DNA of 64,000 bases from Candidatus Scalindua japonica (GTDB lineage: Bacteria > Planctomycetota > Brocadiia > Brocadiales > Scalinduaceae). Both the position numbers and the translations under genes were made by a program. Below, piece by piece: positions 1 to 64,000 of this stretch. Position 1 is the stretch's first letter; each line of letters begins with the position of its first letter. The DNA lies in the NCBI RefSeq assembly GCF_002443295.1, contig NZ_BAOS01000003.1:124001-188000 (forward strand). Reading direction: 5' to 3'. The notes beneath the pieces are model-generated. The model worked only from the letters and a program-made list of their open reading frames with translations. It did no database searches and had not been told where the DNA came from.

Positions 1-2
1 TT

Positions 3-554
3 GAGGGGCTGGCGTGGAGCTATCGTGCTACATTTGGCGGTTCTACTGTTGCGATGGATTGCCCCCCTTATGAGATGTACTACAGCGGTTCGCAGATTTG
101 GCAACAAACTCAAGATCTTGCCGATATCTCAGGAATGTATAAGGCTTATGGGATAGAGATTGAAGAGGACACGACCACAAGTAGATGGGACCATGTAGCG
201 GTTGAATTGGAATTTCTGCATTTTTTGACTTATAAAATTGCATATGCAATAGAAAACCACAGCGAAAAGGAACAGGAGTCCTGTATTTCAGGTAAAAAGA
301 AATTTTTGTATGCCCACATCGGCAGGTGGATAAAGGCATTTTCAACGTCAGTTATTAAGAAAACACCTGAAGAGTTCTATCGCCATGCTTCGGCATTGGC
401 GAGCCTTTTTATTCATATAGAAATGCTCAAGTTGTCTGTTGACGCGGAAGAGATAGATGAATATATGGGTAACGAACCTGATTATCTTCAGAGGCTTGAA
501 GGTAAAAGCGCTATGGCTTGTGATTCATGCATGGATGAGGAAAAATATGACTGA
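3..554 (+). CDS. TorD/NarJ-family molybdoenzyme chaperone (5' end outside window)
   Basis: Cytoplasmic chaperone of the TorD/DmsD/NarJ type, which binds an apo-molybdoenzyme and its Tat signal until cofactor is inserted. The frame is open to the left edge, so the true start lies upstream; the ATG at 54 is internal, because codons 3-53 (EGLAWSYRATFGGSTVA) continue the family pattern. Visible signatures are a CPPYEMYY segment near the visible start and the helix with DHVAVELEFLHFL, matching the conserved DH-x-ALELEFM region of TorD proteins. The gene overlaps the next by 8 bp and nxrA lies about 1 kb downstream, so NxrA is the natural client. Family assignment is from motif recognition; the specific client is inferred from position. 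Confidence 0.82.
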   Translation, partial: EGLAWSYRATFGGSTVAMDCPPYEMYYSGSQIWQQTQDLADISGMYKAYGIEIEEDTTTSRWDHVAVELEFLHFLTYKIAYAIENHSEKEQESCISGKKKFLYAHIGRWIKAFSTSVIKKTPEEFYRHASALASLFIHIEMLKLSVDAEEIDEYMGNEPDYLQRLEGKSAMACDSCMDEEKYD

Positions 555-1530
555 ACTACAGGAAGAACAAGTTGAAACTCTTGAAATTGAATATGATCAT
601 CAGTTGGTTGATGATATTGTGTGTAAGGGATTGTTGCGGCAGGAAACATCTGGAGACTCCGCTTTATACAATGAGTATCATAAGAAAAGAGATGCTATTT
701 ATGAAATGGAGGAAGAGAAAAGGCCAAGGCGTTTCAGGGAACTTGATGTGGAGTTCTTTAATCGATTAGGTTATGGAGCCTTCCTGAGAGATGCATTCGA
801 TGAGTATCCTGACATAGAGGAAATGGTTAAGGAGGTTCATGTCAGGAGAGCTACGACACGGAAGAACGAGGGTTCTAATCTTGTAGATGAGGGTACTAAA
901 GTCATCATCAGGCTATATCCCGAGCTTTTTATTGAGGGTCGCGATGAAATACGTAAAGTTATCAGGCATGAACTTATGCATGTTTCTGACATGATAAATA
1001 GTGCCTTCGAATATAACGTACATGAGGAATTTGCGACCTCTCCTATGGAAGAGCGAATAATCACTGATAGATATAGGCTTTTCTGGGATATTTCTATTGA
1101 TGGCCGTTTAACTAAAAAAGGACTCGAGACTACCGCATCCAAAGAGGAGAGAAAGAAAGAATTTGATTCATTCTTTAGTAAAATCCCTGAAGAGACAAGG
1201 ACTGTAATATTTGATAGAATATGGAATGCGGATGAAACTTTTACACATAACAGAATGGTTGAATTATCTAAAGACACAAACAAAGTCCTTGCATTAGCTG
1301 CAGGGAGCCGTTCTGCTGAAGAACTGGTAGAAGAATCAAAGGCCCTTGGTCCTGTTCCTGGAACGACCTGTCCGCTTTGTGGTTTCCCTTCATTTGATTG
1401 GATAGAGGAAGTTGCCCAAGATGAGGACATTGCCAAAATAATTAATGAAGAGTTTCCGGATTGGAAGCCACAGGATGGAGTCTGCGAAAGATGTGCGGAA
1501 TATTATAAGATTAAAGCAGGTAAGTGGTAG
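547..1530 (+). CDS. Unrecognised HExxH / zinc-ribbon protein of the nxr operon
   Basis: I do not recognise this 327-residue protein. The start is the ATG at 547, which overlaps the chaperone stop by 8 bp and has GAGG about seven bases upstream; the same frame is open further upstream to an ATG at 457, but that would lie entirely inside the chaperone gene. It carries HELMHVSD (H141, E142, H145, D148), the HExxH signature of zinc metallopeptidases, and two C-terminal Cys pairs, CPLC (275-278) and CERC (313-316), which look like a zinc ribbon. It is rich in acidic and charged residues, with no signal peptide or membrane segment, so it is probably cytoplasmic. It sits between a molybdoenzyme chaperone and nxrA. 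A role in proteolytic or metal-dependent maturation of nitrite oxidoreductase is plausible inference only. Confidence 0.75.
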   Translation: MTELQEEQVETLEIEYDHQLVDDIVCKGLLRQETSGDSALYNEYHKKRDAIYEMEEEKRPRRFRELDVEFFNRLGYGAFLRDAFDEYPDIEEMVKEVHVRRATTRKNEGSNLVDEGTKVIIRLYPELFIEGRDEIRKVIRHELMHVSDMINSAFEYNVHEEFATSPMEERIITDRYRLFWDISIDGRLTKKGLETTASKEERKKEFDSFFSKIPEETRTVIFDRIWNADETFTHNRMVELSKDTNKVLALAAGSRSAEELVEESKALGPVPGTTCPLCGFPSFDWIEEVAQDEDIAKIINEEFPDWKPQDGVCERCAEYYKIKAGKW

Positions 1531-1578
1531 TTTAAAAGTGCGAATAAGTATTTTTTATATAAAAATAGGAGGATATGT

Positions 1579-4500
1579 ATGAAGCTAACGCGAAGGACGT
1601 TTATGAAGGTTGCGGGAGGTGTTACTGCGGCTGTCTCAATACCTATGAGAAATGCTCTGGCTTTTAATTCTTTAAAGCCGGCAGTAGAGGTAGATAATCC
1701 TCTCGATTCTTATCCCGACAGAAACTGGGAAGACGTGTACAGAAATCAGTACAAATATGACCGTTCATTTCCATTTGTTTGCTCACCAAATGATACTCAT
1801 CAATGTCGTGTAAGAGCATTTGTGAGAAACAGCGTCGTAATAAGGGTGGAGCAGGATTATGAGCATCAGGATTACGGTGATATTGAAGGAAGAAGACCAC
1901 AGAGGTCTTGGAACCCGAGGATGTGTCTGAAGGGTTTTACTTTTTTCAGAAGAGTATATGGACCACATAGGTTAAGGTTCCCACTTCTTAGAAAAGGCTG
2001 GAAACAGTGGGCGGATGACGGTTTTCCTGAGTTGGACTGGGATGCCAGAGAGAAATATAAATTTACATCCAGAGGTACTGATGAGCAGTTAAAGATGTCT
2101 TGGGATGACATAATTGATTATGTGGCCAGAGGTATGATCCATATTGCAAGAGAGTACAGTGGAGAAGAAGGGAAAAAGAAGCTGCTGGAAAGAGATAAGT
2201 ATGCTCCGGAGACCCTAACACATTGGAATGGTGCTGGTACGAGATGTTTCAAAAATCGTGGGGGTATGGGTCTTCTTGGTGTTATTGGAAAATACATGGG
2301 GATGTACCGATTCTCTAACACGCTTGCACTTCTTGATGCTAATATAAGAGGTGTCGGACCTGATAAAGCAATGGGCGGCAGAAGATTTTCAAATTACACA
2401 TGGCATGGTGATCAGGCTCCAGGACATCCATATGTTCATGGATTGCAGGCATCTGACGTTGATTTTGCAGATCTCAGATATTCAAAATTGATTATACAGG
2501 TTGGAAAAAACCTTATAGAGAACAAGATGCCTGAGGCACACTGGCTGACTGAGATCATTGAGAGGGGTGGTAAAATGGTCGTAATTACGCCCGAGTACAG
2601 CCCTTCAGCGACAAAGGCCGATTACTGGATCCCTTGTCGAACCGGTATATCTGATACAACAATTTTCCTTACTATGACAAAGATCATAATGGATAACAAA
2701 TGGTATGACGCGGATTTTGTCAAGAAATTTACGGATTTCCCACTCTTGGTGAGGACAGATACGCTTAAGAGATTGAAAGCAGAGGAAATTTTTGCAGACT
2801 ACCATCCACCTGATCTTGACTATAGTATGAATGTGCAGGGCCTGAAGAAGAAACAACGGAAACAGCTGGGCGATTTTGTTGTGTTTGACGAGAAAACCAA
2901 AGAATTTAAGGCTATCACCAGGGAAGATGTTGGTAAGAAAATGGTAGCTAAAGGTATAGATCCAGCTCTTGAAGGAACTTTCAAGGTTAAGGTTATAGAT
3001 GAAGATAATGAGTTTAAGGGAGGCTATGACTCTCATGAGCCAAGATGGAAGGAAGTCGAAGTGATGACTCTTTTTGATCTTTACAAGATTCATCTCAGGG
3101 ATTTCGATGTAAAGACTACTGCCGATATAACAGGCTCTCCTGCTCATCTTATTGAAAGGCTTGCAAAGGATTGTGCAACAATTAAACCTGCGGCAATTCA
3201 TTATGGTGAAGGAATTAACCATTATTTCCATGCAACACTCCATAACAGAGCAACATACCTGCCTTTAATGCTGACAGGTAACATTGGTTATCATGGTTCA
3301 GGTTCTCACACCTGGGCAGGTAATTATAAAGCCGGTAACTTCCAGGGATCAAAGTGGTCAGGTCCTGGATTCAAGGGTATCATTGCAGAGGATCCATTCA
3401 GGATGAATCTGGATCCGCATGCGGATGGTAAGGATATTCACGCTCATAGTTATGCAATGGATGAAGAGGTTGCATACTGGAACCATGGAGATACTCCTCT
3501 TATTATCAATACTCCAAAGTTTGGTAGAAAGAGTTTTACCGGAGAGACTCACTATAATACACCGACTAAGGTTCTATGGTTTAATAATGTTAACTTGCTT
3601 AATAATGCAAAATGGGTCTATGAGATGTTTAAAAATGTTAATCCCAGGATTGATCTTATCATCTCAAGTGACATAATGATGACATCATCCATACAATATG
3701 CCGATGTTGGGTTTCCGGTAAATTCATGGATGGAATTTGAACATTATGAGGTTACATGTTCCTGTTCTAATCCATTTCTTCAGGTATGGAAAGGTGGGAT
3801 TAGACCATTGCATGATTCTAAGGATGACGTTATGGTCCCTGCACTTGTTGCCAAGAGAATGGGTGAAATACTTGGCGACGGAAGATTTGCTGACTACTGG
3901 AAATTTGCACTTGAAGAGAGACCAGAGGTTTACATGCAGAGACTCTTTGACGGTAGTGTTCCTACAAGAGGGTATAACGTAAACGATATGATCGCCGGTA
4001 AGTATGGTGTACCGGGTGGTGCAATGCTGAACTTTGGTACCTATCCAAGGACGCCAATGTATGAACAGGTCGTTTATGACCGTCCGTTCCATACAGATGA
4101 TGGAAGGCTTCATTCATATTGTGATATTCCCGAAGCGATTGAATACGGTGAAAACTTTGTATGTCACAGGGAAGCGGTAGAGGCAACACCTTATATGCCA
4201 AATGTAATAGTCAGTACAAATCCGTATATTCGACCTGAAGATTATGGTATTCCAAAAAACCATATGGGTGCTGACGAACGACATGTAAGAAACATCAAAA
4301 TGCCATGGAGTGAAGTTAAGAAAACGAAGAACCCATTGTGGGAAAAAGGGTACAGGTTCTATTGTGTAACTCCGAAAACCAGACACAGGGTCCATTCACA
4401 ATGGAGTACAGTGGACTGGAACCTTATCTGGAATAATAACTTCGGTGATCCATATAGAATGGACAAACGAAGCCCAGGCGCTGGAGAACATCAGTTGCAC

Positions 4501-5070
4501 ATAAATCCAGCCGCTGCAAAAGATCTGGCTATCAATGATGGTGACTATATTTACGTTGATGCAAATCCTGTTGATAGACCATACAGGGGTTGGAAACCGA
4601 ATGATCCATTCTATAAAGTAGCAAGGCTTATGGTGAGAGCAAAGTATAATCCGGCGTATCCATATCATACTACGATGATGAAACATTCAACTAATGTCGC
4701 CACAGAGAAGAGTGTTAAAGCGCATGAAACGAGGAAAGATGGCATGGCAATGTCTAAAGATGGATATCTTTCAAATTTCAGATATGGTTCTCAGCAGTCA
4801 ATAACCAGATCGTGGTTAATGCCGATGCATCAGACAGATACTCTCTTCCACAAGAAGAAAGTTTTCATGGGATTCATGCATGGTGGTGAAGCTGATAATC
4901 ATGTTATTAATACGACTCCTAAAGAAACGCTTGTCAGGATTACAAAGGCTGAGGATGGAGGATTAAATGCGAAAGGAGTTTGGGAACCGGCAAGAACAGG
5001 TTTTACTCCTGCAAATGAAAGTAAATTCATGAAACTGTATCTTAAAGGTGGAACCACAACGATCGAATAA
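1579..5070 (+). CDS. nxrA: Nitrite oxidoreductase catalytic subunit NxrA (molybdopterin, Tat-exported)
   Basis: Large catalytic subunit (1163 aa) of the DMSO-reductase family, type II (NarG/NxrA). In anammox bacteria it oxidises nitrite to nitrate in the anammoxosome. The N-terminus has a twin-arginine signal (KLTRRTFMKVAGG, then an Ala-rich stretch ending near residue 29). Likely ligands of the proximal [4Fe-4S] cluster are C68, D72, C76 and C116, an Asp-containing set unlike the His-Cys3 of NarG. WHGD at 275-278 lies where the Mo-coordinating Asp (D278) is expected. The start has GGAGGA eight bases upstream. It follows the TorD-like and HExxH genes and ends at a strong terminator, so no NxrB or NxrC follows here; they may lie left of the window. 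Nitrate reductase NarG is the alternative, but length, Tat signal and the C-x3-D pattern favour NxrA. Confidence 0.9.
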   Translation: MKLTRRTFMKVAGGVTAAVSIPMRNALAFNSLKPAVEVDNPLDSYPDRNWEDVYRNQYKYDRSFPFVCSPNDTHQCRVRAFVRNSVVIRVEQDYEHQDYGDIEGRRPQRSWNPRMCLKGFTFFRRVYGPHRLRFPLLRKGWKQWADDGFPELDWDAREKYKFTSRGTDEQLKMSWDDIIDYVARGMIHIAREYSGEEGKKKLLERDKYAPETLTHWNGAGTRCFKNRGGMGLLGVIGKYMGMYRFSNTLALLDANIRGVGPDKAMGGRRFSNYTWHGDQAPGHPYVHGLQASDVDFADLRYSKLIIQVGKNLIENKMPEAHWLTEIIERGGKMVVITPEYSPSATKADYWIPCRTGISDTTIFLTMTKIIMDNKWYDADFVKKFTDFPLLVRTDTLKRLKAEEIFADYHPPDLDYSMNVQGLKKKQRKQLGDFVVFDEKTKEFKAITREDVGKKMVAKGIDPALEGTFKVKVIDEDNEFKGGYDSHEPRWKEVEVMTLFDLYKIHLRDFDVKTTADITGSPAHLIERLAKDCATIKPAAIHYGEGINHYFHATLHNRATYLPLMLTGNIGYHGSGSHTWAGNYKAGNFQGSKWSGPGFKGIIAEDPFRMNLDPHADGKDIHAHSYAMDEEVAYWNHGDTPLIINTPKFGRKSFTGETHYNTPTKVLWFNNVNLLNNAKWVYEMFKNVNPRIDLIISSDIMMTSSIQYADVGFPVNSWMEFEHYEVTCSCSNPFLQVWKGGIRPLHDSKDDVMVPALVAKRMGEILGDGRFADYWKFALEERPEVYMQRLFDGSVPTRGYNVNDMIAGKYGVPGGAMLNFGTYPRTPMYEQVVYDRPFHTDDGRLHSYCDIPEAIEYGENFVCHREAVEATPYMPNVIVSTNPYIRPEDYGIPKNHMGADERHVRNIKMPWSEVKKTKNPLWEKGYRFYCVTPKTRHRVHSQWSTVDWNLIWNNNFGDPYRMDKRSPGAGEHQLHINPAAAKDLAINDGDYIYVDANPVDRPYRGWKPNDPFYKVARLMVRAKYNPAYPYHTTMMKHSTNVATEKSVKAHETRKDGMAMSKDGYLSNFRYGSQQSITRSWLMPMHQTDTLFHKKKVFMGFMHGGEADNHVINTTPKETLVRITKAEDGGLNAKGVWEPARTGFTPANESKFMKLYLKGGTTTIE

Positions 5071-5133
5071 TTTTGATGATGTAGTTTTGTATTTGAGTGC
5101 AGTATGTTTCGTATAAGATTTTAATGTGATTTT

Positions 5134-5168
5134 AAAAGCCCCTGACTTTATTGTCAGGGGCTTTTTTA
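5134..5168 (+). terminator. Rho-independent terminator after nxrA
   Basis: Perfect 9-bp stem GCCCCTGAC (5138-5146) / GTCAGGGGC (5153-5161) with a 6-base loop, preceded by four A and followed by six T. It lies 67 bases after the nxrA stop and closes the operon. Confidence 0.93.
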
Positions 5169-5352
5169 ATTTGAAGTACAGAAAATAGCATTTATAATAG
5201 ATTAATAATGTTAATTCGCTATTTCTGTAAAAGTTTACACTTCGACTCTGTTCGGGATTATTTAAAGTTTAGCAAAGTCAAAATTTATTAGGCAGCTATA
5301 GCTTACTATTTTCAAATATTTGATTATGCAGTTTAATTTTTGAGGAGTATAT

Positions 5353-7098
5353 TTGCAGGTTTCCCTAGTCTTTCCACCTTCCTGGATACCATCTCAGCCA
5401 TTCCTGAGTCTTCCGTCATTACAGGGTTTTTTAAAGAAGAGGGGAGTAGAGAATGTCGCTATACGTGATTTAAATATAGAGATAATGGATGTATTGCTTT
5501 CTTCTGATAAAATCAGAAATACATGCGCTGAAATAGAAAATAGATTGAGTACAGGAAAAAACACAATTGGTTCTGGAGAAAACCATGAAGAAGTATATTC
5601 CAGGTTAAACTGGGCCAGAGAAGTGATAGAAAGAGAGAATATGGTTCAGAATGTAGAATGGGCAAAGTCAACATTGAAATCTAAGGGTTTTTATGAAATT
5701 GATGATTATGTAGAGTGTTGGAAGATAATTGATAGATGGCTGCAGGCGTTTGGAATGCTTTATTACCCATCTGAAATATCAATTGCAGACAATTCCATGA
5801 GATACAGTGTATATTCCTCTGAAGACGTAATAAAAGCTGTTAATGATAAACATGAAAATCCGTATCATAGCCTGTTTGATGAACACATCATGGATTCTTT
5901 GACAAATGATGGACTTGATTTACTGGGAATATCTGTTACTGCGACATCTCAGGTAATGCCCGCTTTTACCTTGGCAAGTCTGGTAAAGGAAAAGAACAGA
6001 GATATTCATATTACGATGGGGGGTAGTGTATTTACAAAGTTGATTGATAATCTTCAGCAAAATCATCTGCTTTTTGATCTTGTTGATAGTTTTATTGTGT
6101 TTGAGGGTGAACATGCACTTCTAGGTCTTATAGAGCAGCTTAACGGAAAGAAGGATTTCAGTAAGGTGCCTAACCTTGTTTATAAAGAAGGTAAAAGAAT
6201 CCGTGTCAACCAACCTTTTCATATTGAAGACATCAATGAACTTCCAACACCGGATTATGATGGTTTTCCACTGGATCGATATTTATCTCCAAGGAGAGTT
6301 TTACCTTTACAGGGATCGCGGGGTTGCTATTGGAGAAAGTGTACGTTCTGTAATCTACATGTAGATAATTTAAAATTCAGATTAAGGAATCTGGATTTGG
6401 TGCTTGAAGATATCGATCGGCTTAAAGAGAAGTACAGTATGGAATACATGTTTTTCAGTGATGAGTGTATGCCGGTTAAACAGTTGGATAGCGTGAGTTC
6501 GAGATTAATAGCAAAGAAAAATAATATTAAATGGATGGCAGGTGTAAGATTTGATAAAGGGCTCACAAAGGACATATTGAGTAAAGCGCGTGAAGCTGGC
6601 TGTCTTAAGATGGTTTTTGGACTTGAGTCTTCCAATAAAAGAATATTGTCGTTAATGGATAAAGGAATAGAGACTGAAATCACGAAGAACATTATTGATA
6701 ATTGTGATAAAACAGGTATAGCTATTCATATGTACGTTATTGTTGGCTTTCCATCAGAAACAAGAGAGGAAGCTTTGGAAACTCTTGATTTTGTGATATC
6801 TAATGACAAATTTCTGAATTCAAAAGGTTCCTCTTGTCTTGCATGCCTTTTTGAGTTGGAAAAACACGCACCGATTTTACGTGATCCTGGGAAATATGGA
6901 TTGACTAAAATAGGACATCCTAAACATGATGATTTAAGTCTTGGTTATTTCTACGAGACAGACGGCGGCATGACACCTGAAGAGTCAGGTGAAGTTTACG
7001 AATATGTAAGATCAGAAATAGATAAAAGATTACCAATATTTCCGTACAATTTTTCTATGTCAGATGGATTGTTATACTTAGACCAACAACCCCCTTAG
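5353..7098 (+). CDS. B12-binding-type radical SAM protein
   Basis: Radical S-adenosylmethionine enzyme (581 aa) of the B12-binding/radical SAM class. TTG start at 5353 with GAGGAG a few bases upstream; no ATG gives a better start, because the first residues (QVSLVFPPSWIPSQPFLSLP) already match the conserved N-terminus of this class. Residues about 180-310 form a Rossmann-like B12-binding region (LLGISVTATSQ, MGGSVFT, VFEGEHALL). The cluster motif is GCYWRKCTFCN, with C325, C330 and C333, so the spacing is Cx4Cx2C instead of the usual Cx3Cx2C. Substrate is unknown; relatives methylate or rearrange carbon skeletons, or modify peptides. It stands alone between the nxrA terminator and a palindromic repeat that overlaps its stop codon. 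Confidence 0.8.
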   Translation: MQVSLVFPPSWIPSQPFLSLPSLQGFLKKRGVENVAIRDLNIEIMDVLLSSDKIRNTCAEIENRLSTGKNTIGSGENHEEVYSRLNWAREVIERENMVQNVEWAKSTLKSKGFYEIDDYVECWKIIDRWLQAFGMLYYPSEISIADNSMRYSVYSSEDVIKAVNDKHENPYHSLFDEHIMDSLTNDGLDLLGISVTATSQVMPAFTLASLVKEKNRDIHITMGGSVFTKLIDNLQQNHLLFDLVDSFIVFEGEHALLGLIEQLNGKKDFSKVPNLVYKEGKRIRVNQPFHIEDINELPTPDYDGFPLDRYLSPRRVLPLQGSRGCYWRKCTFCNLHVDNLKFRLRNLDLVLEDIDRLKEKYSMEYMFFSDECMPVKQLDSVSSRLIAKKNNIKWMAGVRFDKGLTKDILSKAREAGCLKMVFGLESSNKRILSLMDKGIETEITKNIIDNCDKTGIAIHMYVIVGFPSETREEALETLDFVISNDKFLNSKGSSCLACLFELEKHAPILRDPGKYGLTKIGHPKHDDLSLGYFYETDGGMTPEESGEVYEYVRSEIDKRLPIFPYNFSMSDGLLYLDQQPP

Positions 7099-7136
7099 TT
7101 TCCCCCTTAAAAAAGGGGGGACTAAGGGGGGTTGTT
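7085..7136. repeat. Long G/C-tract imperfect palindrome
   Basis: Inverted repeat of about 22 bases per arm: AACAACCCCCTTAGTTTCCC on the left, and a right arm of G tracts ending in CTAAGGGGGGTTGTT, with an AT-rich centre (TTAAAAAA). The left arm encodes the last residues (QQPP) and stop of the radical SAM gene. It looks like a dispersed palindromic repeat that has landed at the 3' end of that gene and could also end transcription in both directions. Copy number cannot be judged within one window. Confidence 0.75.
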
Positions 7137-7201
7137 TTACCTCTGCCAAAAAATTCAGCAAATATGTTGTGAATTATAACGTATTAAAGAGATAAAAGAA
7201 A

Positions 7202-7810
7202 ATGAGTGACGAGATTATAGACCAGGGAAGAAGGACTTTCTTCAAAGAGACATTTTCCTATTTTGGGAATGCTGTCAGTGAGATAGTAAAAAACAAGGTG
7301 GAGGCTGTTACCAAAAACAGTTCTGGACTTAGTTTGCATGCTAAAAAAAGGCGATACATCAGGCCACCGGGTGCGGTGCGCGAAGAGGAATTTATTGCTT
7401 TGTGTACCAAGTGTGATGAGTGTATAAAAGTTTGCCCACATGAGAGTATCAGAAAACTGAATAAAGATTTTGATATTGCAGACGGCACACCAATAATAGT
7501 ACCAGAAGAAACACCTTGTTATCTGTGTGAAGATTATCACTGTATAAAGGCATGTAATGATGGTGCGCTGGTTGCGGTGAATAAGGTTGAAGAAATAACG
7601 ATGGGACATGCATCTATAAATGAAGATAATTGCATGGCATATGGTGCTCAATTTTGTGAACAATGTGTGAGGAATTGTCCTGTCCCGGATGCAATTTATC
7701 TGGAAGATAATAAACCTGTAGTGAGAAGAGAAAAGTGTGTTGGTTGTGGTATTTGTGAAAATGTATGTAACACGGTAAACCAGCCAATTGCCATCAAGGT
7801 TGTTCCTTAA
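7202..7810 (+). CDS. NapG/MauM-like polyferredoxin with four [4Fe-4S] clusters
   Basis: A 202-residue electron-transfer protein related to NapF/NapG/MauM ferredoxins. Four cysteine groups are visible: C68-71-74-78 (CTKCDECIKVCP), C106-109-114-118, C144-152-155-159 and C179-182-185-189 (CVGCGICENVC), enough for four [4Fe-4S] clusters. The N-terminus has RRTFFKETF at 10-18, resembling a twin-arginine motif, but no clear hydrophobic h-region follows, so export is uncertain. It is upstream of mrp and moaA with the same orientation and short gaps, implying a link to redox metabolism or molybdoenzyme assembly. A role as electron carrier for a periplasmic or anammoxosomal oxidoreductase is inference. 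Confidence 0.82.
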   Translation: MSDEIIDQGRRTFFKETFSYFGNAVSEIVKNKVEAVTKNSSGLSLHAKKRRYIRPPGAVREEEFIALCTKCDECIKVCPHESIRKLNKDFDIADGTPIIVPEETPCYLCEDYHCIKACNDGALVAVNKVEEITMGHASINEDNCMAYGAQFCEQCVRNCPVPDAIYLEDNKPVVRREKCVGCGICENVCNTVNQPIAIKVVP

Positions 7811-7864
7811 CATTAAAAGAATTTAAATACTATTAAAACATACAAATAAAAAGGTTAACTACTT

Positions 7865-8740
7865 ATGGAAGAAAAGTGTGAAAGGCCATTTACCTGTGAT
7901 TTTTGCCCCGATTTTGAGACCTGTAAAAGACCAGAAAAAGGACAGAATCACAATGATTGGGCATTAAGTAACAGGATGTCTAAGATAAAGAAAAAGATTA
8001 TTATCATGTCTAATAAGGGAGGTGTTGGTAAGAGTACGGTAACTGCTAATCTTGGAGTGGCTTTAGCAGAGATGGGCTATAAAGTAGGAATTGCTGATGT
8101 GGATATACACGGCCCAAATATTCCTAAGATGCTTGGTGTGGAAGGAGGCAGGATGAAGGAAACTGAGAATGGTATTGAGCCACTGTCCATTAATGACAAT
8201 CTCAAAGTAGTCTCAATTGCCTTTATGCTTCCAAATCCAGAAGAGCCTATCGCGTGGAGAGATGCAGCAAAGCAACCTTTTCTTTGTGACCTTGTTCGTA
8301 TTTTTAACTGGGGAGAGCTTGATTTTCTTCTGTCCGATTTACCTCCAGGAACAGGTAACGAGCAGATTACGATGATTGAGGAAATTGGAAAGGCGGGAAA
8401 GGTGGATGGTGCCATTATCGTTACAACTCCTCAGGATGTTGCTCTCCTGGACGCGCAGAAGGCTATCTTGTTCGCGCAGGACTATGATGTACACGTTATT
8501 GGAATTGTTGAAAATATGAGTGTACTGACGTGTCCTCATTGCAGTGGAGAGATTGATGTATTTAAATCAGGAGGAGGCGAAAAAATTGCGAAGAAAATGA
8601 ATGTTCCGTTTCTTGGTAAGATTCCTCTTGATCCGGAAATTGCTTCGAAATGTGATGAAGGCAAGGCTTTTGTATCAACCAACAATAATTCAAAGAATTC
8701 TTCAGCACTTATGGAAATAGCAAAGAAAATTATTGCATAG
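7865..8740 (+). CDS. mrp: Mrp/NBP35-type Fe-S cluster carrier ATPase
   Basis: P-loop ATPase of the Mrp/ApbC/NBP35 family (291 aa), which holds and delivers [4Fe-4S] clusters to apoproteins. The deviant Walker A is SNKGGVGKST (K51-T58), followed by the family motif DVDIHGPNIPKMLGV, DLPPGTGNE and the C-terminal bridging-cluster pair CPHC (C223, C226). Unlike short bacterial Mrp proteins it also has an N-terminal Cys cluster (C5, C11, C14, C20), as in eukaryotic and archaeal NBP35. It lies between a polyferredoxin and moaA, consistent with Fe-S loading of MoaA or the nitrite oxidoreductase subunits. Confidence 0.9.
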   Translation: MEEKCERPFTCDFCPDFETCKRPEKGQNHNDWALSNRMSKIKKKIIIMSNKGGVGKSTVTANLGVALAEMGYKVGIADVDIHGPNIPKMLGVEGGRMKETENGIEPLSINDNLKVVSIAFMLPNPEEPIAWRDAAKQPFLCDLVRIFNWGELDFLLSDLPPGTGNEQITMIEEIGKAGKVDGAIIVTTPQDVALLDAQKAILFAQDYDVHVIGIVENMSVLTCPHCSGEIDVFKSGGGEKIAKKMNVPFLGKIPLDPEIASKCDEGKAFVSTNNNSKNSSALMEIAKKIIA

Positions 8741-8772
8741 TCATCTAAATTGACAAATTAAGTGAGAAATAA

Positions 8773-9750
8773 ATGATTGATAAACATTCCAGAAAGATTA
8801 GTTATCTTAGAGTTTCTGTTACTGATTTGTGTAACTTAAGGTGTGTATATTGCATGCCACCCGGAGGGTCAGAATTGAGTGAAAGGGATGAAATTCTGAG
8901 TTTTGAAGAGATACTAAGGATAATAAAACATGGGGTAACCCTTGGTGTAAACAAGATAAGACTTACCGGAGGAGAACCACTCGTAAGGAGAGGTATTACT
9001 ACTCTTATTAAACAAATTACAGATATTGATGGTATTAATGATATAGCATTAACTACAAACGGGGTTAACCTGAAGGAGTATGCGGGTACTTTGAAAAAGA
9101 GCGGCCTTTCAAGGCTGAATATTAGTCTGGATACTTTACGTCCGGATCGGTTTGCTGATATAACCAGAGGTGGTAATGTTCAGGACGTATTTGATGGTGT
9201 GGAAGAAGTCTTGAAGGTCGGTTTTACTGGCACAAAGATGAATGCAGTAATAATGCGTGGACAGAATGATGATGAAATACTGGATTTTGTCCGCTATATT
9301 TTGGAGAGAAACATAGAGTTAAGATTTATAGAGTTGATGGCTTCCGGATGGAAGAATATGGTTGATGCAGACAGATTTATGCCGTCTTCAGAGATAAAGG
9401 AGAGAGTGCAGGAGATTGGCGAGCTGGTTCCTGTGAATGAAAGAGTAGGGGGAGGTCCTGCTACGATTTACAGAATGAAGGGAGCGTTGGGGACAATAGG
9501 ATTTATCTCAGCGGTTTCAAAACCATTTTGTAGTACTTGTAATCGTCTGAGACTTACGTCTGATGGAAAATTACGTTCATGTCTGTTGAGTGGTGGAGAG
9601 GTTGATGTCAGGGGTTTATTGCGCTCTTCTCATCTTGACGAAGAGGAACTGGCTAACGAGTTAACAAAAGCATTTAAAAAAGTGACAACTATGAAGCCTA
9701 TAGTACATTCAGGAAAAAACAAGGCGGTAATGAATCAAATTGGCGGATAA
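8773..9750 (+). CDS. moaA: GTP 3',8-cyclase MoaA
   Basis: First enzyme of molybdenum cofactor synthesis: a radical SAM enzyme converting GTP to 3',8-cyclo-GTP. 325 aa, normal length. The N-terminal SAM cluster is C20-x3-C24-x2-C27 ([13 protein letters not shown]), with GGEP ([11 protein letters not shown]) for SAM binding. The second substrate-binding cluster is C253-x2-C256-x13-C270 ([14 protein letters not shown], then RSC). The family usually ends in GG, and here the last residues are IGG, which fits. It is followed after a hairpin-rich gap by moaC. It supplies pyranopterin for NxrA and other molybdo- or tungsto-enzymes. Confidence 0.96.
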
Positions 9751-9770
9751 TAAGTGAAGGCGAGTCTGTT

Positions 9771-9823
9771 GACTCCTCTCTTTCGAGAGGAGTCAAATAC
9801 TGGAATCCTCTCGAAAGAGAGGT
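9771..9823. repeat. Twin hairpins with inverted cores between moaA and moaC
   Basis: Hairpin 1 is a perfect 10-bp stem, GACTCCTCTC (9771-9780) / GAGAGGAGTC (9785-9794), with loop TTTC. Hairpin 2 is CCTCTC (9807-9812) / GAGAGG (9817-9822) with a GAAA tetraloop. The two cores are reverse complements of one another, so they could also pair as one long stem. There is no T tract, so a simple terminator is unlikely; a mobile palindromic repeat or an mRNA structure between moaA and moaC fits better. Confidence 0.75.
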
Positions 9824-9878
9824 TAGTCGCTCTGATGTTATACAGAGCGGATTAAAAGCTTTAAATTTAATTACAAAA

Positions 9879-10358
9879 ATGAATAATCCAACACTAACAC
9901 ACATTGATAAGAACGGCGCTTCTCGAATGGTAGACGTGAGCAATAAGGATATTACCGAACGTATTGCGGTAGCTCATGCGTCTGTGACCATGAATTCCCA
10001 AACATTCAGATTAATAATGGATAAGCAGGTGAGAAAGGGAGATGTGCTTGAAGTAGCTCGCGTTGCAGGCATAATGGCGGCAAAAAAAACAAGTGAACTG
10101 ATTCCGATGTGCCATCCGCTTAATATAAATTCGGTTAAGATCGATTATACCAATAATAGTAAGGATACAATTGAAATCCTGGCAGAAGTTAAGATAACAG
10201 CGAAAACAGGCGTTGAGATGGAAGCACTCACTGCGGTTTCAGTGTGTGCTCTTACAATTTACGACATGTGTAAATCCGCAGATAAATCAATGCTCATAAG
10301 TGACATCTTTCTTGTCAATAAGAGCGGTGGTAAGAGTGGTACATTTATAAGGGCTTAG
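9879..10358 (+). CDS. moaC: Cyclic pyranopterin monophosphate synthase MoaC
   Basis: Converts 3',8-cyclo-GTP to cyclic pyranopterin monophosphate, the step after MoaA. 159 aa, typical length. Conserved features: [18 protein letters not shown] at the N-terminus, IPMCHPL in the centre, and [24 protein letters not shown] with the catalytic Lys/Asp region ([10 protein letters not shown]) near the C-terminus. ATG at 9879 has no strong Shine-Dalgarno sequence. It forms a cofactor pair with moaA, separated by the twin hairpins. Confidence 0.96.
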
Positions 10359-10517
10359 GCATGAATTTTTGCTGGATGAAACGATTAAAGTATTACCTAT
10401 ATTAAACTATAGGTAAAGAGAAATTAAGCTTTATTGAAATGTATACTGCTTATTAAAAATGCATATTGGCCAGAAGTCTATTTTTTGACAAACGCGGCGG
10501 GGTTGCTATTATCCGGG

Positions 10518-11156
10518 TTATGATTTCAATTGCACTATCTCTTCTTTTAGTTTACTTATCTCTTCTTTTAAAGCTTTAATCTCTCTATCTGAAATAGATG
10601 CTGCTGTATTCTCTTCCGGGACGGCATTAGGTTGTACTCCTACAAGAAACGCACCGTTATCATATTCAACTTTTGTCATGACCCAGGAAAAAGATGCCTG
10701 TGAATCAAGTGCAAAATCTACACCTCCTTCACTGCTGCTCGCGTCCCTGCCATCTGAAGAGGCAATAGATAAATGTCTGCCGGCGATTACCCATGGCGTT
10801 AGTAGGTGCATGTCCCCAAGTGTGTCTGTGAGTTTTACTTTTGCAACTCCCGCAATCATGTTGACAAGTTCACCCATACCATCTTTGATTTCATCGTTAA
10901 CTTCAACCGTATCTGTACCCAACATCGAGTTGGCAATATTACATGCAACTGCAGCAGAGGAGAAGATCGCGATTTTTCCCATATATTGGTCACCAAAGAA
11001 GTGAAGAGAGGAGATTAAATCAGTACTAACGTTCTTTTCGTCCTTCACGAATGACTCCTGTGTCTTTACCTCCATCATCAGCATAGTGGTAAAGACTTCG
11101 TTTGTAGCCTCATTAATAGCTTTTGTTATGCCACCCTCTAATTCTTTAATGTCCAT
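10518..11156 (-). CDS. CheX/CheC-like domain protein with C-terminal coiled coil
   Basis: A 212-residue protein whose first about 165 residues resemble the CheX/CheC/FliY phosphatase fold that dephosphorylates CheY-P. The helix DGMGELVNMIAG gives E96 and N99, the ExxN pair used for catalysis in CheX. Residues about 185-212 are a heptad-like coiled coil (REIKALKEEISKLKEEIVQL). There are no chemotaxis genes beside it; it lies downstream of glnS on the same strand, 184 bases away. It may serve the many receivers elsewhere in the genome, such as those at 52.9-64 kb. Function is inferred from fold resemblance. Confidence 0.72.
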   Translation of the reverse strand: MDIKELEGGITKAINEATNEVFTTMLMMEVKTQESFVKDEKNVSTDLISSLHFFGDQYMGKIAIFSSAAVACNIANSMLGTDTVEVNDEIKDGMGELVNMIAGVAKVKLTDTLGDMHLLTPWVIAGRHLSIASSDGRDASSSEGGVDFALDSQASFSWVMTKVEYDNGAFLVGVQPNAVPEENTAASISDREIKALKEEISKLKEEIVQLKS

Positions 11157-11340
11157 TATATCCTTCCCTTCAAAATCAAATATTCAAAATAATTAATAGT
11201 GAGATAATGTAGTTGCTTTATTACTACTATGTTGATTATCGGTAAAATATTAAATAACTTAAATATATTGTTGAGCGAAGCTGCAATAGCATGGTGTAGA
11301 AATACCAATGATTTGACTGCAGGAAAAGACAAAATCAATA

Positions 11341-13068
11341 TTATTTAATTTGTCCCCTCTTTTGGATTTTAGCCCAGGTGTCACGCAGTGTTACCGTTCT
11401 GTTAAAGACAATTTTCTCTTTTGTGGATTCTGCATCCGTACAGAAGTAACCAAGTCTTTCAAACTGAAATCTATCGAGTGGCCTGGTATTTTTGAGGCAT
11501 GGTTCAATCATACAGCCTGAGAGTGTTTTGAGCGATTGTGGGTTCAAATTTGATTTGAAGTCTTCACCGTCTGCTGTCTCTTCAGGATTTTCTCTGTTAA
11601 AGAGGTGGTCGTAAAGTCTGACTTCCGCATTTAGTGCATGTGCTGCAGACACCCAGTGAATAGTCGACTTTACCTTACGTCCGTCAGGTGCGTTTCCACC
11701 ACGTGTTGCCGGGTCATAACTGCAATGTATCTCTACGATATGCCCTTTGTCATCTTTGACGACATCTTTACAGGTTACAAAATAAGCATAGCGTAGCCTT
11801 ACTTCTCTACCTGGTGCCAGGCGGAAAAACTTTTTGGGAGGGTCTTCCATGAAATCATCCTGCTCAATGTACAATACTTTCGAAAAAGGAACCTTTCTGG
11901 TACCTGCCTCCGGATCTTCCGGATTGTTTACCGCGTCCATCCACTCTTCCTCTTCTTCAGGATAATTGTCTATTACTACCTTTAATGGTTTTAATACTGC
12001 CATAACACGATTTGATGTTTTATTCAGGTCTTCGCGAATACAATGTTCCAACAGTGCAAAATCAATTGTGCTGTTAAACTTGTTTACCCCGATACGCCTG
12101 CAGAATTCACGAATTGATTCCGGGCTGTATCCGCGCCTGCGCATTCCACTGATAGTTGGAATACGGGGGTCATCCCATCCATTTACGTGTTTTTCCTCGA
12201 CCAACTGCAGTAGTTTACGTTTACTCATCACGGTATAAGTGAGTTCTAATCGCGCAAACTCAATCTGTTGAGGGTGATGGACTTCAAGTTTGTCAAGATA
12301 CCAGTCATAGAGCGGCCTGTGATTTTCAAATTCCAGTGTGCAGATAGAATGGGTAATACCCTCAATGGAATCTTCCAGCCCATGTGCCCAATCGTAGGTG
12401 GGATAAATTCTCCACTTGCCTCCAGTACGGTGATGGTCTGCATGTAAAATGCGGTACATAACAGGGTCCCGCATGTTCATATTGGCAGATGATATATCTA
12501 TTTTTGCTCGAAGTACACGGGTGCCGTCTTCGAACTCACCTGCTTTCATTCTATCTAAAAGGTCCAGATTCTCTTCGATACTTCGGTAGCGGTATGGGCT
12601 CTCTTTGCCCGGAGAAGTTAAAGTGCCGCGATATTCTCTCATCTGTTCCGGGGTCAGATCACAGACATAGGCATGGCCATTTTTGATTAATTGAACTGCA
12701 TAATCATACATTTGATCGAAATAATCTGAAGCATAGTATAGATGTTTGCCCCAATCCCAGCCCATCCAGCGAACATCTTCCCGGATAGATTCTACGTATC
12801 TGGCTTCTTCCATAACAGGATTAGTGTCATCAAACCTCAGATGGCAGCGTCCACCATCATTTTCAGCAGCAATGCCAAAATTCAGGCAGATTGATTTAGC
12901 ATGTCCAATATGAAGAAAACCGTTTGGTTCAGGAGGGAATCTTGTTATTACTTTACCGTCCCACTTCTTTGTCCGGTTGTCTTCAGCTACAAATGTTCTG
13001 ATAAAATCTACTGAAGGTTGTTTTCCTGTTTCATTATCTCTTTTTTGTTCGTTATTATGTTGTTCCAT
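11341..13068 (-). CDS. glnS: Glutaminyl-tRNA synthetase
   Basis: Class I aminoacyl-tRNA synthetase charging tRNA-Gln (575 aa, about the usual 550-580). Signatures: [15 protein letters not shown] containing HIGH, FDDTNP, and the KMSKS-equivalent VMSKRK. The C-terminal anticodon-binding beta-barrels are complete. An N-terminal extension of about 25 polar residues precedes the core. GlnRS rather than GlnX/GluRS is supported by PPEPNG and the C-terminal domain type. It diverges from the receiver-like gene at 13293 across a 224-base gap. Confidence 0.96.
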
Positions 13069-13189
13069 TTAACTCGCATTAATAAAAAATTGTTCTGTAT
13101 TTATATAATAAACCGGATATATTATCAACAATCATGCATTATTTATAGTTTAAAGTTTTAAATGCTATCTTTATAATGAGGTGTAGGTA

Positions 13190-13218
13190 TTGACATTCAT
13201 TCTTTTGTTAGATACAGT
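13190..13218 (+). promoter_or_regulatory. Probable sigma-70-type promoter for the receiver-like gene
   Basis: TTGACA (13190-13195), 17-base spacer, TACAGT (13213-13218). It lies about 75 bases upstream of the ATG at 13293, on the correct strand in a divergent gap. Confidence 0.5.
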
Positions 13219-13292
13219 GACATAATTTGATTTAAAAGAGAAATAACAAGATATATCTTTTTAAACGAAAGAGGGAAGGGATAAGGGTTTAG

Positions 13293-13661
13293 ATGAAAAA
13301 TGTGCTAGTAGTCGGTCATTGCGACTTAGACCATCCACAAATTACTTCATTGATAGAGAATAACTTTTCTGCCAAGGTAACAAGGGTGAAACTCTTAAAG
13401 AAGACAATAGAGCACCTTGAAAATCAGGCTTGTGATTTAGTTATTATTAACAGGATAGGGGCATTTGATCAGGAGAGCGGTCTGGAATTGATTAAGAGAA
13501 TGAAAAATGATAATCGCTTTGACGTTCCATTGTTGATGGTCACTAACTACAAAGATAAAATGGATGAAGCGGTAGGGTTTGGAGCAGTGCCGGGATATGG
13601 TAAGGACAAGTTGCACGATAAAGAGACTTTGGAATTGTTGGGAAAGTATTTAAGCGAGTAA
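13293..13661 (+). CDS. Degenerate receiver-domain protein
   Basis: Single-domain protein (122 aa) with the alternating beta/alpha pattern of CheY receivers: MKNVLVVGHCDL for strand 1, CDLVIINRIG for strand 3, VPLLMVTNYKD for strand 4 and GYGKDKL for the strand-5 Lys. The acceptor Asp at the end of strand 3 is replaced by Asn (IIN), so it should not be phosphorylated in the usual way. The strand-1 acidic pair is reduced as well. It is likely a phosphorylation-independent interaction module. It is preceded by GAGGGAAGG-type ribosome-binding sequence and by a TTGACA promoter, and stands alone upstream of the secretin gene. Confidence 0.7.
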   Translation: MKNVLVVGHCDLDHPQITSLIENNFSAKVTRVKLLKKTIEHLENQACDLVIINRIGAFDQESGLELIKRMKNDNRFDVPLLMVTNYKDKMDEAVGFGAVPGYGKDKLHDKETLELLGKYLSE

Positions 13662-13915
13662 CGATATCTTATTTCAAAGTTAAATTTTTTATTCTTAATG
13701 AGAAGAATATTTGAAATTAATGGTATATTTACTTAGAGTTGATTGTTCAATCGGGTCTTCGATTTATACCTTGCTTTTCTTTGTACAATAATATACTATT
13801 TTTTATAAACTCTTAATAACAAGCAAGATATGTACTCTTGTCCTGGATTCCAGAAAGGTCTTTTCTCAGCTGTTATAGATCTGGAACGCTGATTTTTTTC
13901 GCGAAAATTAAATAT

Positions 13916-15967
13916 ATGAATAAGAACTTTCTACTTATTTTACTTTCTTTGATCTTAATGATTGAAGCAGGCTGTAAGATAACTCCTGACAAAAATCAGG
14001 ACAGTGCAGAAAATGTAGCTGTTAAGAAAGATCAAGAGAAAACTGAAATATCAGAGAGCAGGCAATGGGAATGGGAAATATCTTCAAACAGAAAGCCAGA
14101 TATTGGGAAGGAAGAGAAACATGCACCCAGTGAGGTCCATTATCCTCAACAGATGCCAGGGCGAGAGGCTGCTCAGGCAAAAGTTCCGGAAGGCAAGAAA
14201 ATTGACATAACATTTAACTTTCAAAATGCTGATATTAAAGAGGTTTTGAAAGTTATTCTTGGCGATATAATGGGTTTAAACTATGCCATCGATAAGAGAG
14301 TTACTGGTGTGATTACGCTTAGGACAGAAGGCAGATTTTATAATAGTGAATTGATGGATATCGTACAGGCAACTTTAAATATAAACGGATTTGCCATAGT
14401 TAATGACGGTAAGATATCTAAAGTTCTGCCTATACAGGAAGCCAGAGGCGAAGCAAGGATTGTACAGTTGGATAGCAGTATAAAACCGGGAGGCCGGGAA
14501 GTGATTACACAGTTAATACCCTTAAAACATGTGGTGCCACAGGCCATCATTCCGACACTGAGAGGACTATTGACTAAAGCCGGCTTTGTTATCGCCCCAA
14601 ATGATACGCATGCGCTTGTCATTTCCGATAATGTTACGAATATGGTCCGGCTGTTGAAGGTTATAGATACATATGATGTCCCGTTTTTTTCCGGTAAGGT
14701 ATTAAAGTTCTATGAGATAAAGTATGCTGATCCTGTTGCTCTTGCTAAGGACCTGGAGCTGGTCGCGCAAACGCTTGGTGCAAGCACCAAGTCCCCAAAA
14801 ATGGACATATCATTTATACCATTTCAGGATACTAATAAAATAATGGTTGCAACATCTATACCTGAACTCCTGGATTCCGTAGACTCGTGGATTGCTAATA
14901 TCGATATTCATATAGGGGTGTATAAGCCGAAAATGTATATTTATAAAATGCAGCATGAACAGGCAGAAACTACAGTTGCGATTTTAACAGAATTGTTTAA
15001 AGAAAAAATTACACCGGCCGATAAAAACATTAAAGGCGGAACAGAACCCATGAAGATTATTGCCGATAAGAACACAAACGCTATTATTGTAAAAGCATTG
15101 CCTTCCGATTACCAGAGTATCAAGGCTATTATACAGAAGATTGACGCTACTCCACAACAGGTACTAATAGAGGCAATAATCGCGGAGGTGACTTTGACGG
15201 ATGCTCTGGACCGTGGAGTCGAGGTGTTTTTCAGGTATGGGGGGGCCAGCGCAAGCGGAAAACCAAAGGGGGCGGTCGGATCACTCTTACCCACAGGTAT
15301 AGTTTCTGGTGATACAGGTACTTTGGCTGGTGGTGTCAGAGCATTTACTTTTAACAGAGACATAGATACAATATTTAATTTTATTGCTTCTGAGGGACAG
15401 ACTGAAATACTTTCTTCGCCACATATCCTTGTTCGTGACGAACAGACGGCAAGCATCCAGGTAGGATCGTCTGAACCTGTATTATCGGGTACCAGTTCAG
15501 CAGGGGCAGGTACCGCTGGAACCACAGTGGCAAATGTACAGTATCGCGATATTGGAAAAATACTCACGGTCACCCCGCGAATCGGTGAAAACAATATGAT
15601 TACACTGGATATCACGCAGGAAATCAGTGAAATTGCAAATACATCACAAGTACCAGATACCCCGAATTTTACAATCAGGAAAACAGAGACATCGTTGGTC
15701 GTCATGAGTGGCCATGCAATATACCTGGGTGGTATTATTGATACTAAAGATGAGGTAACAGTAAAAAAGCTTCCCTATCTGGGTGACATACCCTATCTTG
15801 GTAAAATATTCAGGTCACTGGACTCATCTAAATCTAAAACAGAGTTAATGATACTGCTCACACCTTATATTATTAATAAAAATGATGATGCAGATAGATT
15901 AACCAGTGAATTCAAAAACAAATTAAAGCAAATAGCAAAGATGCAAAAGAAGGAAATGGTGAAATAA
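13916..15967 (+). CDS. gspD: Type II secretion outer-membrane secretin GspD
   Basis: Forms the outer-membrane gate of the type II secretion system. I take the ATG at 13916 (683 aa) because it begins a clean lipoprotein signal, MNKNFLLILLSLILMIEAGC, with Cys20 for lipidation; an in-frame ATG at 13838 adds 26 residues that would bury the signal. Order: Glu/Lys-rich linker, N0 domain (ITFNFQNADIKEVLKVILGD), N1-N3 ring-building repeats, then the secretin core (VLIEAIIAEVTLTDALDRGV to LPYLGDIPYLGKIFRS, then TELMILLTPYII). First gene of the secretion cluster; pseudopilin genes follow about 150 bases downstream. Confidence 0.93.
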   Translation: MNKNFLLILLSLILMIEAGCKITPDKNQDSAENVAVKKDQEKTEISESRQWEWEISSNRKPDIGKEEKHAPSEVHYPQQMPGREAAQAKVPEGKKIDITFNFQNADIKEVLKVILGDIMGLNYAIDKRVTGVITLRTEGRFYNSELMDIVQATLNINGFAIVNDGKISKVLPIQEARGEARIVQLDSSIKPGGREVITQLIPLKHVVPQAIIPTLRGLLTKAGFVIAPNDTHALVISDNVTNMVRLLKVIDTYDVPFFSGKVLKFYEIKYADPVALAKDLELVAQTLGASTKSPKMDISFIPFQDTNKIMVATSIPELLDSVDSWIANIDIHIGVYKPKMYIYKMQHEQAETTVAILTELFKEKITPADKNIKGGTEPMKIIADKNTNAIIVKALPSDYQSIKAIIQKIDATPQQVLIEAIIAEVTLTDALDRGVEVFFRYGGASASGKPKGAVGSLLPTGIVSGDTGTLAGGVRAFTFNRDIDTIFNFIASEGQTEILSSPHILVRDEQTASIQVGSSEPVLSGTSSAGAGTAGTTVANVQYRDIGKILTVTPRIGENNMITLDITQEISEIANTSQVPDTPNFTIRKTETSLVVMSGHAIYLGGIIDTKDEVTVKKLPYLGDIPYLGKIFRSLDSSKSKTELMILLTPYIINKNDDADRLTSEFKNKLKQIAKMQKKEMVK

Positions 15968-16120
15968 CTTTTAAGAGAGTGTGCTTGTTATTGAATGATA
16001 AATTGAAAGCTATAAAGATATGTCACCAGGAAGCGGGAAAAAGTTTGGCTACATTGACTTGTTTTTATGCGGTTTAGTGGTAATACTCATGATATGTTTT
16101 GGAGTGAGGAAAATAGTATT

Positions 16121-16495
16121 ATGATGCCAAAAAAGAGCCACAGTGGCTTTACCATCATCGAGGTCGTCGTCGCGCTTGTTATTGTAGGAGTGTCCATAAC
16201 AATCTTTGTAAGGCTTTTAGGAAGTTCAGCAATGCTTAGAGGTAAAATTAACGACTATGATAAAAGGATGGAAATTGCTGTTACTAAGACTGAACAATCT
16301 TTCCTTGGACTGATAGATGTCGGTTTAGATCTGGACAATGATAAGAAAACAGTCCAGGGTAAGATTAAGGGCAGGGACATCAACTGGAGTGTAGAAGATG
16401 AAAGCGTTGACGGTTTCAGAGGATATGAGAGAGATGTGTACTTCTATACAGTGTCAGTTGAAGGTGTTAACATTTCAAGTGTAGGCATTAGATGA
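16121..16495 (+). CDS. gspI: Type II secretion pseudopilin, GspI-like
   Basis: Minor pseudopilin of about 124 aa. The prepilin peptidase site is G|FTIIEVVVALVIVG with Glu5, preceded by a short basic leader (MPKKSHS). Two adjacent ATGs (16121, 16124) fit this leader; an in-frame ATG at 16067 would make an overly long one. The C-terminal part is small and polar, as in GspI. It overlaps the next gene by ATGA, so the two are translationally coupled. GspI rather than GspH is supported by the order secretin-I-J-K. Confidence 0.78.
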   Translation: MMPKKSHSGFTIIEVVVALVIVGVSITIFVRLLGSSAMLRGKINDYDKRMEIAVTKTEQSFLGLIDVGLDLDNDKKTVQGKIKGRDINWSVEDESVDGFRGYERDVYFYTVSVEGVNISSVGIR

Positions 16496-17229
16496 GAAAG
16501 AGCAAACGCTCATTACATGTCGAACGGGTAAATGTGTCAATGCGCGAGAGGGAGAGTATAACAAATGTAGTAGTCTCATTTCAAAAAGGGTCTACTAAAC
16601 AACCATGCACCAGAGCATTTACTTTATTAGAGCTTATAATTGCACTTTCTATTGGTACGGTATTAATCCTGCTCGTGTCCTTTGCTATAAGAACAGGTTT
16701 TTTTCAGATGGAGAAGGGGAGTAAGTGGCTTGAGGATAGATATAGAGATAACTGCGCATTATTCTTTTTTCACCAACAGGCAACATCGATGAGGAATGAG
16801 TTAATTAATAAAGATATTATTTTTGATGGCAATTCAGATAAAATTATTTTTGTGACCTCTGTTTCTCTGGAAAGAAGTTATGGATTAGGATTGATGATGG
16901 CCTATTATTATACTGAAGTAGATGGTGAAAGTTTCAGCCTGAATTATAAGGAGAAGCGATTTGTTCCGGGTGAAAACCTGAATTCATTTAAGGACCAAAA
17001 TGATTTAATGTTTAATGATAGTGAAGCGGTTGAGATTGTTAATGGGTATGACAATATTTCGTTTCAATATCTTGGATTACAGGAGCACGTGGACGTAGTT
17101 TCCACTAAGTCGGATCTTGAATGGAAGGATGAATGGCTATTAAACAATTTGCCAAAAGCCGTAAAAGTTGTGTTTGCAAAGGGGGGCGAAACCCAGGAAT
17201 TGATAGCCCCTGTAATGGTTATGTATTAA
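16492..17229 (+). CDS. gspJ: Type II secretion pseudopilin, GspJ-like
   Basis: Minor pseudopilin (245 aa). The cleavage site is A|FTLLELIIALSIGTVLILL with Glu5, after an unusually long leader of about 42 residues if ATG 16492 is used. No better start is seen, but a later non-ATG start is possible. The C-terminal domain ends with VVFAKGGETQELIAPVMVMY, consistent with the beta-rich GspJ domain. It begins within the upstream stop (ATGA) and its end is overlapped for 97 bases by the next gene in another frame. Confidence 0.8.
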   Translation: MRKSKRSLHVERVNVSMRERESITNVVVSFQKGSTKQPCTRAFTLLELIIALSIGTVLILLVSFAIRTGFFQMEKGSKWLEDRYRDNCALFFFHQQATSMRNELINKDIIFDGNSDKIIFVTSVSLERSYGLGLMMAYYYTEVDGESFSLNYKEKRFVPGENLNSFKDQNDLMFNDSEAVEIVNGYDNISFQYLGLQEHVDVVSTKSDLEWKDEWLLNNLPKAVKVVFAKGGETQELIAPVMVMY

Positions 17230-18314
17230 TCTTTGTTTTATGGTCAATTACAATCCTGAGCATGGTTGCACTGGGGTTTTCTAAAGATACTAAAACGGCT
17301 GTTCTGCTCAAATCTATCAGTGCTGACAGGGTAAAGGATTCATATGCCGCCAGGGGTGCGTCTCTCTATGCATTTGCCAAAATGTCAATTGTCAATAGTG
17401 GATCGAGCACAAAAGCTAAAGACAAGTATAAAGACAGTGGTAATAGCCATACTCAGGGAGCGGACGGTTTCGTTGCACCCGGGGATCTTCCAAAAGGAGG
17501 ATCCCCGCCAATTGATGCAGGGGCAGATAATGAGGATAGTGATTCAGAGCAAAGTGATAAAAACAGTGATAATAAGTGGATCCCTGGTAAGAATCCATAT
17601 TCCGTAACTATAGGAGATAGAGATTGTGATGTATATTTAACCTCTGAGAACAGAAAAATTAATATAAATGGTTTAAATGATAAAAATAGAGAATTCTTTG
17701 TAACCTTTCTCAAAAAGATGGATATTGACGCTTTTGATGCAGACATAATTGCCGATTCGATACTGGATTGGATGGACACAGATGATCTGACACACATTAA
17801 CGGAGCTGAAGACGGGTTTTATGGATCTCTGCCTGAACCTTATAAAGCTAAGGACGCACCTTTCGACTCTATTGAGGAATTGGCTCTGCTGCGAGGTGTA
17901 ACTCCTGAAATATTTAAGAGTATAAGAGATTTTACAACTATTTACGGTGGTAAAGAAATAAGAGTTAATATAAACATTGCATCAAAGGAAATACTGAGTT
18001 CAATACCTGGCTTGTCTGATGACATTGTTGATGAATTATCTCTCTATATTGAGGAAAATGGTATAATTGGCGATATAGAGGAATTGAAGGAAGTTTTTTG
18101 GGGTCTTGGAATAATTGGTGACAGTTTTGAAGATATAAAACGTTTTTTGACCCTGGAAAATTCAGATTATATATCAATAAGCGCATTTTCTAAAAAAACT
18201 GGTAGTAAGCAAAAACAGTCAAGCGAATCAAGAGCACTTCATGGGTACGATTATAAGTTGATTGTAGGAAAGGAGGGTAACAGGTACAAAATATATGCTG
18301 CGTATCCTGAATAA
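17133..18314 (+). CDS. gspK: Type II secretion pseudopilin, GspK-like
   Basis: Large minor pseudopilin (393 aa) that caps the pseudopilus tip with GspI and GspJ. The hydrophobic segment YVLIFVLWSITILSMVALGF follows CNG at residue about 30 and lacks Glu5, as usual for GspK. The C-terminal half has the two helical SAM-like/HhH modules (DIIADSILDWMDTDD, VNINIASKEILSSIPGLSDD). A low-complexity acidic Asp/Ser linker lies near residues 120-150. The start ATG at 17133 has GGAAGG upstream and produces a real 97-base overlap with gspJ; no in-frame later start precedes the membrane segment. An 8-bp hairpin (17480-17507) encloses AGGAGG inside the gene. Confidence 0.85.
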   Translation: MAIKQFAKSRKSCVCKGGRNPGIDSPCNGYVLIFVLWSITILSMVALGFSKDTKTAVLLKSISADRVKDSYAARGASLYAFAKMSIVNSGSSTKAKDKYKDSGNSHTQGADGFVAPGDLPKGGSPPIDAGADNEDSDSEQSDKNSDNKWIPGKNPYSVTIGDRDCDVYLTSENRKININGLNDKNREFFVTFLKKMDIDAFDADIIADSILDWMDTDDLTHINGAEDGFYGSLPEPYKAKDAPFDSIEELALLRGVTPEIFKSIRDFTTIYGGKEIRVNINIASKEILSSIPGLSDDIVDELSLYIEENGIIGDIEELKEVFWGLGIIGDSFEDIKRFLTLENSDYISISAFSKKTGSKQKQSSESRALHGYDYKLIVGKEGNRYKIYAAYPE

Positions 18315-18387
18315 ATTAAGTTTGACTTGACTTAAACATCTGTAGTGATATCATTTATAAGAACAAATATTATATGGAAAAATACTT

Positions 18388-19059
18388 GTGTTGATAAAAA
18401 TTAAAATACATTATTTATTTATTCTCACGATATTCTGGTGCTGTTTTGCTTTTGCAGATGAGAACGTTAGCACTTCGAAGGCAACAGGAGGGGATCAGAT
18501 AATTGTATCCCCAACCAGTACAATGATTGATGTAAGTGATACTGTATCGGTAAACGTATTAGTTCTGGACGAAGATGGAAATCCGGTTGAAGGACATAAA
18601 GTACAGATGATTCCGGAGAATGATCAGATATTGTCGGTTAACATCGGACATTCCGTTTCAGATGAGTCGGGGTATTTAAGTTTTTATATACTTGGTAAGC
18701 AGCAGGGAAACAGCACTTTGACAGTAACTGACGGCGTGGTTTCCTCTCAGATAGATGTTGCCATTAGAAACTTAATTCACTATATTCTTCCGTATTTCTA
18801 TGGTGAAATGCAGTTGAGCATTGTTAATCCTACTTCAGACGTAAATTATGCAAAGATCCAGTTTTATGAGAATAGCGAACGATTTATTGAACCTGTTGTA
18901 GTGAGATTGGAAGCCAAAGAAATGAAGACTCTTAACCTTTCAGAAGAGCTGGATACTGTACTAAAAGATGGCTGGGCAGAGATACACTCTACTGAACTTA
19001 TCTTTGGTGGGGTATGGACGAATAAGGGATATCTCTCTTTCAAAAAGATAGACAAATAA
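18388..19059 (+). CDS. Exported Ig-like (invasin-type) domain protein
   Basis: A 223-residue protein starting at GTG 18388, with a signal peptide (hydrophobic 8-22, FAFA cleavage region). Residues about 38-130 look like a bacterial Ig-like/invasin fold: VSPTSTMIDVSDTVSVNVLV, DEDGNPVEGHKV, SDESGYLSFYI, GNSTLTVTDGVVSSQIDVAI. A second beta-rich part follows. It lies between gspK and the GspH-like gene, overlapping the latter by one base, so it is co-expressed with the secretion apparatus. It could be a periplasmic accessory or a substrate. I know of no standard T2SS component with this layout. Confidence 0.72.
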   Translation: MLIKIKIHYLFILTIFWCCFAFADENVSTSKATGGDQIIVSPTSTMIDVSDTVSVNVLVLDEDGNPVEGHKVQMIPENDQILSVNIGHSVSDESGYLSFYILGKQQGNSTLTVTDGVVSSQIDVAIRNLIHYILPYFYGEMQLSIVNPTSDVNYAKIQFYENSERFIEPVVVRLEAKEMKTLNLSEELDTVLKDGWAEIHSTELIFGGVWTNKGYLSFKKIDK

Positions 19060-19502
19060 TGGTAGATAAGCATAGTAATTCCAAAGCGTTTACGCTGATA
19101 GAATTATTAGTTGTTCTCGTTATTATAACAATTGGTGCTGTTATTTCTGTGCCGAGAATAACAACCGGTATTGATACCGCAAAGTTCAGAAATGCCGTCT
19201 CTGAGGTTGTTACTTACTTGAGAAATACACATCTTGATGCAATTTTAGAAAAAAAAGATATAACTGTTTCTATCAATTATGAACAAAATGTTCTTCAAAG
19301 AAACGACGATCAGTTCTTTAATATACCACCTGATATAGTCTTAAACCCTTCATCTATTGGCGAACAACAGGTTGGGAAGTTTATATTCTATAATAACGGA
19401 AGAGGTTCAGGCCCGAAGATAGAGTTTCTAGGCAGCAATGCAAGGAAAGCGGTAGTGTATGTTGATCTGATATCCGGTTTGGCGAAATTTGATTTGGATT
19501 AG
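19059..19502 (+). CDS. gspH: Type II secretion pseudopilin, GspH/GspG-like
   Basis: Pseudopilin of 147 aa with a short basic leader and site A|FTLIELLVVLVIITIGAVISV, Glu5 present. The region TYLRNTHLDAILEKKDITVSI resembles GspH more than the major pseudopilin GspG. ATG overlaps the preceding stop by one base. If this is GspH, then no GspG is encoded in the cluster. A 183-base gap follows, before the GspL-like gene. Confidence 0.75.
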   Translation: MVDKHSNSKAFTLIELLVVLVIITIGAVISVPRITTGIDTAKFRNAVSEVVTYLRNTHLDAILEKKDITVSINYEQNVLQRNDDQFFNIPPDIVLNPSSIGEQQVGKFIFYNNGRGSGPKIEFLGSNARKAVVYVDLISGLAKFDLD

Positions 19503-19685
19503 GATTTAGCTACAGAATACACGAACCTGGCCAGTATAGATATATAAAGATTGGCTTTAGAACCATATTAACCTGAATTGAGCAATTCTTGATCAGGTTA
19601 GTGGCTATTTCCCACATCTGAACTCGTTCGTCAGGGTGGACAAACAACCTCTATCACTTTTCGAGCAAAGGAGAAAGTAGAGACA

Positions 19686-20927
19686 ATGTTCTTTCCAAAG
19701 AGTATCGGATTGTCACTTCATGGAAATGATCTTATTATTTCGAAAGCATCTCAAAAATTCTTAAAATCCACATCTCAAAGTATAGTGGTTGATGACTTTC
19801 TTATAAAGGATTCTCTGGATCTCAAATTAATAATGGATGCACACGGCTTTCAGACAATGAATACTGTCTTGTCATGGCCCAGAGAGAGGGCTATAGTAAG
19901 GGAGATTGAGTTGCCGGGATCAAATATTAAGGAACTGAGAGAATCTATTTCCTACCAGCTGGACAGTTTTGTTCTATTCCCCGAAGAAGAAGTATACTAC
20001 GACATCCATCCTTCTCATTCCGATGAATATGGTGAAAAGGTATTTATATTTGCCGTAAAAAAGGAAGAGTTGGATGGCGTTATTGTAAAACTGGAGGCAT
20101 CAAATCTTAAACCAGATCGGGTGATCATCTCTCCGCTCTCTTATATTCCACTAGTTAACAATGATAAAGTTGCTGTCATTGAAAAATGCGAAGACAGATA
20201 CACTTTCAATTTATATGTAGATAAATCACTTGTGAGTACTTCACTGGTTAGGAATAAAAACTTATTAAAGACTAAAATTATTGAGAACAAACCGGATGAA
20301 TTAAAATTTTTGGAGTGTGGGCAGGAGGAAACAATTGATGTGCAGAGTGAGGATGATGCAAATATTGAATATTGGGATTCAAATAAGCAATCACTCGGTG
20401 TCGCGCTGAACGGGCTTACAGAGATTTTAGGTAGATTTAATGTATTAAAGGTAAAAACAAAAGTTAGAATTAAAGCTTTTGCGATAATGGGTATACTTTC
20501 AATCCTGGTACTTGCTTTCATCTTTATTTTACCCGGTATATTCAGGGACAAGAAGGTGCAGAGTTTACAGGCTATCGATGCAAAGCTTAAAAAGCTGCGT
20601 CCCCGTGTAATGGTATCGAACAGATTAAGAGAAGAAATAGATAGTATTTCAGAAATTAATGACAAAATAAATGAAGTCGTACAGAAAAATTCACGTAGGA
20701 TAGACGTGGTTGCTGAGCTTACAAAGGCGCTTCCGAACGATACATGGGTACGAAATTTATTAATAAAGAAGGATGGTTTTGAGATAGAAGGTATTGGCTT
20801 ATCAGGTTCAAAGGTGCTGACTTTACTGGAATACTCACCTCGTTTTGACAGTGTCAGCTTTACTTCTTCGGTTGTTAAGGATAAATCGGGTAAAGAGAAA
20901 TTTAAGATTAAAGGGGGTATAAAGTAA
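19686..20927 (+). CDS. gspL: Type II secretion inner-membrane protein, GspL/PilM-N-like
   Basis: Bitopic inner-membrane platform protein (413 aa). Residues 1-about 180 have the actin-like cytoplasmic fold of GspL/PilM (SIGLSLHGNDLIISKA, LPGSNIKELRESISYQLDSF, DRVIISPLSYIPL). A membrane segment at about 262-284 (AIMGILSILVLAFIFILPGIF) is followed by a coiled coil and a small periplasmic PilN-like ferredoxin-fold domain (LTKALPNDTWVRNLLIKKDGFEIEG). It recruits the GspE ATPase, which is not encoded here. Ribosome-binding AGGAG precedes ATG 19686. The gap to the GspM-like gene is two bases. Confidence 0.8.
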   Translation: MFFPKSIGLSLHGNDLIISKASQKFLKSTSQSIVVDDFLIKDSLDLKLIMDAHGFQTMNTVLSWPRERAIVREIELPGSNIKELRESISYQLDSFVLFPEEEVYYDIHPSHSDEYGEKVFIFAVKKEELDGVIVKLEASNLKPDRVIISPLSYIPLVNNDKVAVIEKCEDRYTFNLYVDKSLVSTSLVRNKNLLKTKIIENKPDELKFLECGQEETIDVQSEDDANIEYWDSNKQSLGVALNGLTEILGRFNVLKVKTKVRIKAFAIMGILSILVLAFIFILPGIFRDKKVQSLQAIDAKLKKLRPRVMVSNRLREEIDSISEINDKINEVVQKNSRRIDVVAELTKALPNDTWVRNLLIKKDGFEIEGIGLSGSKVLTLLEYSPRFDSVSFTSSVVKDKSGKEKFKIKGGIK

Positions 20928-20929
20928 AG

Positions 20930-21571
20930 ATGAGAACATCTCTGAATAAGCTCAGTAAGCGGACTGTGGTCTTCTTGTCAATTACTGTCGTTTTGATCAT
21001 CATAATAATATGCGATCAGCTCTCATTCAACCCGTTTCAAAGTAAGCCAGGAAGCCTGAATGATAAAATTGCTTTAAAAAAGGAGTTGTTTATTAAATAT
21101 AATGCCGTAATTAGCGACAAAGATTTATATGAGAAACAGTTAATGAAATTAAAAAACACCTACAGCTCCTTTGAGACGAAATTTATTCGATCAACAACAG
21201 AGGATCTGGCCCAGGCAAAACTACAAGATTATATTAAAAGTGTCGCGAGGAAGAGTGGGCTTATGATTTCAAGAAGCTCTGCGCAAAAAGTTGAAATAAT
21301 AAATGAAAAGCCTCATTTAATGCTTGTATACGCGAGAGTTCAGATAAACGAAATAGATAAAATAAAGAGACTTCAGAAATTTCTTCATAATATTGAATAC
21401 AATAATGAAAAACTGGTTTTTGTAGATGATCTCAAAATAAAAAGCACTGGCTTTACTACTACGAAAGGAGTGTCAGCTACCATTAAGCTGTTTGCAATAG
21501 CGATGCTTGAGACAAAAGTATTAAAAAATACGGCAGGTCTCCCCCCGGCAATTGGTATTACAGGGGGTTGA
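20930..21571 (+). CDS. gspM: Type II secretion inner-membrane protein, GspM/PilO-like
   Basis: Small bitopic protein (213 aa): one N-terminal membrane helix (about 12-28, TVVFLSITVVLIIIIICD), a coiled-coil stretch, and a ferredoxin-like periplasmic domain. This is the layout of GspM/PilO, partners of GspL/PilN. Sequence is poorly conserved, so the call rests on topology and on its place directly after the GspL-like gene. The stop codon overlaps the proposed TTG start of the next gene. Confidence 0.7.
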   Translation: MRTSLNKLSKRTVVFLSITVVLIIIIICDQLSFNPFQSKPGSLNDKIALKKELFIKYNAVISDKDLYEKQLMKLKNTYSSFETKFIRSTTEDLAQAKLQDYIKSVARKSGLMISRSSAQKVEIINEKPHLMLVYARVQINEIDKIKRLQKFLHNIEYNNEKLVFVDDLKIKSTGFTTTKGVSATIKLFAIAMLETKVLKNTAGLPPAIGITGG

Positions 21572-22536
21572 TATTAAGGAGGTCACGATGGTATCATTTA
21601 CATGATCAACAGGGCAGTGGGGTTGTTTTTGATAGAGAAAAAATGTTACAAAAAAAATTTAAATTTAAGAAGCTTATTAAGCGTAATAAACCGAAAACAC
21701 ATGCTTCCATAGATAACGTACATGGTACAAGGTGTATATTGCACGTGGTAAATTTGACTCTTTTCGGAGTTGTCATAATGCTTACAATAGCCAGTGTGTT
21801 AATCTATTGCTTAATGCCTGTTATGGACGTGTCCGATCTGTCTACAATGGTAGAAGTAAGGAAAAAAGAAGTTGTCACTGCCACTGTACCTTCAGATCCT
21901 GAATCGGTGGATGTAGGTTCAAAGAAGGAGGATGTGATTGAAAATGAAGCCTTTAATATTATTACTGAAAGGAATGTGTTCTCACATAACAGGAAAGAGT
22001 GGGTAGTAAAGGCAGTAATACCAAAAAGATCTGAAATTAAGAAGAAAAATCTTGCAAAGAAAGAGATTGCAAAGAAAGCTATGGCCAAGAAAAAAGCTAT
22101 GGCCGGAAAACCAAAGAAGATTGTTCTACACGGAATTGTGATAGTCGGAGATATAAAGAAAGCGTTGATTAACAATCCACTAAAAGGGGTCAGTAAAAAG
22201 AAAACAATGTATGTTGAAGAGGGAGAGGATTTAGAGGGATATAAAGTTACCAGTATTGAAAAAGACAGGATAAGGCTTGACTGGCATGGGGAGGAGATAG
22301 TCGTTTTGCTCTATTCTGGATTGACAGATCCTGAGAAGGCTGGCAGTGCCAGAAAAAGAAAAACAGGAGGTGTTACCAAACTAGACTATAAATATAATGT
22401 AGTTGATGGCGCGCGGACTGGAAAAAGAGTAGACGGTGAGAGCAGAGTAGTTAACAAAACAGCATTTGCTGATATACTTGAAGGTTTACCGATAAACCTC
22501 ATGCCTGTGGATACTGAAAGAAGTGAAAAGAGATGA
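21568..22536 (+). CDS. Type II secretion GspC-like protein
   Basis: Bitopic protein (322 aa from TTG 21568, or 297 aa from ATG 21643). One membrane helix (about residues 61-78, LTLFGVVIMLTIASVLIYCL), then a linker and a homology-region-like domain: AFNIITERNVFSHNRK, KIVLHGIVIVGDIKKALI and YVEEGEDLEGYKVTSIEKD, the pattern of GspC/PilP. An unusual Lys/Ala-rich stretch (LAKKEIAKKAMAKKKAMAG) lies between them. The start is unclear: the strong AAGGAGG at 21576 serves an ATG at 21588 that opens only a five-codon frame. GspC bridges the inner-membrane platform to the secretin GspD. Confidence 0.72.
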   Translation: MILRRSRWYHLHDQQGSGVVFDREKMLQKKFKFKKLIKRNKPKTHASIDNVHGTRCILHVVNLTLFGVVIMLTIASVLIYCLMPVMDVSDLSTMVEVRKKEVVTATVPSDPESVDVGSKKEDVIENEAFNIITERNVFSHNRKEWVVKAVIPKRSEIKKKNLAKKEIAKKAMAKKKAMAGKPKKIVLHGIVIVGDIKKALINNPLKGVSKKKTMYVEEGEDLEGYKVTSIEKDRIRLDWHGEEIVVLLYSGLTDPEKAGSARKRKTGGVTKLDYKYNVVDGARTGKRVDGESRVVNKTAFADILEGLPINLMPVDTERSEKR

Positions 22537-23735
22537 GTACATTTAAATATCGTGTTATGACCAGAGGAAGCGGAGTTCTGGAGGGTAAGAGGGCTTCGGT
22601 TAGCAAGACGGAGTTATTGGATTATCTGAAAAAATCGGGTCATATTGTCCTGAAAGTTGAAGAAGTCGGAGGAGGAAAGACCGGCAAGTTGTTGTCTAAC
22701 CGTTCAGTAAAGAAGGCTACAGTCTTTTTTACCCAGGAACTTGGCATTCTGCTCGACAGTGGTGTTTCACTTGATAAAAGCCTCAGGATCCTTTCAGATG
22801 CACAGGACAATAAAAGGTTTAAAGGGGTGATACTGGATATTCTGGAGGAGGTTAAGGGCGGCAAATCACTTGGTGACGCGTTATCGATGTTTCCTGATAT
22901 CTTTCCCGGCGTTTATGTAAATATGGTCCGTGCCGGTGAGGAGAGTGGTGTTCTTCCCAGTGTACTCGAACGTCTGGGCTCTTTTATGGAGAGAGTGCAG
23001 AGGATTAAGTCTGAGATAACATCATCACTTATCTATCCAATGTTTCTGGTTATGTCAGGCCTTCTGTCAGTAGGTGCATTGGTCCTGATAGTAATACCAA
23101 GATTTACAAAAGTTTTTGATGAAGTTGGCATTTCCCTGCCGATGTCTACCCAGATATTGATAAAACTCTGTGACGTTTTGACAAACTACGGATGGGTTTT
23201 GTTTTTCGTCTTAACAGGCATCTACTTCCTGTTGAAATCACTAAAGAATAAAACCGGTATACAGGCGAGTATAGACAGGAAAAAACTTGGTATACCTGTC
23301 CTTGGAGATATATTCTGGAGAATTGAAATATCCCGTTTTGCAAGAACGTTAGGCACATTACTTGAAAATGGAGTCTCTCTGTTGACTTCTATTGATATTT
23401 CAAAGGGCGTTCTGTCAAACGCTTTTTTATCAGACAAAATAGAGTCTGTAAAACCAGATATAAAGGCCGGTAAAGGTTTTACGGTTCCATTAAATGAGAA
23501 AGCGTTCTTTCCAGGAATAGCTCAACATCTGCTTAAGGTTGGTGAAGAGACCGGTAAATTGGATGAAATGCTTGTAAAGGTATCTGATAACATGGATACG
23601 GACATAGAACAGAGAATCAAGAGGCTCATATCTCTGGTTGAGCCCGCTTTAATCCTGGTAATGGGATGTGCAATTGGTGTAGTTGTCATTTCCATGTTAA
23701 GCGCCATATTCAGTATCAATGAAGTATCATTTTAG
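22533..23735 (+). CDS. gspF: Type II secretion inner-membrane platform protein GspF
   Basis: Polytopic platform protein (400 aa, normal length) with the two T2SSF domains: residues about 65-190 (FFTQELGILLDSGVSLDKSL, GGKSLGDAL) and about 265-390 (ARTLGTLLENGVSLLTSI). Membrane helices lie at about 165-190, 215-235 and 372-395. ATG overlaps the GspC-like stop by four bases. It is the last gene of the secretion cluster; the cognate ATPase GspE is absent from this window. Confidence 0.93.
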   Translation: MSTFKYRVMTRGSGVLEGKRASVSKTELLDYLKKSGHIVLKVEEVGGGKTGKLLSNRSVKKATVFFTQELGILLDSGVSLDKSLRILSDAQDNKRFKGVILDILEEVKGGKSLGDALSMFPDIFPGVYVNMVRAGEESGVLPSVLERLGSFMERVQRIKSEITSSLIYPMFLVMSGLLSVGALVLIVIPRFTKVFDEVGISLPMSTQILIKLCDVLTNYGWVLFFVLTGIYFLLKSLKNKTGIQASIDRKKLGIPVLGDIFWRIEISRFARTLGTLLENGVSLLTSIDISKGVLSNAFLSDKIESVKPDIKAGKGFTVPLNEKAFFPGIAQHLLKVGEETGKLDEMLVKVSDNMDTDIEQRIKRLISLVEPALILVMGCAIGVVVISMLSAIFSINEVSF

Positions 23736-23759
23736 TTAAGAGTCTGGAGACTAGACAGT

Positions 23760-23916
23760 ATTCTGCCATTTGTTATGATATTCAAGCTTGTAAACGTTTG
23801 GCATCGCTAATTGAGGTGTATTTTTATTTTATTGGCTTGACATTATTCTGGCTTTTGTTATTATGATCGTAATTGCAAACGTTTTATATAGCTAATTGAG
23901 GTGTGTTTTTATTTTT
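23760..23916 (+). promoter_or_regulatory. Tandemly duplicated promoter/operator region before the PEP-CTERM gene
   Basis: Two diverged copies of a roughly 72-base unit, 23760-23831 and 23844-23916. Shared landmarks are TTCTG, TATGAT, the palindrome AAACGTTT (23792-23799 and 23877-23884) and GCTAATTGAGGTGT followed by a T-rich end. Copy 1 has TAGACA-16-TATGAT (23752-23779); copy 2 has TTGACA-19-TATGAT (23837-23867). Each may be a promoter with AAACGTTT as an operator just downstream. Confidence 0.6.
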
Positions 23917-23936
23917 TCGTGAGAGGAGGAATTAAT

Positions 23937-24854
23937 ATGAAGACAATTAGTAGGTTGGAAAAGTTTGCCCTTATTGCTGTGATAATGGCTGTGGTTTGTG
24001 TTTGTGTTCCTGCACAAAACGCATCAGCTGCAACAACAGCAGATGTTATGAGTGTTGTGGATGAATCAGGCTCAATGTCAGGAGAACATGCCTGGCTTGG
24101 TACTATGATGACAACACTCGATACTGCCCTTATAGCTGCTGGAGTGACGGGTAATCAATATGGTCTGACCGGTTTTGGCGGTCATGTTGCTAGCGATGTT
24201 CCACATAAGCACGTAGTTGGAGCTGGTGATTGGGGAACAGCAGCACAGTATTCCACTGCAACAGGTGGACTTGCTACAAGTGGTGGCTTTGAAGATGGGT
24301 GGAACGGCATAGACTACGCACAAAACAACTACTCATATAGAGGTAGTGCGGCAAGAAATATGATTTTGGTGACAGATGAAGATCGAGATACTCAGAATGG
24401 TGCATTGTCATATGCTGGTGTCTTATCATCACTTACAAGTACCAATACATTGTTAAATGCTGTTGTAAACTCAACATTCACTTTTGATGGTGATGCTCTA
24501 ATCGGAATAACCTCAACGCATGGCTATAAAGCAGATGGTTCCGGTGGTTATACTTCCCATTTGTTATCGTCAGGGACATTAACAATAGGCGGTTTTGGAA
24601 CCACAGAGGCTGACTATGTTGATCTTGCAATTGCGTCAGGTGGTGCAGCTTGGGATCTAAATATACTTCGTTCCGGCGGAAATAGCGCAACTTCCTTTAC
24701 TACTGCATTTATTGACATAAAAGTAGAGGAAATTGTAGTGCAACCACCATCGGTTGTACCAGAACCAACAACCGTGGCCCTACTGGGTATTGGCTTAGTT
24801 GGACTGGCAGGTGCAGAAGTAAGACGTAGGCGTAAGAAGAAAATAGTAGGATAA
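23937..24854 (+). CDS. PEP-CTERM protein with von Willebrand A-like domain
   Basis: Exported surface protein of 305 aa. The start is ATG 23937, with GAGGAGGA upstream; an in-frame ATG at 23901 has no ribosome-binding site. Signal peptide: basic N-terminus, hydrophobic 10-25, ASA cleavage. A MIDAS-type motif VDESGSMSG (about residues 40-48) begins a von Willebrand A-like domain (LVTDEDRD farther on). The C-terminus is a textbook PEP-CTERM tag: VPEPTTVALLGIGLVGLAG followed by a basic RRRRKKK cluster, the signal for exosortase sorting. No exosortase lies in the window. It follows the secretion cluster but has its own promoter region and terminator. Confidence 0.88.
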   Translation: MKTISRLEKFALIAVIMAVVCVCVPAQNASAATTADVMSVVDESGSMSGEHAWLGTMMTTLDTALIAAGVTGNQYGLTGFGGHVASDVPHKHVVGAGDWGTAAQYSTATGGLATSGGFEDGWNGIDYAQNNYSYRGSAARNMILVTDEDRDTQNGALSYAGVLSSLTSTNTLLNAVVNSTFTFDGDALIGITSTHGYKADGSGGYTSHLLSSGTLTIGGFGTTEADYVDLAIASGGAAWDLNILRSGGNSATSFTTAFIDIKVEEIVVQPPSVVPEPTTVALLGIGLVGLAGAEVRRRRKKKIVG

Positions 24855-24893
24855 ATATCAGGTAATTAATTACCTATGTTGATTCATAATACA

Positions 24894-24936
24894 TACACCT
24901 ACATTCGTCATAAACTGATGGATGTAGGTGTTTTTA
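24894..24936 (+). terminator. Rho-independent terminator after the PEP-CTERM gene
   Basis: 10-bp stem ACACCTACAT (24895-24904) / ATGTAGGTGT (24922-24931), internal TCA/TGA pairs, and a T tract after the stem. Confidence 0.88.
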
Positions 24937-25304
24937 TATCCCGCTTTCTCTTCTTAGCTTCCCATTTATTCTCCAACCGGTTATAGTGTTCACTCTCTGT
25001 TTGAAATTATGTTTATACACCATTCTCTGGCACTCTTGGACAGTCACACAAGGGGTGAAACATCGCCATCGTCTCTACCTGATGGTTACTTGCAATGGTT
25101 AAAGAATATTAAAAATTCAGATCAGGGAACGATTATGCTTCGCTGTCCATATTTGACCAGGTTACTGTATGCTTTGACGGCGGACTATCCATGCAAAGCT
25201 TGTGCAATTTGGCACCTGAAGAAGTACAAACCTTTTTTTAAAATATATAAAAAGTCACGGGAAAGCTTCACACCGCTCCATGCAGAGGAGGAATGTGTGC
25301 TAAC
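24937..25304. other. Gap between convergent genes; no supported gene
   Basis: 368 bases between the terminator and the pyrK stop. A 99-codon plus-strand frame (25009-25308) is open but has no ribosome-binding site, no recognisable motif beyond one CKAC and an odd residue composition. I see no gene, RNA or repeat here. Confidence 0.5.
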
Positions 25305-26132
25305 TTAGCAGCTTCTCCACTCCGCATATTCTTGTAGCTGGACTTTCCTGCCGCTTTTAAGAAGTGAGAACTTTCCAAAATCATGCATATTGCTGAGAGT
25401 CTGTAGATTAAATACAGGTCCATCCTTACACACCATTTGTCTACTACAAACACATTGTCCGCAGATTCCTATACCGCACTTCATATATCGTTCCAACGAT
25501 GCTTCGCATTGTATATCACGTTTTTTGCAGAATTCGTACACCTTGAACATCATAATTTCAGGGCCGCATGTATAGACAATATCGTATTTGTGTTTGTTGT
25601 GAAGCTCCTCCAGGATGTCTGTCGGGTATCCTTTAATACCTTCACTTCCATCGTCTGTAAAAAGTATTATGTCCTTATAGCGGTTTTTGAAAAACAATGA
25701 GGTACTGGTCGCTGCCCCCATGAGAATTGTGGGATTATTAGCCTGGAGCTTTTCAATTAATATCGTTACAGACGCCATTCCACAGCCACCGCCTATTACG
25801 CAGGCACTTCCCTTTCCGTCCGCAATTACATCCGGAAAACTGTATCCATGACCAAATGGCCCTCTTATACCAAGTTGTTCCCCTGCTCCCATTTTGTGAA
25901 GTAGTTTTGTATATTTGCCTCTTTCAAGCACGGTAATTCCGAAGAAGTCATCTCCCAGATATGATACTGCAAATGGTTTCTCGTCAATGCCCGGCAACCA
26001 GACCATAATAAACTGTCCCGGGGTATAATCAATCTTGTGCTTGAACATAAATGATTTTGTTCCGTCAGACTCATCGATGATCTTATCGATCTTCATCATT
26101 ACCGGCTGATCAAAAGAAGCAATTTCACTCAT
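25305..26132 (-). CDS. pyrK: Dihydroorotate dehydrogenase electron-transfer subunit PyrK
   Basis: FAD and [2Fe-2S] subunit that passes electrons from PyrD to NAD+ in pyrimidine synthesis (275 aa). The FAD region is YTPGQFIMVWLPG and PFAVSY; the NAD region is CVIGGGCGMASV. The cluster ligands are C219, C224, C227 and C235 (KCGIGICGQC, then CKDGPVF); the loop before the last Cys is shorter than in characterised PyrK. The start overlaps pyrD by eight bases, so the pair is translationally coupled. Confidence 0.93.
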   Translation of the reverse strand: MSEIASFDQPVMMKIDKIIDESDGTKSFMFKHKIDYTPGQFIMVWLPGIDEKPFAVSYLGDDFFGITVLERGKYTKLLHKMGAGEQLGIRGPFGHGYSFPDVIADGKGSACVIGGGCGMASVTILIEKLQANNPTILMGAATSTSLFFKNRYKDIILFTDDGSEGIKGYPTDILEELHNKHKYDIVYTCGPEIMMFKVYEFCKKRDIQCEASLERYMKCGIGICGQCVCSRQMVCKDGPVFNLQTLSNMHDFGKFSLLKSGRKVQLQEYAEWRSC

Positions 26133-27045
26133 GGGCTATTCCAATCATTTCGTGTATTGTATTATAGTTGTTTTCAGACATCCACATTTCCATCTCCCGG
26201 CATATTTTCTTAAAAATATCTATGCCTCTTTCGTAAATCCCGGTACCAACGCCAACTGCTGTAGCACCGGCCATGATCATCTCTATGGCATGGCGGCCTG
26301 TAGAAACCCCTCCAGTGCCGATTATAGGGATTTTAACTGATTCATATATGTCATATACGCATCGCATTGCAACAGGTCTCAGGGCTGGCCCTGAGACGCC
26401 TCCTACTTTAAATGAGAGTATCGGTTTTCGTGCCTCTATGTTTATTATCATGCCCGGCCCAAGTGTATTAACGGCTGTTATGGCATCGGCTCCGGCATTT
26501 TCAGCCGCCTTAGCTAAGCTTCCTATTTCAGGTATGTTAGGAGATAACTTAACAAATATAGGCAGCCTGCTGACTTTCCTGACAGCAGAAACAATCTTTC
26601 CTGTACTTTCGGGTGTTCCCTGTCCGGCCAGTAATCCAAATCCCGGTGTATGAGGGCATGAAAGCGGGAGTTCTATGGCAGAGAATCGGGTTTCCGACAG
26701 TGTGTCCACAACGCGTACAAAATCGTCCGGTTCAGTGCCGATAATACTGGCAACTACAGGTATTGACACTTCTTGCAAGTTTGAAAATTCCCTGGCTGTC
26801 TCTTCCGCACCGGGGTTAGAGTATCCAACAGCATTTAACATACCTGCTTCAAATGGGATTACAGTCGGATTTTTATGACCCTCCCTGGCTTCAAAACTGA
26901 CCGATTTAATGGTAGCGGCGCCAACTCCATTCTCCGCAACCCGGTTTAACAGAGACTTGGAGGTACCGAGAAACCCTGATGGAAGTATAGTCGGGTTTGA
27001 CATTTTTATCCCGCACAAGTCAGTAGTTAGATTCGGCGTAGTCAT
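26125..27045 (-). CDS. pyrD: Dihydroorotate dehydrogenase catalytic subunit PyrD (class 1B)
   Basis: Oxidises dihydroorotate to orotate with FMN (306 aa). Seen: MSNPTILPSGFLG, ELPLSCPHTPGFG, with the active-site Cys in the SCPH segment as in class 1B enzymes, LSPN (FVKLSPNIPEIG), AVNTLGPGM, and the phosphate-binding IIGTGGVSTGRHA. Class 1B is supported by the directly coupled pyrK. First gene of the minus-strand pair; it diverges from the ZIP transporter gene. Confidence 0.94.
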   Translation of the reverse strand: MTTPNLTTDLCGIKMSNPTILPSGFLGTSKSLLNRVAENGVGAATIKSVSFEAREGHKNPTVIPFEAGMLNAVGYSNPGAEETAREFSNLQEVSIPVVASIIGTEPDDFVRVVDTLSETRFSAIELPLSCPHTPGFGLLAGQGTPESTGKIVSAVRKVSRLPIFVKLSPNIPEIGSLAKAAENAGADAITAVNTLGPGMIINIEARKPILSFKVGGVSGPALRPVAMRCVYDIYESVKIPIIGTGGVSTGRHAIEMIMAGATAVGVGTGIYERGIDIFKKICREMEMWMSENNYNTIHEMIGIAHE

Positions 27046-27160
27046 TTTTTTGGATACAATTTTAATGGAGATGCTAAGGATTTAAGAATATACCAGAAAG
27101 AAGGTGTTTGTTGAAGGTATATTTTTTGAATGTTCTTATAGTATTGACTTTTAACAGGAA

Positions 27161-27895
27161 ATGTGTATTTATATTTATATGATTACATTTTCAGGCTATC
27201 TTCTGCTTATATTCGTTATATCTGCTATTGGAGGCATGTTTCCTTTAATAAGGGGATGGTCCAAAAACAATATCAGGCTGATAGTAAGTTTTGGTGTGGG
27301 TGTTTTGTTTGGAAGTTGTTTTTTTTATATGCTGCCGGAAATAACAGAACCTCTCGGCAGTAGTGTCGGAATACCTATTTTGATCGGTTTTTTTGTTATT
27401 TATATTCTTGAAAAATTTGTAATGGTGCATTCCTGTGAAGAGGATGTATGTGATGTTCATACAATAGGGCTCTCAGCATTTTTAGGTATATCATTTCATA
27501 GTTTAATAGAGGGTATGTCAATGGGAGCCGGATTTCTGGTGAAAGATATTGGCATAATAATATTTCTGGCAATTGTCGTTCACAAATTTCCTTCTGCCCT
27601 GTCTCTTACCGGTATTCTTATGCATAGTGGGTACAAAAAAGCAAAGATTATCAAACTGGTGTTAATTTTTTCATTGACTACGCCCATAGGCGCTTTCATA
27701 TCTTTCTTTATTTTCAAAAGCCTGCATGAGAGTGTTCTTGCCTGGGCGATTGGGATATCTTCAGGGACTTTTTTATATATTGCCAGCAGCGATCTTCTGC
27801 CATTCGTCCACCAGCATCATCCCAGAAAATTTTATAATTTGTATAGCCTGGCATTAGGTGTGTCACTGATGTGGATAGGGAAATATTTCCTTTAG
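27161..27895 (+). CDS. ZIP-family metal transporter
   Basis: Multi-pass membrane protein (244 aa, about eight helices) of the ZIP family, importing zinc or other divalent metals. Hallmarks are the helix-4 motif HSLIEGMSMGAGF and helix-5 VVHKFPSALSLTGIL, with conserved His and Glu/Pro residues of the metal site. A His-containing loop (VHSCEEDVCDVH) occurs between helices 3 and 4. The ATG at 27161 has AGGA too close to it and the ATG at 27179 has no clear site, so the start is uncertain by six residues. It is upstream of an efflux-type permease, hinting at a metal-homeostasis pair. Confidence 0.85.
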   Translation: MCIYIYMITFSGYLLLIFVISAIGGMFPLIRGWSKNNIRLIVSFGVGVLFGSCFFYMLPEITEPLGSSVGIPILIGFFVIYILEKFVMVHSCEEDVCDVHTIGLSAFLGISFHSLIEGMSMGAGFLVKDIGIIIFLAIVVHKFPSALSLTGILMHSGYKKAKIIKLVLIFSLTTPIGAFISFFIFKSLHESVLAWAIGISSGTFLYIASSDLLPFVHQHHPRKFYNLYSLALGVSLMWIGKYFL

Positions 27896-28093
27896 ACCCT
27901 GATTTCACGGATGAACACGAATTAATTTTGATGTAATACGTGTAATTGTCGAAACCGGTTGGTGTGTCGGCAGATTTCAGGTAACATTGCTGACTATGCT
28001 TGCAAGGCTGTTAATAGAATCAACACGCTTCAGCGAACAGGCAATCCTATTTTGACCAGGCATTGGTAACTATCGATTGAGGTTACGAAAAAA

Positions 28094-29179
28094 ATGGAGC
28101 TAATTAAATTGTTTTTGTACGGTATTTGGGATATTTTCTTACTCCTGGCGCCATTGATGTTAATAGGCTTGCTGATTGCGGGGATACTTCATGTTTTAAT
28201 TCCAAGACGATTGATTCAGCGTCTCATGGGTGGTAAAGGATTTATAAGTGTCATTACATCAGCGGCTCTGGGCATTCCACTTCCGATTTGCAGTTGTGGT
28301 GTTGTTCCTATCGCCGTAGAGTTGAACCGTAAAGGGGCCAGTAAACCATCAACAATGTCGTTTCTGATAACCACCCCTGAATCAGGGAGTGATTCAATTC
28401 TGATAACATGGGGGTTATTAGGTCCTTTTATGGCAATTGCCCGGCCAATCGCAAGCCTCTTTTCCGCCTTACTGGCAGGTATTTTTGCAATTTGCCTGCT
28501 CAGGGATAATGACGAGAATGATAGGGGAAAACAAGAAGATGCTGGAAAGGATACAGGCTGCAATGATAATTGCCAGATTGATAATGAATTGAATGATGTG
28601 GGAATATCATATTTTATTAAACGGATATGGAGTTATGCATTTAAAGAGATGGCGGATGAGATTGTTTTTTCACTGTTAGTTGGGCTTTTGCTGGCAGGTT
28701 TGATTATAGTAGCTTTTCCAGATAACCTTGCTATATATGGTCTGGGAAAAGGTATAATACCAATGTTGGTTATGCTGGCGGCAAGTGTTCCTCTGTACAT
28801 GTGCGCGTCTGCCAGCACTCCTATTGCAGCTGCTCTTATAGTAAAAGGTATAAGCCCTGGAGCTGCCATGGTTTTTCTTTTAGCAGGTCCTGCGACTAAT
28901 GCGGCTACAGTTATTATGCTGACCAGACAATTTGGGGGTAAATTCGTTCGGATTTATCTTGTATGCATTGTAACAGGGGCTCTGATATCCGGTTATGTTT
29001 TCGACTATATATTAGCCCTTTCAGGGGTAGACATTGTACCAACTATCAGCCTGGGCAGCCATTCCGTCATTGGTGTTTTCCAGTGGGTGTCTGCATTACT
29101 GCTTATTGCTCTTATGGTCTGGCGTTTTTGGAATGGCGCTGCCAGAACTGGTCTAAAAGATTTCAGGATTTCAGGATAA
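28094..29179 (+). CDS. UPF0718/SO_0444-type metal-efflux permease
   Basis: Polytopic inner-membrane permease (361 aa) of the family that includes the SO_0444-type Cu/Zn efflux proteins and ArsP. The signature PLPICSCGVVPIAVELNRKG and STMSFLITTPESGSDS mark the first repeat, and VPLYMCASASTPIAAALIVKG the second, giving an internally duplicated fold. A soluble acidic loop near residues 140-160 contains CNDNC, a possible metal-binding site. The gene ends one base before ruvC begins. Substrate is not certain: zinc, copper or an organoarsenical are options. Confidence 0.8.
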   Translation: MELIKLFLYGIWDIFLLLAPLMLIGLLIAGILHVLIPRRLIQRLMGGKGFISVITSAALGIPLPICSCGVVPIAVELNRKGASKPSTMSFLITTPESGSDSILITWGLLGPFMAIARPIASLFSALLAGIFAICLLRDNDENDRGKQEDAGKDTGCNDNCQIDNELNDVGISYFIKRIWSYAFKEMADEIVFSLLVGLLLAGLIIVAFPDNLAIYGLGKGIIPMLVMLAASVPLYMCASASTPIAAALIVKGISPGAAMVFLLAGPATNAATVIMLTRQFGGKFVRIYLVCIVTGALISGYVFDYILALSGVDIVPTISLGSHSVIGVFQWVSALLLIALMVWRFWNGAARTGLKDFRISG

Positions 29180-29659
29180 ATGCGTGTATTAGGGATAGAT
29201 CCGGGTACCTTGGTGACCGGTTTTGGGATTGTTGATGATATGAGAGGAAAGTTAACTTCGGTGGACTATGGTACTATTGAGGGAAGACGAAAGGACACTT
29301 TTCCAGACAGGCTTAAAATAATGTTCGATGGACTAAGTAAAGCCATTGAGGATTACAAACCGGAACATATTGCATTGGAGAGTGCGTTTTATGGAAAAAG
29401 TGTTAAAGCTGCTATTAAAATCGGTGAAGCCAGGGGTGTTGCAATTTTGTGCGCAGCAGCAGCGGGCATTCCTTTGTTTGAGTATGCTCCTACTGAGGTG
29501 AAGAGGGCGGTTGTTGGTACAGGTAATGCCCAGAAGGTGCAGGTAGGTAAAATGGTGAAACTCCTTTTGTCTTTAACCGAGTTGCCTGCCAGGTATGACG
29601 CGACGGATGCGCTGGCAATAGCCATATGCCATTGCCATAGAATGAAATTGCCGATTTAG
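29180..29659 (+). CDS. ruvC: Crossover junction endodeoxyribonuclease RuvC
   Basis: Holliday junction resolvase (159 aa). Catalytic acidic residues: D7 in LGIDPGT, E66 region in IALESAFYG, and the C-terminal DATDALAIAICH pair. Typical motif KSVKAAIKIGEARGV is present. ATG follows the permease stop directly (TAAATG). No ruvA or ruvB is adjacent. Confidence 0.95.
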   Translation: MRVLGIDPGTLVTGFGIVDDMRGKLTSVDYGTIEGRRKDTFPDRLKIMFDGLSKAIEDYKPEHIALESAFYGKSVKAAIKIGEARGVAILCAAAAGIPLFEYAPTEVKRAVVGTGNAQKVQVGKMVKLLLSLTELPARYDATDALAIAICHCHRMKLPI

Positions 29660-29753
29660 TCTTGACAGAGATGTACTAAAAGTTATAATTCGAAGTTTGG
29701 ATATTTTTTTGAGATTGTTGTAATTTGTTGTAAATTAAGCTATTAAGGGAAAT

Positions 29754-30755
29754 ATGTATCGGGCTGTAGCAGAAAATAAAGTAATTAACGGTGAAACCCA
29801 TAGCCTTTTGTATGAGGATGATTTGTCCTCTGATTTTGGCTTCAAAACATCTACGATTAGAGACACGAAAGGTACTTCGATGGAAGAAGCAATTCGCAAA
29901 TCCAGAGTCCTGATAGAGGCACTACCTTATATACAGTCTTTTAAAGATAAGATTGTAGTTGTAAAATTTGGCGGTAGTGCAATGGTAAACAAGGATACGT
30001 TTCAAAGTGTCCTTCAGGATATGGTTTTTATGAAGTCTATAGGCATGAAACCGATAATAGTACACGGCGGCGGTCCATTCATAAGTAGTGAAATGATAAA
30101 AAGAGGTAAAAAACCTCTTTTTATAAATGGATACCGTGTTACTGATAAAGAGACATTGGAAATTGCTATTGATGTGCTTACCAATCAGATAGGTAAATTA
30201 ATAATAAATCATATAGATGAAATGGGAGCAAAAGGTGTATGTGTATGGAAAGAAAATAAAAGCCCGATCAAAGCCAGAAAGTTTGTCTATAATGATGATA
30301 AGTCAGAGACTGAAAATCTTGGTTATGTTGGCGAACTTACAGAGATAGAATGTGAGAGCTTTATTGAATTATGTGAAGGCGATCAAATACCAATAGTGCC
30401 TCCAATTGCCAAAGGTGCTAATGGGGAAGATTATAATGTAAATGCGGATATTGTGGCATCATTTGTAGCCGGTTCTTTAAAGGCTGAAAAACTGGTTTTT
30501 ATTTCCAATACTCATGGGATTTCAACTGACCCGTCAAATCCGGAGTCGTTCACGTCTACATTACATGAAGATGAAGTGAATGAATTGATAAAGAGTGGAG
30601 TAATAAGTGGTGGAATGCTCCCGAAAGCTAATGCCTGTATTTCTGCCATGAGGGATGGCGTGAGTAAAGCACACATTATTGACGGCCATATACCCCATTC
30701 ACTATTACTTGAAATTTTTACTGACAAAGGTGTTGGAACGCAGATTATTGTTTAA
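29754..30755 (+). CDS. argB: Acetylglutamate kinase ArgB
   Basis: Phosphorylates N-acetylglutamate, the second step of arginine synthesis. Core motifs: VVVKFGGSAM, IIVHGGGPFIS, GYRVTD, NVNADIVASFVAGSL and SGGMLPKANACISAM. From ATG 29754 the protein is 333 aa with a polar extension of 42 residues; from ATG 29880, which starts MEEAIRKSRVLIEALPYI as most ArgB proteins do, it is 291 aa. Both have purine-rich upstream sequences (AAGGGA; GAAAGG), so the start is open. An N-terminal helix of this kind often accompanies arginine-sensitive hexameric ArgB. First gene of argB-argD-argF. Confidence 0.95.
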   Translation: MYRAVAENKVINGETHSLLYEDDLSSDFGFKTSTIRDTKGTSMEEAIRKSRVLIEALPYIQSFKDKIVVVKFGGSAMVNKDTFQSVLQDMVFMKSIGMKPIIVHGGGPFISSEMIKRGKKPLFINGYRVTDKETLEIAIDVLTNQIGKLIINHIDEMGAKGVCVWKENKSPIKARKFVYNDDKSETENLGYVGELTEIECESFIELCEGDQIPIVPPIAKGANGEDYNVNADIVASFVAGSLKAEKLVFISNTHGISTDPSNPESFTSTLHEDEVNELIKSGVISGGMLPKANACISAMRDGVSKAHIIDGHIPHSLLLEIFTDKGVGTQIIV

Positions 30756-30926
30756 CATACACAAATGCATTACCATGTGAAAATTTATGGTAGTGTATTT
30801 TCGGGTATTTTTAAGAGTTGGTCTTTTTTGATATTCACCCACTTCAGAAAGAGTGTACAATTATTAAGGCATTCCATTTTTCTATTTCCTCTCATCGAAG
30901 GAGATCTACATAAAGGAATCTAAATT

Positions 30927-32111
30927 ATGAATAAAAGTGAAATACTGGCAAACTATGATAATTACGTAATTCCAAATTACTCTCGACATCCTTTTGTAAT
31001 CGCAAGGGGTGATGGGGTGCATCTTTGGGATACTGACGGTAAGCGATACCTGGACCTCTTTTCCGGATGGGCAGTAAGTTCCTTGGGGCATTGTCATCCT
31101 GTAGTAACGAAGGCAATGCAGGAACAGGCAGCAACGTTGGTGCATGTTCCTAATATTTTCTATTCTGAACCCCAGGGGCGTCTTGCAAAATATATTTCTG
31201 GAAACTCTTTTCAAGGACAATGTTTTTTTTGTAACAGTGGAGCGGAAGCAAATGAGGCAGCTATAAAATTAGCAAGAATTCATAGCTCAAAAAAAGGTAA
31301 ATATAAAATTATCACGATGAAAGACTCGTTTCACGGGAGGACCCTTGCAACCGTAACGGCAACCGCTCAACCAAAGTACCATAACGGCTTTGCTCCACTT
31401 ATCGAGGGCTTTGCGTATGTATCATTTAATAACCTGAAAGAAATTGAAGATGCTATAGATGATAAAACATGTGGTATTATGCTTGAACCGATCCAGGGAG
31501 AGGGCGGGATTAATGTGGCAGATAAAGAATACATGAAGGGGTTGAGAAAGATTTGTGATGACAACGATATACTCTTGATTCTTGATGAGGTTCAATGTGG
31601 AATGGGAAGAACAGGAAAGTATTTTGCCTATCAGCATTACGACATAACACCTGATATTATGACGCTTGCTAAATCTCTTGGAAATGGCACTGCCGTGGGT
31701 GCTATGGAGACAAGTAAAGAGATTGCGGGGAGCCTGGTGCCGGGAAGTCATGCTTCAACATTTGGAGGCAATCCTCTTGCCTGCGCAGCATCAGCCGCTG
31801 TATTTGAAGTTATTGAATCGGAAGGATTGTTGGATAATGCGACAAAGATGGGTAATTATTCTTTTGAACAAATAAGAAACATTTCAAAGGAGCTTGACGT
31901 TATTAAAGAGGTGAGAGGCATCGGCTTGATGATAGGTGTTGAGCTCAAAATCCCTGCTGCAGAAGTAGTAAAGAGGTGTATGGAAAAGGGGCTGCTGCTG
32001 AATTGTACGCATGATACAGTGATAAGAATCATGCCGCAGCTAAATATTACAAAGGAATATATCGATCAGGGCCTGTTTATTTTGAAGGACATATTGAAAA
32101 CGGTCAATTAG
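30927..32111 (+). CDS. argD: Acetylornithine aminotransferase ArgD
   Basis: Class III PLP aminotransferase (394 aa) converting N-acetylglutamate semialdehyde to N-acetylornithine. Motifs: YLDLFSGWAVSSLGHCHP, FFCNSGAEANEAAIKLAR, MKDSFHGRTLATV, LDEVQCGMGRTG, and LAKSLGNG with the PLP-binding Lys. ATG 30927 gives the family length. It follows argB by 171 bases and precedes argF. Confidence 0.95.
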   Translation: MNKSEILANYDNYVIPNYSRHPFVIARGDGVHLWDTDGKRYLDLFSGWAVSSLGHCHPVVTKAMQEQAATLVHVPNIFYSEPQGRLAKYISGNSFQGQCFFCNSGAEANEAAIKLARIHSSKKGKYKIITMKDSFHGRTLATVTATAQPKYHNGFAPLIEGFAYVSFNNLKEIEDAIDDKTCGIMLEPIQGEGGINVADKEYMKGLRKICDDNDILLILDEVQCGMGRTGKYFAYQHYDITPDIMTLAKSLGNGTAVGAMETSKEIAGSLVPGSHASTFGGNPLACAASAAVFEVIESEGLLDNATKMGNYSFEQIRNISKELDVIKEVRGIGLMIGVELKIPAAEVVKRCMEKGLLLNCTHDTVIRIMPQLNITKEYIDQGLFILKDILKTVN

Positions 32112-32186
32112 TAATAATAACTAGTATAAATTCCTGTCTGTACGGCAGACGGGTGTAAAATTAGTGTCTGAAAGGGGCTAATTTAT

Positions 32187-33113
32187 ATGCAGTGTAAAAA
32201 TATGGTTTCAGTTGCGGGCTTAGAGCGTGAAGATATTGATGAGCTGTTTGCATTAACGGCAGAAATGAAGGAGGCTTGTAAAAGAGGTGATACCGACCTG
32301 TGCCTTTCCGGTAAAACCCTTGGAATGATTTTTGAGAAAAGTTCCATGAGAACAAGGGTTTCATTTGAGGTCGCGATGACTCAGATGGGGGGGCATGCAA
32401 TTTATCTGACAAAGGATGATATAAACCTTGGTGAGCGTGAATCTATAAAGGATGTTTCAAAGGTTTTATCCCGTTTTATTGATTGTATTGCTATCAGAAC
32501 TTATGATCACGAGACGGTTACGGAGCTTGCGGATAGTTCTTCTGTACCTGTAATTAACGCTCTGTCTGACTATACTCACCCGTGTCAGGCACTAACGGAT
32601 TTATACACTATAAAAGAAAAAACAGGTAACCTTGACAGTGTTAAATTAGCATATGTTGGTGATGGAAATAATGTTGCCAGGTCATTAGCCTTTTTATGCG
32701 CGAAACTTAAAGTATCGTTTACGGTTGCCTCTCCTCAAAACTATGAATTATCCTTAGCATTTTTGAATGAGCTTGAGAAGATTGTTCCGGGAAAGGATTC
32801 ATACATTAAACAAGTCAGAGATCCCAGAGAAGCAGTGGAAGGTGCTGATGTAATTTATACGGATACATGGATCAGCATGGGAGAAGAGGCGGAGGCAGAA
32901 ACCAGACGGCATGATTTTAATGGTTTTCAGGTCAACAGTGAATTAATCTCACATGCGAAGAGAGACGTCTTTGTCATGCACTGTCTGCCTGCTCATCGTG
33001 GTGAGGAGATTACGGATGATGTTATTGATGGAGAGCATTCTATAGTATACGATCAGGCAGAAAACAGGTTACATGTTCAGAAGGCGCTGCTGAAATGTCT
33101 TATTAACGGGTAA
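32187..33113 (+). CDS. argF: Ornithine carbamoyltransferase ArgF
   Basis: Makes citrulline from ornithine and carbamoyl phosphate (308 aa). The carbamoyl-phosphate motif is SSMRTRVSFEVAM (SMRTR instead of the common STRTR). HPCQALTD and HCLPAHRGEEI contain the His and Cys of the ornithine site. A small hairpin (CCTGTCTG/CAGACGGG, 32132-32152) lies in the gap after argD. Confidence 0.95.
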   Translation: MQCKNMVSVAGLEREDIDELFALTAEMKEACKRGDTDLCLSGKTLGMIFEKSSMRTRVSFEVAMTQMGGHAIYLTKDDINLGERESIKDVSKVLSRFIDCIAIRTYDHETVTELADSSSVPVINALSDYTHPCQALTDLYTIKEKTGNLDSVKLAYVGDGNNVARSLAFLCAKLKVSFTVASPQNYELSLAFLNELEKIVPGKDSYIKQVRDPREAVEGADVIYTDTWISMGEEAEAETRRHDFNGFQVNSELISHAKRDVFVMHCLPAHRGEEITDDVIDGEHSIVYDQAENRLHVQKALLKCLING

Positions 33114-33139
33114 ATTTAGTTAGAGGTACAAATAAAATA

Positions 33140-33859
33140 ATGCGAAAAGACGGGAGAAAACCGGACGAGATGCGCCCGGTACTAATTGAGAGAAATTATA
33201 CAAAATTTTCACAAGGGTCAGTTCTTATACAAGTTGGAAATACTAAGGTGATATGTACTGCTTCCGTCGATGATAATGTGCCACCGCACAAAAAGAATTC
33301 CGGCCAGGGTTGGGTTACCGCAGAATATTCTTTGCTGCCAGGCTCCACACCTAAAAGAGTATCAAGGGAATCATCCAGAGGTAAGGTAGGTGGCCGTACT
33401 CATGAAATTCAAAGATTGATAGGGCGTTCTATGCGTGCGGTAGTTAATCTTTCGGCAATTGGAGAAAGGACTATATGGATCGATTGTGACGTCATTCAGG
33501 CAGATGGAGGCACGAGGGTCGCTTCAATTACCGGTGCGTATGTTGCTTTAGTAGATGCTATTAACTGGTTGAAAGATAACGTTGGAATAACAGGAGAACC
33601 TTTATCAGGGAGTGTGGCGGCAGTGAGTGTGGGCGTAGTGGATAGTGTGCCATTACTGGACCTGTGTTATGAAGAGGATGTTTCGGCAGATGTTGATATG
33701 AATGTCGTCTTGACTGGTGAAGGAAAATATATAGAGCTGCAGGGTACAGCAGAGAAACAGACATTCTCAGAAGAAGAGCTTGCGCAAATGATAGGTCAGG
33801 CAAAAAAAGGGATAAGCGAATTAACTCTGATACAAAAGGAAGCATTAGATAAGACGTAG
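33140..33859 (+). CDS. rph: Ribonuclease PH
   Basis: Phosphorolytic 3'-5' exoribonuclease that trims tRNA 3' ends (239 aa). Seen: RKDGRKPDEMRPV at the N-terminus, SVLIQVGNTKVICTASV, GWVTAEYSLLPGSTPKR, EIQRLIGRSMRAVV, IDCDVIQADGGTRVASITGA. 26 bases after argF. A structured gap and rdgB follow, the usual rph-rdgB pairing. Confidence 0.95.
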   Translation: MRKDGRKPDEMRPVLIERNYTKFSQGSVLIQVGNTKVICTASVDDNVPPHKKNSGQGWVTAEYSLLPGSTPKRVSRESSRGKVGGRTHEIQRLIGRSMRAVVNLSAIGERTIWIDCDVIQADGGTRVASITGAYVALVDAINWLKDNVGITGEPLSGSVAAVSVGVVDSVPLLDLCYEEDVSADVDMNVVLTGEGKYIELQGTAEKQTFSEEELAQMIGQAKKGISELTLIQKEALDKT

Positions 33860-33921
33860 CGGAAACCTTCAGGTTTCCATTGCCCTGGCTAAGTCTGTAA
33901 TGGAAAGCGAAAGCCGTTCCG
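33860..33921 (+). other. Compact multi-hairpin RNA-like segment between rph and rdgB
   Basis: Starts right after the rph stop. Outer arms GCGGAA and TTCCGC; hairpin 1 is GGAAACC-TTCA-GGTTTCC (33861-33878); hairpin 2 is GGAAAGCGAAAGCCGTTCC (33902-33920) with a GAAA tetraloop; CCATT and AATGG can pair around the middle. No T tract follows. It may be an mRNA processing or stability element, or a short interspersed palindrome. Confidence 0.5.
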
Positions 33922-33946
33922 CGACATTTTGCTGGTAACAGATTGT

Positions 33947-34564
33947 ATGATAAAAACGAGCGGTATCGTAATTGGGACTAAGAATAAAAACAAGAAAGAG
34001 GAGATCAGGAAAATATTGAGTGGAATGTCATTGCCACTTTTGGATCTGGAAGATTTTAATAACGTTCCTGATGTCATTGAAGACGGTGTTACCTTTGAAG
34101 AGAATGCGGCTAAAAAAGCATTACAACTCGCAAAGTTTTGTAAATTATCGGTTATGGCGGATGATTCAGGTCTTGAAGTTGATGCGCTGAATAAACGTCC
34201 GGGTGTTCTTTCATCACGTTATTGTGGCGAGGATACCTGTTATGAAGAGAAATGCGCAAAGCTGCTTGAGGAACTGGATGGCATTCCTGTTGAGAAGAGA
34301 ACAGCGAGATTTAAATGTGCAATTGCTCTGGCAGGTCCGGAAAAATTACATTTTGTAGTAGAGGCAAGCTGTGAAGGCTTTATTAATACAGAACTTCGCG
34401 GTGAATATGGTTTCGGATATGATCCTGTATTCTATTTATCTGAATATAACCAAACGATGGCAGAATTAAGTCCTGATGTTAAAAATCGGATTAGCCATAG
34501 AGCCTTGGCCCTGGGGCTTTTTAAAGAAGGTCTAAAAAAATTTGTTGTTAATTCTGTACATTAA
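33947..34564 (+). CDS. rdgB: Non-canonical purine NTP pyrophosphatase RdgB/HAM1
   Basis: Hydrolyses ITP, dITP and XTP to cleanse the nucleotide pool (205 aa from ATG 33947; a TTG at 33929 would add six residues). Motifs: GIVIGTKNKNKKEEI for the phosphate grip, FEENAAKKA, MADDSGLEVDALN with the catalytic acidic residues, GVLSSRYCG, GFGYDPVFY and SHRALAL. The stop codon lies in the loop region of a GTACATT/AATGTAC palindrome (34556-34573). Confidence 0.94.
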   Translation: MIKTSGIVIGTKNKNKKEEIRKILSGMSLPLLDLEDFNNVPDVIEDGVTFEENAAKKALQLAKFCKLSVMADDSGLEVDALNKRPGVLSSRYCGEDTCYEEKCAKLLEELDGIPVEKRTARFKCAIALAGPEKLHFVVEASCEGFINTELRGEYGFGYDPVFYLSEYNQTMAELSPDVKNRISHRALALGLFKEGLKKFVVNSVH

Positions 34565-34634
34565 AGAATGTACCGATGTTGAGTAAGCAATAAATTAAAA
34601 AATTGTTTTTTTTATTAAAGAAAGGAGCATTACA

Positions 34635-34973
34635 TTGAGAAGTAAGATAGTAGTATCATTGTTAGTTTTAGGTTCAATTTTTTGCTTAAGTTTAGCAAAT
34701 GCATTTGCTGATGACATTGACACGGAAGAGATATATGCTGAGAAGTGTGCATTATGTCATGGTGACGATGGTAAGGGTACCGATGCTGGTAAAGGGTTTG
34801 GGACTAAAGATTTTACAGATAAAGAGTGGCAGTCTTCACGTACTGACGATGAGTTTGTGAACTCAATTACAAATGGAAATCCTGACAATACAAATTACCT
34901 TCCTTTTGGTGATATGTTGTCAGAGGAAGAGATAAAGGCAATGGTCCCGCATGTAAGGGCATTTGCTCATTAA
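34635..34973 (+). CDS. Small monohaem c-type cytochrome
   Basis: Exported class I cytochrome c (112 aa) starting at TTG 34635 with AAAGGAG ideally spaced. The signal peptide covers about residues 1-25 (LANAFA). Haem is bound at C38-A-L-C41-H42; the probable axial Met is in YLPFGDMLSEEE near the C-terminus. The mature protein is under 90 residues. It follows rdgB and ends in a long hairpin, so it is probably its own transcription unit. It may carry electrons in the anammoxosome or periplasm, but its partner cannot be told from the neighbours. Confidence 0.9.
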   Translation: MRSKIVVSLLVLGSIFCLSLANAFADDIDTEEIYAEKCALCHGDDGKGTDAGKGFGTKDFTDKEWQSSRTDDEFVNSITNGNPDNTNYLPFGDMLSEEEIKAMVPHVRAFAH

Positions 34974-34982
34974 ACCGTATTT

Positions 34983-35019
34983 GTCTTTCTCACAGGTTTT
35001 TATTCCCTGTGAGAAAGAC
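34983..35019 (+). terminator. Perfect 13-bp hairpin after the cytochrome gene
   Basis: GTCTTTCTCACAG (34983-34995) / CTGTGAGAAAGAC (35007-35019), loop of 11. It starts nine bases after the stop. No T tract follows, so it is either a hairpin-only terminator or an mRNA-stabilising 3' structure. Confidence 0.6.
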
Positions 35020-35098
35020 GGAAATAATCGGGATTAAGAGTTCTTGTGTCCATAATACATGGTTAAATAATCGTTAGTTATAATAATAGAGGGTTTTT

Positions 35099-36901
35099 TT
35101 GAAAATAAATAATATTCGTAATTTTTGTATAATAGCTCACATTGATCATGGGAAGTCTACGCTGGCAGATTGCCTGCTTAAAACAGCAAAGGCAATTAAT
35201 CCGAGAAAGTTTCGTGACCAGTTACTGGATAACATGGATTTGGAAAGAGAACGTGGTATTACCATAAAAGCAAGTGCGGTTTCTCTCGATTATGAAAAAA
35301 ATGGAGAGATATACTCTTTAAATCTGATAGACACACCTGGGCATGTCGATTTCAGTTATGAGGTGTCACGTAGCCTCAGCGCCTGTGAGGGAGTATTGCT
35401 TCTGGTTGATGCTGCACAGGGGATTGAAGCACAAACAATAACTAACATGTATATGGCGATGGAGAAAAACCTTGAAATCATACCTGTTCTCAGCAAAATA
35501 GATATAAAATCTGCCAGACCGGAGGAAGTAAGTGATGAAATTGTAAGTATCCTTGGTGAAACGGACGAAGATATCATTGCCGTGAGTGCCAAAACCGGTC
35601 TTGGAATAGAAGGGGTTTTTGATGCAATAATAACACGTATGCCTTCTCCGGAAGGTGATTCAAGCATGCCTTTGCGGGCCTTGATATTTGATTCTGTTTA
35701 TGATGACTATCGTGGTGTAATAGTATATTTCAGGATCTTTGACGGTACTATCAAGGTCGGTGATAACATTTTAATGATGAAAACCAATAGATCATTTCTC
35801 ATTACCGAATTGGGTGTATTCAGGCCAGAAATGACTTCAGTAAATGAATTAAGCGCCGGAAGTGTCGGATATTGTGTTGCCAGTATCAAGTCTATTCATG
35901 ATGTACATGTTGGTGATACCATAACATTGAAAGAGAAAAAGACTGCAGAGGCCCTTCCCGGTTACCGCAAACCGCTGCCCATGGTTTTTTGTGGATTATA
36001 CCCTACTGCAAACACTGATTTTATGCCATTAAGAGCAGCGATTGAAAGATTGTGGCTTAACGATTCTTCGTTTACTTTTGAACCGGAAACGTCTCAAGCT
36101 CTTGGATTCGGGTTTAGATGTGGATTTCTCGGTCTTTTGCATATGGAAATCGTACAGGAACGATTAGAAAGAGAGAGCAATGTCGGTTTGGTACAAACGG
36201 CCCCAACTGTGACATACGAAATATTAACGCATGATAATAAGATAGTACATATTGATAATCCGGAAAAATTGCCTCCTGTTGGAACCATTAAAGAGTTTCG
36301 AGAACCGGTAGTTGAGGCAAGAATTATACTTCCATCAGAGTATATCGGTGCTATCATGCAGCTGGTAGATGAAAAAAGGGCTACGTACAAGAGCACAGAA
36401 TATATGGGTGAAAAGCGGGCGGTACTTACGTATACAATGCCATTGGGAGAAATAATTTTTGATTTTTATGATAAACTGAAATCATTAACAAGGGGATTTG
36501 GTACTCTGGACTATGACCTTATAGGTTACGTGCCTGACGATCTTGTAAAGCTGGATATACTGGTTGGTGGACAGAAAGTGGATGCTCTTTCATGTATCGT
36601 GCACAGAAAGAAGGCTGATTATAAGGGGAGAAGTCTGGTTAAGAATTTAAAGAAGGATATATCACGTCATATGTTTGAAATTCCTATTCAAGCAGCTATC
36701 GGGAGCCGGGTGATCGCAAGAGAAACGATACGTGCAATGTCTAAGAATGTCACTGCAAAATGTTACGGTGGTGATATTACCAGAAAACGAAAACTCCTTG
36801 AGAAGCAGAAGGAAGGGAAAAAGAGAATGAAAAATGTAGGAAATGTAGAAATTCCGCAAAGCGCATTCTTATCTGTACTCTCGACGGATGATAAAAGCTA
36901 G
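35099..36901 (+). CDS. lepA: Elongation factor 4 (LepA)
   Basis: Ribosome-associated translational GTPase (600 aa, typical). TTG start at 35099 with AGAGGG upstream. G-domain motifs: G1 AHIDHGKST, G2 RGIT, G3 DTPGHVDF, G4 SKID (NKID in most), G5 SAKTG. The C-terminal LepA-specific domain is present (CYGGDITRKRKLLEKQKEGKKRM). It is followed after 69 bases by lepB, the classical lepA-lepB pair. Confidence 0.96.
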   Translation: MKINNIRNFCIIAHIDHGKSTLADCLLKTAKAINPRKFRDQLLDNMDLERERGITIKASAVSLDYEKNGEIYSLNLIDTPGHVDFSYEVSRSLSACEGVLLLVDAAQGIEAQTITNMYMAMEKNLEIIPVLSKIDIKSARPEEVSDEIVSILGETDEDIIAVSAKTGLGIEGVFDAIITRMPSPEGDSSMPLRALIFDSVYDDYRGVIVYFRIFDGTIKVGDNILMMKTNRSFLITELGVFRPEMTSVNELSAGSVGYCVASIKSIHDVHVGDTITLKEKKTAEALPGYRKPLPMVFCGLYPTANTDFMPLRAAIERLWLNDSSFTFEPETSQALGFGFRCGFLGLLHMEIVQERLERESNVGLVQTAPTVTYEILTHDNKIVHIDNPEKLPPVGTIKEFREPVVEARIILPSEYIGAIMQLVDEKRATYKSTEYMGEKRAVLTYTMPLGEIIFDFYDKLKSLTRGFGTLDYDLIGYVPDDLVKLDILVGGQKVDALSCIVHRKKADYKGRSLVKNLKKDISRHMFEIPIQAAIGSRVIARETIRAMSKNVTAKCYGGDITRKRKLLEKQKEGKKRMKNVGNVEIPQSAFLSVLSTDDKS

Positions 36902-36970
36902 CAGGTTGATGAAGCTGGAAGTTTGAGAAAAATATTTTATATTAACTGGTTATATATTTATTAATCTAAT

Positions 36971-38467
36971 ATGAGTAAACAAGAACTGAAGAACGATAAA
37001 AATAAGAAAAAAAAGCAAAAAGGGTTCTTTCGTGAAAACATTGAATCAATCCTCATAGCAGTAGCTCTGGCTTTTATATTAAGGATTTTTATAGTGGAAG
37101 CATTTAAAATCCCTACAGGTTCAATGGCCCCAACATTATTGGGTGTACATAAAGATGTTAAATGTCCTAACTGTAATTGGAAATTTAAAAGTAATCAAAA
37201 TATAAATTATGTAAAATGTTCAAATTGTTTTTATAAAATACGTATTTCAGATAACGGAAGAAGGGGAGGAAGCAGAATACTTGTAAACAAGTTTTCATAT
37301 GATTTCGGTAGCCCCAGGAGGTGGGATGTTGCCGTTTTTAAATATCCTTTTGCTGATGTTACATGCATGTCATGCGGTTTTTCTTCAAACCACTCAATGA
37401 TGTGCGAAAAGTGTACTAATTTGAAGAAAGAAAATTTCATTAAGAGCAAGGTTAATGAATATTTTAAACGTTCATTTGGTATTAACCAATATCACACGGA
37501 AACGTGTAAGTCATGTAATGCATCAAATACTATTTTGTGTGCGCAGTGTGGCTCTACAAATGTGCATGTTATCCGAAAAAATTACATAAAACGTTTGATT
37601 GGTTTACCGGATGAGAAACTACAGGTTATAAATGGGGATATTTATATTGATGATAAGATAGCGAGAAAACCGGAAAAAGTTCAGAATGCGCTTTGGGTAC
37701 CGGTTTTTAGTAGCAATTATCCGGCAAAACAGGAAATTGTGAAAAATTGGGAAACGAAGGATGAGTATTGGGATATCAGTAAAGAGCAATTACATTTAAA
37801 AATACCTGAAGGGATTGATCAAAAGTCATATATAACATTTACAAGAGACATTGTAGATTATAGTGTTTATAACAGTGAAATTACTGATGGTGTATCTGCA
37901 GATATAATGTTGTCATTCAACGTTGCTGCTACTGGAAAAAATGGAGGAGTTTTGATATTACTGGAAGAGGATGACAAAACGTATGAGGTTTTTATTCGTT
38001 CACAGGGAGAGAAAAAGGAGTCTTATTTAAAAATTTCAGGCTCGATTGTTGATAGCAACGCTACCGTTTTTCTAGAACCTGGGAATGTATCTAGAATTAA
38101 ATTTTCAAGTGCAGATAATGAAATTGTCCTGAAACTGAACGATACAGTTGTTTTTTCACATACATACGATACTGAATTATCATCACTGGATGGTCATACA
38201 AAATTCAGCAGATTGAGCTTTGGAGGAATTCATACGGAAGCAGTCTTTAATAATATTGCAATTTCTCGTGATGTCTACTATTCAGAAACCGGGAAGTGGG
38301 GAATATTCAATCCGGTGGAGATAGGTAAAAAGGAGTACTTCTTTATGGGAGATAATAGTAGAAACAGTAATGATAGCAGGTATTGGAAATTTGTTCCTGA
38401 GAGCAGTATGGTTGGCAGGGCATTTATGGTATTCTGGCCTCTAAGTACTATTAAGATTATCAAGTAG
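36971..38467 (+). CDS. lepB: Signal peptidase I with three zinc ribbons and a beta-sandwich insertion
   Basis: Membrane-bound signal peptidase I (498 aa, about twice the common size). One membrane helix at 26-43; catalytic S51 in PTGSMAPT; general-base Lys in YIKRLIGLPDE (about K207); C-terminal GDNSRNSNDSRYW. Between Ser and Lys lie six CxxC pairs at 65/68, 83/86, 132/135, 145/148, 179/182 and 190/193, enough for three zinc ribbons. Residues about 255-430 form a beta-rich insertion resembling a concanavalin/LamG-type sandwich (ITFTRDIVDYSVYNSEI to RLSFGGIHTEAVFNNIAISR). It removes Sec signal peptides; the insertions could bind substrates or partners. It lies downstream of lepA and 17 bases before lptB. 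Confidence 0.9.
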   Translation: MSKQELKNDKNKKKKQKGFFRENIESILIAVALAFILRIFIVEAFKIPTGSMAPTLLGVHKDVKCPNCNWKFKSNQNINYVKCSNCFYKIRISDNGRRGGSRILVNKFSYDFGSPRRWDVAVFKYPFADVTCMSCGFSSNHSMMCEKCTNLKKENFIKSKVNEYFKRSFGINQYHTETCKSCNASNTILCAQCGSTNVHVIRKNYIKRLIGLPDEKLQVINGDIYIDDKIARKPEKVQNALWVPVFSSNYPAKQEIVKNWETKDEYWDISKEQLHLKIPEGIDQKSYITFTRDIVDYSVYNSEITDGVSADIMLSFNVAATGKNGGVLILLEEDDKTYEVFIRSQGEKKESYLKISGSIVDSNATVFLEPGNVSRIKFSSADNEIVLKLNDTVVFSHTYDTELSSLDGHTKFSRLSFGGIHTEAVFNNIAISRDVYYSETGKWGIFNPVEIGKKEYFFMGDNSRNSNDSRYWKFVPESSMVGRAFMVFWPLSTIKIIK

Positions 38468-38484
38468 CTATATAAAAGTATAAG

Positions 38485-39279
38485 ATGAAATTAGTCCAGG
38501 CCGTTGAAATAACTAAAGCATATGGAAGGAAAACTGCTGTAGACCATATCAGTTTTGAGGTTCATTCCGGTGAAATAGCAGGACTACTGGGACAAAATGG
38601 TGCCGGGAAAAGTACGGCATTTGCGATGGTTATTGGTATGATAAAACCGGATCATGGTAAAGTCTACTTTCGTGGCGCTGATGTTACTGACATGCCGATA
38701 TACATGCGTGCAAGGTTGGGCATGGGATATCTTTCTCAACAACCATCTGTTTTTCAGCGTTTAACTGTTGAAGAAAATATATTAGCGGTTCTGGAAACGC
38801 TAAAAGTTAATTATAGAGAACGAATGAAAAAGCTGAATCAGGCTTTAGGTGAATTGGGGTTAACTCATTTGTCAAAAAAAATGGCATTCACTCTTTCGGG
38901 TGGGGAAAGAAGACGTCTCGAAATTGCAAGAGCTATATCAACTTCACCCTCACTTATCCTTCTCGATGAACCGTTCTCATTTATAGATCCAATAGCTGTT
39001 GCTGAAATCCAGGATATTGTTTTGAGCCTTAAGGAAAAGGGCATTGGTATATTATTAACAGACCATAATGTGAGGGAAGCGCTAAGTATTACAGACCACT
39101 CTTATATTTTGAGTACCGGGTCGATAATAACCAGTGGGACTACGCAAAAACTACTTAATGATCCACTTGCAAGAAAATCATATTTTGGAGAAAAATTCCT
39201 GGGTAATGATATAAGGTCTCGTGGCTCTTTTAGTACTTATGATGGAAAAGACGAAATATTAGAAACTGAAATGGAATAA
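38485..39279 (+). CDS. lptB: Lipopolysaccharide-export ABC ATPase LptB
   Basis: ABC ATPase (264 aa) powering transfer of lipopolysaccharide to the outer membrane. Walker A GQNGAGKST, Q-loop YLSQQPSVFQRLTVEENI, signature LSGGERRRLEIARA, Walker B LILLDEPF, switch His in LTDHNVRE. FSFIDPIAV and the C-terminal YFGEKF are LptB-like. LptF/G permeases are not in the window. Confidence 0.9.
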   Translation: MKLVQAVEITKAYGRKTAVDHISFEVHSGEIAGLLGQNGAGKSTAFAMVIGMIKPDHGKVYFRGADVTDMPIYMRARLGMGYLSQQPSVFQRLTVEENILAVLETLKVNYRERMKKLNQALGELGLTHLSKKMAFTLSGGERRRLEIARAISTSPSLILLDEPFSFIDPIAVAEIQDIVLSLKEKGIGILLTDHNVREALSITDHSYILSTGSIITSGTTQKLLNDPLARKSYFGEKFLGNDIRSRGSFSTYDGKDEILETEME

Positions 39280-39311
39280 AAAAAATTTAATTACTTTGTA
39301 ATATCCTGATT

Positions 39312-39527
39312 GTGACTGAATGTGGGAAAATCTTAATTATTATTGGTTTATTACTGGCAATACTCGGGTGTATTTTTCTCTTTGGAAATAAGATACCGTT
39401 CATTGGCAAATTACCGGGTGACATAGCAGTTGAGAAGAAAAATTTTAGTTTCTATTTTCCCGTAACAACTTGTATCATTAACAGCATTGTCCTCTCCCTG
39501 ATTTTATGGATTTTTAGCAAAAAATAG
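39312..39527 (+). CDS. DUF2905 small membrane protein
   Basis: Two-helix membrane protein of 71 aa from GTG 39312. The pattern GLLLAILGCIFLF, then IPFIGKLPGDIAVEKKNFSFYFP and a second helix is the DUF2905 signature. Function unknown. Its last 14 bases overlap the convergent UbiA gene. Confidence 0.85.
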   Translation: MTECGKILIIIGLLLAILGCIFLFGNKIPFIGKLPGDIAVEKKNFSFYFPVTTCIINSIVLSLILWIFSKK

Positions 39528-40419
39528 ATATGTCTACAATTGTTGCAACCATCAATATCATACTTATAAGACCATTGACCGTAAAAAAAGCTAAATTTAT
39601 TTTTGACAGGTCGTGTGGTTTTATAAGGGAATGCTCGTAAATAAGCATTATGCCAACAAAGACGACTCCTCCAAAATAAACATACCTTAGGTTTGTAAAA
39701 TACATAAATAATAATAAGGTTATTACCACAAAAAAGTGTAACACAGATGAAAAAATAAGCGAATTCTTAATTCCCATCATTTTAGGAATAGAATGTAGTT
39801 TTGTTTCTATATCATGCTGCAGGTCCTGGCATGCATAGATAATATCGAAGCCCGCAGTCCATAGCAGCACAGCCAAAGCAAGTATAAAAGGGGCGGTGGT
39901 AATTTCTCCGGTTATACCAATCCATGCGCCTATTGGAGATAATGAAAGAGAGAGTCCCAGAACAAGGTGTGAATAATGAGTAAATCTTTTAGTATATGAA
40001 TAGCCAAAAATTACCAGAAGGGCTGCTGGAGATATAATTAATGATAGACGATTCAACATTCCGGCACATACGATAAATAAGATTGTGCAGGATATTGTAA
40101 AAAACCATAAATTCGTTTTCCCTATATGGTTCTGGAGTTGAATGCGATATGCGGTTCTGGGGTTGCTGATATCATATTTGGCATCAACAAGCCTGTTAAA
40201 TGACATTGCACAACTACGTGCCATTACAAGTGCGCCAATTATTAATAAAAGTGATCTTATTCGGGGCACCCCTCCTGCTGCAATAAAAGCACTCATCACT
40301 GCAAATGGAAATGAGAAAATAGTATGCGAGAATTTTATTAATTTAAAAATAGTAAAAAAACTTGATAAATTCTTTTGTTCAGGTTTTATACCGTTTTCTT
40401 CATTTTCAATATTGCTCAT
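39514..40419 (-). CDS. UbiA-family prenyltransferase
   Basis: Integral membrane prenyltransferase (301 aa, about eight helices). First Asp-rich motif NRLVDAKYD followed by NPRTA; second motif DIIYACQDLQHD. It attaches a polyprenyl chain to an aromatic ring, as in UbiA or MqnP of the futalosine menaquinone route. Anammox bacteria use menaquinone, so MqnP is the more likely role. No other quinone genes are adjacent. The N-terminal 25 residues are polar and cytoplasmic. Confidence 0.88.
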   Translation of the reverse strand: MSNIENEENGIKPEQKNLSSFFTIFKLIKFSHTIFSFPFAVMSAFIAAGGVPRIRSLLLIIGALVMARSCAMSFNRLVDAKYDISNPRTAYRIQLQNHIGKTNLWFFTISCTILFIVCAGMLNRLSLIISPAALLVIFGYSYTKRFTHYSHLVLGLSLSLSPIGAWIGITGEITTAPFILALAVLLWTAGFDIIYACQDLQHDIETKLHSIPKMMGIKNSLIFSSVLHFFVVITLLLFMYFTNLRYVYFGGVVFVGIMLIYEHSLIKPHDLSKINLAFFTVNGLISMILMVATIVDISIFC

Positions 40420-41168
40420 CTAATATACGTTTATACACAATTATTTGAAGTCCTTCTTGTTAATTTTTTTTATTATAAGCCTATTGCAATATATGTCAAT
40501 ATATATCATATTGTGATGGTTGTAAAAATAGTTACTATTAAGCTAAGATAAGCCATTCGTTTAAGTGGTAGAGTTTGGGTATTTAAATCGACCTCCGTCT
40601 GCAGTATTTATAAGTTTACGATAGTAAGAAATAATTCATATCGATGTGATCACTGTTTTGTTTAATTACTTTTAATTACTTGACTTCCGCTTATTTGTCA
40701 TATAAAATCAGATACATTTTTTTAAGTATCTGGTATATTAATTTATATATGTAATACCAGTTTATATAGTTTTGACTTATGTAAAAAGAATTGAGGAAAG
40801 AAAACCATTTGTCCAACATGGAGAGTTTTATTGGATTCAAATAAAACTCAATTAAAATACAACTATTTTTCGTATCAATAGTTTGTCATGAATGTTTTTT
40901 TGATATGAAAAAACTTTATATGATTCAATAGATTGGTTCATTATCTGGCTCAGATTTTTTATAACGTAATTTTTTTTTATAGAGAGAACCAGTTTAGTTA
41001 TTTAAATTCCATTTCAGACAAAAAATCTGCTACCTCTCAAGTGTTAAGAGTAAACACTTGCCATGAGAATTCTTCCATACTTCAATTCTTTAGTGCTTCA
41101 GTTTCGTATTTACCTATACACACTGGAATTTCATTAATTCTTAATTTAATGCAAGGGGGCGATGACTT
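40420..41168. other. AT-rich divergent gap between ubiA-like and rny
   Basis: About 750 bases, very AT-rich, with no convincing gene. It should hold the promoters of both divergent genes. An 87-codon frame (40933-41196) has no family signature. At 41153-41159 AAGGGGG is the probable ribosome-binding site for rny. A segment with GTGGTAGAGT (about 40565) resembles a tRNA D-arm, but acceptor and T-arms do not form. Confidence 0.5.
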
Positions 41169-42734
41169 ATTAATTATATTACTTCAAATCCATTAATATA
41201 TTTTCCTATACTTCCAGTTTGCATAATCTTTGGTTTTTTAATATGTTTTTTGTTTTTTAGATTACGTCAAGTAAGCCGGGAAAAGGCTTCCAGGAGCGTA
41301 ATTAAAGAAGCAAAATCAGAAGCTGAAAGAATAATTAAAGGCGCTGATATTACTGCCAGAGAAGAATTGTATAAACGTAAAGAGGGTTTTGAGAAAGAGA
41401 CTCAAGATACAAGACATGAATTACGCCAACTTGAAAAACGTTTGAGCAAAAGGGAAGACAATCTTGAGAGAAAAATTGATATTATGACAAAGAAGGAGAA
41501 GTACATAGAAAGTATGGCTTCTAATTTGTCAAACAAAGAGAAAGATGTTAATAAAAAGAGTTCACAACTTGATGAGCTGATTGAGGAAGAAAAAAGTACT
41601 CTTTATAAGATTTCAGGGCTTTCAGCAGATGCTGCAGAAAAGTTATTACTAAGTCGACTGGAAAAAGAGCTTGAAATAGAATGTGCAGGTTTAATTGAAA
41701 AGCATATAAATAAGGCCAGAGAAGAAGCTGAAAAGAAGGCTATCTCAATAATAGGCACGGCGATACAGCGATGTACAGCAAATAACTCGATTGATAATGT
41801 TGTGAGCACCATTGAGTTGCCTGGAGATGAGATGAAAGGGAGGATTATAGGGAGAGAAGGCAGAAATATACGTGCTTTTGAGAAAGCAACCGGTGTAGAC
41901 GTGATAGTAGATGATACTCCCGGTATAATTGTTCTTTCAGGCTTTGACGGTGTGCGTAGAGAGGTAGCCAGGTTAGCAATGAAAAAATTAATTGTGGATG
42001 GTAGAATCCATCCTGCACGTATAGAAGAGGTGGTGCAGGAGACCGAAAAAGATATTGAACAGATTGTTCTGGAGACAGGCAAACAAACTAGTTTTGAGTT
42101 GGGAATACATGACTTACATACAGAAATTATTAAATTAATAGGCCGTTTAAGGTACCGTACCAGCTATGGGCAGAACCAGCTTCAGCATTCAATAGAGGTT
42201 GCTGATCTTGCAGGCGTCCTGGCTGGTGAGTTGAAGCTTGACGCACAAGTAGCCAGGAGGTGTGGGCTTTTGCACGATATAGGCAAAGCGCTAAGCGCCG
42301 ATGTAGAAGGCACTCACGCTCTTGTTGGTGCAGATTTTGCGAAGCGGTATGATGAAAAGCCGGATGTTATAAACGCAATTGCATCGCACCATGAGGAGGT
42401 GCCTTCTGAAACTGTGTATTCTGTCTTGATAAATGCTGCGGACGCCATCTCAGCAAGCAGGCCAGGGGCGAGGCGTGAAACTCTTGAAAAATATGTTAAG
42501 CGGCTTGAAAAGCTGGAAAGTGTTGCAATGTCTTTTAACGGAGTTGAAAGTGCTTACGCTATACAGGCTGGCAGAGAAGTAAGGGTTATTGTTCATCCGG
42601 ATAAAGTCAGTGATAAATCAGCCTCAAAAATTTGCTATGATATTGCTAAGAATGTCGAAGATGAGCTTGAATATCCTGGAGAAGTAACCGTTACTGTGAT
42701 TAGGGAAAAACGGGTGGTTCAGAAGGCAAAATAA
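41169..42734 (+). CDS. rny: Ribonuclease Y (start codon problematic)
   Basis: Membrane-anchored endoribonuclease starting mRNA decay. The usual N-terminal helix, ILPVCIIFGFLICFLFF, is encoded from 41205, upstream of the first canonical start (TTG 41250), in a frame open from 41166. I use ATT 41169, nine bases after AAGGGGG (522 aa). The ATG at 41162 is one base out of frame and stops after three codons, so a one-base indel is an alternative. After the helix come a coiled coil to about residue 150, a KH domain (MKGRIIGREGRNIRAFEKATG) and an HD domain (GLLHDIGKA). It overlaps mnmG by one base. Confidence 0.93.
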   Translation: MNYITSNPLIYFPILPVCIIFGFLICFLFFRLRQVSREKASRSVIKEAKSEAERIIKGADITAREELYKRKEGFEKETQDTRHELRQLEKRLSKREDNLERKIDIMTKKEKYIESMASNLSNKEKDVNKKSSQLDELIEEEKSTLYKISGLSADAAEKLLLSRLEKELEIECAGLIEKHINKAREEAEKKAISIIGTAIQRCTANNSIDNVVSTIELPGDEMKGRIIGREGRNIRAFEKATGVDVIVDDTPGIIVLSGFDGVRREVARLAMKKLIVDGRIHPARIEEVVQETEKDIEQIVLETGKQTSFELGIHDLHTEIIKLIGRLRYRTSYGQNQLQHSIEVADLAGVLAGELKLDAQVARRCGLLHDIGKALSADVEGTHALVGADFAKRYDEKPDVINAIASHHEEVPSETVYSVLINAADAISASRPGARRETLEKYVKRLEKLESVAMSFNGVESAYAIQAGREVRVIVHPDKVSDKSASKICYDIAKNVEDELEYPGEVTVTVIREKRVVQKAK

Positions 42735-44572
42735 TGCACATTAGTTATGATGTCATAGTAGTTGGAGGGGGACATGCCGGATGTGAAGCGGCGTTGGCAT
42801 CTGCAAGAATGGGTATGCAGACAGCATTGCTGTCGATGAATCTTGATACAATTGCGCAAATGTCTTGTAACCCTGCAATCGGAGGGTTGGCAAAAGGCCA
42901 ACTAGTACGTGAAGTAGATGCGCTTGGTGGTGAAATGGGGAAGGTCATTGATGAGACGGCCATCCAGTTTAGACTTCTAAATGCCAGTAAAGGGCACGCA
43001 GTACGATCTCCCCGCGCACAGGCAGACAAAAAAAAATATCAATTTACAATGAAAAAGAGATTGGAAGAGCAGTACAATCTCTCATTACGACAGGATAGTG
43101 TTGAGGAAATTGTAGTTGAAAATAGAGAGAGACTGGATTTAATTGGTAAAAGTGGTACAAAGTACAGATCCAAAGCCGTAATTATTACAACGGGTACATT
43201 TCTTAACGGACTAATTCACATTGGCAACTCACAGGTGCATGGTGGGAGATCAAGTGAACCATCATCAGATAAATTATCAGCCGGGTTAAAGGATTTAGGT
43301 TTTGAGTTAGCCAGGCTGAAAACAGGAACATCGCCACGCCTGAACGGCAGGAAGATAAATTATGATATCCTGCAAGAGCAAGAGGGTGATAAACAACCTA
43401 CAGCATTCTCTTTTTCTACCAAAAACATCCAGCAACCTCAGGTTAATTGTTTTATAACATATACAAATAAATTAACGCACGAAATTATCAGGTCAAACCT
43501 GGACCGTTCTCCACTTTACACTGGTCAAATTAAGGCAATTGGCCCGAGATATTGCCCTTCTATTGAAGATAAAATCACTAGATTTCCTCATAAAGAGCAA
43601 CATCAGATATTTATTGAACCGGAAGGTCTCCATACTTCAGAGGTATATTGTAACGGCATTTCTACCAGCGCACCATTTGATGTTCAGGAAGCAATGGTCC
43701 ATTCCATAAAAGGATTGGAAGAGACAAATATAACGCGTTATGGGTACGCAATAGAATATGATTATGTTCCACCTACCCAGATTAAACCTTCATTAGAGGC
43801 AAAAAATGTTGAAAATGTTTTTCTGGCAGGTCAGATAAACGGTACTTCAGGTTATGAAGAAGCTGCTGCGCAGGGAATCATGGCAGGGATAAATGCAGTT
43901 TTAAAAATCCGTGGTAGTAAACCTTTTGTTCTTGACCGTTCTGAAGCGTATATTGGTGTTTTAATTGATGACCTGGTGACAAAAGGGACTCGTGAACCAT
44001 ATAGAATGTTCACCTCCAGGGCTGAGTACAGACTCGTTCTCAGACATGATAATGCGGACAGGAGGCTCATGAAATATGGTTATAAGCACGGATTGATCAG
44101 TAAAAAGCAATGGGATGAGTTGTCAGTCAAAGAGAAAATTATTTCTGAAACAAATAAGTATCTTGAGTACAAAAAACACGGGGCAGACTCATTAATAAAA
44201 CTATTGAGGCGTCCAGACATGAATTTCAAAACCTTGTTGGAACTTGACAAAGAACTAATGAATAAAAATATCCCTTCTTCTGCTCAAGAACAGATAGAAA
44301 TTGAGGCTAAGTATAAAGGCTATATCAGCAGGCAAAACCAGCAAATTGAAAAGTTCAAAAGGATGGAAAACTTGATGCTTCCTGCTCAGTTTCACTATGA
44401 TAACATACCGGGTTTGAGGAAAGAAGCACAGCAGAAGCTAGACAATCTTCGTCCTGTCTCCTTGGGACAGGCATCTCGCATCTCAGGAGTGTCTCCTGCA
44501 GATATTTCAATTCTGATGGTTTATTTGTTGAGTAAGGGCAAACCTGATACTCGAACAGTATCAGGCTCTTAA
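42734..44572 (+). CDS. mnmG: tRNA uridine-5-carboxymethylaminomethyl modification enzyme MnmG
   Basis: FAD-dependent partner of MnmE that modifies U34 of tRNAs (612 aa, typical). FAD motif VVGGGHAGCEAALASARMG, CNPAIGGLAKGQLVREVDALGG, TTGTFLNG, TGTSPRL, and EAAAQGIMAGINA. The first codon overlaps the rny stop by one base, so the two are coupled. No mnmE or rsmG is adjacent. Confidence 0.96.
   Translation: MHISYDVIVVGGGHAGCEAALASARMGMQTALLSMNLDTIAQMSCNPAIGGLAKGQLVREVDALGGEMGKVIDETAIQFRLLNASKGHAVRSPRAQADKKKYQFTMKKRLEEQYNLSLRQDSVEEIVVENRERLDLIGKSGTKYRSKAVIITTGTFLNGLIHIGNSQVHGGRSSEPSSDKLSAGLKDLGFELARLKTGTSPRLNGRKINYDILQEQEGDKQPTAFSFSTKNIQQPQVNCFITYTNKLTHEIIRSNLDRSPLYTGQIKAIGPRYCPSIEDKITRFPHKEQHQIFIEPEGLHTSEVYCNGISTSAPFDVQEAMVHSIKGLEETNITRYGYAIEYDYVPPTQIKPSLEAKNVENVFLAGQINGTSGYEEAAAQGIMAGINAVLKIRGSKPFVLDRSEAYIGVLIDDLVTKGTREPYRMFTSRAEYRLVLRHDNADRRLMKYGYKHGLISKKQWDELSVKEKIISETNKYLEYKKHGADSLIKLLRRPDMNFKTLLELDKELMNKNIPSSAQEQIEIEAKYKGYISRQNQQIEKFKRMENLMLPAQFHYDNIPGLRKEAQQKLDNLRPVSLGQASRISGVSPADISILMVYLLSKGKPDTRTVSGS
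44544..44566. other. Hairpin at the 3' end of mnmG
   Basis: Perfect 8-bp stem CCTGATAC (44544-44551) / GTATCAGG (44559-44566), loop of seven, within the last codons of mnmG. A second pair, GCTCTTA and TAAGAGC, straddles the stop. No T tract. It lies between convergent mnmG and rho and may help end transcription from either side. Confidence 0.4.
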
Positions 44573-44693
44573 AGCATTGAACTATAAGAGCGTTGTCAAT
44601 GTTTTGTAATTCGTTACATTATAAAGTTTAGTTTGCGTTTATTGTATACTCAAACCTCTTGAAAGAGAGAGATATCTCTTGTCCCGAAAAGTA

Positions 44694-46091
44694 CTACCTT
44701 TTCATATTCATACTCATTAAGAATTCCGCATTTGTCTGTGTTTTAGATAGTTTGCTTGAAAGTAATTCTAACACTTCTGCAGGATTCATTTCATTAAGTA
44801 CTCTTCGCAGTACCCACACTCTTTTTAATTCCTCGGGATCAAGTATTAATTCTTCCTTTCTTGTTCCAGACCTGTTTATATCAATTGCGGGGAACAGCCT
44901 CTTCTCTGCCAATCTTCTGTCTAAATGCAATTCCATGTTACCTGTGCCTTTGAACTCTTCGAAGATAACCTCATCCATTCTGCTGCCTGTATCGATAAGA
45001 GCAGTGGCAATTATAGTCAAGCTTCCACCTTCTTCAATATTTCTTGCAGCACCAAAAAATCTTTTTGGCTTCTGAAGTGCATTGGCATCAACACCACCTG
45101 ACAGTATTTTTCCGCTATGTGGTATTTCAGTGTTATATGCTCTTGCCAGACGAGTGATAGAGTCTAGTAATATCACAACATCTTTTTTGAACTCTACCAT
45201 GCGCTTGGCTTTTTCTATTACCATTTCTGCAACCTGTACATGCCGACTTGCCGGTTCATCAAAAGTAGAACCTATTACCTCTGCGTCGACAGCCCTGTCC
45301 ATCTCTGTTACCTCTTCAGGACGTTCATCTATCAATAGTATTATCAAGTAAACTTCCGGGTGGTTTTTTGTTATACTGTTTGCGATTTCCTTAATAAGGA
45401 CAGTTTTTCCTGTGCGGGGCGGGGCGACAATCAAACCACGCTGTCCTTTGCCTATTGGTGTTACCAGGTCCATTATTCTCATCTCTGTCTCATTTTTATT
45501 TGCTTCCAACAAGAGACGTTCGTCAGGATGGAGTGGTGTTAAGTCATCAAAAACACACATTTCATTTAAGAGGTCAGGGTTTTCATAGTTTATAGCTTCT
45601 ACTCTGAGGAGGGCAAAATATCTTTCATTTTCTTTAGGAGGGCGTATTTGCCCTGAAACAGTGGCACCCGTTCTTATCCCAAACCGTCTTATTTGTGATG
45701 GAGATATATATATATCATCGGGACATGGTAAGTAATTGTAGTCCGGAGAGCGTAAAAAACCAAAACCTTCCGGTAGTACCTCAACTACTCCCTCTCCATA
45801 CATAAGGCCATTCTGGTTTACTCGTTCCTTAAGTATTTTAAATATTAATTCCTGCTTTTTAAGGCCGGAATACTCCTTTATGCCTTCTTTTTTCGCAGTA
45901 TCCTGAAGCGATTTTATTGTCATTTTTTGTAATGAGGTGATATGCATATCACCTTTTTTTATTTCTTCATATTTTTCATTTGTATTTTTATCTACGACGG
46001 GTGTGCTGGCTTTCTTAACTGCCTTGGTCGCTTTCGTAGTCTTTGTTGTTTTTGTTGAAGCTGTCTTAGTCGAAACCATGTTATTCTCCAA
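44694..46091 (-). CDS. rho: Transcription termination factor Rho
   Basis: Hexameric RNA-dependent ATPase (465 aa). An N-terminal low-complexity extension rich in Thr, Lys and Ala (about residues 5-30) precedes the N-terminal helical domain, the cold-shock-like RNA-binding domain ([20 protein letters not shown]), Walker [11 protein letters not shown], Walker [17 protein letters not shown], and the R-loop/Q-loop region ([20 protein letters not shown]). First strand-mates upstream are coaE and the exonuclease, with one-base spacing, so it is the last gene of a three-gene operon. Confidence 0.96.
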
Positions 46092-46092
46092 A

Positions 46093-46704
46093 TTACTTTT
46101 TTGTTATAAATTGACACCAGAAATCTTTAACTTGATTTAATGTATCCTCTTTTGAATTGTTATTATTTATGATAATATCCGCAAGTTCCCTTTTTTGGGG
46201 TATTAAGCCTTGGAACTTTTCTCTCTTTGCTATTTCATCTAATGGCCACTTACGGCTGTACCGGACTCTTGACTCACATCTGTTTTTCTCAGTATCTGCA
46301 AACAAAATTATGTCACAGATATCTATTAAGTTTGATTCAACTAATAGTGCGGCATCTAATACAATAGCCTCTGTTGCTGTTTCAATCTGAAGTTCGGCAA
46401 TTCTATTTTTAATTTTTTCTACTACCTTAGGATGTATTATTTTATTTAAAGCAGAGACCTCATCCTTGTCTGCAAATACGATTTCTGCTAACATGCGTCT
46501 TTCGATCTTGCCATCACTGTTCAGTATATGGTTTCCCCATCTTTTCGTGATCTTATCTGTAATGTCTCTGGTATTAATGAGATTATGGCAAATTTTGTCG
46601 GCATCAATAATATCAGCACCCAATGTGCCCAGCATTTCAGCGATTGTACTCTTTCCACTAGCTATACCACCAGTAATACCTATTACATTAACATGTCGCT
46701 TCAT
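46093..46704 (-). CDS. coaE: Dephospho-CoA kinase
   Basis: Last step of coenzyme A synthesis (203 aa). P-loop [39 protein letters not shown]. Starts directly after the exonuclease stop and is one base from rho. Confidence 0.95.
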
Positions 46705-47655
46705 TCAGTTGCTATCATGATTATCAGCAAGAAAGGAGTTAAATCCATATGCAGTAAACAGTTCATTAAGTTTATTATTATTAAAATTTGTGAATCGGCA
46801 CGATTCGAGGCGGAAATCGATAGGGACTTCTGTATTAATAGTTGCCAGACGCATTGATAATCTCGCCAATTCAGCATATTTCAATAAGTTTTCCTGTTTT
46901 TTCTTGCCTTTTATCCTGTCAATATTTGATAATACGTTATCGAGTGACTTCCATTCTCTAATAAGATTTAAAGCTGTCTTAAGTCCGATACCGGGAATAC
47001 CGGGTATGTTGTCGCTTGAGTCTCCACTGAGAGCAAGAACATCAATAAAGTTTTTGGGCTCAATTCCCATTTCGTTTCGTATCTTATCGATATCCCTTAT
47101 CTCCTTCTTTCTGGGATTGAAAACCTTTATATGTTTGTCCACTAACTGGTCCATGTCTTTATCTGTTGTTATAATTGTGCATTCTATATTTTCCATAGAC
47201 ACTTTCTTTGAAATAGTTCCAATTATATCGTCTGCCTCAAAACCTTTTATCGCAAAAATTGGTATATTGTAAGCTCTTATTAAATCGAACATTAGAGGTA
47301 TCTGCGACGCCAGATCATCAGGTGTAGGTTTTCTATGCTCTTTATATTTTGCATATTCTAAATGCCTGAATGTAGGTCCTTTTGAATCAAAAGCGATTGC
47401 CATATAATATGGCTTGTCCTCTTTTACAATTTTACGTAACATCCTGGTAAATCCATACACCGCATTTATTGGTTGTCCAGAAGGAGTTGTTAAACCGATT
47501 ATTGCATAGTATGCCTGATATAGTTGAGAATGTCCGTCAATAATAAAGAAATTTTTCGACACTTTTGGATATATATTTATAATGGAATTGTCTGTCGGTT
47601 CTAATACATTTTCACGTTTTAGGCAATAAGCAAGTGTTAGAGAGGTCTTTTGCAA
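46705..47655 (-). CDS. Stand-alone 5'-3' exonuclease (Pol I N-terminal domain-like)
   Basis: 316 aa, equal to the 5'-3' exonuclease domain of DNA polymerase I without 3'-5' exonuclease or polymerase domains. Metal-binding acidic residues are visible in FFIIDGHSQLYQAYYA, AIAFDSKGPTFRHLEYAKYKEHR, GFEADDIIGT, TTDKDMDQLV, and the helix-hairpin-helix with SGDSSDNIPGIPGIGLKTA. It should remove RNA primers and flaps. The ATG at 47655 gives an extra N-terminus of about 30 residues before the conserved core; an internal start is possible. Upstream of coaE, where a full polA is common in other bacteria. Confidence 0.88.
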   Translation of the reverse strand: MQKTSLTLAYCLKRENVLEPTDNSIINIYPKVSKNFFIIDGHSQLYQAYYAIIGLTTPSGQPINAVYGFTRMLRKIVKEDKPYYMAIAFDSKGPTFRHLEYAKYKEHRKPTPDDLASQIPLMFDLIRAYNIPIFAIKGFEADDIIGTISKKVSMENIECTIITTDKDMDQLVDKHIKVFNPRKKEIRDIDKIRNEMGIEPKNFIDVLALSGDSSDNIPGIPGIGLKTALNLIREWKSLDNVLSNIDRIKGKKKQENLLKYAELARLSMRLATINTEVPIDFRLESCRFTNFNNNKLNELFTAYGFNSFLADNHDSN

Positions 47656-48401
47656 GAAAAGGTTTCAGGTGATCTTTGTATATACTTTCAATAAATTTTT
47701 GTTAAATATGCAGAATTTTACTGATTATTTAAGTTTCCGGAGTTCACTGCGAATTTGAATGTTACAACAAGTATAATTGAAACCCAGGAGCTTGCTATTT
47801 CATTTCACAAGTGTGGCGCCAAGAAATGTTGAATACCTAACTAGATGGAAAATAGAGGTAATTCATGAATATTAGTTGTGTTTATCGTATTTGTCAAGCA
47901 CTTTTTTTAATTTTCTCATAATAAGAGTTTCTGTTTTATCTCTAAATACAGTTATATGTTGTGAGTATTCATGTAAAAAACGGTGATAGATAATAGAGTT
48001 ATAAATAATTAAAGTTTGTCTCTGTTCTTCTTATAATTATTTATGTAGCTTCTATTATGAACTAAATATGAACTGAAAAAAGTGATATTAAGAGCAAGAA
48101 ATAACAGGCTCCGCTATTGCCGTGAGAAGAGTTTTTTCGTCAACCCTTTTTCAAGGTGGGCACTCTTTGTTAACCAATCTCCACGTTAAGCAAAGATTAA
48201 AGTCAGCAAAATAAAGCTCCCGATAGGACGTTTGTAGGTTTAAAAAAATTTCCTTCTAGCACGAACATAGCAGAGCCGCTTTCACACGACTTATATCAAA
48301 TGTGATAATTTAATTCAAGCATATTCTTGACGCTTAATATGTAAGTCTTTGATATAGTTTCTCTTGACAGAGTTATTTGGTGGAAGTAGTATTGTGATGC
48401 T
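47656..48401. other. Divergent gap with an inverted repeat and promoter-like boxes
   Basis: About 745 bases with no supported gene. GGCTCCGCTAT (48107-48117) and ATAGCAGAGCC (48267-48277) are inverted copies with one mismatch, about 150 bases apart. TTGACG-17-TGATAT (48327-48355) and TTGACA-17-TAGTAT (48364-48392) are possible promoters for the gene at 48402; the second would leave almost no leader. Confidence 0.5.
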
Positions 48402-49424
48402 ATGAAATTAGGTGCGAGTTATTTTGGAAACAGGACATTAAAGCATGTCGAAAAAGATATGGAGAAAATGATACAGGATGGGTGTAATCTTGTTATTCAT
48501 ACAATGAGTGAACACGATATCACTTATCATGCTGAAACCATGATTGATATTGTTCGGATGAGTAAAAATGTCGGGCTGGAGGTGTTCATGGACCCATGGG
48601 GGATTGGTAGGGTTTTTGGCGGTGAATCATTTTCAGCATTTGTAAAACTATTTCCGGAAGCAAGGCAGAAGTTGAGTTTTACGGAAGGTGACATTAATGT
48701 AAACAAGGCATGCATTAATTCAAGAACATTTAGAGATAAGATGTCTCAATGGATTGATCTTGCGGCAAGCACTGGCGCAGATGGTGTATTCTGGGATGAA
48801 CCGCATCTCTTTTATGGAGAGTTTACTGAGTTGTTTGGTAAAACAAGAAAAATCTGGGGATGTACATGCCTCACATGTAAAGATATTTATAAGAACAGTT
48901 TCGGTTATGAAATGCCCCGGGAGTTTACGAATGATGTAATGGAATTCAGACAGGAAACCATATTAAATTTTTTAGAGTTTTTATCAGACCACTCTTCAAG
49001 TAAAGGACTTAAAAATGCAGTTTGTCTCTTTCCATTCAGTGAACCTAAATATGGTATATATGAGTGGGAGAAAATAGTTAAACTGAAGAATATAGATATA
49101 TTTGGGAGTGATCCATACTGGATTTCATATAATAAACCCGTTGGTGAGTTTGTGGAGAAGGTGTCCAGAGAAGTCGTGCGTTTATGCGAAAAGTACCATA
49201 AGGAACCTCAAATTTGGATACAGGGATACAGAGTTCCTCTAGGGCAGGAAGAAGAGGTTTCTACCGCTATTAAAGCGGCTTTCAATTCAGGTGTAAGAAA
49301 TATCGCGACATGGTGCTTTGAGGGAGGGGCATGTATGTCATATGTTGCATCTGACCGACCTGAAATGGTTTGGGGTAATATCAGCAAAGAATATAAGGCA
49401 TTACGCAAAGTGCCTGAAGTTTGA
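48402..49424 (+). CDS. TIM-barrel protein of unknown function, glycosidase-like
   Basis: A 340-residue soluble protein whose alternating pattern fits a TIM barrel of glycoside-hydrolase type. Strand ends carry acidic or aromatic residues as in such enzymes: LVIHTMSEHD, VFMDPWGIGRVFGG, DGVFWDEPHLFYGEF, IDIFGSDPYWISYN, IWIQGYRVP, IATWCFEGGACMSY. The Asp/Glu in FWDEPH is a candidate catalytic acid. A CTCLTC segment (about residues 151-156) may bind metal. No signal peptide. I do not recognise the family. It precedes bioB and a PfkB-type sugar kinase in the same direction, so a role in sugar metabolism is conceivable but unproven. Confidence 0.65.
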   Translation: MKLGASYFGNRTLKHVEKDMEKMIQDGCNLVIHTMSEHDITYHAETMIDIVRMSKNVGLEVFMDPWGIGRVFGGESFSAFVKLFPEARQKLSFTEGDINVNKACINSRTFRDKMSQWIDLAASTGADGVFWDEPHLFYGEFTELFGKTRKIWGCTCLTCKDIYKNSFGYEMPREFTNDVMEFRQETILNFLEFLSDHSSSKGLKNAVCLFPFSEPKYGIYEWEKIVKLKNIDIFGSDPYWISYNKPVGEFVEKVSREVVRLCEKYHKEPQIWIQGYRVPLGQEEEVSTAIKAAFNSGVRNIATWCFEGGACMSYVASDRPEMVWGNISKEYKALRKVPEV

Positions 49425-49499
49425 AGTGCTGAAATGGTTAAAGTTAAGAAGCTCTTCTGCTTTATAGCTTTGGCTTTTTTAAAATATTAAGATACAACT

Positions 49500-50498
49500 A
49501 TGAATACAAAAATAGAAAAAATCGCAAAGGGTATATTACAAGGAAAAGAGATAACATATGAAAAAGCTTCTTATTTGTTTGAGTTAAGAGGGCTTGATAC
49601 TTATGACTTATTGTATTGGGCAAATCGTATACGCTATAGTTCATTTAAAAATGTTGTCAGTTTATGCTCGATAATTAGCGCAAGGCAGGGAAGTTGTTCG
49701 GAAGACTGCAGGTTTTGCTCTCAATCCAGTCGATACAAGACGGATATATCAAGTTTTCCATTAATTGAAAAAGAAAAAATCGCGGAGGCTGTAGAAAAAG
49801 GAAAGGAGTATAAATCGGATTGCGTAGGTGTGGTGACTAGTGGATACAGCTTGCAGGCGAGTGACAATTTTAACAAAATATGTGATGAAGCGTCTGCATT
49901 GGCTAAAAAAGATGGTCCACCTGTTCACACTTCAATAGGTATGATTACGAATGAAATGGCGGAGAAACTGGTCTCAAGTGGTGTAGAGATGATTAATCAT
50001 AACCTGGAAACATCTGAGGACTACTATTCAAACATATGTACAACACATACCTATAATGATAGAGTAGAGACAATTAAGATTGCAAAGCGTGCTGGCTTGA
50101 AGATTTGCAGTGGCGGTATTTTCGGGGTCGGGGAGAGTGTTGCGGATAGATTAAACCTGGCTTTCAAACTGAAGGAGCTTGATGTCGATGCAATACCCAT
50201 GAATTTTCTCAGTCCTGTTAAAGGCACGCCTTTGTCTGCGGAAAACTCATTGGAGCCTATGGATATATTGAAAATAATAGCCGTATATCGTTTCGTATTT
50301 CCGGATAAAGAAATTAAGGTTGCAGGGGGAAGAGAAGAAAATCTCCGTGATGTACAGAGTTGGATGTTTTATGCGGGAGCAAATAGCACGATGATTGGCG
50401 ATTATCTTACTACAAGGGGGAAACTGCCGGAGGACGATTTGCAGATGATAAGAGATTTGGGGATGAATTATAAAATGGGAGAGATGCAAAACCATTGA
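49500..50498 (+). CDS. bioB: Biotin synthase
   Basis: Radical SAM enzyme inserting sulfur into dethiobiotin (332 aa). SAM cluster CSEDCRFC within QGSCSEDCRFCSQSSRY; further conserved segments GVVTSGYSL, INHNLETSEDYY, CSGGIFGVGES, PMNFLSPVKGTPL and the C-terminal AGGREENLRD with the Arg near the second cluster. No other bio genes are adjacent. The stop overlaps the TTG start of the kinase gene. Confidence 0.93.
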   Translation: MNTKIEKIAKGILQGKEITYEKASYLFELRGLDTYDLLYWANRIRYSSFKNVVSLCSIISARQGSCSEDCRFCSQSSRYKTDISSFPLIEKEKIAEAVEKGKEYKSDCVGVVTSGYSLQASDNFNKICDEASALAKKDGPPVHTSIGMITNEMAEKLVSSGVEMINHNLETSEDYYSNICTTHTYNDRVETIKIAKRAGLKICSGGIFGVGESVADRLNLAFKLKELDVDAIPMNFLSPVKGTPLSAENSLEPMDILKIIAVYRFVFPDKEIKVAGGREENLRDVQSWMFYAGANSTMIGDYLTTRGKLPEDDLQMIRDLGMNYKMGEMQNH

Positions 50499-51430
50499 AT
50501 TACGATGTTGTTGGATTAGGGCAATGCTGTATTGATTATCTAGGGGTTGTAGAACAATATCCAGGTATTAATGAGAAGGAAGAGGTAAATGATCTCACTG
50601 TTCAGGGCGGGGGGCCGGTAGCAACTGCAATGGTTACGTTGTCCAGGCTTGGAGCTTCTACTACTTTTATTGGAAAGATATCTGATGACTATTTTGGTAG
50701 CTTGATTAAAGACAGCTTAACAAGCGAATTTGTCAATATTGATCACATTATTGTAGAGAAAGACAAAAGATCTCAATTTGCTTTTATCGTAATAGAAAAG
50801 GAGACAGGCAAAAGGACTGTTTTGTGGTCCAGGGCGACGGTAACACCTTTAAGGTTAGAAGAGATAAACAGAGGTGTGATCAATACCGCAAAAGTATTAC
50901 TTCTGGATGGACTTATGAAAGAAAGTTCAATGGCTGCCGCTGAATATGCAAGGGAAGCAGGGGTAACAATTGTTGTTGATGCTGGTAGTATGAGAGAAGG
51001 AACATTAGCGCTTGTAAACTTGTCCGATTACTTTATCGCATCAGAAGATTTTGCAAGACAATTTTCCCATGATAATGATCCAAAAGTTGCCGCAATGGAG
51101 TTAATAGGACTTGGTGCAAAAATAGTAATAGTGACACTTGGCGAAAAAGGAAGTATTTCTGTCACTTCAGAAGAGTGTTTTTATCAACCGGCATTCAATG
51201 TAAGGGCTGTCGATACGACCGGATGTGGAGATGTGTTCCATGGTGCTTTTATTTTTGGGTTACTGCAAAAGTGGGATTTAAACGAAACAATAAGATTTGC
51301 CTCTGCCACTGCCGCTCTTAAATGCAGTGAGATTGGAGGTAGAACTGCTATTCCTGACCTCAGGGAAGTGGAGGTATTTCTGGAGAATGACAACGATAAT
51401 TGGCCAACAAGTTTGGAAAATGTTTCTTGA
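50495..51430 (+). CDS. PfkB-family carbohydrate kinase
   Basis: Ribokinase-like sugar kinase (311 aa) from TTG 50495, which overlaps the bioB stop. N-terminal VVGLGQCCIDYLGVVEQYPG, substrate loop GGGPVATAMVTLSRLGA, and C-terminal DTTGCGDVFHGAFIFGL with the catalytic Asp and anion hole (GCGD instead of GAGD). The sugar cannot be told; ribose, fructose phosphate or adenosine kinases share this fold. Confidence 0.85.
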   Translation: MNYDVVGLGQCCIDYLGVVEQYPGINEKEEVNDLTVQGGGPVATAMVTLSRLGASTTFIGKISDDYFGSLIKDSLTSEFVNIDHIIVEKDKRSQFAFIVIEKETGKRTVLWSRATVTPLRLEEINRGVINTAKVLLLDGLMKESSMAAAEYAREAGVTIVVDAGSMREGTLALVNLSDYFIASEDFARQFSHDNDPKVAAMELIGLGAKIVIVTLGEKGSISVTSEECFYQPAFNVRAVDTTGCGDVFHGAFIFGLLQKWDLNETIRFASATAALKCSEIGGRTAIPDLREVEVFLENDNDNWPTSLENVS

Positions 51431-51518
51431 TTCTCTTCTTGAGAAGGAGGGGAAAGCGGTGGTCATGAATCTATAAGTTTTTATCAGCTTTCTGGATAAT
51501 TACTGATAATATTCCTTA

Positions 51519-52640
51519 ATGATAAGATTAATGTCTGAGAACTCAAAAAAACAATCCGCAGTATTATCAAAGAAGTACTCTTTGCAAAAACATATATCAA
51601 CTCTTTTGGGTTTAGCAATAGCGCTGACCTACTTACTCTTCATGGTTTTTTTCGGATCAAAAGTCTTAAAACATCTCATTTCGTTAATAACAGTGAATGA
51701 ATATCTATTAATAGCTCTATATATATCAGTATTTATTATCATCATTGATATTGTAACTGTTCCTTTAAGTTTCTATGGGGGTTTTGTTCTTGAACATATG
51801 TATAAATTATCAAATCAGAAAATTTCAGGATGGTTCAAGGATGAGTTAAAAAAGTTTTTGATATCACTGCCACTTATTATAGTTATGGTTGAGATAATGT
51901 ATATATTTCTCAGGAATTTTCCGGATACGTGGTGGATTTATATTACCATGATCTGGATTTTTTTCTCATTGATTATGGCTAAACTTGCTCCTGTTCTTAT
52001 CTTTCCACTATTCTATAAAAGTGTGCCTTTAGATAATAAAGAAGTTAAAGAAGGATTGCAGTCACTTGCAGAAGGTACCGGTATTAATATTGAGGGAGTT
52101 TATAAAATCAATTTGAGTAAAGATACAAAGAAGGCTAATGCTGCCCTTGCCGGTATGGGAAGTACCAGAAGGGTGCTTCTGGGAGATACACTGTTAGATT
52201 CATATTCACCTGCTGAAATAAAATCAGTGTTTGCTCACGAGTTAGGTCATCACATATACCATCACATATGGAAAATGTTAGCCATTGGTACTATATCAGG
52301 CTGCTTGGGGTTTGCGTTTTGTCACTTAGTGCTGTCAAAAGTGATAATAGTTTTGGGGTATCAGAATATACACGATATCGCTGCGTTTCCAATCGTCTGT
52401 ATGTCCCTGGCAGTTTCTGCCTTTCTGTTTTTACCAATTCAAAATGCTTTCAGCCGGAGGTTTGAAAGGGCGTGTGACAGATATGCGATTGAGCAAACCA
52501 ATGACCCGGAAGCATTCATTTCCGCTATGGATAAACTGGCAGAACAGAATCTGGCAGACAGAAGCCCAAACAGGTTTGTAGAATTATTGTTTTACAGCCA
52601 TCCGCCAATATCAAAACGCATTGAGATGGCAAAAAGATGA
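51519..52640 (+). CDS. Ste24/CAAX-protease-like M48 metalloprotease
   Basis: Membrane zinc protease (373 aa) of peptidase family M48A. Several hydrophobic helices in the first about 170 residues, the zinc motif HELGHHIYHH (H240, E241, H244) and a distal acidic ligand region RRFERACDRYAIEQ. NAALAGMGSTRRVLLGDTLL is the conserved segment before HExxH in Ste24 homologues. Probable role: quality control of membrane proteins, since CAAX processing is not expected here. Starts at ATG 51519 or 51531. Confidence 0.9.
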   Translation: MIRLMSENSKKQSAVLSKKYSLQKHISTLLGLAIALTYLLFMVFFGSKVLKHLISLITVNEYLLIALYISVFIIIIDIVTVPLSFYGGFVLEHMYKLSNQKISGWFKDELKKFLISLPLIIVMVEIMYIFLRNFPDTWWIYITMIWIFFSLIMAKLAPVLIFPLFYKSVPLDNKEVKEGLQSLAEGTGINIEGVYKINLSKDTKKANAALAGMGSTRRVLLGDTLLDSYSPAEIKSVFAHELGHHIYHHIWKMLAIGTISGCLGFAFCHLVLSKVIIVLGYQNIHDIAAFPIVCMSLAVSAFLFLPIQNAFSRRFERACDRYAIEQTNDPEAFISAMDKLAEQNLADRSPNRFVELLFYSHPPISKRIEMAKR

Positions 52641-52883
52641 GTTTTGCAATAGATGACGAAGAGGATATATGTAACATTCTGGATCAGTTTTCACTAAAGA
52701 TGGTCACACGGTTAAGAGTATTACAAGTAGTACTAAGGCCATCAAATTAATACAGAGTGAAGGAATAATCGGAAAGTTCATGATAAAAGTAATAGAGAGC
52801 TGAATGTAGATTTTGTTGTTAAAAAACCTTTTGATTTAAAAAAATTATCATGGCATATACATAAGTTGTTCGGTAATGCATGA
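52637..52883 (+). pseudogene. Broken response-regulator receiver gene
   Basis: Fragments of one receiver in different frames. ATG 52637 reads MSFAIDDEEDICNILDQF then runs out after 37 codons. The next frame reads KDGHTVKSITSSTKAIKLIQSEG, as in the second strand-helix unit of CheY-like proteins. A third piece reads LNVDFVVKKPFDLKKLSWHIHKLFGNA up to TGA 52881-52883, the strand-5 Lys and final helix. The acceptor-Asp strand is missing. At least two frameshifts and a deletion have occurred. The ATG overlaps the preceding protease stop, so it was once coupled. Confidence 0.8.
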
Positions 52884-52898
52884 TTAAGGAGCTAAGCT

Positions 52899-53276
52899 AT
52901 GTCAAAGAAAAAGATTCTGGCGGTTGACGACGAGCCAAACCTGACCCATTCACTCAGAAGAACACTTACGGCAACAGGGAAATATGAAGTAAGGGAAGAA
53001 AACTCGGGGGCATGTGCGTATAAATCCGCTCTGGAATTTCAACCGGACATAATCATACTTGATGTAATGATGCCTGGTATTGGTGGAGGTGCGATTGCTG
53101 AAAAGATCCAGGATAATGATAATTTAAAACATATTCCTATAGTGTTTTTAACCGGTATATTAGAACAACAAGAAGTGGAATCTACCGGCAGCAATATTAG
53201 TTGTCACACGTTTTTGGCTAAGCCAGTTAACCCTGATGATCTGATCACATGTATTGAGAAAAAGTTGGGTAAATAG
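52899..53276 (+). CDS. Single-domain response regulator
   Basis: CheY-like receiver of 125 aa without output domain. Acidic pair DDE (ILAVDDEPN), acceptor Asp in IIILDVMMPG, Thr in VFLTG, Lys in FLAKPV. All phosphorylation residues are intact. Sixteen bases after the broken receiver, which looks like its degenerate neighbour copy. Confidence 0.9.
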   Translation: MSKKKILAVDDEPNLTHSLRRTLTATGKYEVREENSGACAYKSALEFQPDIIILDVMMPGIGGGAIAEKIQDNDNLKHIPIVFLTGILEQQEVESTGSNISCHTFLAKPVNPDDLITCIEKKLGK

Positions 53277-54021
53277 TTTTAAAAGCCATTGTTTCAATAA
53301 TCAACATAGTGTTTAAAAAGCTAACATAATTATGGAAGTCAAAAAAATACTGTAAGTTGAGACTGTTTTCAGAGAAATCAGACATTAGTTTTTGTATGCA
53401 TGAGTAATAAGACCCTAAGGTGCGAGTAGAAAAAATATAAAAACTGTAGAATTTGTTGACAGGGTTTTTCGTTGAAATTACCGGCAATTGTTGTGCTTAG
53501 ATAGTGCGCGTATTCGCTCTGGACAGAGCGTTAGTTTGGCTCGCCAAACGGGATGTTATGTAAAATGGCAAATCTTCACATATGATTTTGCACAGTTGTG
53601 TATGATGCATTTGACGGGTAAAAATCTTCAATTAAAATCATGTGGTATAGTAGCTAAGTTGAATGAAAGCATTTGCCCTGTATGCAATTGCTTTCTCGTT
53701 GAAAGCAGTTAGAACTTATATATATTCATATAGAACTCTCTTAACACATAGTCTTACGTTGTATTTTGAGCTTGATTTTCTATTGTTTTAGACGTACTGT
53801 ATTACTTCAAAGATTATATAAACCTTTAATATGGAACTTTAGAGAAAACAATGTTCTTACAAAAAATTACAGGTCTGAGTTTTGCTCACTCACAACATTA
53901 TCTTTCAGAGGAGGGTTTTTTGAACCTATCCGCATGACTATTTTTGTTTGGCCAGGCTCTTTCATCGGTTGAGAAATAATAAAAAACCATTTCCATAAAA
54001 TTGATACTGGAGCAAACCTGA
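53277..54021. other. Gap before the CheB-CheR fusion; twin hairpins
   Basis: About 745 bases. Two adjacent perfect 6-bp hairpins, CGCTCT-GGAC-AGAGCG (53515-53530) and GTTTGG-CTCG-CCAAAC (53534-53549), are the only structure I see. Frames at 53488-53712 and 53766-53972 have no family resemblance or ribosome-binding site. A promoter for the fusion gene is expected but not clear. Confidence 0.45.
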
Positions 54022-57000
54022 ATGGAAAAAAAGAAAATTGTAAAAAAAAAAATTCCTGCTTCCAAAAAAATAAAGAAACCCGTTACTTCTAAAAAAACAG
54101 GTAAAGCTGAAATAACAAAAAATAAGGCACCTCTTAATGTAGATAAAGTGTTATCTAAAAAGATAACAACACTAAAGAACGCAGGCACCGTTCTCATCAA
54201 AGACAACTCAAGCAAAAGCACGAACGGTACTAAATCTTTTCCTATTGTCGGTATCGGGGCTTCTGCGGGTGGGCTTGAAGCGCTAGAGGGTTTTTTTGTA
54301 AGTATGCCTTCTCAATCCAACATTGCCATTATAGTTATCCAGCACCTTGCACCCAGGTACAAGAGCATCATGGGTTCTCTCCTGAAGAAATATACAAAGA
54401 TGAAGATATTTGAGATAAAGGACGGAATGAAGGTTGATCCGAACAGCATCTATCTCAATCCCCCTGATAATGATGTGGCTATTATGAGCGGTACCTTACA
54501 GTTGATCGAACCCCTGAAGTCCCATGCACTCAGACTGCCTATTGACAGTTTTTTTCGTTCACTTTCAGAAGACCAGGGCAAAATGGCAATTGGTATTGTC
54601 CTTTCCGGTACGGGGACAGATGGTACACTGGGGCTGAAGGCGATCAAGAGTGAGGGAGGAATGGCCATGGTACAGGATGAAGGCCAGGCAAAATATGACT
54701 CTATGCCAAGAAGCGCCATAAACACTGGCCTTGTTGACTATATCCTCCCCGTAGAAAAGATGCCGGATGAGCTTGCCAGATATGTTAAACATCCATATAT
54801 TGAAAAGGACGCAATTACCGGTACCACTGAGCAGAAATACCAGAACAATGTAACAAAGGTACTCATTCAGATCCGCAGCAAAACAGGTCATGACTTTTCC
54901 CACTATAAACAGAATACTATCCGCAGGAGAATTGAGAGGCGGATGGCCGTGCACCAGATAGACAAGATATCACACTATCTCGATTATATTCGTGAAAACC
55001 CGTTAGAAGTGACAACCCTTTACAAAGATCTTCTTATAGGGGTAACAAATTTCTTCAGAGATCCCGATGCGTTTGATATCCTGGAAAAAGAGATAATATC
55101 TGAAATCCTAAAGACCAGAAAGGGTGACAATATACGTGTATGGGTTCCCGGTTGTGCCACCGGAGAGGAGGCGTATTCCATAGCTGTTATCTTTGCGGAA
55201 CTCATTGAAAAGTCGCAAAAGCACTTCAATATTCAGATATTTGGTACCGATATAGATGAAGACGCCATAGAGTATGCGCGAGCGGCTATTTATCCGGAGA
55301 GTATTGCGGCAGATATATCGAAGGAGAGACTAAAACGTTTTTTTGTAAAAGAGGACAGTACCTATAAGGTAAACAAACAGATCCGTGAGATGTTGGTATT
55401 TGCCACCCAAAGCCTGATAAAAGATCCTCCTTTCTCCAGGCTGGATCTGGTCTCATGCAGAAACGTCCTGATCTATATGGACTCTGTGCTACAGAAAAGA
55501 ATACTGCCGGTTTTTCACTATACACTGAATAAGGATGGATATCTGTTTTTAGGTTCTTCAGAGACTATCGGAGAACATTCAGACCTTTTTTCAACAATGA
55601 ATTCTAAGTGGAAGATCTATAAACGGCAGGGAGAGCTTGCAGACAGAACCATTGGATATCCTATTACTGAGAATGTGGAACTTTCCAGGGAATTACCGGT
55701 TGTTGAAGGCAGGAAATATCTGAAGGAGACTAATATATATCAGATGGCAGAAAGGGAGATCCTGGATAAATACGCTCCGCCGTTTGTCCTGATTAATGAT
55801 AAACACGAAATCCTTTATGTTAATGGCAAGATACATAAGTACCTGTTGACACCTTCGGGTGTACCTGTCTTTAATATCCTGAAGATGGCACACGAAGACC
55901 TGCGCTACAAGCTGACTTCCGTTCTCCATAAACTGGGCAATAAACAAGAGGCTATTGTCAGCAGGGGGTTGAAGGTGAGGGATAATGGTAATTTCCGAAC
56001 GGTCGATCTGACCGTTAAACCCTTTTCTCCAGGAAAAGATACCGATGGGATGATAATGGTCATTTTTGAGGAAAAGGAACCTCCTGAAAAGCCCGCGAAG
56101 AGGAAAACAACCTCGGGTAGGACCAGAAAAGAAGACCCGCAGATAACAAATATGAAACAGGAGCTGAAGTCTGCAAAAGAGTATCTGCAGGCAACGATCG
56201 AAGAACTGGAGACATCCAACGAAGAGCTCAAGTCTGCTAATGAAGAGATGCAGTCTACCAATGAGGAGCTTCAGAGTACCAATGAGGAGTTGGAAACCTC
56301 TAAAGAAGAGCAACAGTCCACAAATGAGGAGCTGGAAACGGTAAACTCTGAACTCCAGAATAAGGTAAGCGAACTCTCACGCGCCAATAACGACCTCAAC
56401 AATCTTCTTGCAAGCACTGATATTGCTACTATTTTCCTTGATACCAAACTGAGTATAGTACGCTTTACCCCTTCATTGACAAAGTTATTTAATGTGCTGC
56501 CGTCAGATCTTAACCGTCATATTGGTGATATTACTGCAAAATTCAACTCCGATACGCTCTATCAGAATGCGGAAACAGTGCTGAATACATTAGTTCAAAC
56601 AGAGCAAGAGATCCAGGCCAATGACGGCAGCCGTTATAGTGTACGTATTTTACCCTATCGTACAGTTGAAAATCTCATTGATGGTATCGTATTGACGTTT
56701 GTGGATATAACGAATGTTACTAAGCTGAGAATTAAGGAGCAAGCGTTTCGTGAATATGCGGAGAACCTTGTTGAAACGGTGCGTGAGCCTCTTGTTGTGT
56801 TGGACTCCTGCCTGCGTGTAGTATCTGCAAACAGATCATTCTATCAGACATTCAAGGTTGCAGTACAAGAAACAGAAGGCAGATTTATTTACGATCTTGG
56901 GAATCGTCAATGGAATATTCCAAAGCTACGGAAATTATTGGAAGAAGTACTACCGGAGAAGAAAATTATAAATGATTTTGAAGTTGAGCATATTTTTGAA

Positions 57001-57426
57001 TCTATTGGTGAAAAAACTATGATACTCAATGCACGGCAAGTAATTCGAGAAGAAGAAGGAAGATTAATTCTTCTGGCCATAGAGGATGTCACTGAGCGGA
57101 ACAAAGCAGAAAAAGAAAAAATAGATGAAATAAAAAGCGTTACTGTATTTCCTGATAAAAATCCTAACCCCGTGCTACGAGTTAAAAGAGACGGCATTAT
57201 TGTATATGCCAACAATGCCTGTGAGCCTTTATTAAGTGAATGGAATACAGAGGTTAATAACCCAATATATGAAGACTTAATGCAAACAGTAAAGAATGTA
57301 TTACGCTCTGGAAAAGCCAAAGAAATTCAGGTTACAGCGGGTAGTACAATCTTCTCATTACAGTTTGTACCGGTAGCCGGAACAGATTATGTTAATGTTT
57401 ATGGTATTAAAAGTACCAGAAAATAA
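54022..57426 (+). CDS. CheB-CheR-PAS fusion protein without kinase domain
   Basis: Large cytoplasmic signalling protein (1134 aa). Order: Lys-rich tail (1-60); CheB methylesterase (about 70-255) with S81 in GIGASAGG, H108 in IQHLAP and D200 in GTGTDGTLG; CheR methyltransferase (about 285-535) with GCATGEEAYS and RNVLIYMD; a helical/PAS-like linker; a coiled coil with near-repeats of TNEELQSTNEELETSKEE (about 710-796); then three PAS-like domains to the end. No histidine kinase or receiver. Such fusions usually continue into a kinase; here the next genes are separate PAS kinases. Its last 20 codons and downstream leader are duplicated near 60 kb. Confidence 0.9.
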   Translation: MEKKKIVKKKIPASKKIKKPVTSKKTGKAEITKNKAPLNVDKVLSKKITTLKNAGTVLIKDNSSKSTNGTKSFPIVGIGASAGGLEALEGFFVSMPSQSNIAIIVIQHLAPRYKSIMGSLLKKYTKMKIFEIKDGMKVDPNSIYLNPPDNDVAIMSGTLQLIEPLKSHALRLPIDSFFRSLSEDQGKMAIGIVLSGTGTDGTLGLKAIKSEGGMAMVQDEGQAKYDSMPRSAINTGLVDYILPVEKMPDELARYVKHPYIEKDAITGTTEQKYQNNVTKVLIQIRSKTGHDFSHYKQNTIRRRIERRMAVHQIDKISHYLDYIRENPLEVTTLYKDLLIGVTNFFRDPDAFDILEKEIISEILKTRKGDNIRVWVPGCATGEEAYSIAVIFAELIEKSQKHFNIQIFGTDIDEDAIEYARAAIYPESIAADISKERLKRFFVKEDSTYKVNKQIREMLVFATQSLIKDPPFSRLDLVSCRNVLIYMDSVLQKRILPVFHYTLNKDGYLFLGSSETIGEHSDLFSTMNSKWKIYKRQGELADRTIGYPITENVELSRELPVVEGRKYLKETNIYQMAEREILDKYAPPFVLINDKHEILYVNGKIHKYLLTPSGVPVFNILKMAHEDLRYKLTSVLHKLGNKQEAIVSRGLKVRDNGNFRTVDLTVKPFSPGKDTDGMIMVIFEEKEPPEKPAKRKTTSGRTRKEDPQITNMKQELKSAKEYLQATIEELETSNEELKSANEEMQSTNEELQSTNEELETSKEEQQSTNEELETVNSELQNKVSELSRANNDLNNLLASTDIATIFLDTKLSIVRFTPSLTKLFNVLPSDLNRHIGDITAKFNSDTLYQNAETVLNTLVQTEQEIQANDGSRYSVRILPYRTVENLIDGIVLTFVDITNVTKLRIKEQAFREYAENLVETVREPLVVLDSCLRVVSANRSFYQTFKVAVQETEGRFIYDLGNRQWNIPKLRKLLEEVLPEKKIINDFEVEHIFESIGEKTMILNARQVIREEEGRLILLAIEDVTERNKAEKEKIDEIKSVTVFPDKNPNPVLRVKRDGIIVYANNACEPLLSEWNTEVNNPIYEDLMQTVKNVLRSGKAKEIQVTAGSTIFSLQFVPVAGTDYVNVYGIKSTRK

Positions 57427-57572
57427 GAAGATTGATAAAGAATAAAAAACAAATAACAAACAAAATCAGTAGGCAAAGCCTAAGACTTGCGCCTATTGGA
57501 GAAAGCAGCCCAGAACGGTTGCCCTTCGAAACACGTATTTTTTTAATAACATTTGTCTGAGTTGTAACGAAA

Positions 57573-57977
57573 ATGAAGAGAGAAAATCCTGACGAGAAAA
57601 AATCGCCTGAACTTCGTAAAAAAGCAGAGAAAAAGCTCAGTCATGAGACAATAGATATAGAGAAACTCTCAGAGGCAGACGTCCGCAAACTGGCACAAAA
57701 GCTCCAAGTGTATCAGATAGAGCTGGATTTGCAGAATAAAGAGCTCAGGATGTCACAGCAGAAACTTGAAGCTTCAAGAGACAGGTATTCAAGGTTATAT
57801 GATTTTGCTCCGGTTGGGTATCTTACCATTAGTGAAAAAGGATTAGTTCTTGAGGCTAATCTAACATACGCCTTAATGTTAGGTTTGGAGCGAGGTTCGT
57901 TAATAAAAAACGATTGTCAGATTTTATTGCCAGGGAAGATCAAGATATATTTTATCTTTATCACAAACATGTTTTAA
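57573..57977 (+). CDS. PAS sensor histidine kinase, N-terminal part (before -1 frameshift)
   Basis: First part (134 codons) of a kinase gene whose frame breaks at 57905-57911. Residues 1-110 align along their whole length with the protein at 60228: MKRENPDEKKSPELRKKAEKK, the helix LAQKLQVYQIELDLQNKEL, and the PAS start YDFAPVGYLTISEKGLVLEANLT. After LERGSLIKN the frame drifts into 22 residues unrelated to the paralogue. With a -1 shift it continues as RLSDFIARED, matching the paralogue without a gap. Start ATG 57573 is conserved with its leader in the copy. Confidence 0.82.
   Translation: MKRENPDEKKSPELRKKAEKKLSHETIDIEKLSEADVRKLAQKLQVYQIELDLQNKELRMSQQKLEASRDRYSRLYDFAPVGYLTISEKGLVLEANLTYALMLGLERGSLIKNDCQILLPGKIKIYFIFITNMF
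57905..57911 (+). promoter_or_regulatory. Candidate -1 frameshift slippery heptamer A_AAA_AAC
   Basis: The zero frame reads ATA AAA AAC, giving the classical heptamer A_AAA_AAC. A -1 slip joins the two halves exactly where the alignment with the paralogue demands. Alternatives are transcriptional slippage on six A, a true deletion, or a sequencing error. Confidence 0.55.
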
Positions 57978-59374
57978 AATCAAAAAAACGGGAAATATGT
58001 AAATTAAGAATGATGAAAAAGGATGGTACTCAATTCTATGCACAACTGGAAAGTGAAATAGAGTTTGATCAAAATGGCCATCAATGCAGGATAATCATAA
58101 CTGACATCACTATACAAAAGCGGGGGGAGGAGTCTCTCCGGCAGCAATTCCATATCAATAAGACTATTACGGACAATGCCGCATCATGCCTTTTCATGAT
58201 GGACAAACAAGGCTATCCTACATTTATGAATCCCGCTGCCGAAGCGGTAACGGGCTACACACTGGATCAGATCTGTGCAATGCCGCTTCACGATTCAATT
58301 CACCACCATCATCCTGACGGAAGACCGTATCCAAAGTGTAATTGTCCCATTGACAATGCCGAGGCGGAAATGAAGGGTTACGAGGACATATTTATTCGCA
58401 GGGACGGTACCTTTTTCCCCGTGATCTGTTATATTGCGCCGCTGGAGGAGAAAGGTAAAGATGTTGGTTGCGTTCTGGAATTTCACGACGTAACCGAACA
58501 GAAGAAAGTGGAGAGAGAGTTGCTAAAACACAAAGAACAATTAGAAACTCTTGTCGATGAAAGGACGAAAGCATTAGAAGAAAAAGTTCTGAAATTAAAC
58601 AAAAGCGAAAAAGCCCTGCTCTATATGCTTGAGGATATGAAATACGTTTCTAAGAAGCTAAAACAACGCTCTGCAGAACTTGAAGCATCTAACGAAGAGC
58701 TGAATACTTTCAGTTACTCGGTTTCACATGACCTGCAGGCGCCATTAAGAGGTATAGATGGTTTTAGCAAGATACTCATCACGGAATATGCAGATGTTCT
58801 TGATGAGCAGGGAAAATCACATCTGCAGCGTATACGTAAAGCAACCATGAAAATGTCACATCTCATCAACGATTTGTTATCGTTCTCACGTATATCCAGC
58901 TATAAAACAAGATATGAGTCTCTTGATTTAAGCCAGAAAGTCGGGAGTATCGCAATAGAACTTAAGGAGGCTAGTGAGGCTGGGCACCGGGTAGATTTTA
59001 TTATACAGGAAGGAGTTGTTGCTTATGGGGACAATAAATTGTTGAATATTGTACTTGATAATTTATTACAAAATGCCTGGAAGTTTACGGCAAAAAAACC
59101 CAGGGCAAAGATAGAGTTCGGGGTTACACATGTTAATGGTGAAGAGGTATATTTTATTCGAGATAACGGCGTTGGTTTCGATATGAAATATGCAGGCAAG
59201 CTCTTTGGTACCTTTCAGCGTCTGCATTCCGAGAAAGAGTATATGGGAACCGGGATCGGTCTGGCGACGGTCAGACGCATCATAAATCGGCATGGTGGAC
59301 AGGTATGGGCCGAAGGGCAGGAAGAAAAAGGTGCAATTTTTTATTTTAAACTTCCAGGTATAAAAAAGAAATGA
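57914..59374 (+). CDS. PAS sensor histidine kinase, C-terminal part (after -1 frameshift)
   Basis: Continuation of the gene from 57573 (486 codons from the nominal TTG 57914, which has no ribosome-binding site). It holds the end of PAS 1 (IIITDITIQKRGEE), a second PAS (about 77-195, ending EFHDVTEQKKVE), a coiled coil, a HisKA domain with the phospho-acceptor in SYSVSHDLQAPLRG (H272 of this part), and HATPase motifs N box DNLLQNAWKF, G1 DNGVGFD and G2 GTGIGLATV. The tail overlaps the receiver gene at 59371 (ATGA), a typical phytochrome-like kinase/receiver pairing. PAS input ligand unknown. Confidence 0.9.
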   Translation: MSDFIAREDQDIFYLYHKHVLKSKKREICKLRMMKKDGTQFYAQLESEIEFDQNGHQCRIIITDITIQKRGEESLRQQFHINKTITDNAASCLFMMDKQGYPTFMNPAAEAVTGYTLDQICAMPLHDSIHHHHPDGRPYPKCNCPIDNAEAEMKGYEDIFIRRDGTFFPVICYIAPLEEKGKDVGCVLEFHDVTEQKKVERELLKHKEQLETLVDERTKALEEKVLKLNKSEKALLYMLEDMKYVSKKLKQRSAELEASNEELNTFSYSVSHDLQAPLRGIDGFSKILITEYADVLDEQGKSHLQRIRKATMKMSHLINDLLSFSRISSYKTRYESLDLSQKVGSIAIELKEASEAGHRVDFIIQEGVVAYGDNKLLNIVLDNLLQNAWKFTAKKPRAKIEFGVTHVNGEEVYFIRDNGVGFDMKYAGKLFGTFQRLHSEKEYMGTGIGLATVRRIINRHGGQVWAEGQEEKGAIFYFKLPGIKKK

Positions 59375-59826
59375 GCTCCAGTATGAAAAAAGAAATTAGG
59401 GTTTTATTGGTAGAAGATAATTCAGACGATGTTATTTTTATATTGAATGTATTAAAAGCGCAGAAAAATATTTGCAATGATATTGATGTGGTTACTGATG
59501 GTGCAGAAGCCCTGGACTACCTATTTAAGGAGAGGGATTCTGGACACCATTATAAGCATATCTTACCAACATTTATCATTATGGATATAAAACTGCCCAA
59601 AGTGAATGGGTTGGAGGTATTGCAGAAAATACGCGCTGACGAACGGACAGCATTTATTCCTGTTATCCTTCTGACTTCGTCAACACACCAGGGAGACCTG
59701 ATCAATGGTTACAAATATGGTTGTAACAGCTATGTATCGAAACCCATAGAGTTTGAACAATTTGCTGAAACGGTGAAAAATATCGGATTATACTGGTCGC
59801 TGGTGAATGAAACACCATCATTATAA
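59371..59826 (+). CDS. Rcp1-type single-domain response regulator
   Basis: Receiver of 151 aa of the Rcp1 class. Acidic pair in LLVEDNSDDV, acceptor Asp in IIMDIKLPKVNG, Thr/Ser in LLTSSTHQGD, Lys in YVSKPIEFEQF. The ATG overlaps the kinase stop by four bases, so this is the likely phosphotransfer partner of the upstream kinase. Confidence 0.92.
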   Translation: MSSSMKKEIRVLLVEDNSDDVIFILNVLKAQKNICNDIDVVTDGAEALDYLFKERDSGHHYKHILPTFIIMDIKLPKVNGLEVLQKIRADERTAFIPVILLTSSTHQGDLINGYKYGCNSYVSKPIEFEQFAETVKNIGLYWSLVNETPSL

Positions 59827-59844
59827 TAAGAGGAGGAAACGAGC

Positions 59845-60093
59845 AGACTGATTCATGTATTGATAGTTTGAAACCAGGGAAGGCGCGCATGATAGTTGAG
59901 GAAAGAGAAGCCGGCAGCCTTTTGCTTTTATTAAGCGGGAAATGCATGAGGCAAAGAATCGTGCTACATAGCTCACTGATGAAATAAGAAATTGAAGTTT
60001 CCGCAGACAGGACGATTATCTTTTTTACCATTTGTACCAGTAGTCGGAACAGAATATGCTAATGTTTATGATGTTGGAATTACCAGAGACTGA
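59845..60093 (+). pseudogene. Fossils of a receiver start and of a CheB-CheR-PAS C-terminus
   Basis: 59845-59875 reads LIHVLIV then stop, like the start IHVLVVEDSE of the hybrid kinase at 61521. 59884-59950 reads ARMIVEEREAGSLLLLL and, in another frame, KREMHEAKNRAT, comparable to ARQVIREEEGRLILLAIEDV of the fusion protein. 60031-60093 reads FVPVVGTEYANVYDVGITRD and stop, nearly the fusion protein's last residues (FVPVAGTDYVNVYGIKSTRK). These are decayed remains of a duplicated copy of the upstream genes. Confidence 0.78.
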
Positions 60094-60227
60094 TAAGGTT
60101 GATAAATGGTAAAAAACAAACGTATGGTGAGGCTTTAATCTTGCTCCTTTTGGGGAAACAACTCTGAAGGGCCGCCATGCGAAACACGTAATTATTTTTC
60201 ATAACATTTATCGCATTTGTAACGAAA

Positions 60228-61364
60228 ATGAAGAAAGAACACCCTGACGAAAAAAAACCGTCTGAACTTCACAAAAAAGCAGAGAAAAAAATCAAACCTG
60301 AAACAATAGGTATAAAAAAACTCTCTGATGCAGAAGTACGCAGACTGGCACACAAGCTTCAGGTATGCCAGATAGAGTTAGAGATGAAGAATGAAGAACT
60401 CAGAAAGACCCGGTTAGCGAGTGAAGAGCTATGCCGGAAATATTTAGCCCTATACGACTACGCCCCGGTTGGATATTTGACTATTGATCATAATGGATTA
60501 ATTATTGATGCCAATCTTACACTGGCAACAATGCTGGGCATAGAACGCGGCTTTCTGATAAATAAACTACTGTCCGCATACATCACCAGAGAATATAAGG
60601 ACAAATACTATCTATACAGAAGGAAAAATTATGAAAAGTTATTACATAATAGTTGTGAATTAAAGATGGTTAAAAAGGGTGGGGCCGCATTCCATGTACA
60701 GCTCAAATGTGAGGTGGCAAGGGATTCAGATGAGAATCCCAAATTCTGGAAAGTAATTGTAACTGATATCACCAGGCAAAAATGGCTTGGTGAAGAATTG
60801 AAAAAAAGTGAAAGGCGTCTCAACGAAACTCAGCGTTTGGCTAAAACAGGAAGTTGGGAGTATAGCCTTGAAAACAAACAAATTACATGGTCTAATGGAC
60901 AGTATAAAATTTTTGGATATGAACCAGCAGAATTTGAGCTTACCTATCATAACATTGTTAAAGCGGTTCATCCGAATGACCGTAAAACTTTTTTAGAAAA
61001 TAACCGCCGTAGTATTAATGAAAATAAATCATATAGTTATGAATATAGAATAATTCGGCCTGACGGTGCCGTGTTGTACCTTCATTCAAAAGCAATACTA
61101 ATAAAGGACGATTCAGGAAAGTTACTTAAGATGCAGGGAACATCCGTGGATGTATCTGAGCAGAAGCAAGCCGCGTTAAAGTTAAAAGAAACTCAAAGAC
61201 AATTGGAATCTCTTGTCGACAAAAGGACCAGAGAATTGAAGGGAAGAGTAGCTGAACTGGAACGTTATCATGACGCCACCGTGGACCGCGAACTGAGAAT
61301 AAAGGAACTGCGGGATGAAAACGAGAAACTTAAGGATAGATTGAAAAAAAGGGATGAGATATAA
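60228..61364 (+). CDS. Kinase-less tandem PAS protein, paralogue of the kinase at 57573
   Basis: 378-residue protein. Residues 1-175 are the same N-terminal helix and PAS 1 as in the kinase at 57573 (LAHKLQVCQIELEMKNEEL, YDYAPVGYLTIDHNGLI, VTDITRQK). A second, unrelated PAS follows (about 185-310, LAKTGSWEYSLENKQITWS to DVSEQKQA), then a charged coiled coil to the end (LRDENEKLKDRLKKRDE). No HisKA or HATPase. It may act through dimerisation or feed the hybrid kinase downstream at 61521. Its start and leader copy those of 57573. Confidence 0.85.
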   Translation: MKKEHPDEKKPSELHKKAEKKIKPETIGIKKLSDAEVRRLAHKLQVCQIELEMKNEELRKTRLASEELCRKYLALYDYAPVGYLTIDHNGLIIDANLTLATMLGIERGFLINKLLSAYITREYKDKYYLYRRKNYEKLLHNSCELKMVKKGGAAFHVQLKCEVARDSDENPKFWKVIVTDITRQKWLGEELKKSERRLNETQRLAKTGSWEYSLENKQITWSNGQYKIFGYEPAEFELTYHNIVKAVHPNDRKTFLENNRRSINENKSYSYEYRIIRPDGAVLYLHSKAILIKDDSGKLLKMQGTSVDVSEQKQAALKLKETQRQLESLVDKRTRELKGRVAELERYHDATVDRELRIKELRDENEKLKDRLKKRDEI

Positions 61365-61520
61365 ATCCCCCTATCGAATAGAGAAAGCATAAGCATATAA
61401 AAAACACAAAAGAAAGAAAAAATGATTTTAGAGTTTGAGAGATTTACTGAAGTGCCGAACTAACAGGGACTATACTGGTTGCTCTTCAATGATCCACCAC
61501 TTTAGAAAAAGAGAGTTTGA

Positions 61521-63764
61521 ATGAATAAGTCAATTCATGTATTGGTAGTAGAAGATTCAGAAGACGACACGTTATTGATTATCGAGGAAATAAGACGCGG
61601 GGGATTTGAACCAACTTTTGAACGAGTGGAAACGTATGAACACATGGAAGTTGCGCTCGATAAGGGGGGATGGGATGTTGTTATCTCAGATTATGCAATG
61701 CCTATTTTCAATGCACCGGCGGCATTGAAACTACTTCAGGAAAAAAAGAGTAATGTTCCATTTATTATTATCTCCGGAGCAATTGGAGAAGATGTTGCTG
61801 TGGCAATGATGAAAGCGGGAGCGCACGATTACCTCATGAAAGACAATCTTGCCCGTCTTGTTCCTGCAATTGAGCGGGAAATGCAAGAGGCATCGAATCG
61901 TACCGAACGCATACAGATAAAAAGAGAAATTGAACATCTTGCCTCCTTTCCGCAGATGAATACCGATCCTATTTTAGAGGTAAATTTTTACGGGATGGTT
62001 ACTTTTTATAATAGTGCAGCTTGCAAGATAATAGATAAATTAGGTCTCAAAAAAGACGCAAACCTGTTTTACCACAAAGATATAAAAGAGATCCTTAAAG
62101 GTATTAATAAGAAAAATGGAAAACACTTATGCCGTGATGTAAAAATAGGGAGTTTAACATTTGAAGAGAATATATATCTTATACCAGAGTTTAAAGTTTT
62201 GCGCATTTACGCGAGAGACATCACAGAGCGCAAGCAGGCAGAAGAGAAGTTGTATGAGAGTGAGGTGCGATTTAGAAGTATTTTTGAACAGGCAGCCGTA
62301 GGCATAATACATGTTGCCGGGAATGGTAGATTTCTCAAAGCTAATAAGTGTTTTTGTAAAATCATAGGATATACAGAGTTGGAAATACTTGAACGTACGT
62401 TCTGGGACATTACTCATCCGGATGATATTCATAAACAAGAACAGTCTCGAAGAAATGTTCTTGAGGGGAAAGCTTCCAGCTATAACATAGAAAAACGTTA
62501 CATCAGGAAAGACAATTCCATTATCTGGGTGAATCTATCGGTGTCACTGGTACGAAAACCTGGAGGTGAACCGCATTACTTTGTTTCCGTTGTCGAGGAG
62601 ATCACCGAACGCAAGAAGATTCAGGAAACACTCTTACAGTCAGAGAAATTAAGATCCCTTGGTACAATAACAGCAGGGATTGCCCATGATTTTAATAATA
62701 TCCTGACGCCAATTAAGGGTTATGCTGATATTATGCTGAAAAAACTGCCTTCCTCCGATCCTTTATATGAGAATCTGGAACATATTTTAAAATCAGTATA
62801 CCGGGCCGAAGAGATGGTGAAGCAAATTTTATTGTTCAGTAAGAAAGCCAAAATAGAACAGAAACCAGTAGCGTTGGGTCTAATTGTTGAAGAGGTGGTT
62901 AATCTGCTGCAACCTATCATCCCTACGACTATTGAAATTCGTCAACGACTTGACGATTCCTGTGAAAAAATCCAGGCTGACCCATCGCAAATGCATCAGC
63001 TCATTATGAATCTCTGTACCAATGCCTTACAGGCGATGGAAGAAAAGGGCGGTGTGCTCACTATCGATATGAAGCAGGTCAAAATTGACGGCTTAACAGC
63101 GAAATATCATCTTAACCTGAATGAGGCTGAATATATACGTTTAACTGTTACTGATACCGGAATTGGTATGGACAAAGCTACTAAAAATCGTATTTTTGAA
63201 CCATTCTTCACTACAAAAGCAGTTGATAAGGGGACAGGTTTAGGGATGTCAATGGTTCACGGCATTGTGAATAGTCATCATGGCGACATTCATGTATACA
63301 GTTCTCCGGGAAAAGGTACATCATTTCATATCTTTCTACCTGTCATCAAATATGAATTGGAACCTGAGAAAAGAGAGACGGCAGAGATTGTGTGTGGGCA
63401 GGAATCTATTCTGGTTGTCGATGATAATGAAGATGTTACAAAGATTATGAAGCAGATGCTGGAAAGTCTTGGCTATAAAGTAGATATTTACAAAATCAGT
63501 ATTGAAGCGTTGAAAGCTTTTCATAAGCAGCCGGACAAATATGATTTACTGATTTCCGATTTAACAATGCCGAAGATGACCGGATTGGATTTGTCAGAAA
63601 AGATACAGAAGCTCCATCCGGGATTTCCGATCATAATTATAACAGGTTACTGCGACACTCTTACAAAGGATACTCAAAGAGAGTATGGTATTAAAAAAAT
63701 TATCAAGAAGCCGATTATGATGGAAGAACTGGCTAAAACCGTTCGGGAAATTCTGGATAAGTGA
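61521..63764 (+). CDS. Hybrid histidine kinase REC-PAS-HK-REC
   Basis: 747 aa, soluble. Order: receiver 1 (5-125) with acceptor D57 (VVISDYAMP) and SGA in place of the usual Thr; a PAS-like region (about 145-235); a PAS/PAC domain (about 240-370); HisKA with H389 in GIAHDFNNILTPIKG; HATPase with NLCTNALQAM, DTGIGMD and GLGMSMVHGIV; receiver 2 (about 630-745) with D680 (LLISDLTMPKMTG), IITG and KKPI. The HDFNN box marks the NtrB-like kinases. GAGAG precedes the ATG. It probably transfers phosphate to its own receiver 2 or to the receiver that follows at 63785. Confidence 0.92.
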   Translation: MNKSIHVLVVEDSEDDTLLIIEEIRRGGFEPTFERVETYEHMEVALDKGGWDVVISDYAMPIFNAPAALKLLQEKKSNVPFIIISGAIGEDVAVAMMKAGAHDYLMKDNLARLVPAIEREMQEASNRTERIQIKREIEHLASFPQMNTDPILEVNFYGMVTFYNSAACKIIDKLGLKKDANLFYHKDIKEILKGINKKNGKHLCRDVKIGSLTFEENIYLIPEFKVLRIYARDITERKQAEEKLYESEVRFRSIFEQAAVGIIHVAGNGRFLKANKCFCKIIGYTELEILERTFWDITHPDDIHKQEQSRRNVLEGKASSYNIEKRYIRKDNSIIWVNLSVSLVRKPGGEPHYFVSVVEEITERKKIQETLLQSEKLRSLGTITAGIAHDFNNILTPIKGYADIMLKKLPSSDPLYENLEHILKSVYRAEEMVKQILLFSKKAKIEQKPVALGLIVEEVVNLLQPIIPTTIEIRQRLDDSCEKIQADPSQMHQLIMNLCTNALQAMEEKGGVLTIDMKQVKIDGLTAKYHLNLNEAEYIRLTVTDTGIGMDKATKNRIFEPFFTTKAVDKGTGLGMSMVHGIVNSHHGDIHVYSSPGKGTSFHIFLPVIKYELEPEKRETAEIVCGQESILVVDDNEDVTKIMKQMLESLGYKVDIYKISIEALKAFHKQPDKYDLLISDLTMPKMTGLDLSEKIQKLHPGFPIIIITGYCDTLTKDTQREYGIKKIIKKPIMMEELAKTVREILDK

Positions 63765-63784
63765 TTTAATGGAGGATTATTGAA

Positions 63785-64000
63785 ATGCGTATATTGGTCA
63801 TTGACGATGATAAAGCTATATTGAAATTGATTACTACCATGCTGAATCAAGAAGGTTACGATTTGATTACAGCGAGCAATGGAAAAGAAGGGTTACAATT
63901 ATTAAGCCAGGAATCCGGCATTGATCTAGTAATATGTGACATGATAATGCCGGAGAAAGAAGGAGTTGAAACTATCCATGAAATAAAGCAGGATTATCCG
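63785..64000 (+). CDS. Response regulator receiver, cut by right edge
   Basis: 72 codons are visible: MRILVIDDDKAILKLI with the acidic pair, the second unit GYDLITASNGKEGLQLL, acceptor Asp in LVICDMIMPEKEG, and the beginning of helix 3. GGAGG lies nine bases before the ATG. It starts 20 bases after the hybrid kinase, so they form an operon. Whether it has an output domain is unknown. Confidence 0.92.
   Translation, partial: MRILVIDDDKAILKLITTMLNQEGYDLITASNGKEGLQLLSQESGIDLVICDMIMPEKEGVETIHEIKQDYP

Follow-up and report, generated by a model that had tools for sequence, protein, structure and literature searches.

Introduction

The redox enzyme maturation proteins of the NarJ/TorD/DmsD group (PF02613) are cytoplasmic and are encoded in the operons of the molybdoenzymes that they serve. 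The [NiFe]-hydrogenase maturation endopeptidases (HyaD/HybD/HycI), proteases dedicated to one metalloenzyme, cut a C-terminal tail and have no HExxH site. An HExxH helix with a downstream zinc ribbon is found in the SprT-like/SPRTN proteins (PF10263), and the biology of SPRTN is that of DNA-protein crosslinks. Atp23 (Peptidase M76), which takes part in the assembly of the mitochondrial ATP synthase, carries a motif of the HELxHxxD type, and we know of no zinc ribbon in it. Atp23 is both a protease and an assembly factor, and its proteolytically inactive form still supports assembly (PMC8877559). A review of molybdoenzyme maturation from 2023 mentions Lon as the sole protease, acting on unprotected apo-TorA (PMC10609526).

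Nearly all biological nitrate is made by nitrite oxidoreductase (NXR) (PMC8387239), and we found no account in the literature of NXR assembly beyond the TorD-type chaperone. The Nitrospina genome paper mentions "one putative zinc finger" protein common to the nxr regions of Kuenenia, Nitrospira and Nitrospina (PMC3578206), and work on Nitrospirales refers to "several proteins of unknown function" in a cluster with NxrC and TorD (PMC12342949). Here, we analyze a protein with an HExxH motif and a C-terminal zinc ribbon (the HExxH protein) encoded in an nxr operon, which may already have been noticed as the zinc finger protein of the Nitrospina paper. The window, i.e., the entire stretch of 64,000 nucleotides under analysis, comprises contig C3:124001-188000 of a Planctomycetota genome, and at this locus it is closest, among public genomes, to those of Candidatus Scalindua and to one labelled Brocadiaceae S225.

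The HExxH gene resides between torD and nxrA

The HExxH gene (547-1530, forward strand) encodes 327 amino acids, probably an NXR assembly factor as judged from the open reading frame, the homologue family, its linkage and conservation, and the pLDDT of the structural model. HELMH at residues 141-145 (967-981, forward strand) and the two C-terminal CxxC pairs (275/278 and 313/316) are present in this reading frame as originally claimed; the latter delimit the zinc ribbon of residues 275-316 (CPLC ... CERC; 1369-1494, forward strand), and the remaining cysteine is at position 26. The chance expectation of an HExxH in a protein of the same composition is about 0.02.

The ATG at 547 lies within the 3' end of torD, whose stop codon occupies 552-554. 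This 8-bp overlap agrees with the proposed translational coupling, and GAGGAA immediately 5' of the start codon could serve as a ribosome site. The upstream gene, of which the 3' part occupies 1-554 of the window (forward strand), was confirmed as that of a TorD/NarJ-type chaperone by a match to PF02613 above the cut-off (E 4e-14); the match to TIGR03482 (type II DMSO reductase chaperone) was below the cut-off. The complete gene (L005:17781-18554, 257 residues) starts at contig position C3:123781, 219 bases upstream of the window. On the other side, the expected 48 nucleotides (bases 1531-1578) separate the HExxH gene from nxrA (1579-5070, forward strand), encoding the catalytic molybdopterin subunit with the N-terminal Tat signal LTRRTFMK. 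This NxrA is a near relative of the Kuenenia nitrite oxidoreductase subunit A (NXR-A, PDB 7b04 chain B; phmmer E 0), and its match to TIGR03479 was below the cut-off. By direct reading of the sequence, the operon ends with an intrinsic-terminator-like hairpin, GCCCCTGAC-TTTATT-GTCAGGGGC-TTTTTT (5138-5167, forward strand), which looks strong. With the upstream DNA included, the gene order is nxrC, nxrB, a gene for a secreted zinc-ribbon protein, torD, the HExxH gene and nxrA.

The secreted zinc-ribbon protein of 204 residues is encoded just upstream of the window in the nxrB-torD interval (L005:17049-17663; contig C3:123049-123663). Its ribbon is homologous to the one in the HExxH protein, with 38% identity over 55 residues. 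Within the Scalindua family, further nxr operons encode this protein (L008-L011, L110-L112); none was seen in the Kuenenia-type family. We rejected its identification with NXR-T, which is a monohaem cytochrome c (PMC8387239).

Linkage to nxr genes persists through rearrangement

The homologue survey covered 199 and then 392 genomes, all from Planctomycetota and many of them fragmented. The nxr-type HExxH family occurs in 55 of the 392 genomes, and six more carry only a shorter paralogue. NxrA, NxrB, NxrC or TorD adjoin the HExxH gene almost everywhere: with gene starts estimated, the distance to torD, nxrA or nxrC is at most about 400 bp in 46 of 51 loci, and the exceptions are three contig ends (L056, L098, L099), a second copy (L064) and a locus in which the gene is 2.4 kb off (L107). 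By this survey, the torD-HExxH-nxrA arrangement is far beyond chance. The original prediction, which would have been contradicted by homologues lying mainly outside molybdoenzyme operons, clearly survives here, and the fixed link to nxrA extends over two anammox families and many other Planctomycetota, mostly with the HExxH gene directly beside torD or nxrA.

Four gene orders were observed among the HExxH loci, namely nxrC-B-(ribbon)-torD-HExxH-A in anammox bacteria, nxrC-HExxH-A-B-torD, HExxH-nxrA-B-torD-C, and nxrC-A-B-torD-HExxH. Because the linkage outlasts such rearrangement, it provides strong comparative evidence that the HExxH protein and NXR share a function.

Several loci depart from the common pattern. 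In L053:5027-6789, torD and the HExxH gene are still paired, yet the search of this genome (G020, an assembly 91% complete) yielded no NxrA homologue at E <= 1e-20. In anammox genomes of the Kuenenia type, a second nxrA is frequent for which we found no complete HExxH gene alongside (L071, L090, L091, L092), and L071 shows a ribbon fragment at a contig end near this second nxrA. Some nxrA copies are interrupted, by a frameshift in L044:10332-13912 and by four in-frame TGA codons in the second copy of G258 (G258:C1:763008-766118), which might indicate decay or sequencing error.

The HExxH family co-occurs with one NxrA clade

We divided the NxrA sequences by their identity to the NxrA of the window into clades A (>=58%), B (53-57%) and C (40-43%), with which a tree of 46 NxrA sequences agrees. 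Of the 392 Planctomycetota genomes, 54 have a clade-A NxrA, and 51 of these carry the HExxH family; it is present in none of the 12 clade-B genomes and in none of the 18 clade-C genomes, which have only the more distant NxrA homologues. In all three clade-A genomes without the family nxrA is incomplete, the copies of G037 and G267 being cut by a contig end; the third genome is G236. Four genomes have the HExxH family without an NxrA above the threshold (E <= 1e-20), two of which (G023, G320) hold NxrA fragments. The Fisher p of 2e-55 for this co-distribution is inflated by relatedness and not readable as a probability; more telling appears a single genus, in which four genomes (G115, G146, G211, G289) have both the HExxH family and clade-A NxrA and one (G233) has neither. 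The link between the HExxH family and nxr is real and specific. The inspected clade-B and clade-C loci contain nxrA and mostly also nxrB, nxrC and torD, and no replacement factor stood out by eye in three clade-B operons (L076, L080, L081).

Predicted structure of the HExxH protein

None of the Pfam and NCBIfam models claims the HExxH protein, and sequence searches found nothing in the PDB, no homologue in plasmid records and, with a single HExxH homologue as the query, no match in viral contigs. AlphaFold2 confidently predicted a zincin-like core and a zinc ribbon for the protein of the window with a pLDDT of 89.5. The model consists of a helical N-terminal part, a short β-sheet (strands 96-101, 109-113 and 118-123), the motif helix (132-150) with HELMH near its middle, a second long helix bearing R175 and W180, further helices, and the C-terminal ribbon. 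The core and the location of the motif on the expected helix suggest a resemblance to zincins, but Foldseek searches against the PDB and viral models returned nothing significant (E > 0.001 throughout); some of the weak matches were to zinc peptidases, to SPRTN and to SprT-like proteins. The model of a homologue with the broken motif VELTR (pLDDT 94.5) shows this fold as well, which is no independent test since the alignment is largely shared.

Membership in the SprT-like family (PF10263) was rejected at 15.8 bits against a cut-off of 25.6 bits (E 0.013), with only three of 32 members matching at E <= 1. We likewise rejected Peptidase M76/Atp23 (PF09768), for which the best score, 20.3 against a cut-off of 25.2 bits, came from a paralogue and 0 of 59 genomes exceeded the cut-off. 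The HExxH protein does not match PF02613, the all-helical TorD fold, and its predicted fold has a β-sheet and a zinc ribbon.

The HExxH histidines were lost repeatedly

In a MAFFT alignment of 48 homologues, W180 is kept in all sequences and E142, D148 and R175 in 47 each. Both histidines of HExxH are intact in 35 homologues and broken in 13, so that the zinc ribbon, with its four cysteines in 42, is retained more often than the histidine pair. For the ribbon, a minimum of three losses is required, and five of the six homologues affected also have a broken HExxH. No broken motif occurs in the two families that include Scalindua and Kuenenia, with 18 loci intact out of 18; we defined these "anammox families" by similarity to Scalindua and Kuenenia sequences and not by hydrazine synthase. 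Outside them, 17 of 30 homologues have an intact motif and 13 lack one or both histidines (AELVR, NEWRH, HELLL, PELEH, RDLAY, REIQR, REFLH twice, HEFLR, VELTR, RELAH, RELLF, REFLY), corresponding to at least seven losses on the tree of the HExxH family. A non-conserved HExxH had been named as an outcome that would refute the original prediction, and this outcome applies in part, the anammox loci showing the opposite. Homologues that have lost histidines retain the glutamate, formally the catalytic base, which points to a structural role of this residue. No clear third metal ligand was found in the alignment, as D185 is not conserved throughout the members with an intact HExxH.

We compared the termini of NxrA, as the only subunit, for a cleavable tail. 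No N- or C-terminal segment of NxrA is tied to the presence of the HExxH protein, and the NxrA clades that have the protein resemble those that lack it at both termini. Only eight scattered positions discriminate clade A from clade B, none of them interpretable. Because the motif was lost at least seven times, in 13 of the 30 non-anammox homologues, the sequences argue against proteolysis as the function common to the HExxH family. By analogy with mitochondrial Atp23, any proteolysis would best be read as lineage-specific.

Proposed role in NXR assembly and alternatives

It is fairly probable, in our assessment, that the HExxH protein is a dedicated cytoplasmic biogenesis factor of the NXR clade of NarG-type enzymes, acting with TorD as a chaperone or scaffold before Tat export. 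This reading is based on the linkage in 46 of 51 loci, the specificity for clade A, the decay of the catalytic site with the linkage kept, and the persistence of E142, D148, R175 and W180 while the histidines go. We found no signal peptide or other export signal in the HExxH protein, and NxrA carries a Tat signal, which would make the cytoplasm their meeting place. There, the HExxH protein and the TorD-type chaperone most likely act jointly on immature NxrA (or NxrAB), to which they would bind before the Tat export of the folded, cofactor-loaded NXR complex. Scaffolding or chaperoning would be the simplest common function, since many lineages do without the histidines and yet retain the gene at its position, and cleavage would be dispensable in general. 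In the anammox families with their always intact HExxH, the protein may additionally cleave or bind metal, which would not be a universal part of its role. The suggested NXR maturation factor has thereby gained from the nxr linkage in many Planctomycetota, while the idea of a protease is weakened by the broken motifs outside the anammox families.

The Kuenenia counterpart by gene order is kustd1701; in a Kuenenia-type locus (L049), the order is A, HExxH, torD, B, C, and the NxrA of 1148 residues has a start identical to PDB 7b04 chain B. The gene kustd1701 is annotated as "Unknown protein" and transcribed with the cluster, and its product was undetected in the proteome, as was that of the likewise transcribed kustd1702 in the TorD position (PMC6423088). 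The components reported for purified NXR and tubules are A, B, C and T, and do not include kustd1701 (PMC8387239). Being transcribed yet undetected, and missing from the reported components, kustd1701 would fit a low-abundance helper. Against the assembly-factor reading, the perfect HExxH in 18 of 18 anammox-family loci suggests that the site matters there, the enzymes of clades B and C, which belong to this general type as well, manage without the HExxH protein, and G020 has torD and the HExxH gene with no NxrA homologue found at E <= 1e-20.

The intact anammox motif, its place on the expected helix of the modeled zincin-like core and the position of the gene beside nxrA in the operon would all suit an active maturation protease, which, like the [NiFe]-hydrogenase endopeptidases, would make one specific cut in NxrA, NxrB or NxrC when cofactor insertion ends and thereby free the enzyme for Tat export. 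We nevertheless consider such a protease unlikely, given that most of the 13 homologues lacking one or both histidines are still in the operon, that no terminal segment of NxrA tracks the protein, and that a clear third metal ligand is missing, D185 being absent from some members with an intact HExxH. It also seems improbable that the anammox protein is an active site-specific metallo-endopeptidase gating NxrA export, the first for a NarG-type molybdoenzyme, which elsewhere repeatedly decayed into a pseudoprotease chaperone.

A protease could instead serve quality control by degrading NxrA without cofactors, as the counterpart of the protection by TorD, which shields apo-TorA from Lon (PMC10609526); the coupled torD-HExxH pair would then balance the two activities. 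The loss of HExxH in many lineages makes this explanation very unlikely, as does the strict association with a single clade of enzymes, which a degrading protease would not usually show. The better retention of the ribbon than of the histidines and the homologous ribbon on the secreted protein of Scalindua-family nxr operons might also point to a protein without any assembly role that is encoded in the operon by happenstance and works through its zinc ribbon, be it as a metal carrier, as a regulator of NXR or as a structural partner of minor importance. This alternative is unlikely, because the protein is absent from the reported components of purified NXR and tubules (PMC8387239), was undetected in the proteome (PMC6423088), has no signal peptide, matches no profile of DNA-binding families, and has lost the ribbon at least three times.

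Comparison with known maturation systems

Like the NarJ/TorD-type proteins, one of which it adjoins, the HExxH gene is linked to one cognate molybdoenzyme. Unlike them, its product is unrelated to that group in sequence and predicted fold, and it accompanies the TorD-type protein instead of replacing it. An active protease would resemble HyaD/HybD/HycI in its dedication to a single metalloenzyme, but NxrA has no comparable tail and the HExxH protein no profile match to these endopeptidases. The HExxH helix and downstream ribbon, together with weak profile and fold similarity, recall SprT-like/SPRTN proteins, although the scores are below the cut-off, the Foldseek matches are insignificant, and SPRTN belongs to a different biology. 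Weak profile matches to Atp23 recur in the HExxH family and its paralogue, all of them below the Pfam cut-off, and the enzyme and the compartment differ; by analogy, Atp23 would be the nearest functional parallel. If the proposed assembly role is true, NXR would have a second assembly factor, different in its kind of fold and confined to a single clade of the enzyme, and laboratory hosts would need this accessory gene to produce active NXR of the anammox type. The repeated loss of catalytic residues with the place in the operon kept would provide a natural series from a protease fold to a chaperone.

An unlinked HExxH paralogue

A paralogue from the same order (L006, L065, L066, L114) shares the core RHELMHVxDQ...F...RYKYLWNVYIDSRL with the HExxH protein, but it is without the zinc ribbon and resides away from nxr genes. 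By inspection, the paralogue in L065 and L066 adjoins a peptidyl-prolyl-isomerase-like gene and an mfd-like gene. In the genome of the window, the paralogue and its adjoining genes are near-identical at the ends of two contigs (L006:8995-9642 on C27 and L007:1-444 on C28), probably an assembly overlap. A similar zinc ribbon also occurs in short stand-alone proteins of two further Planctomycetota, encoded away from the nxr genes (L073:9945-10157 and L072:9696-9959).
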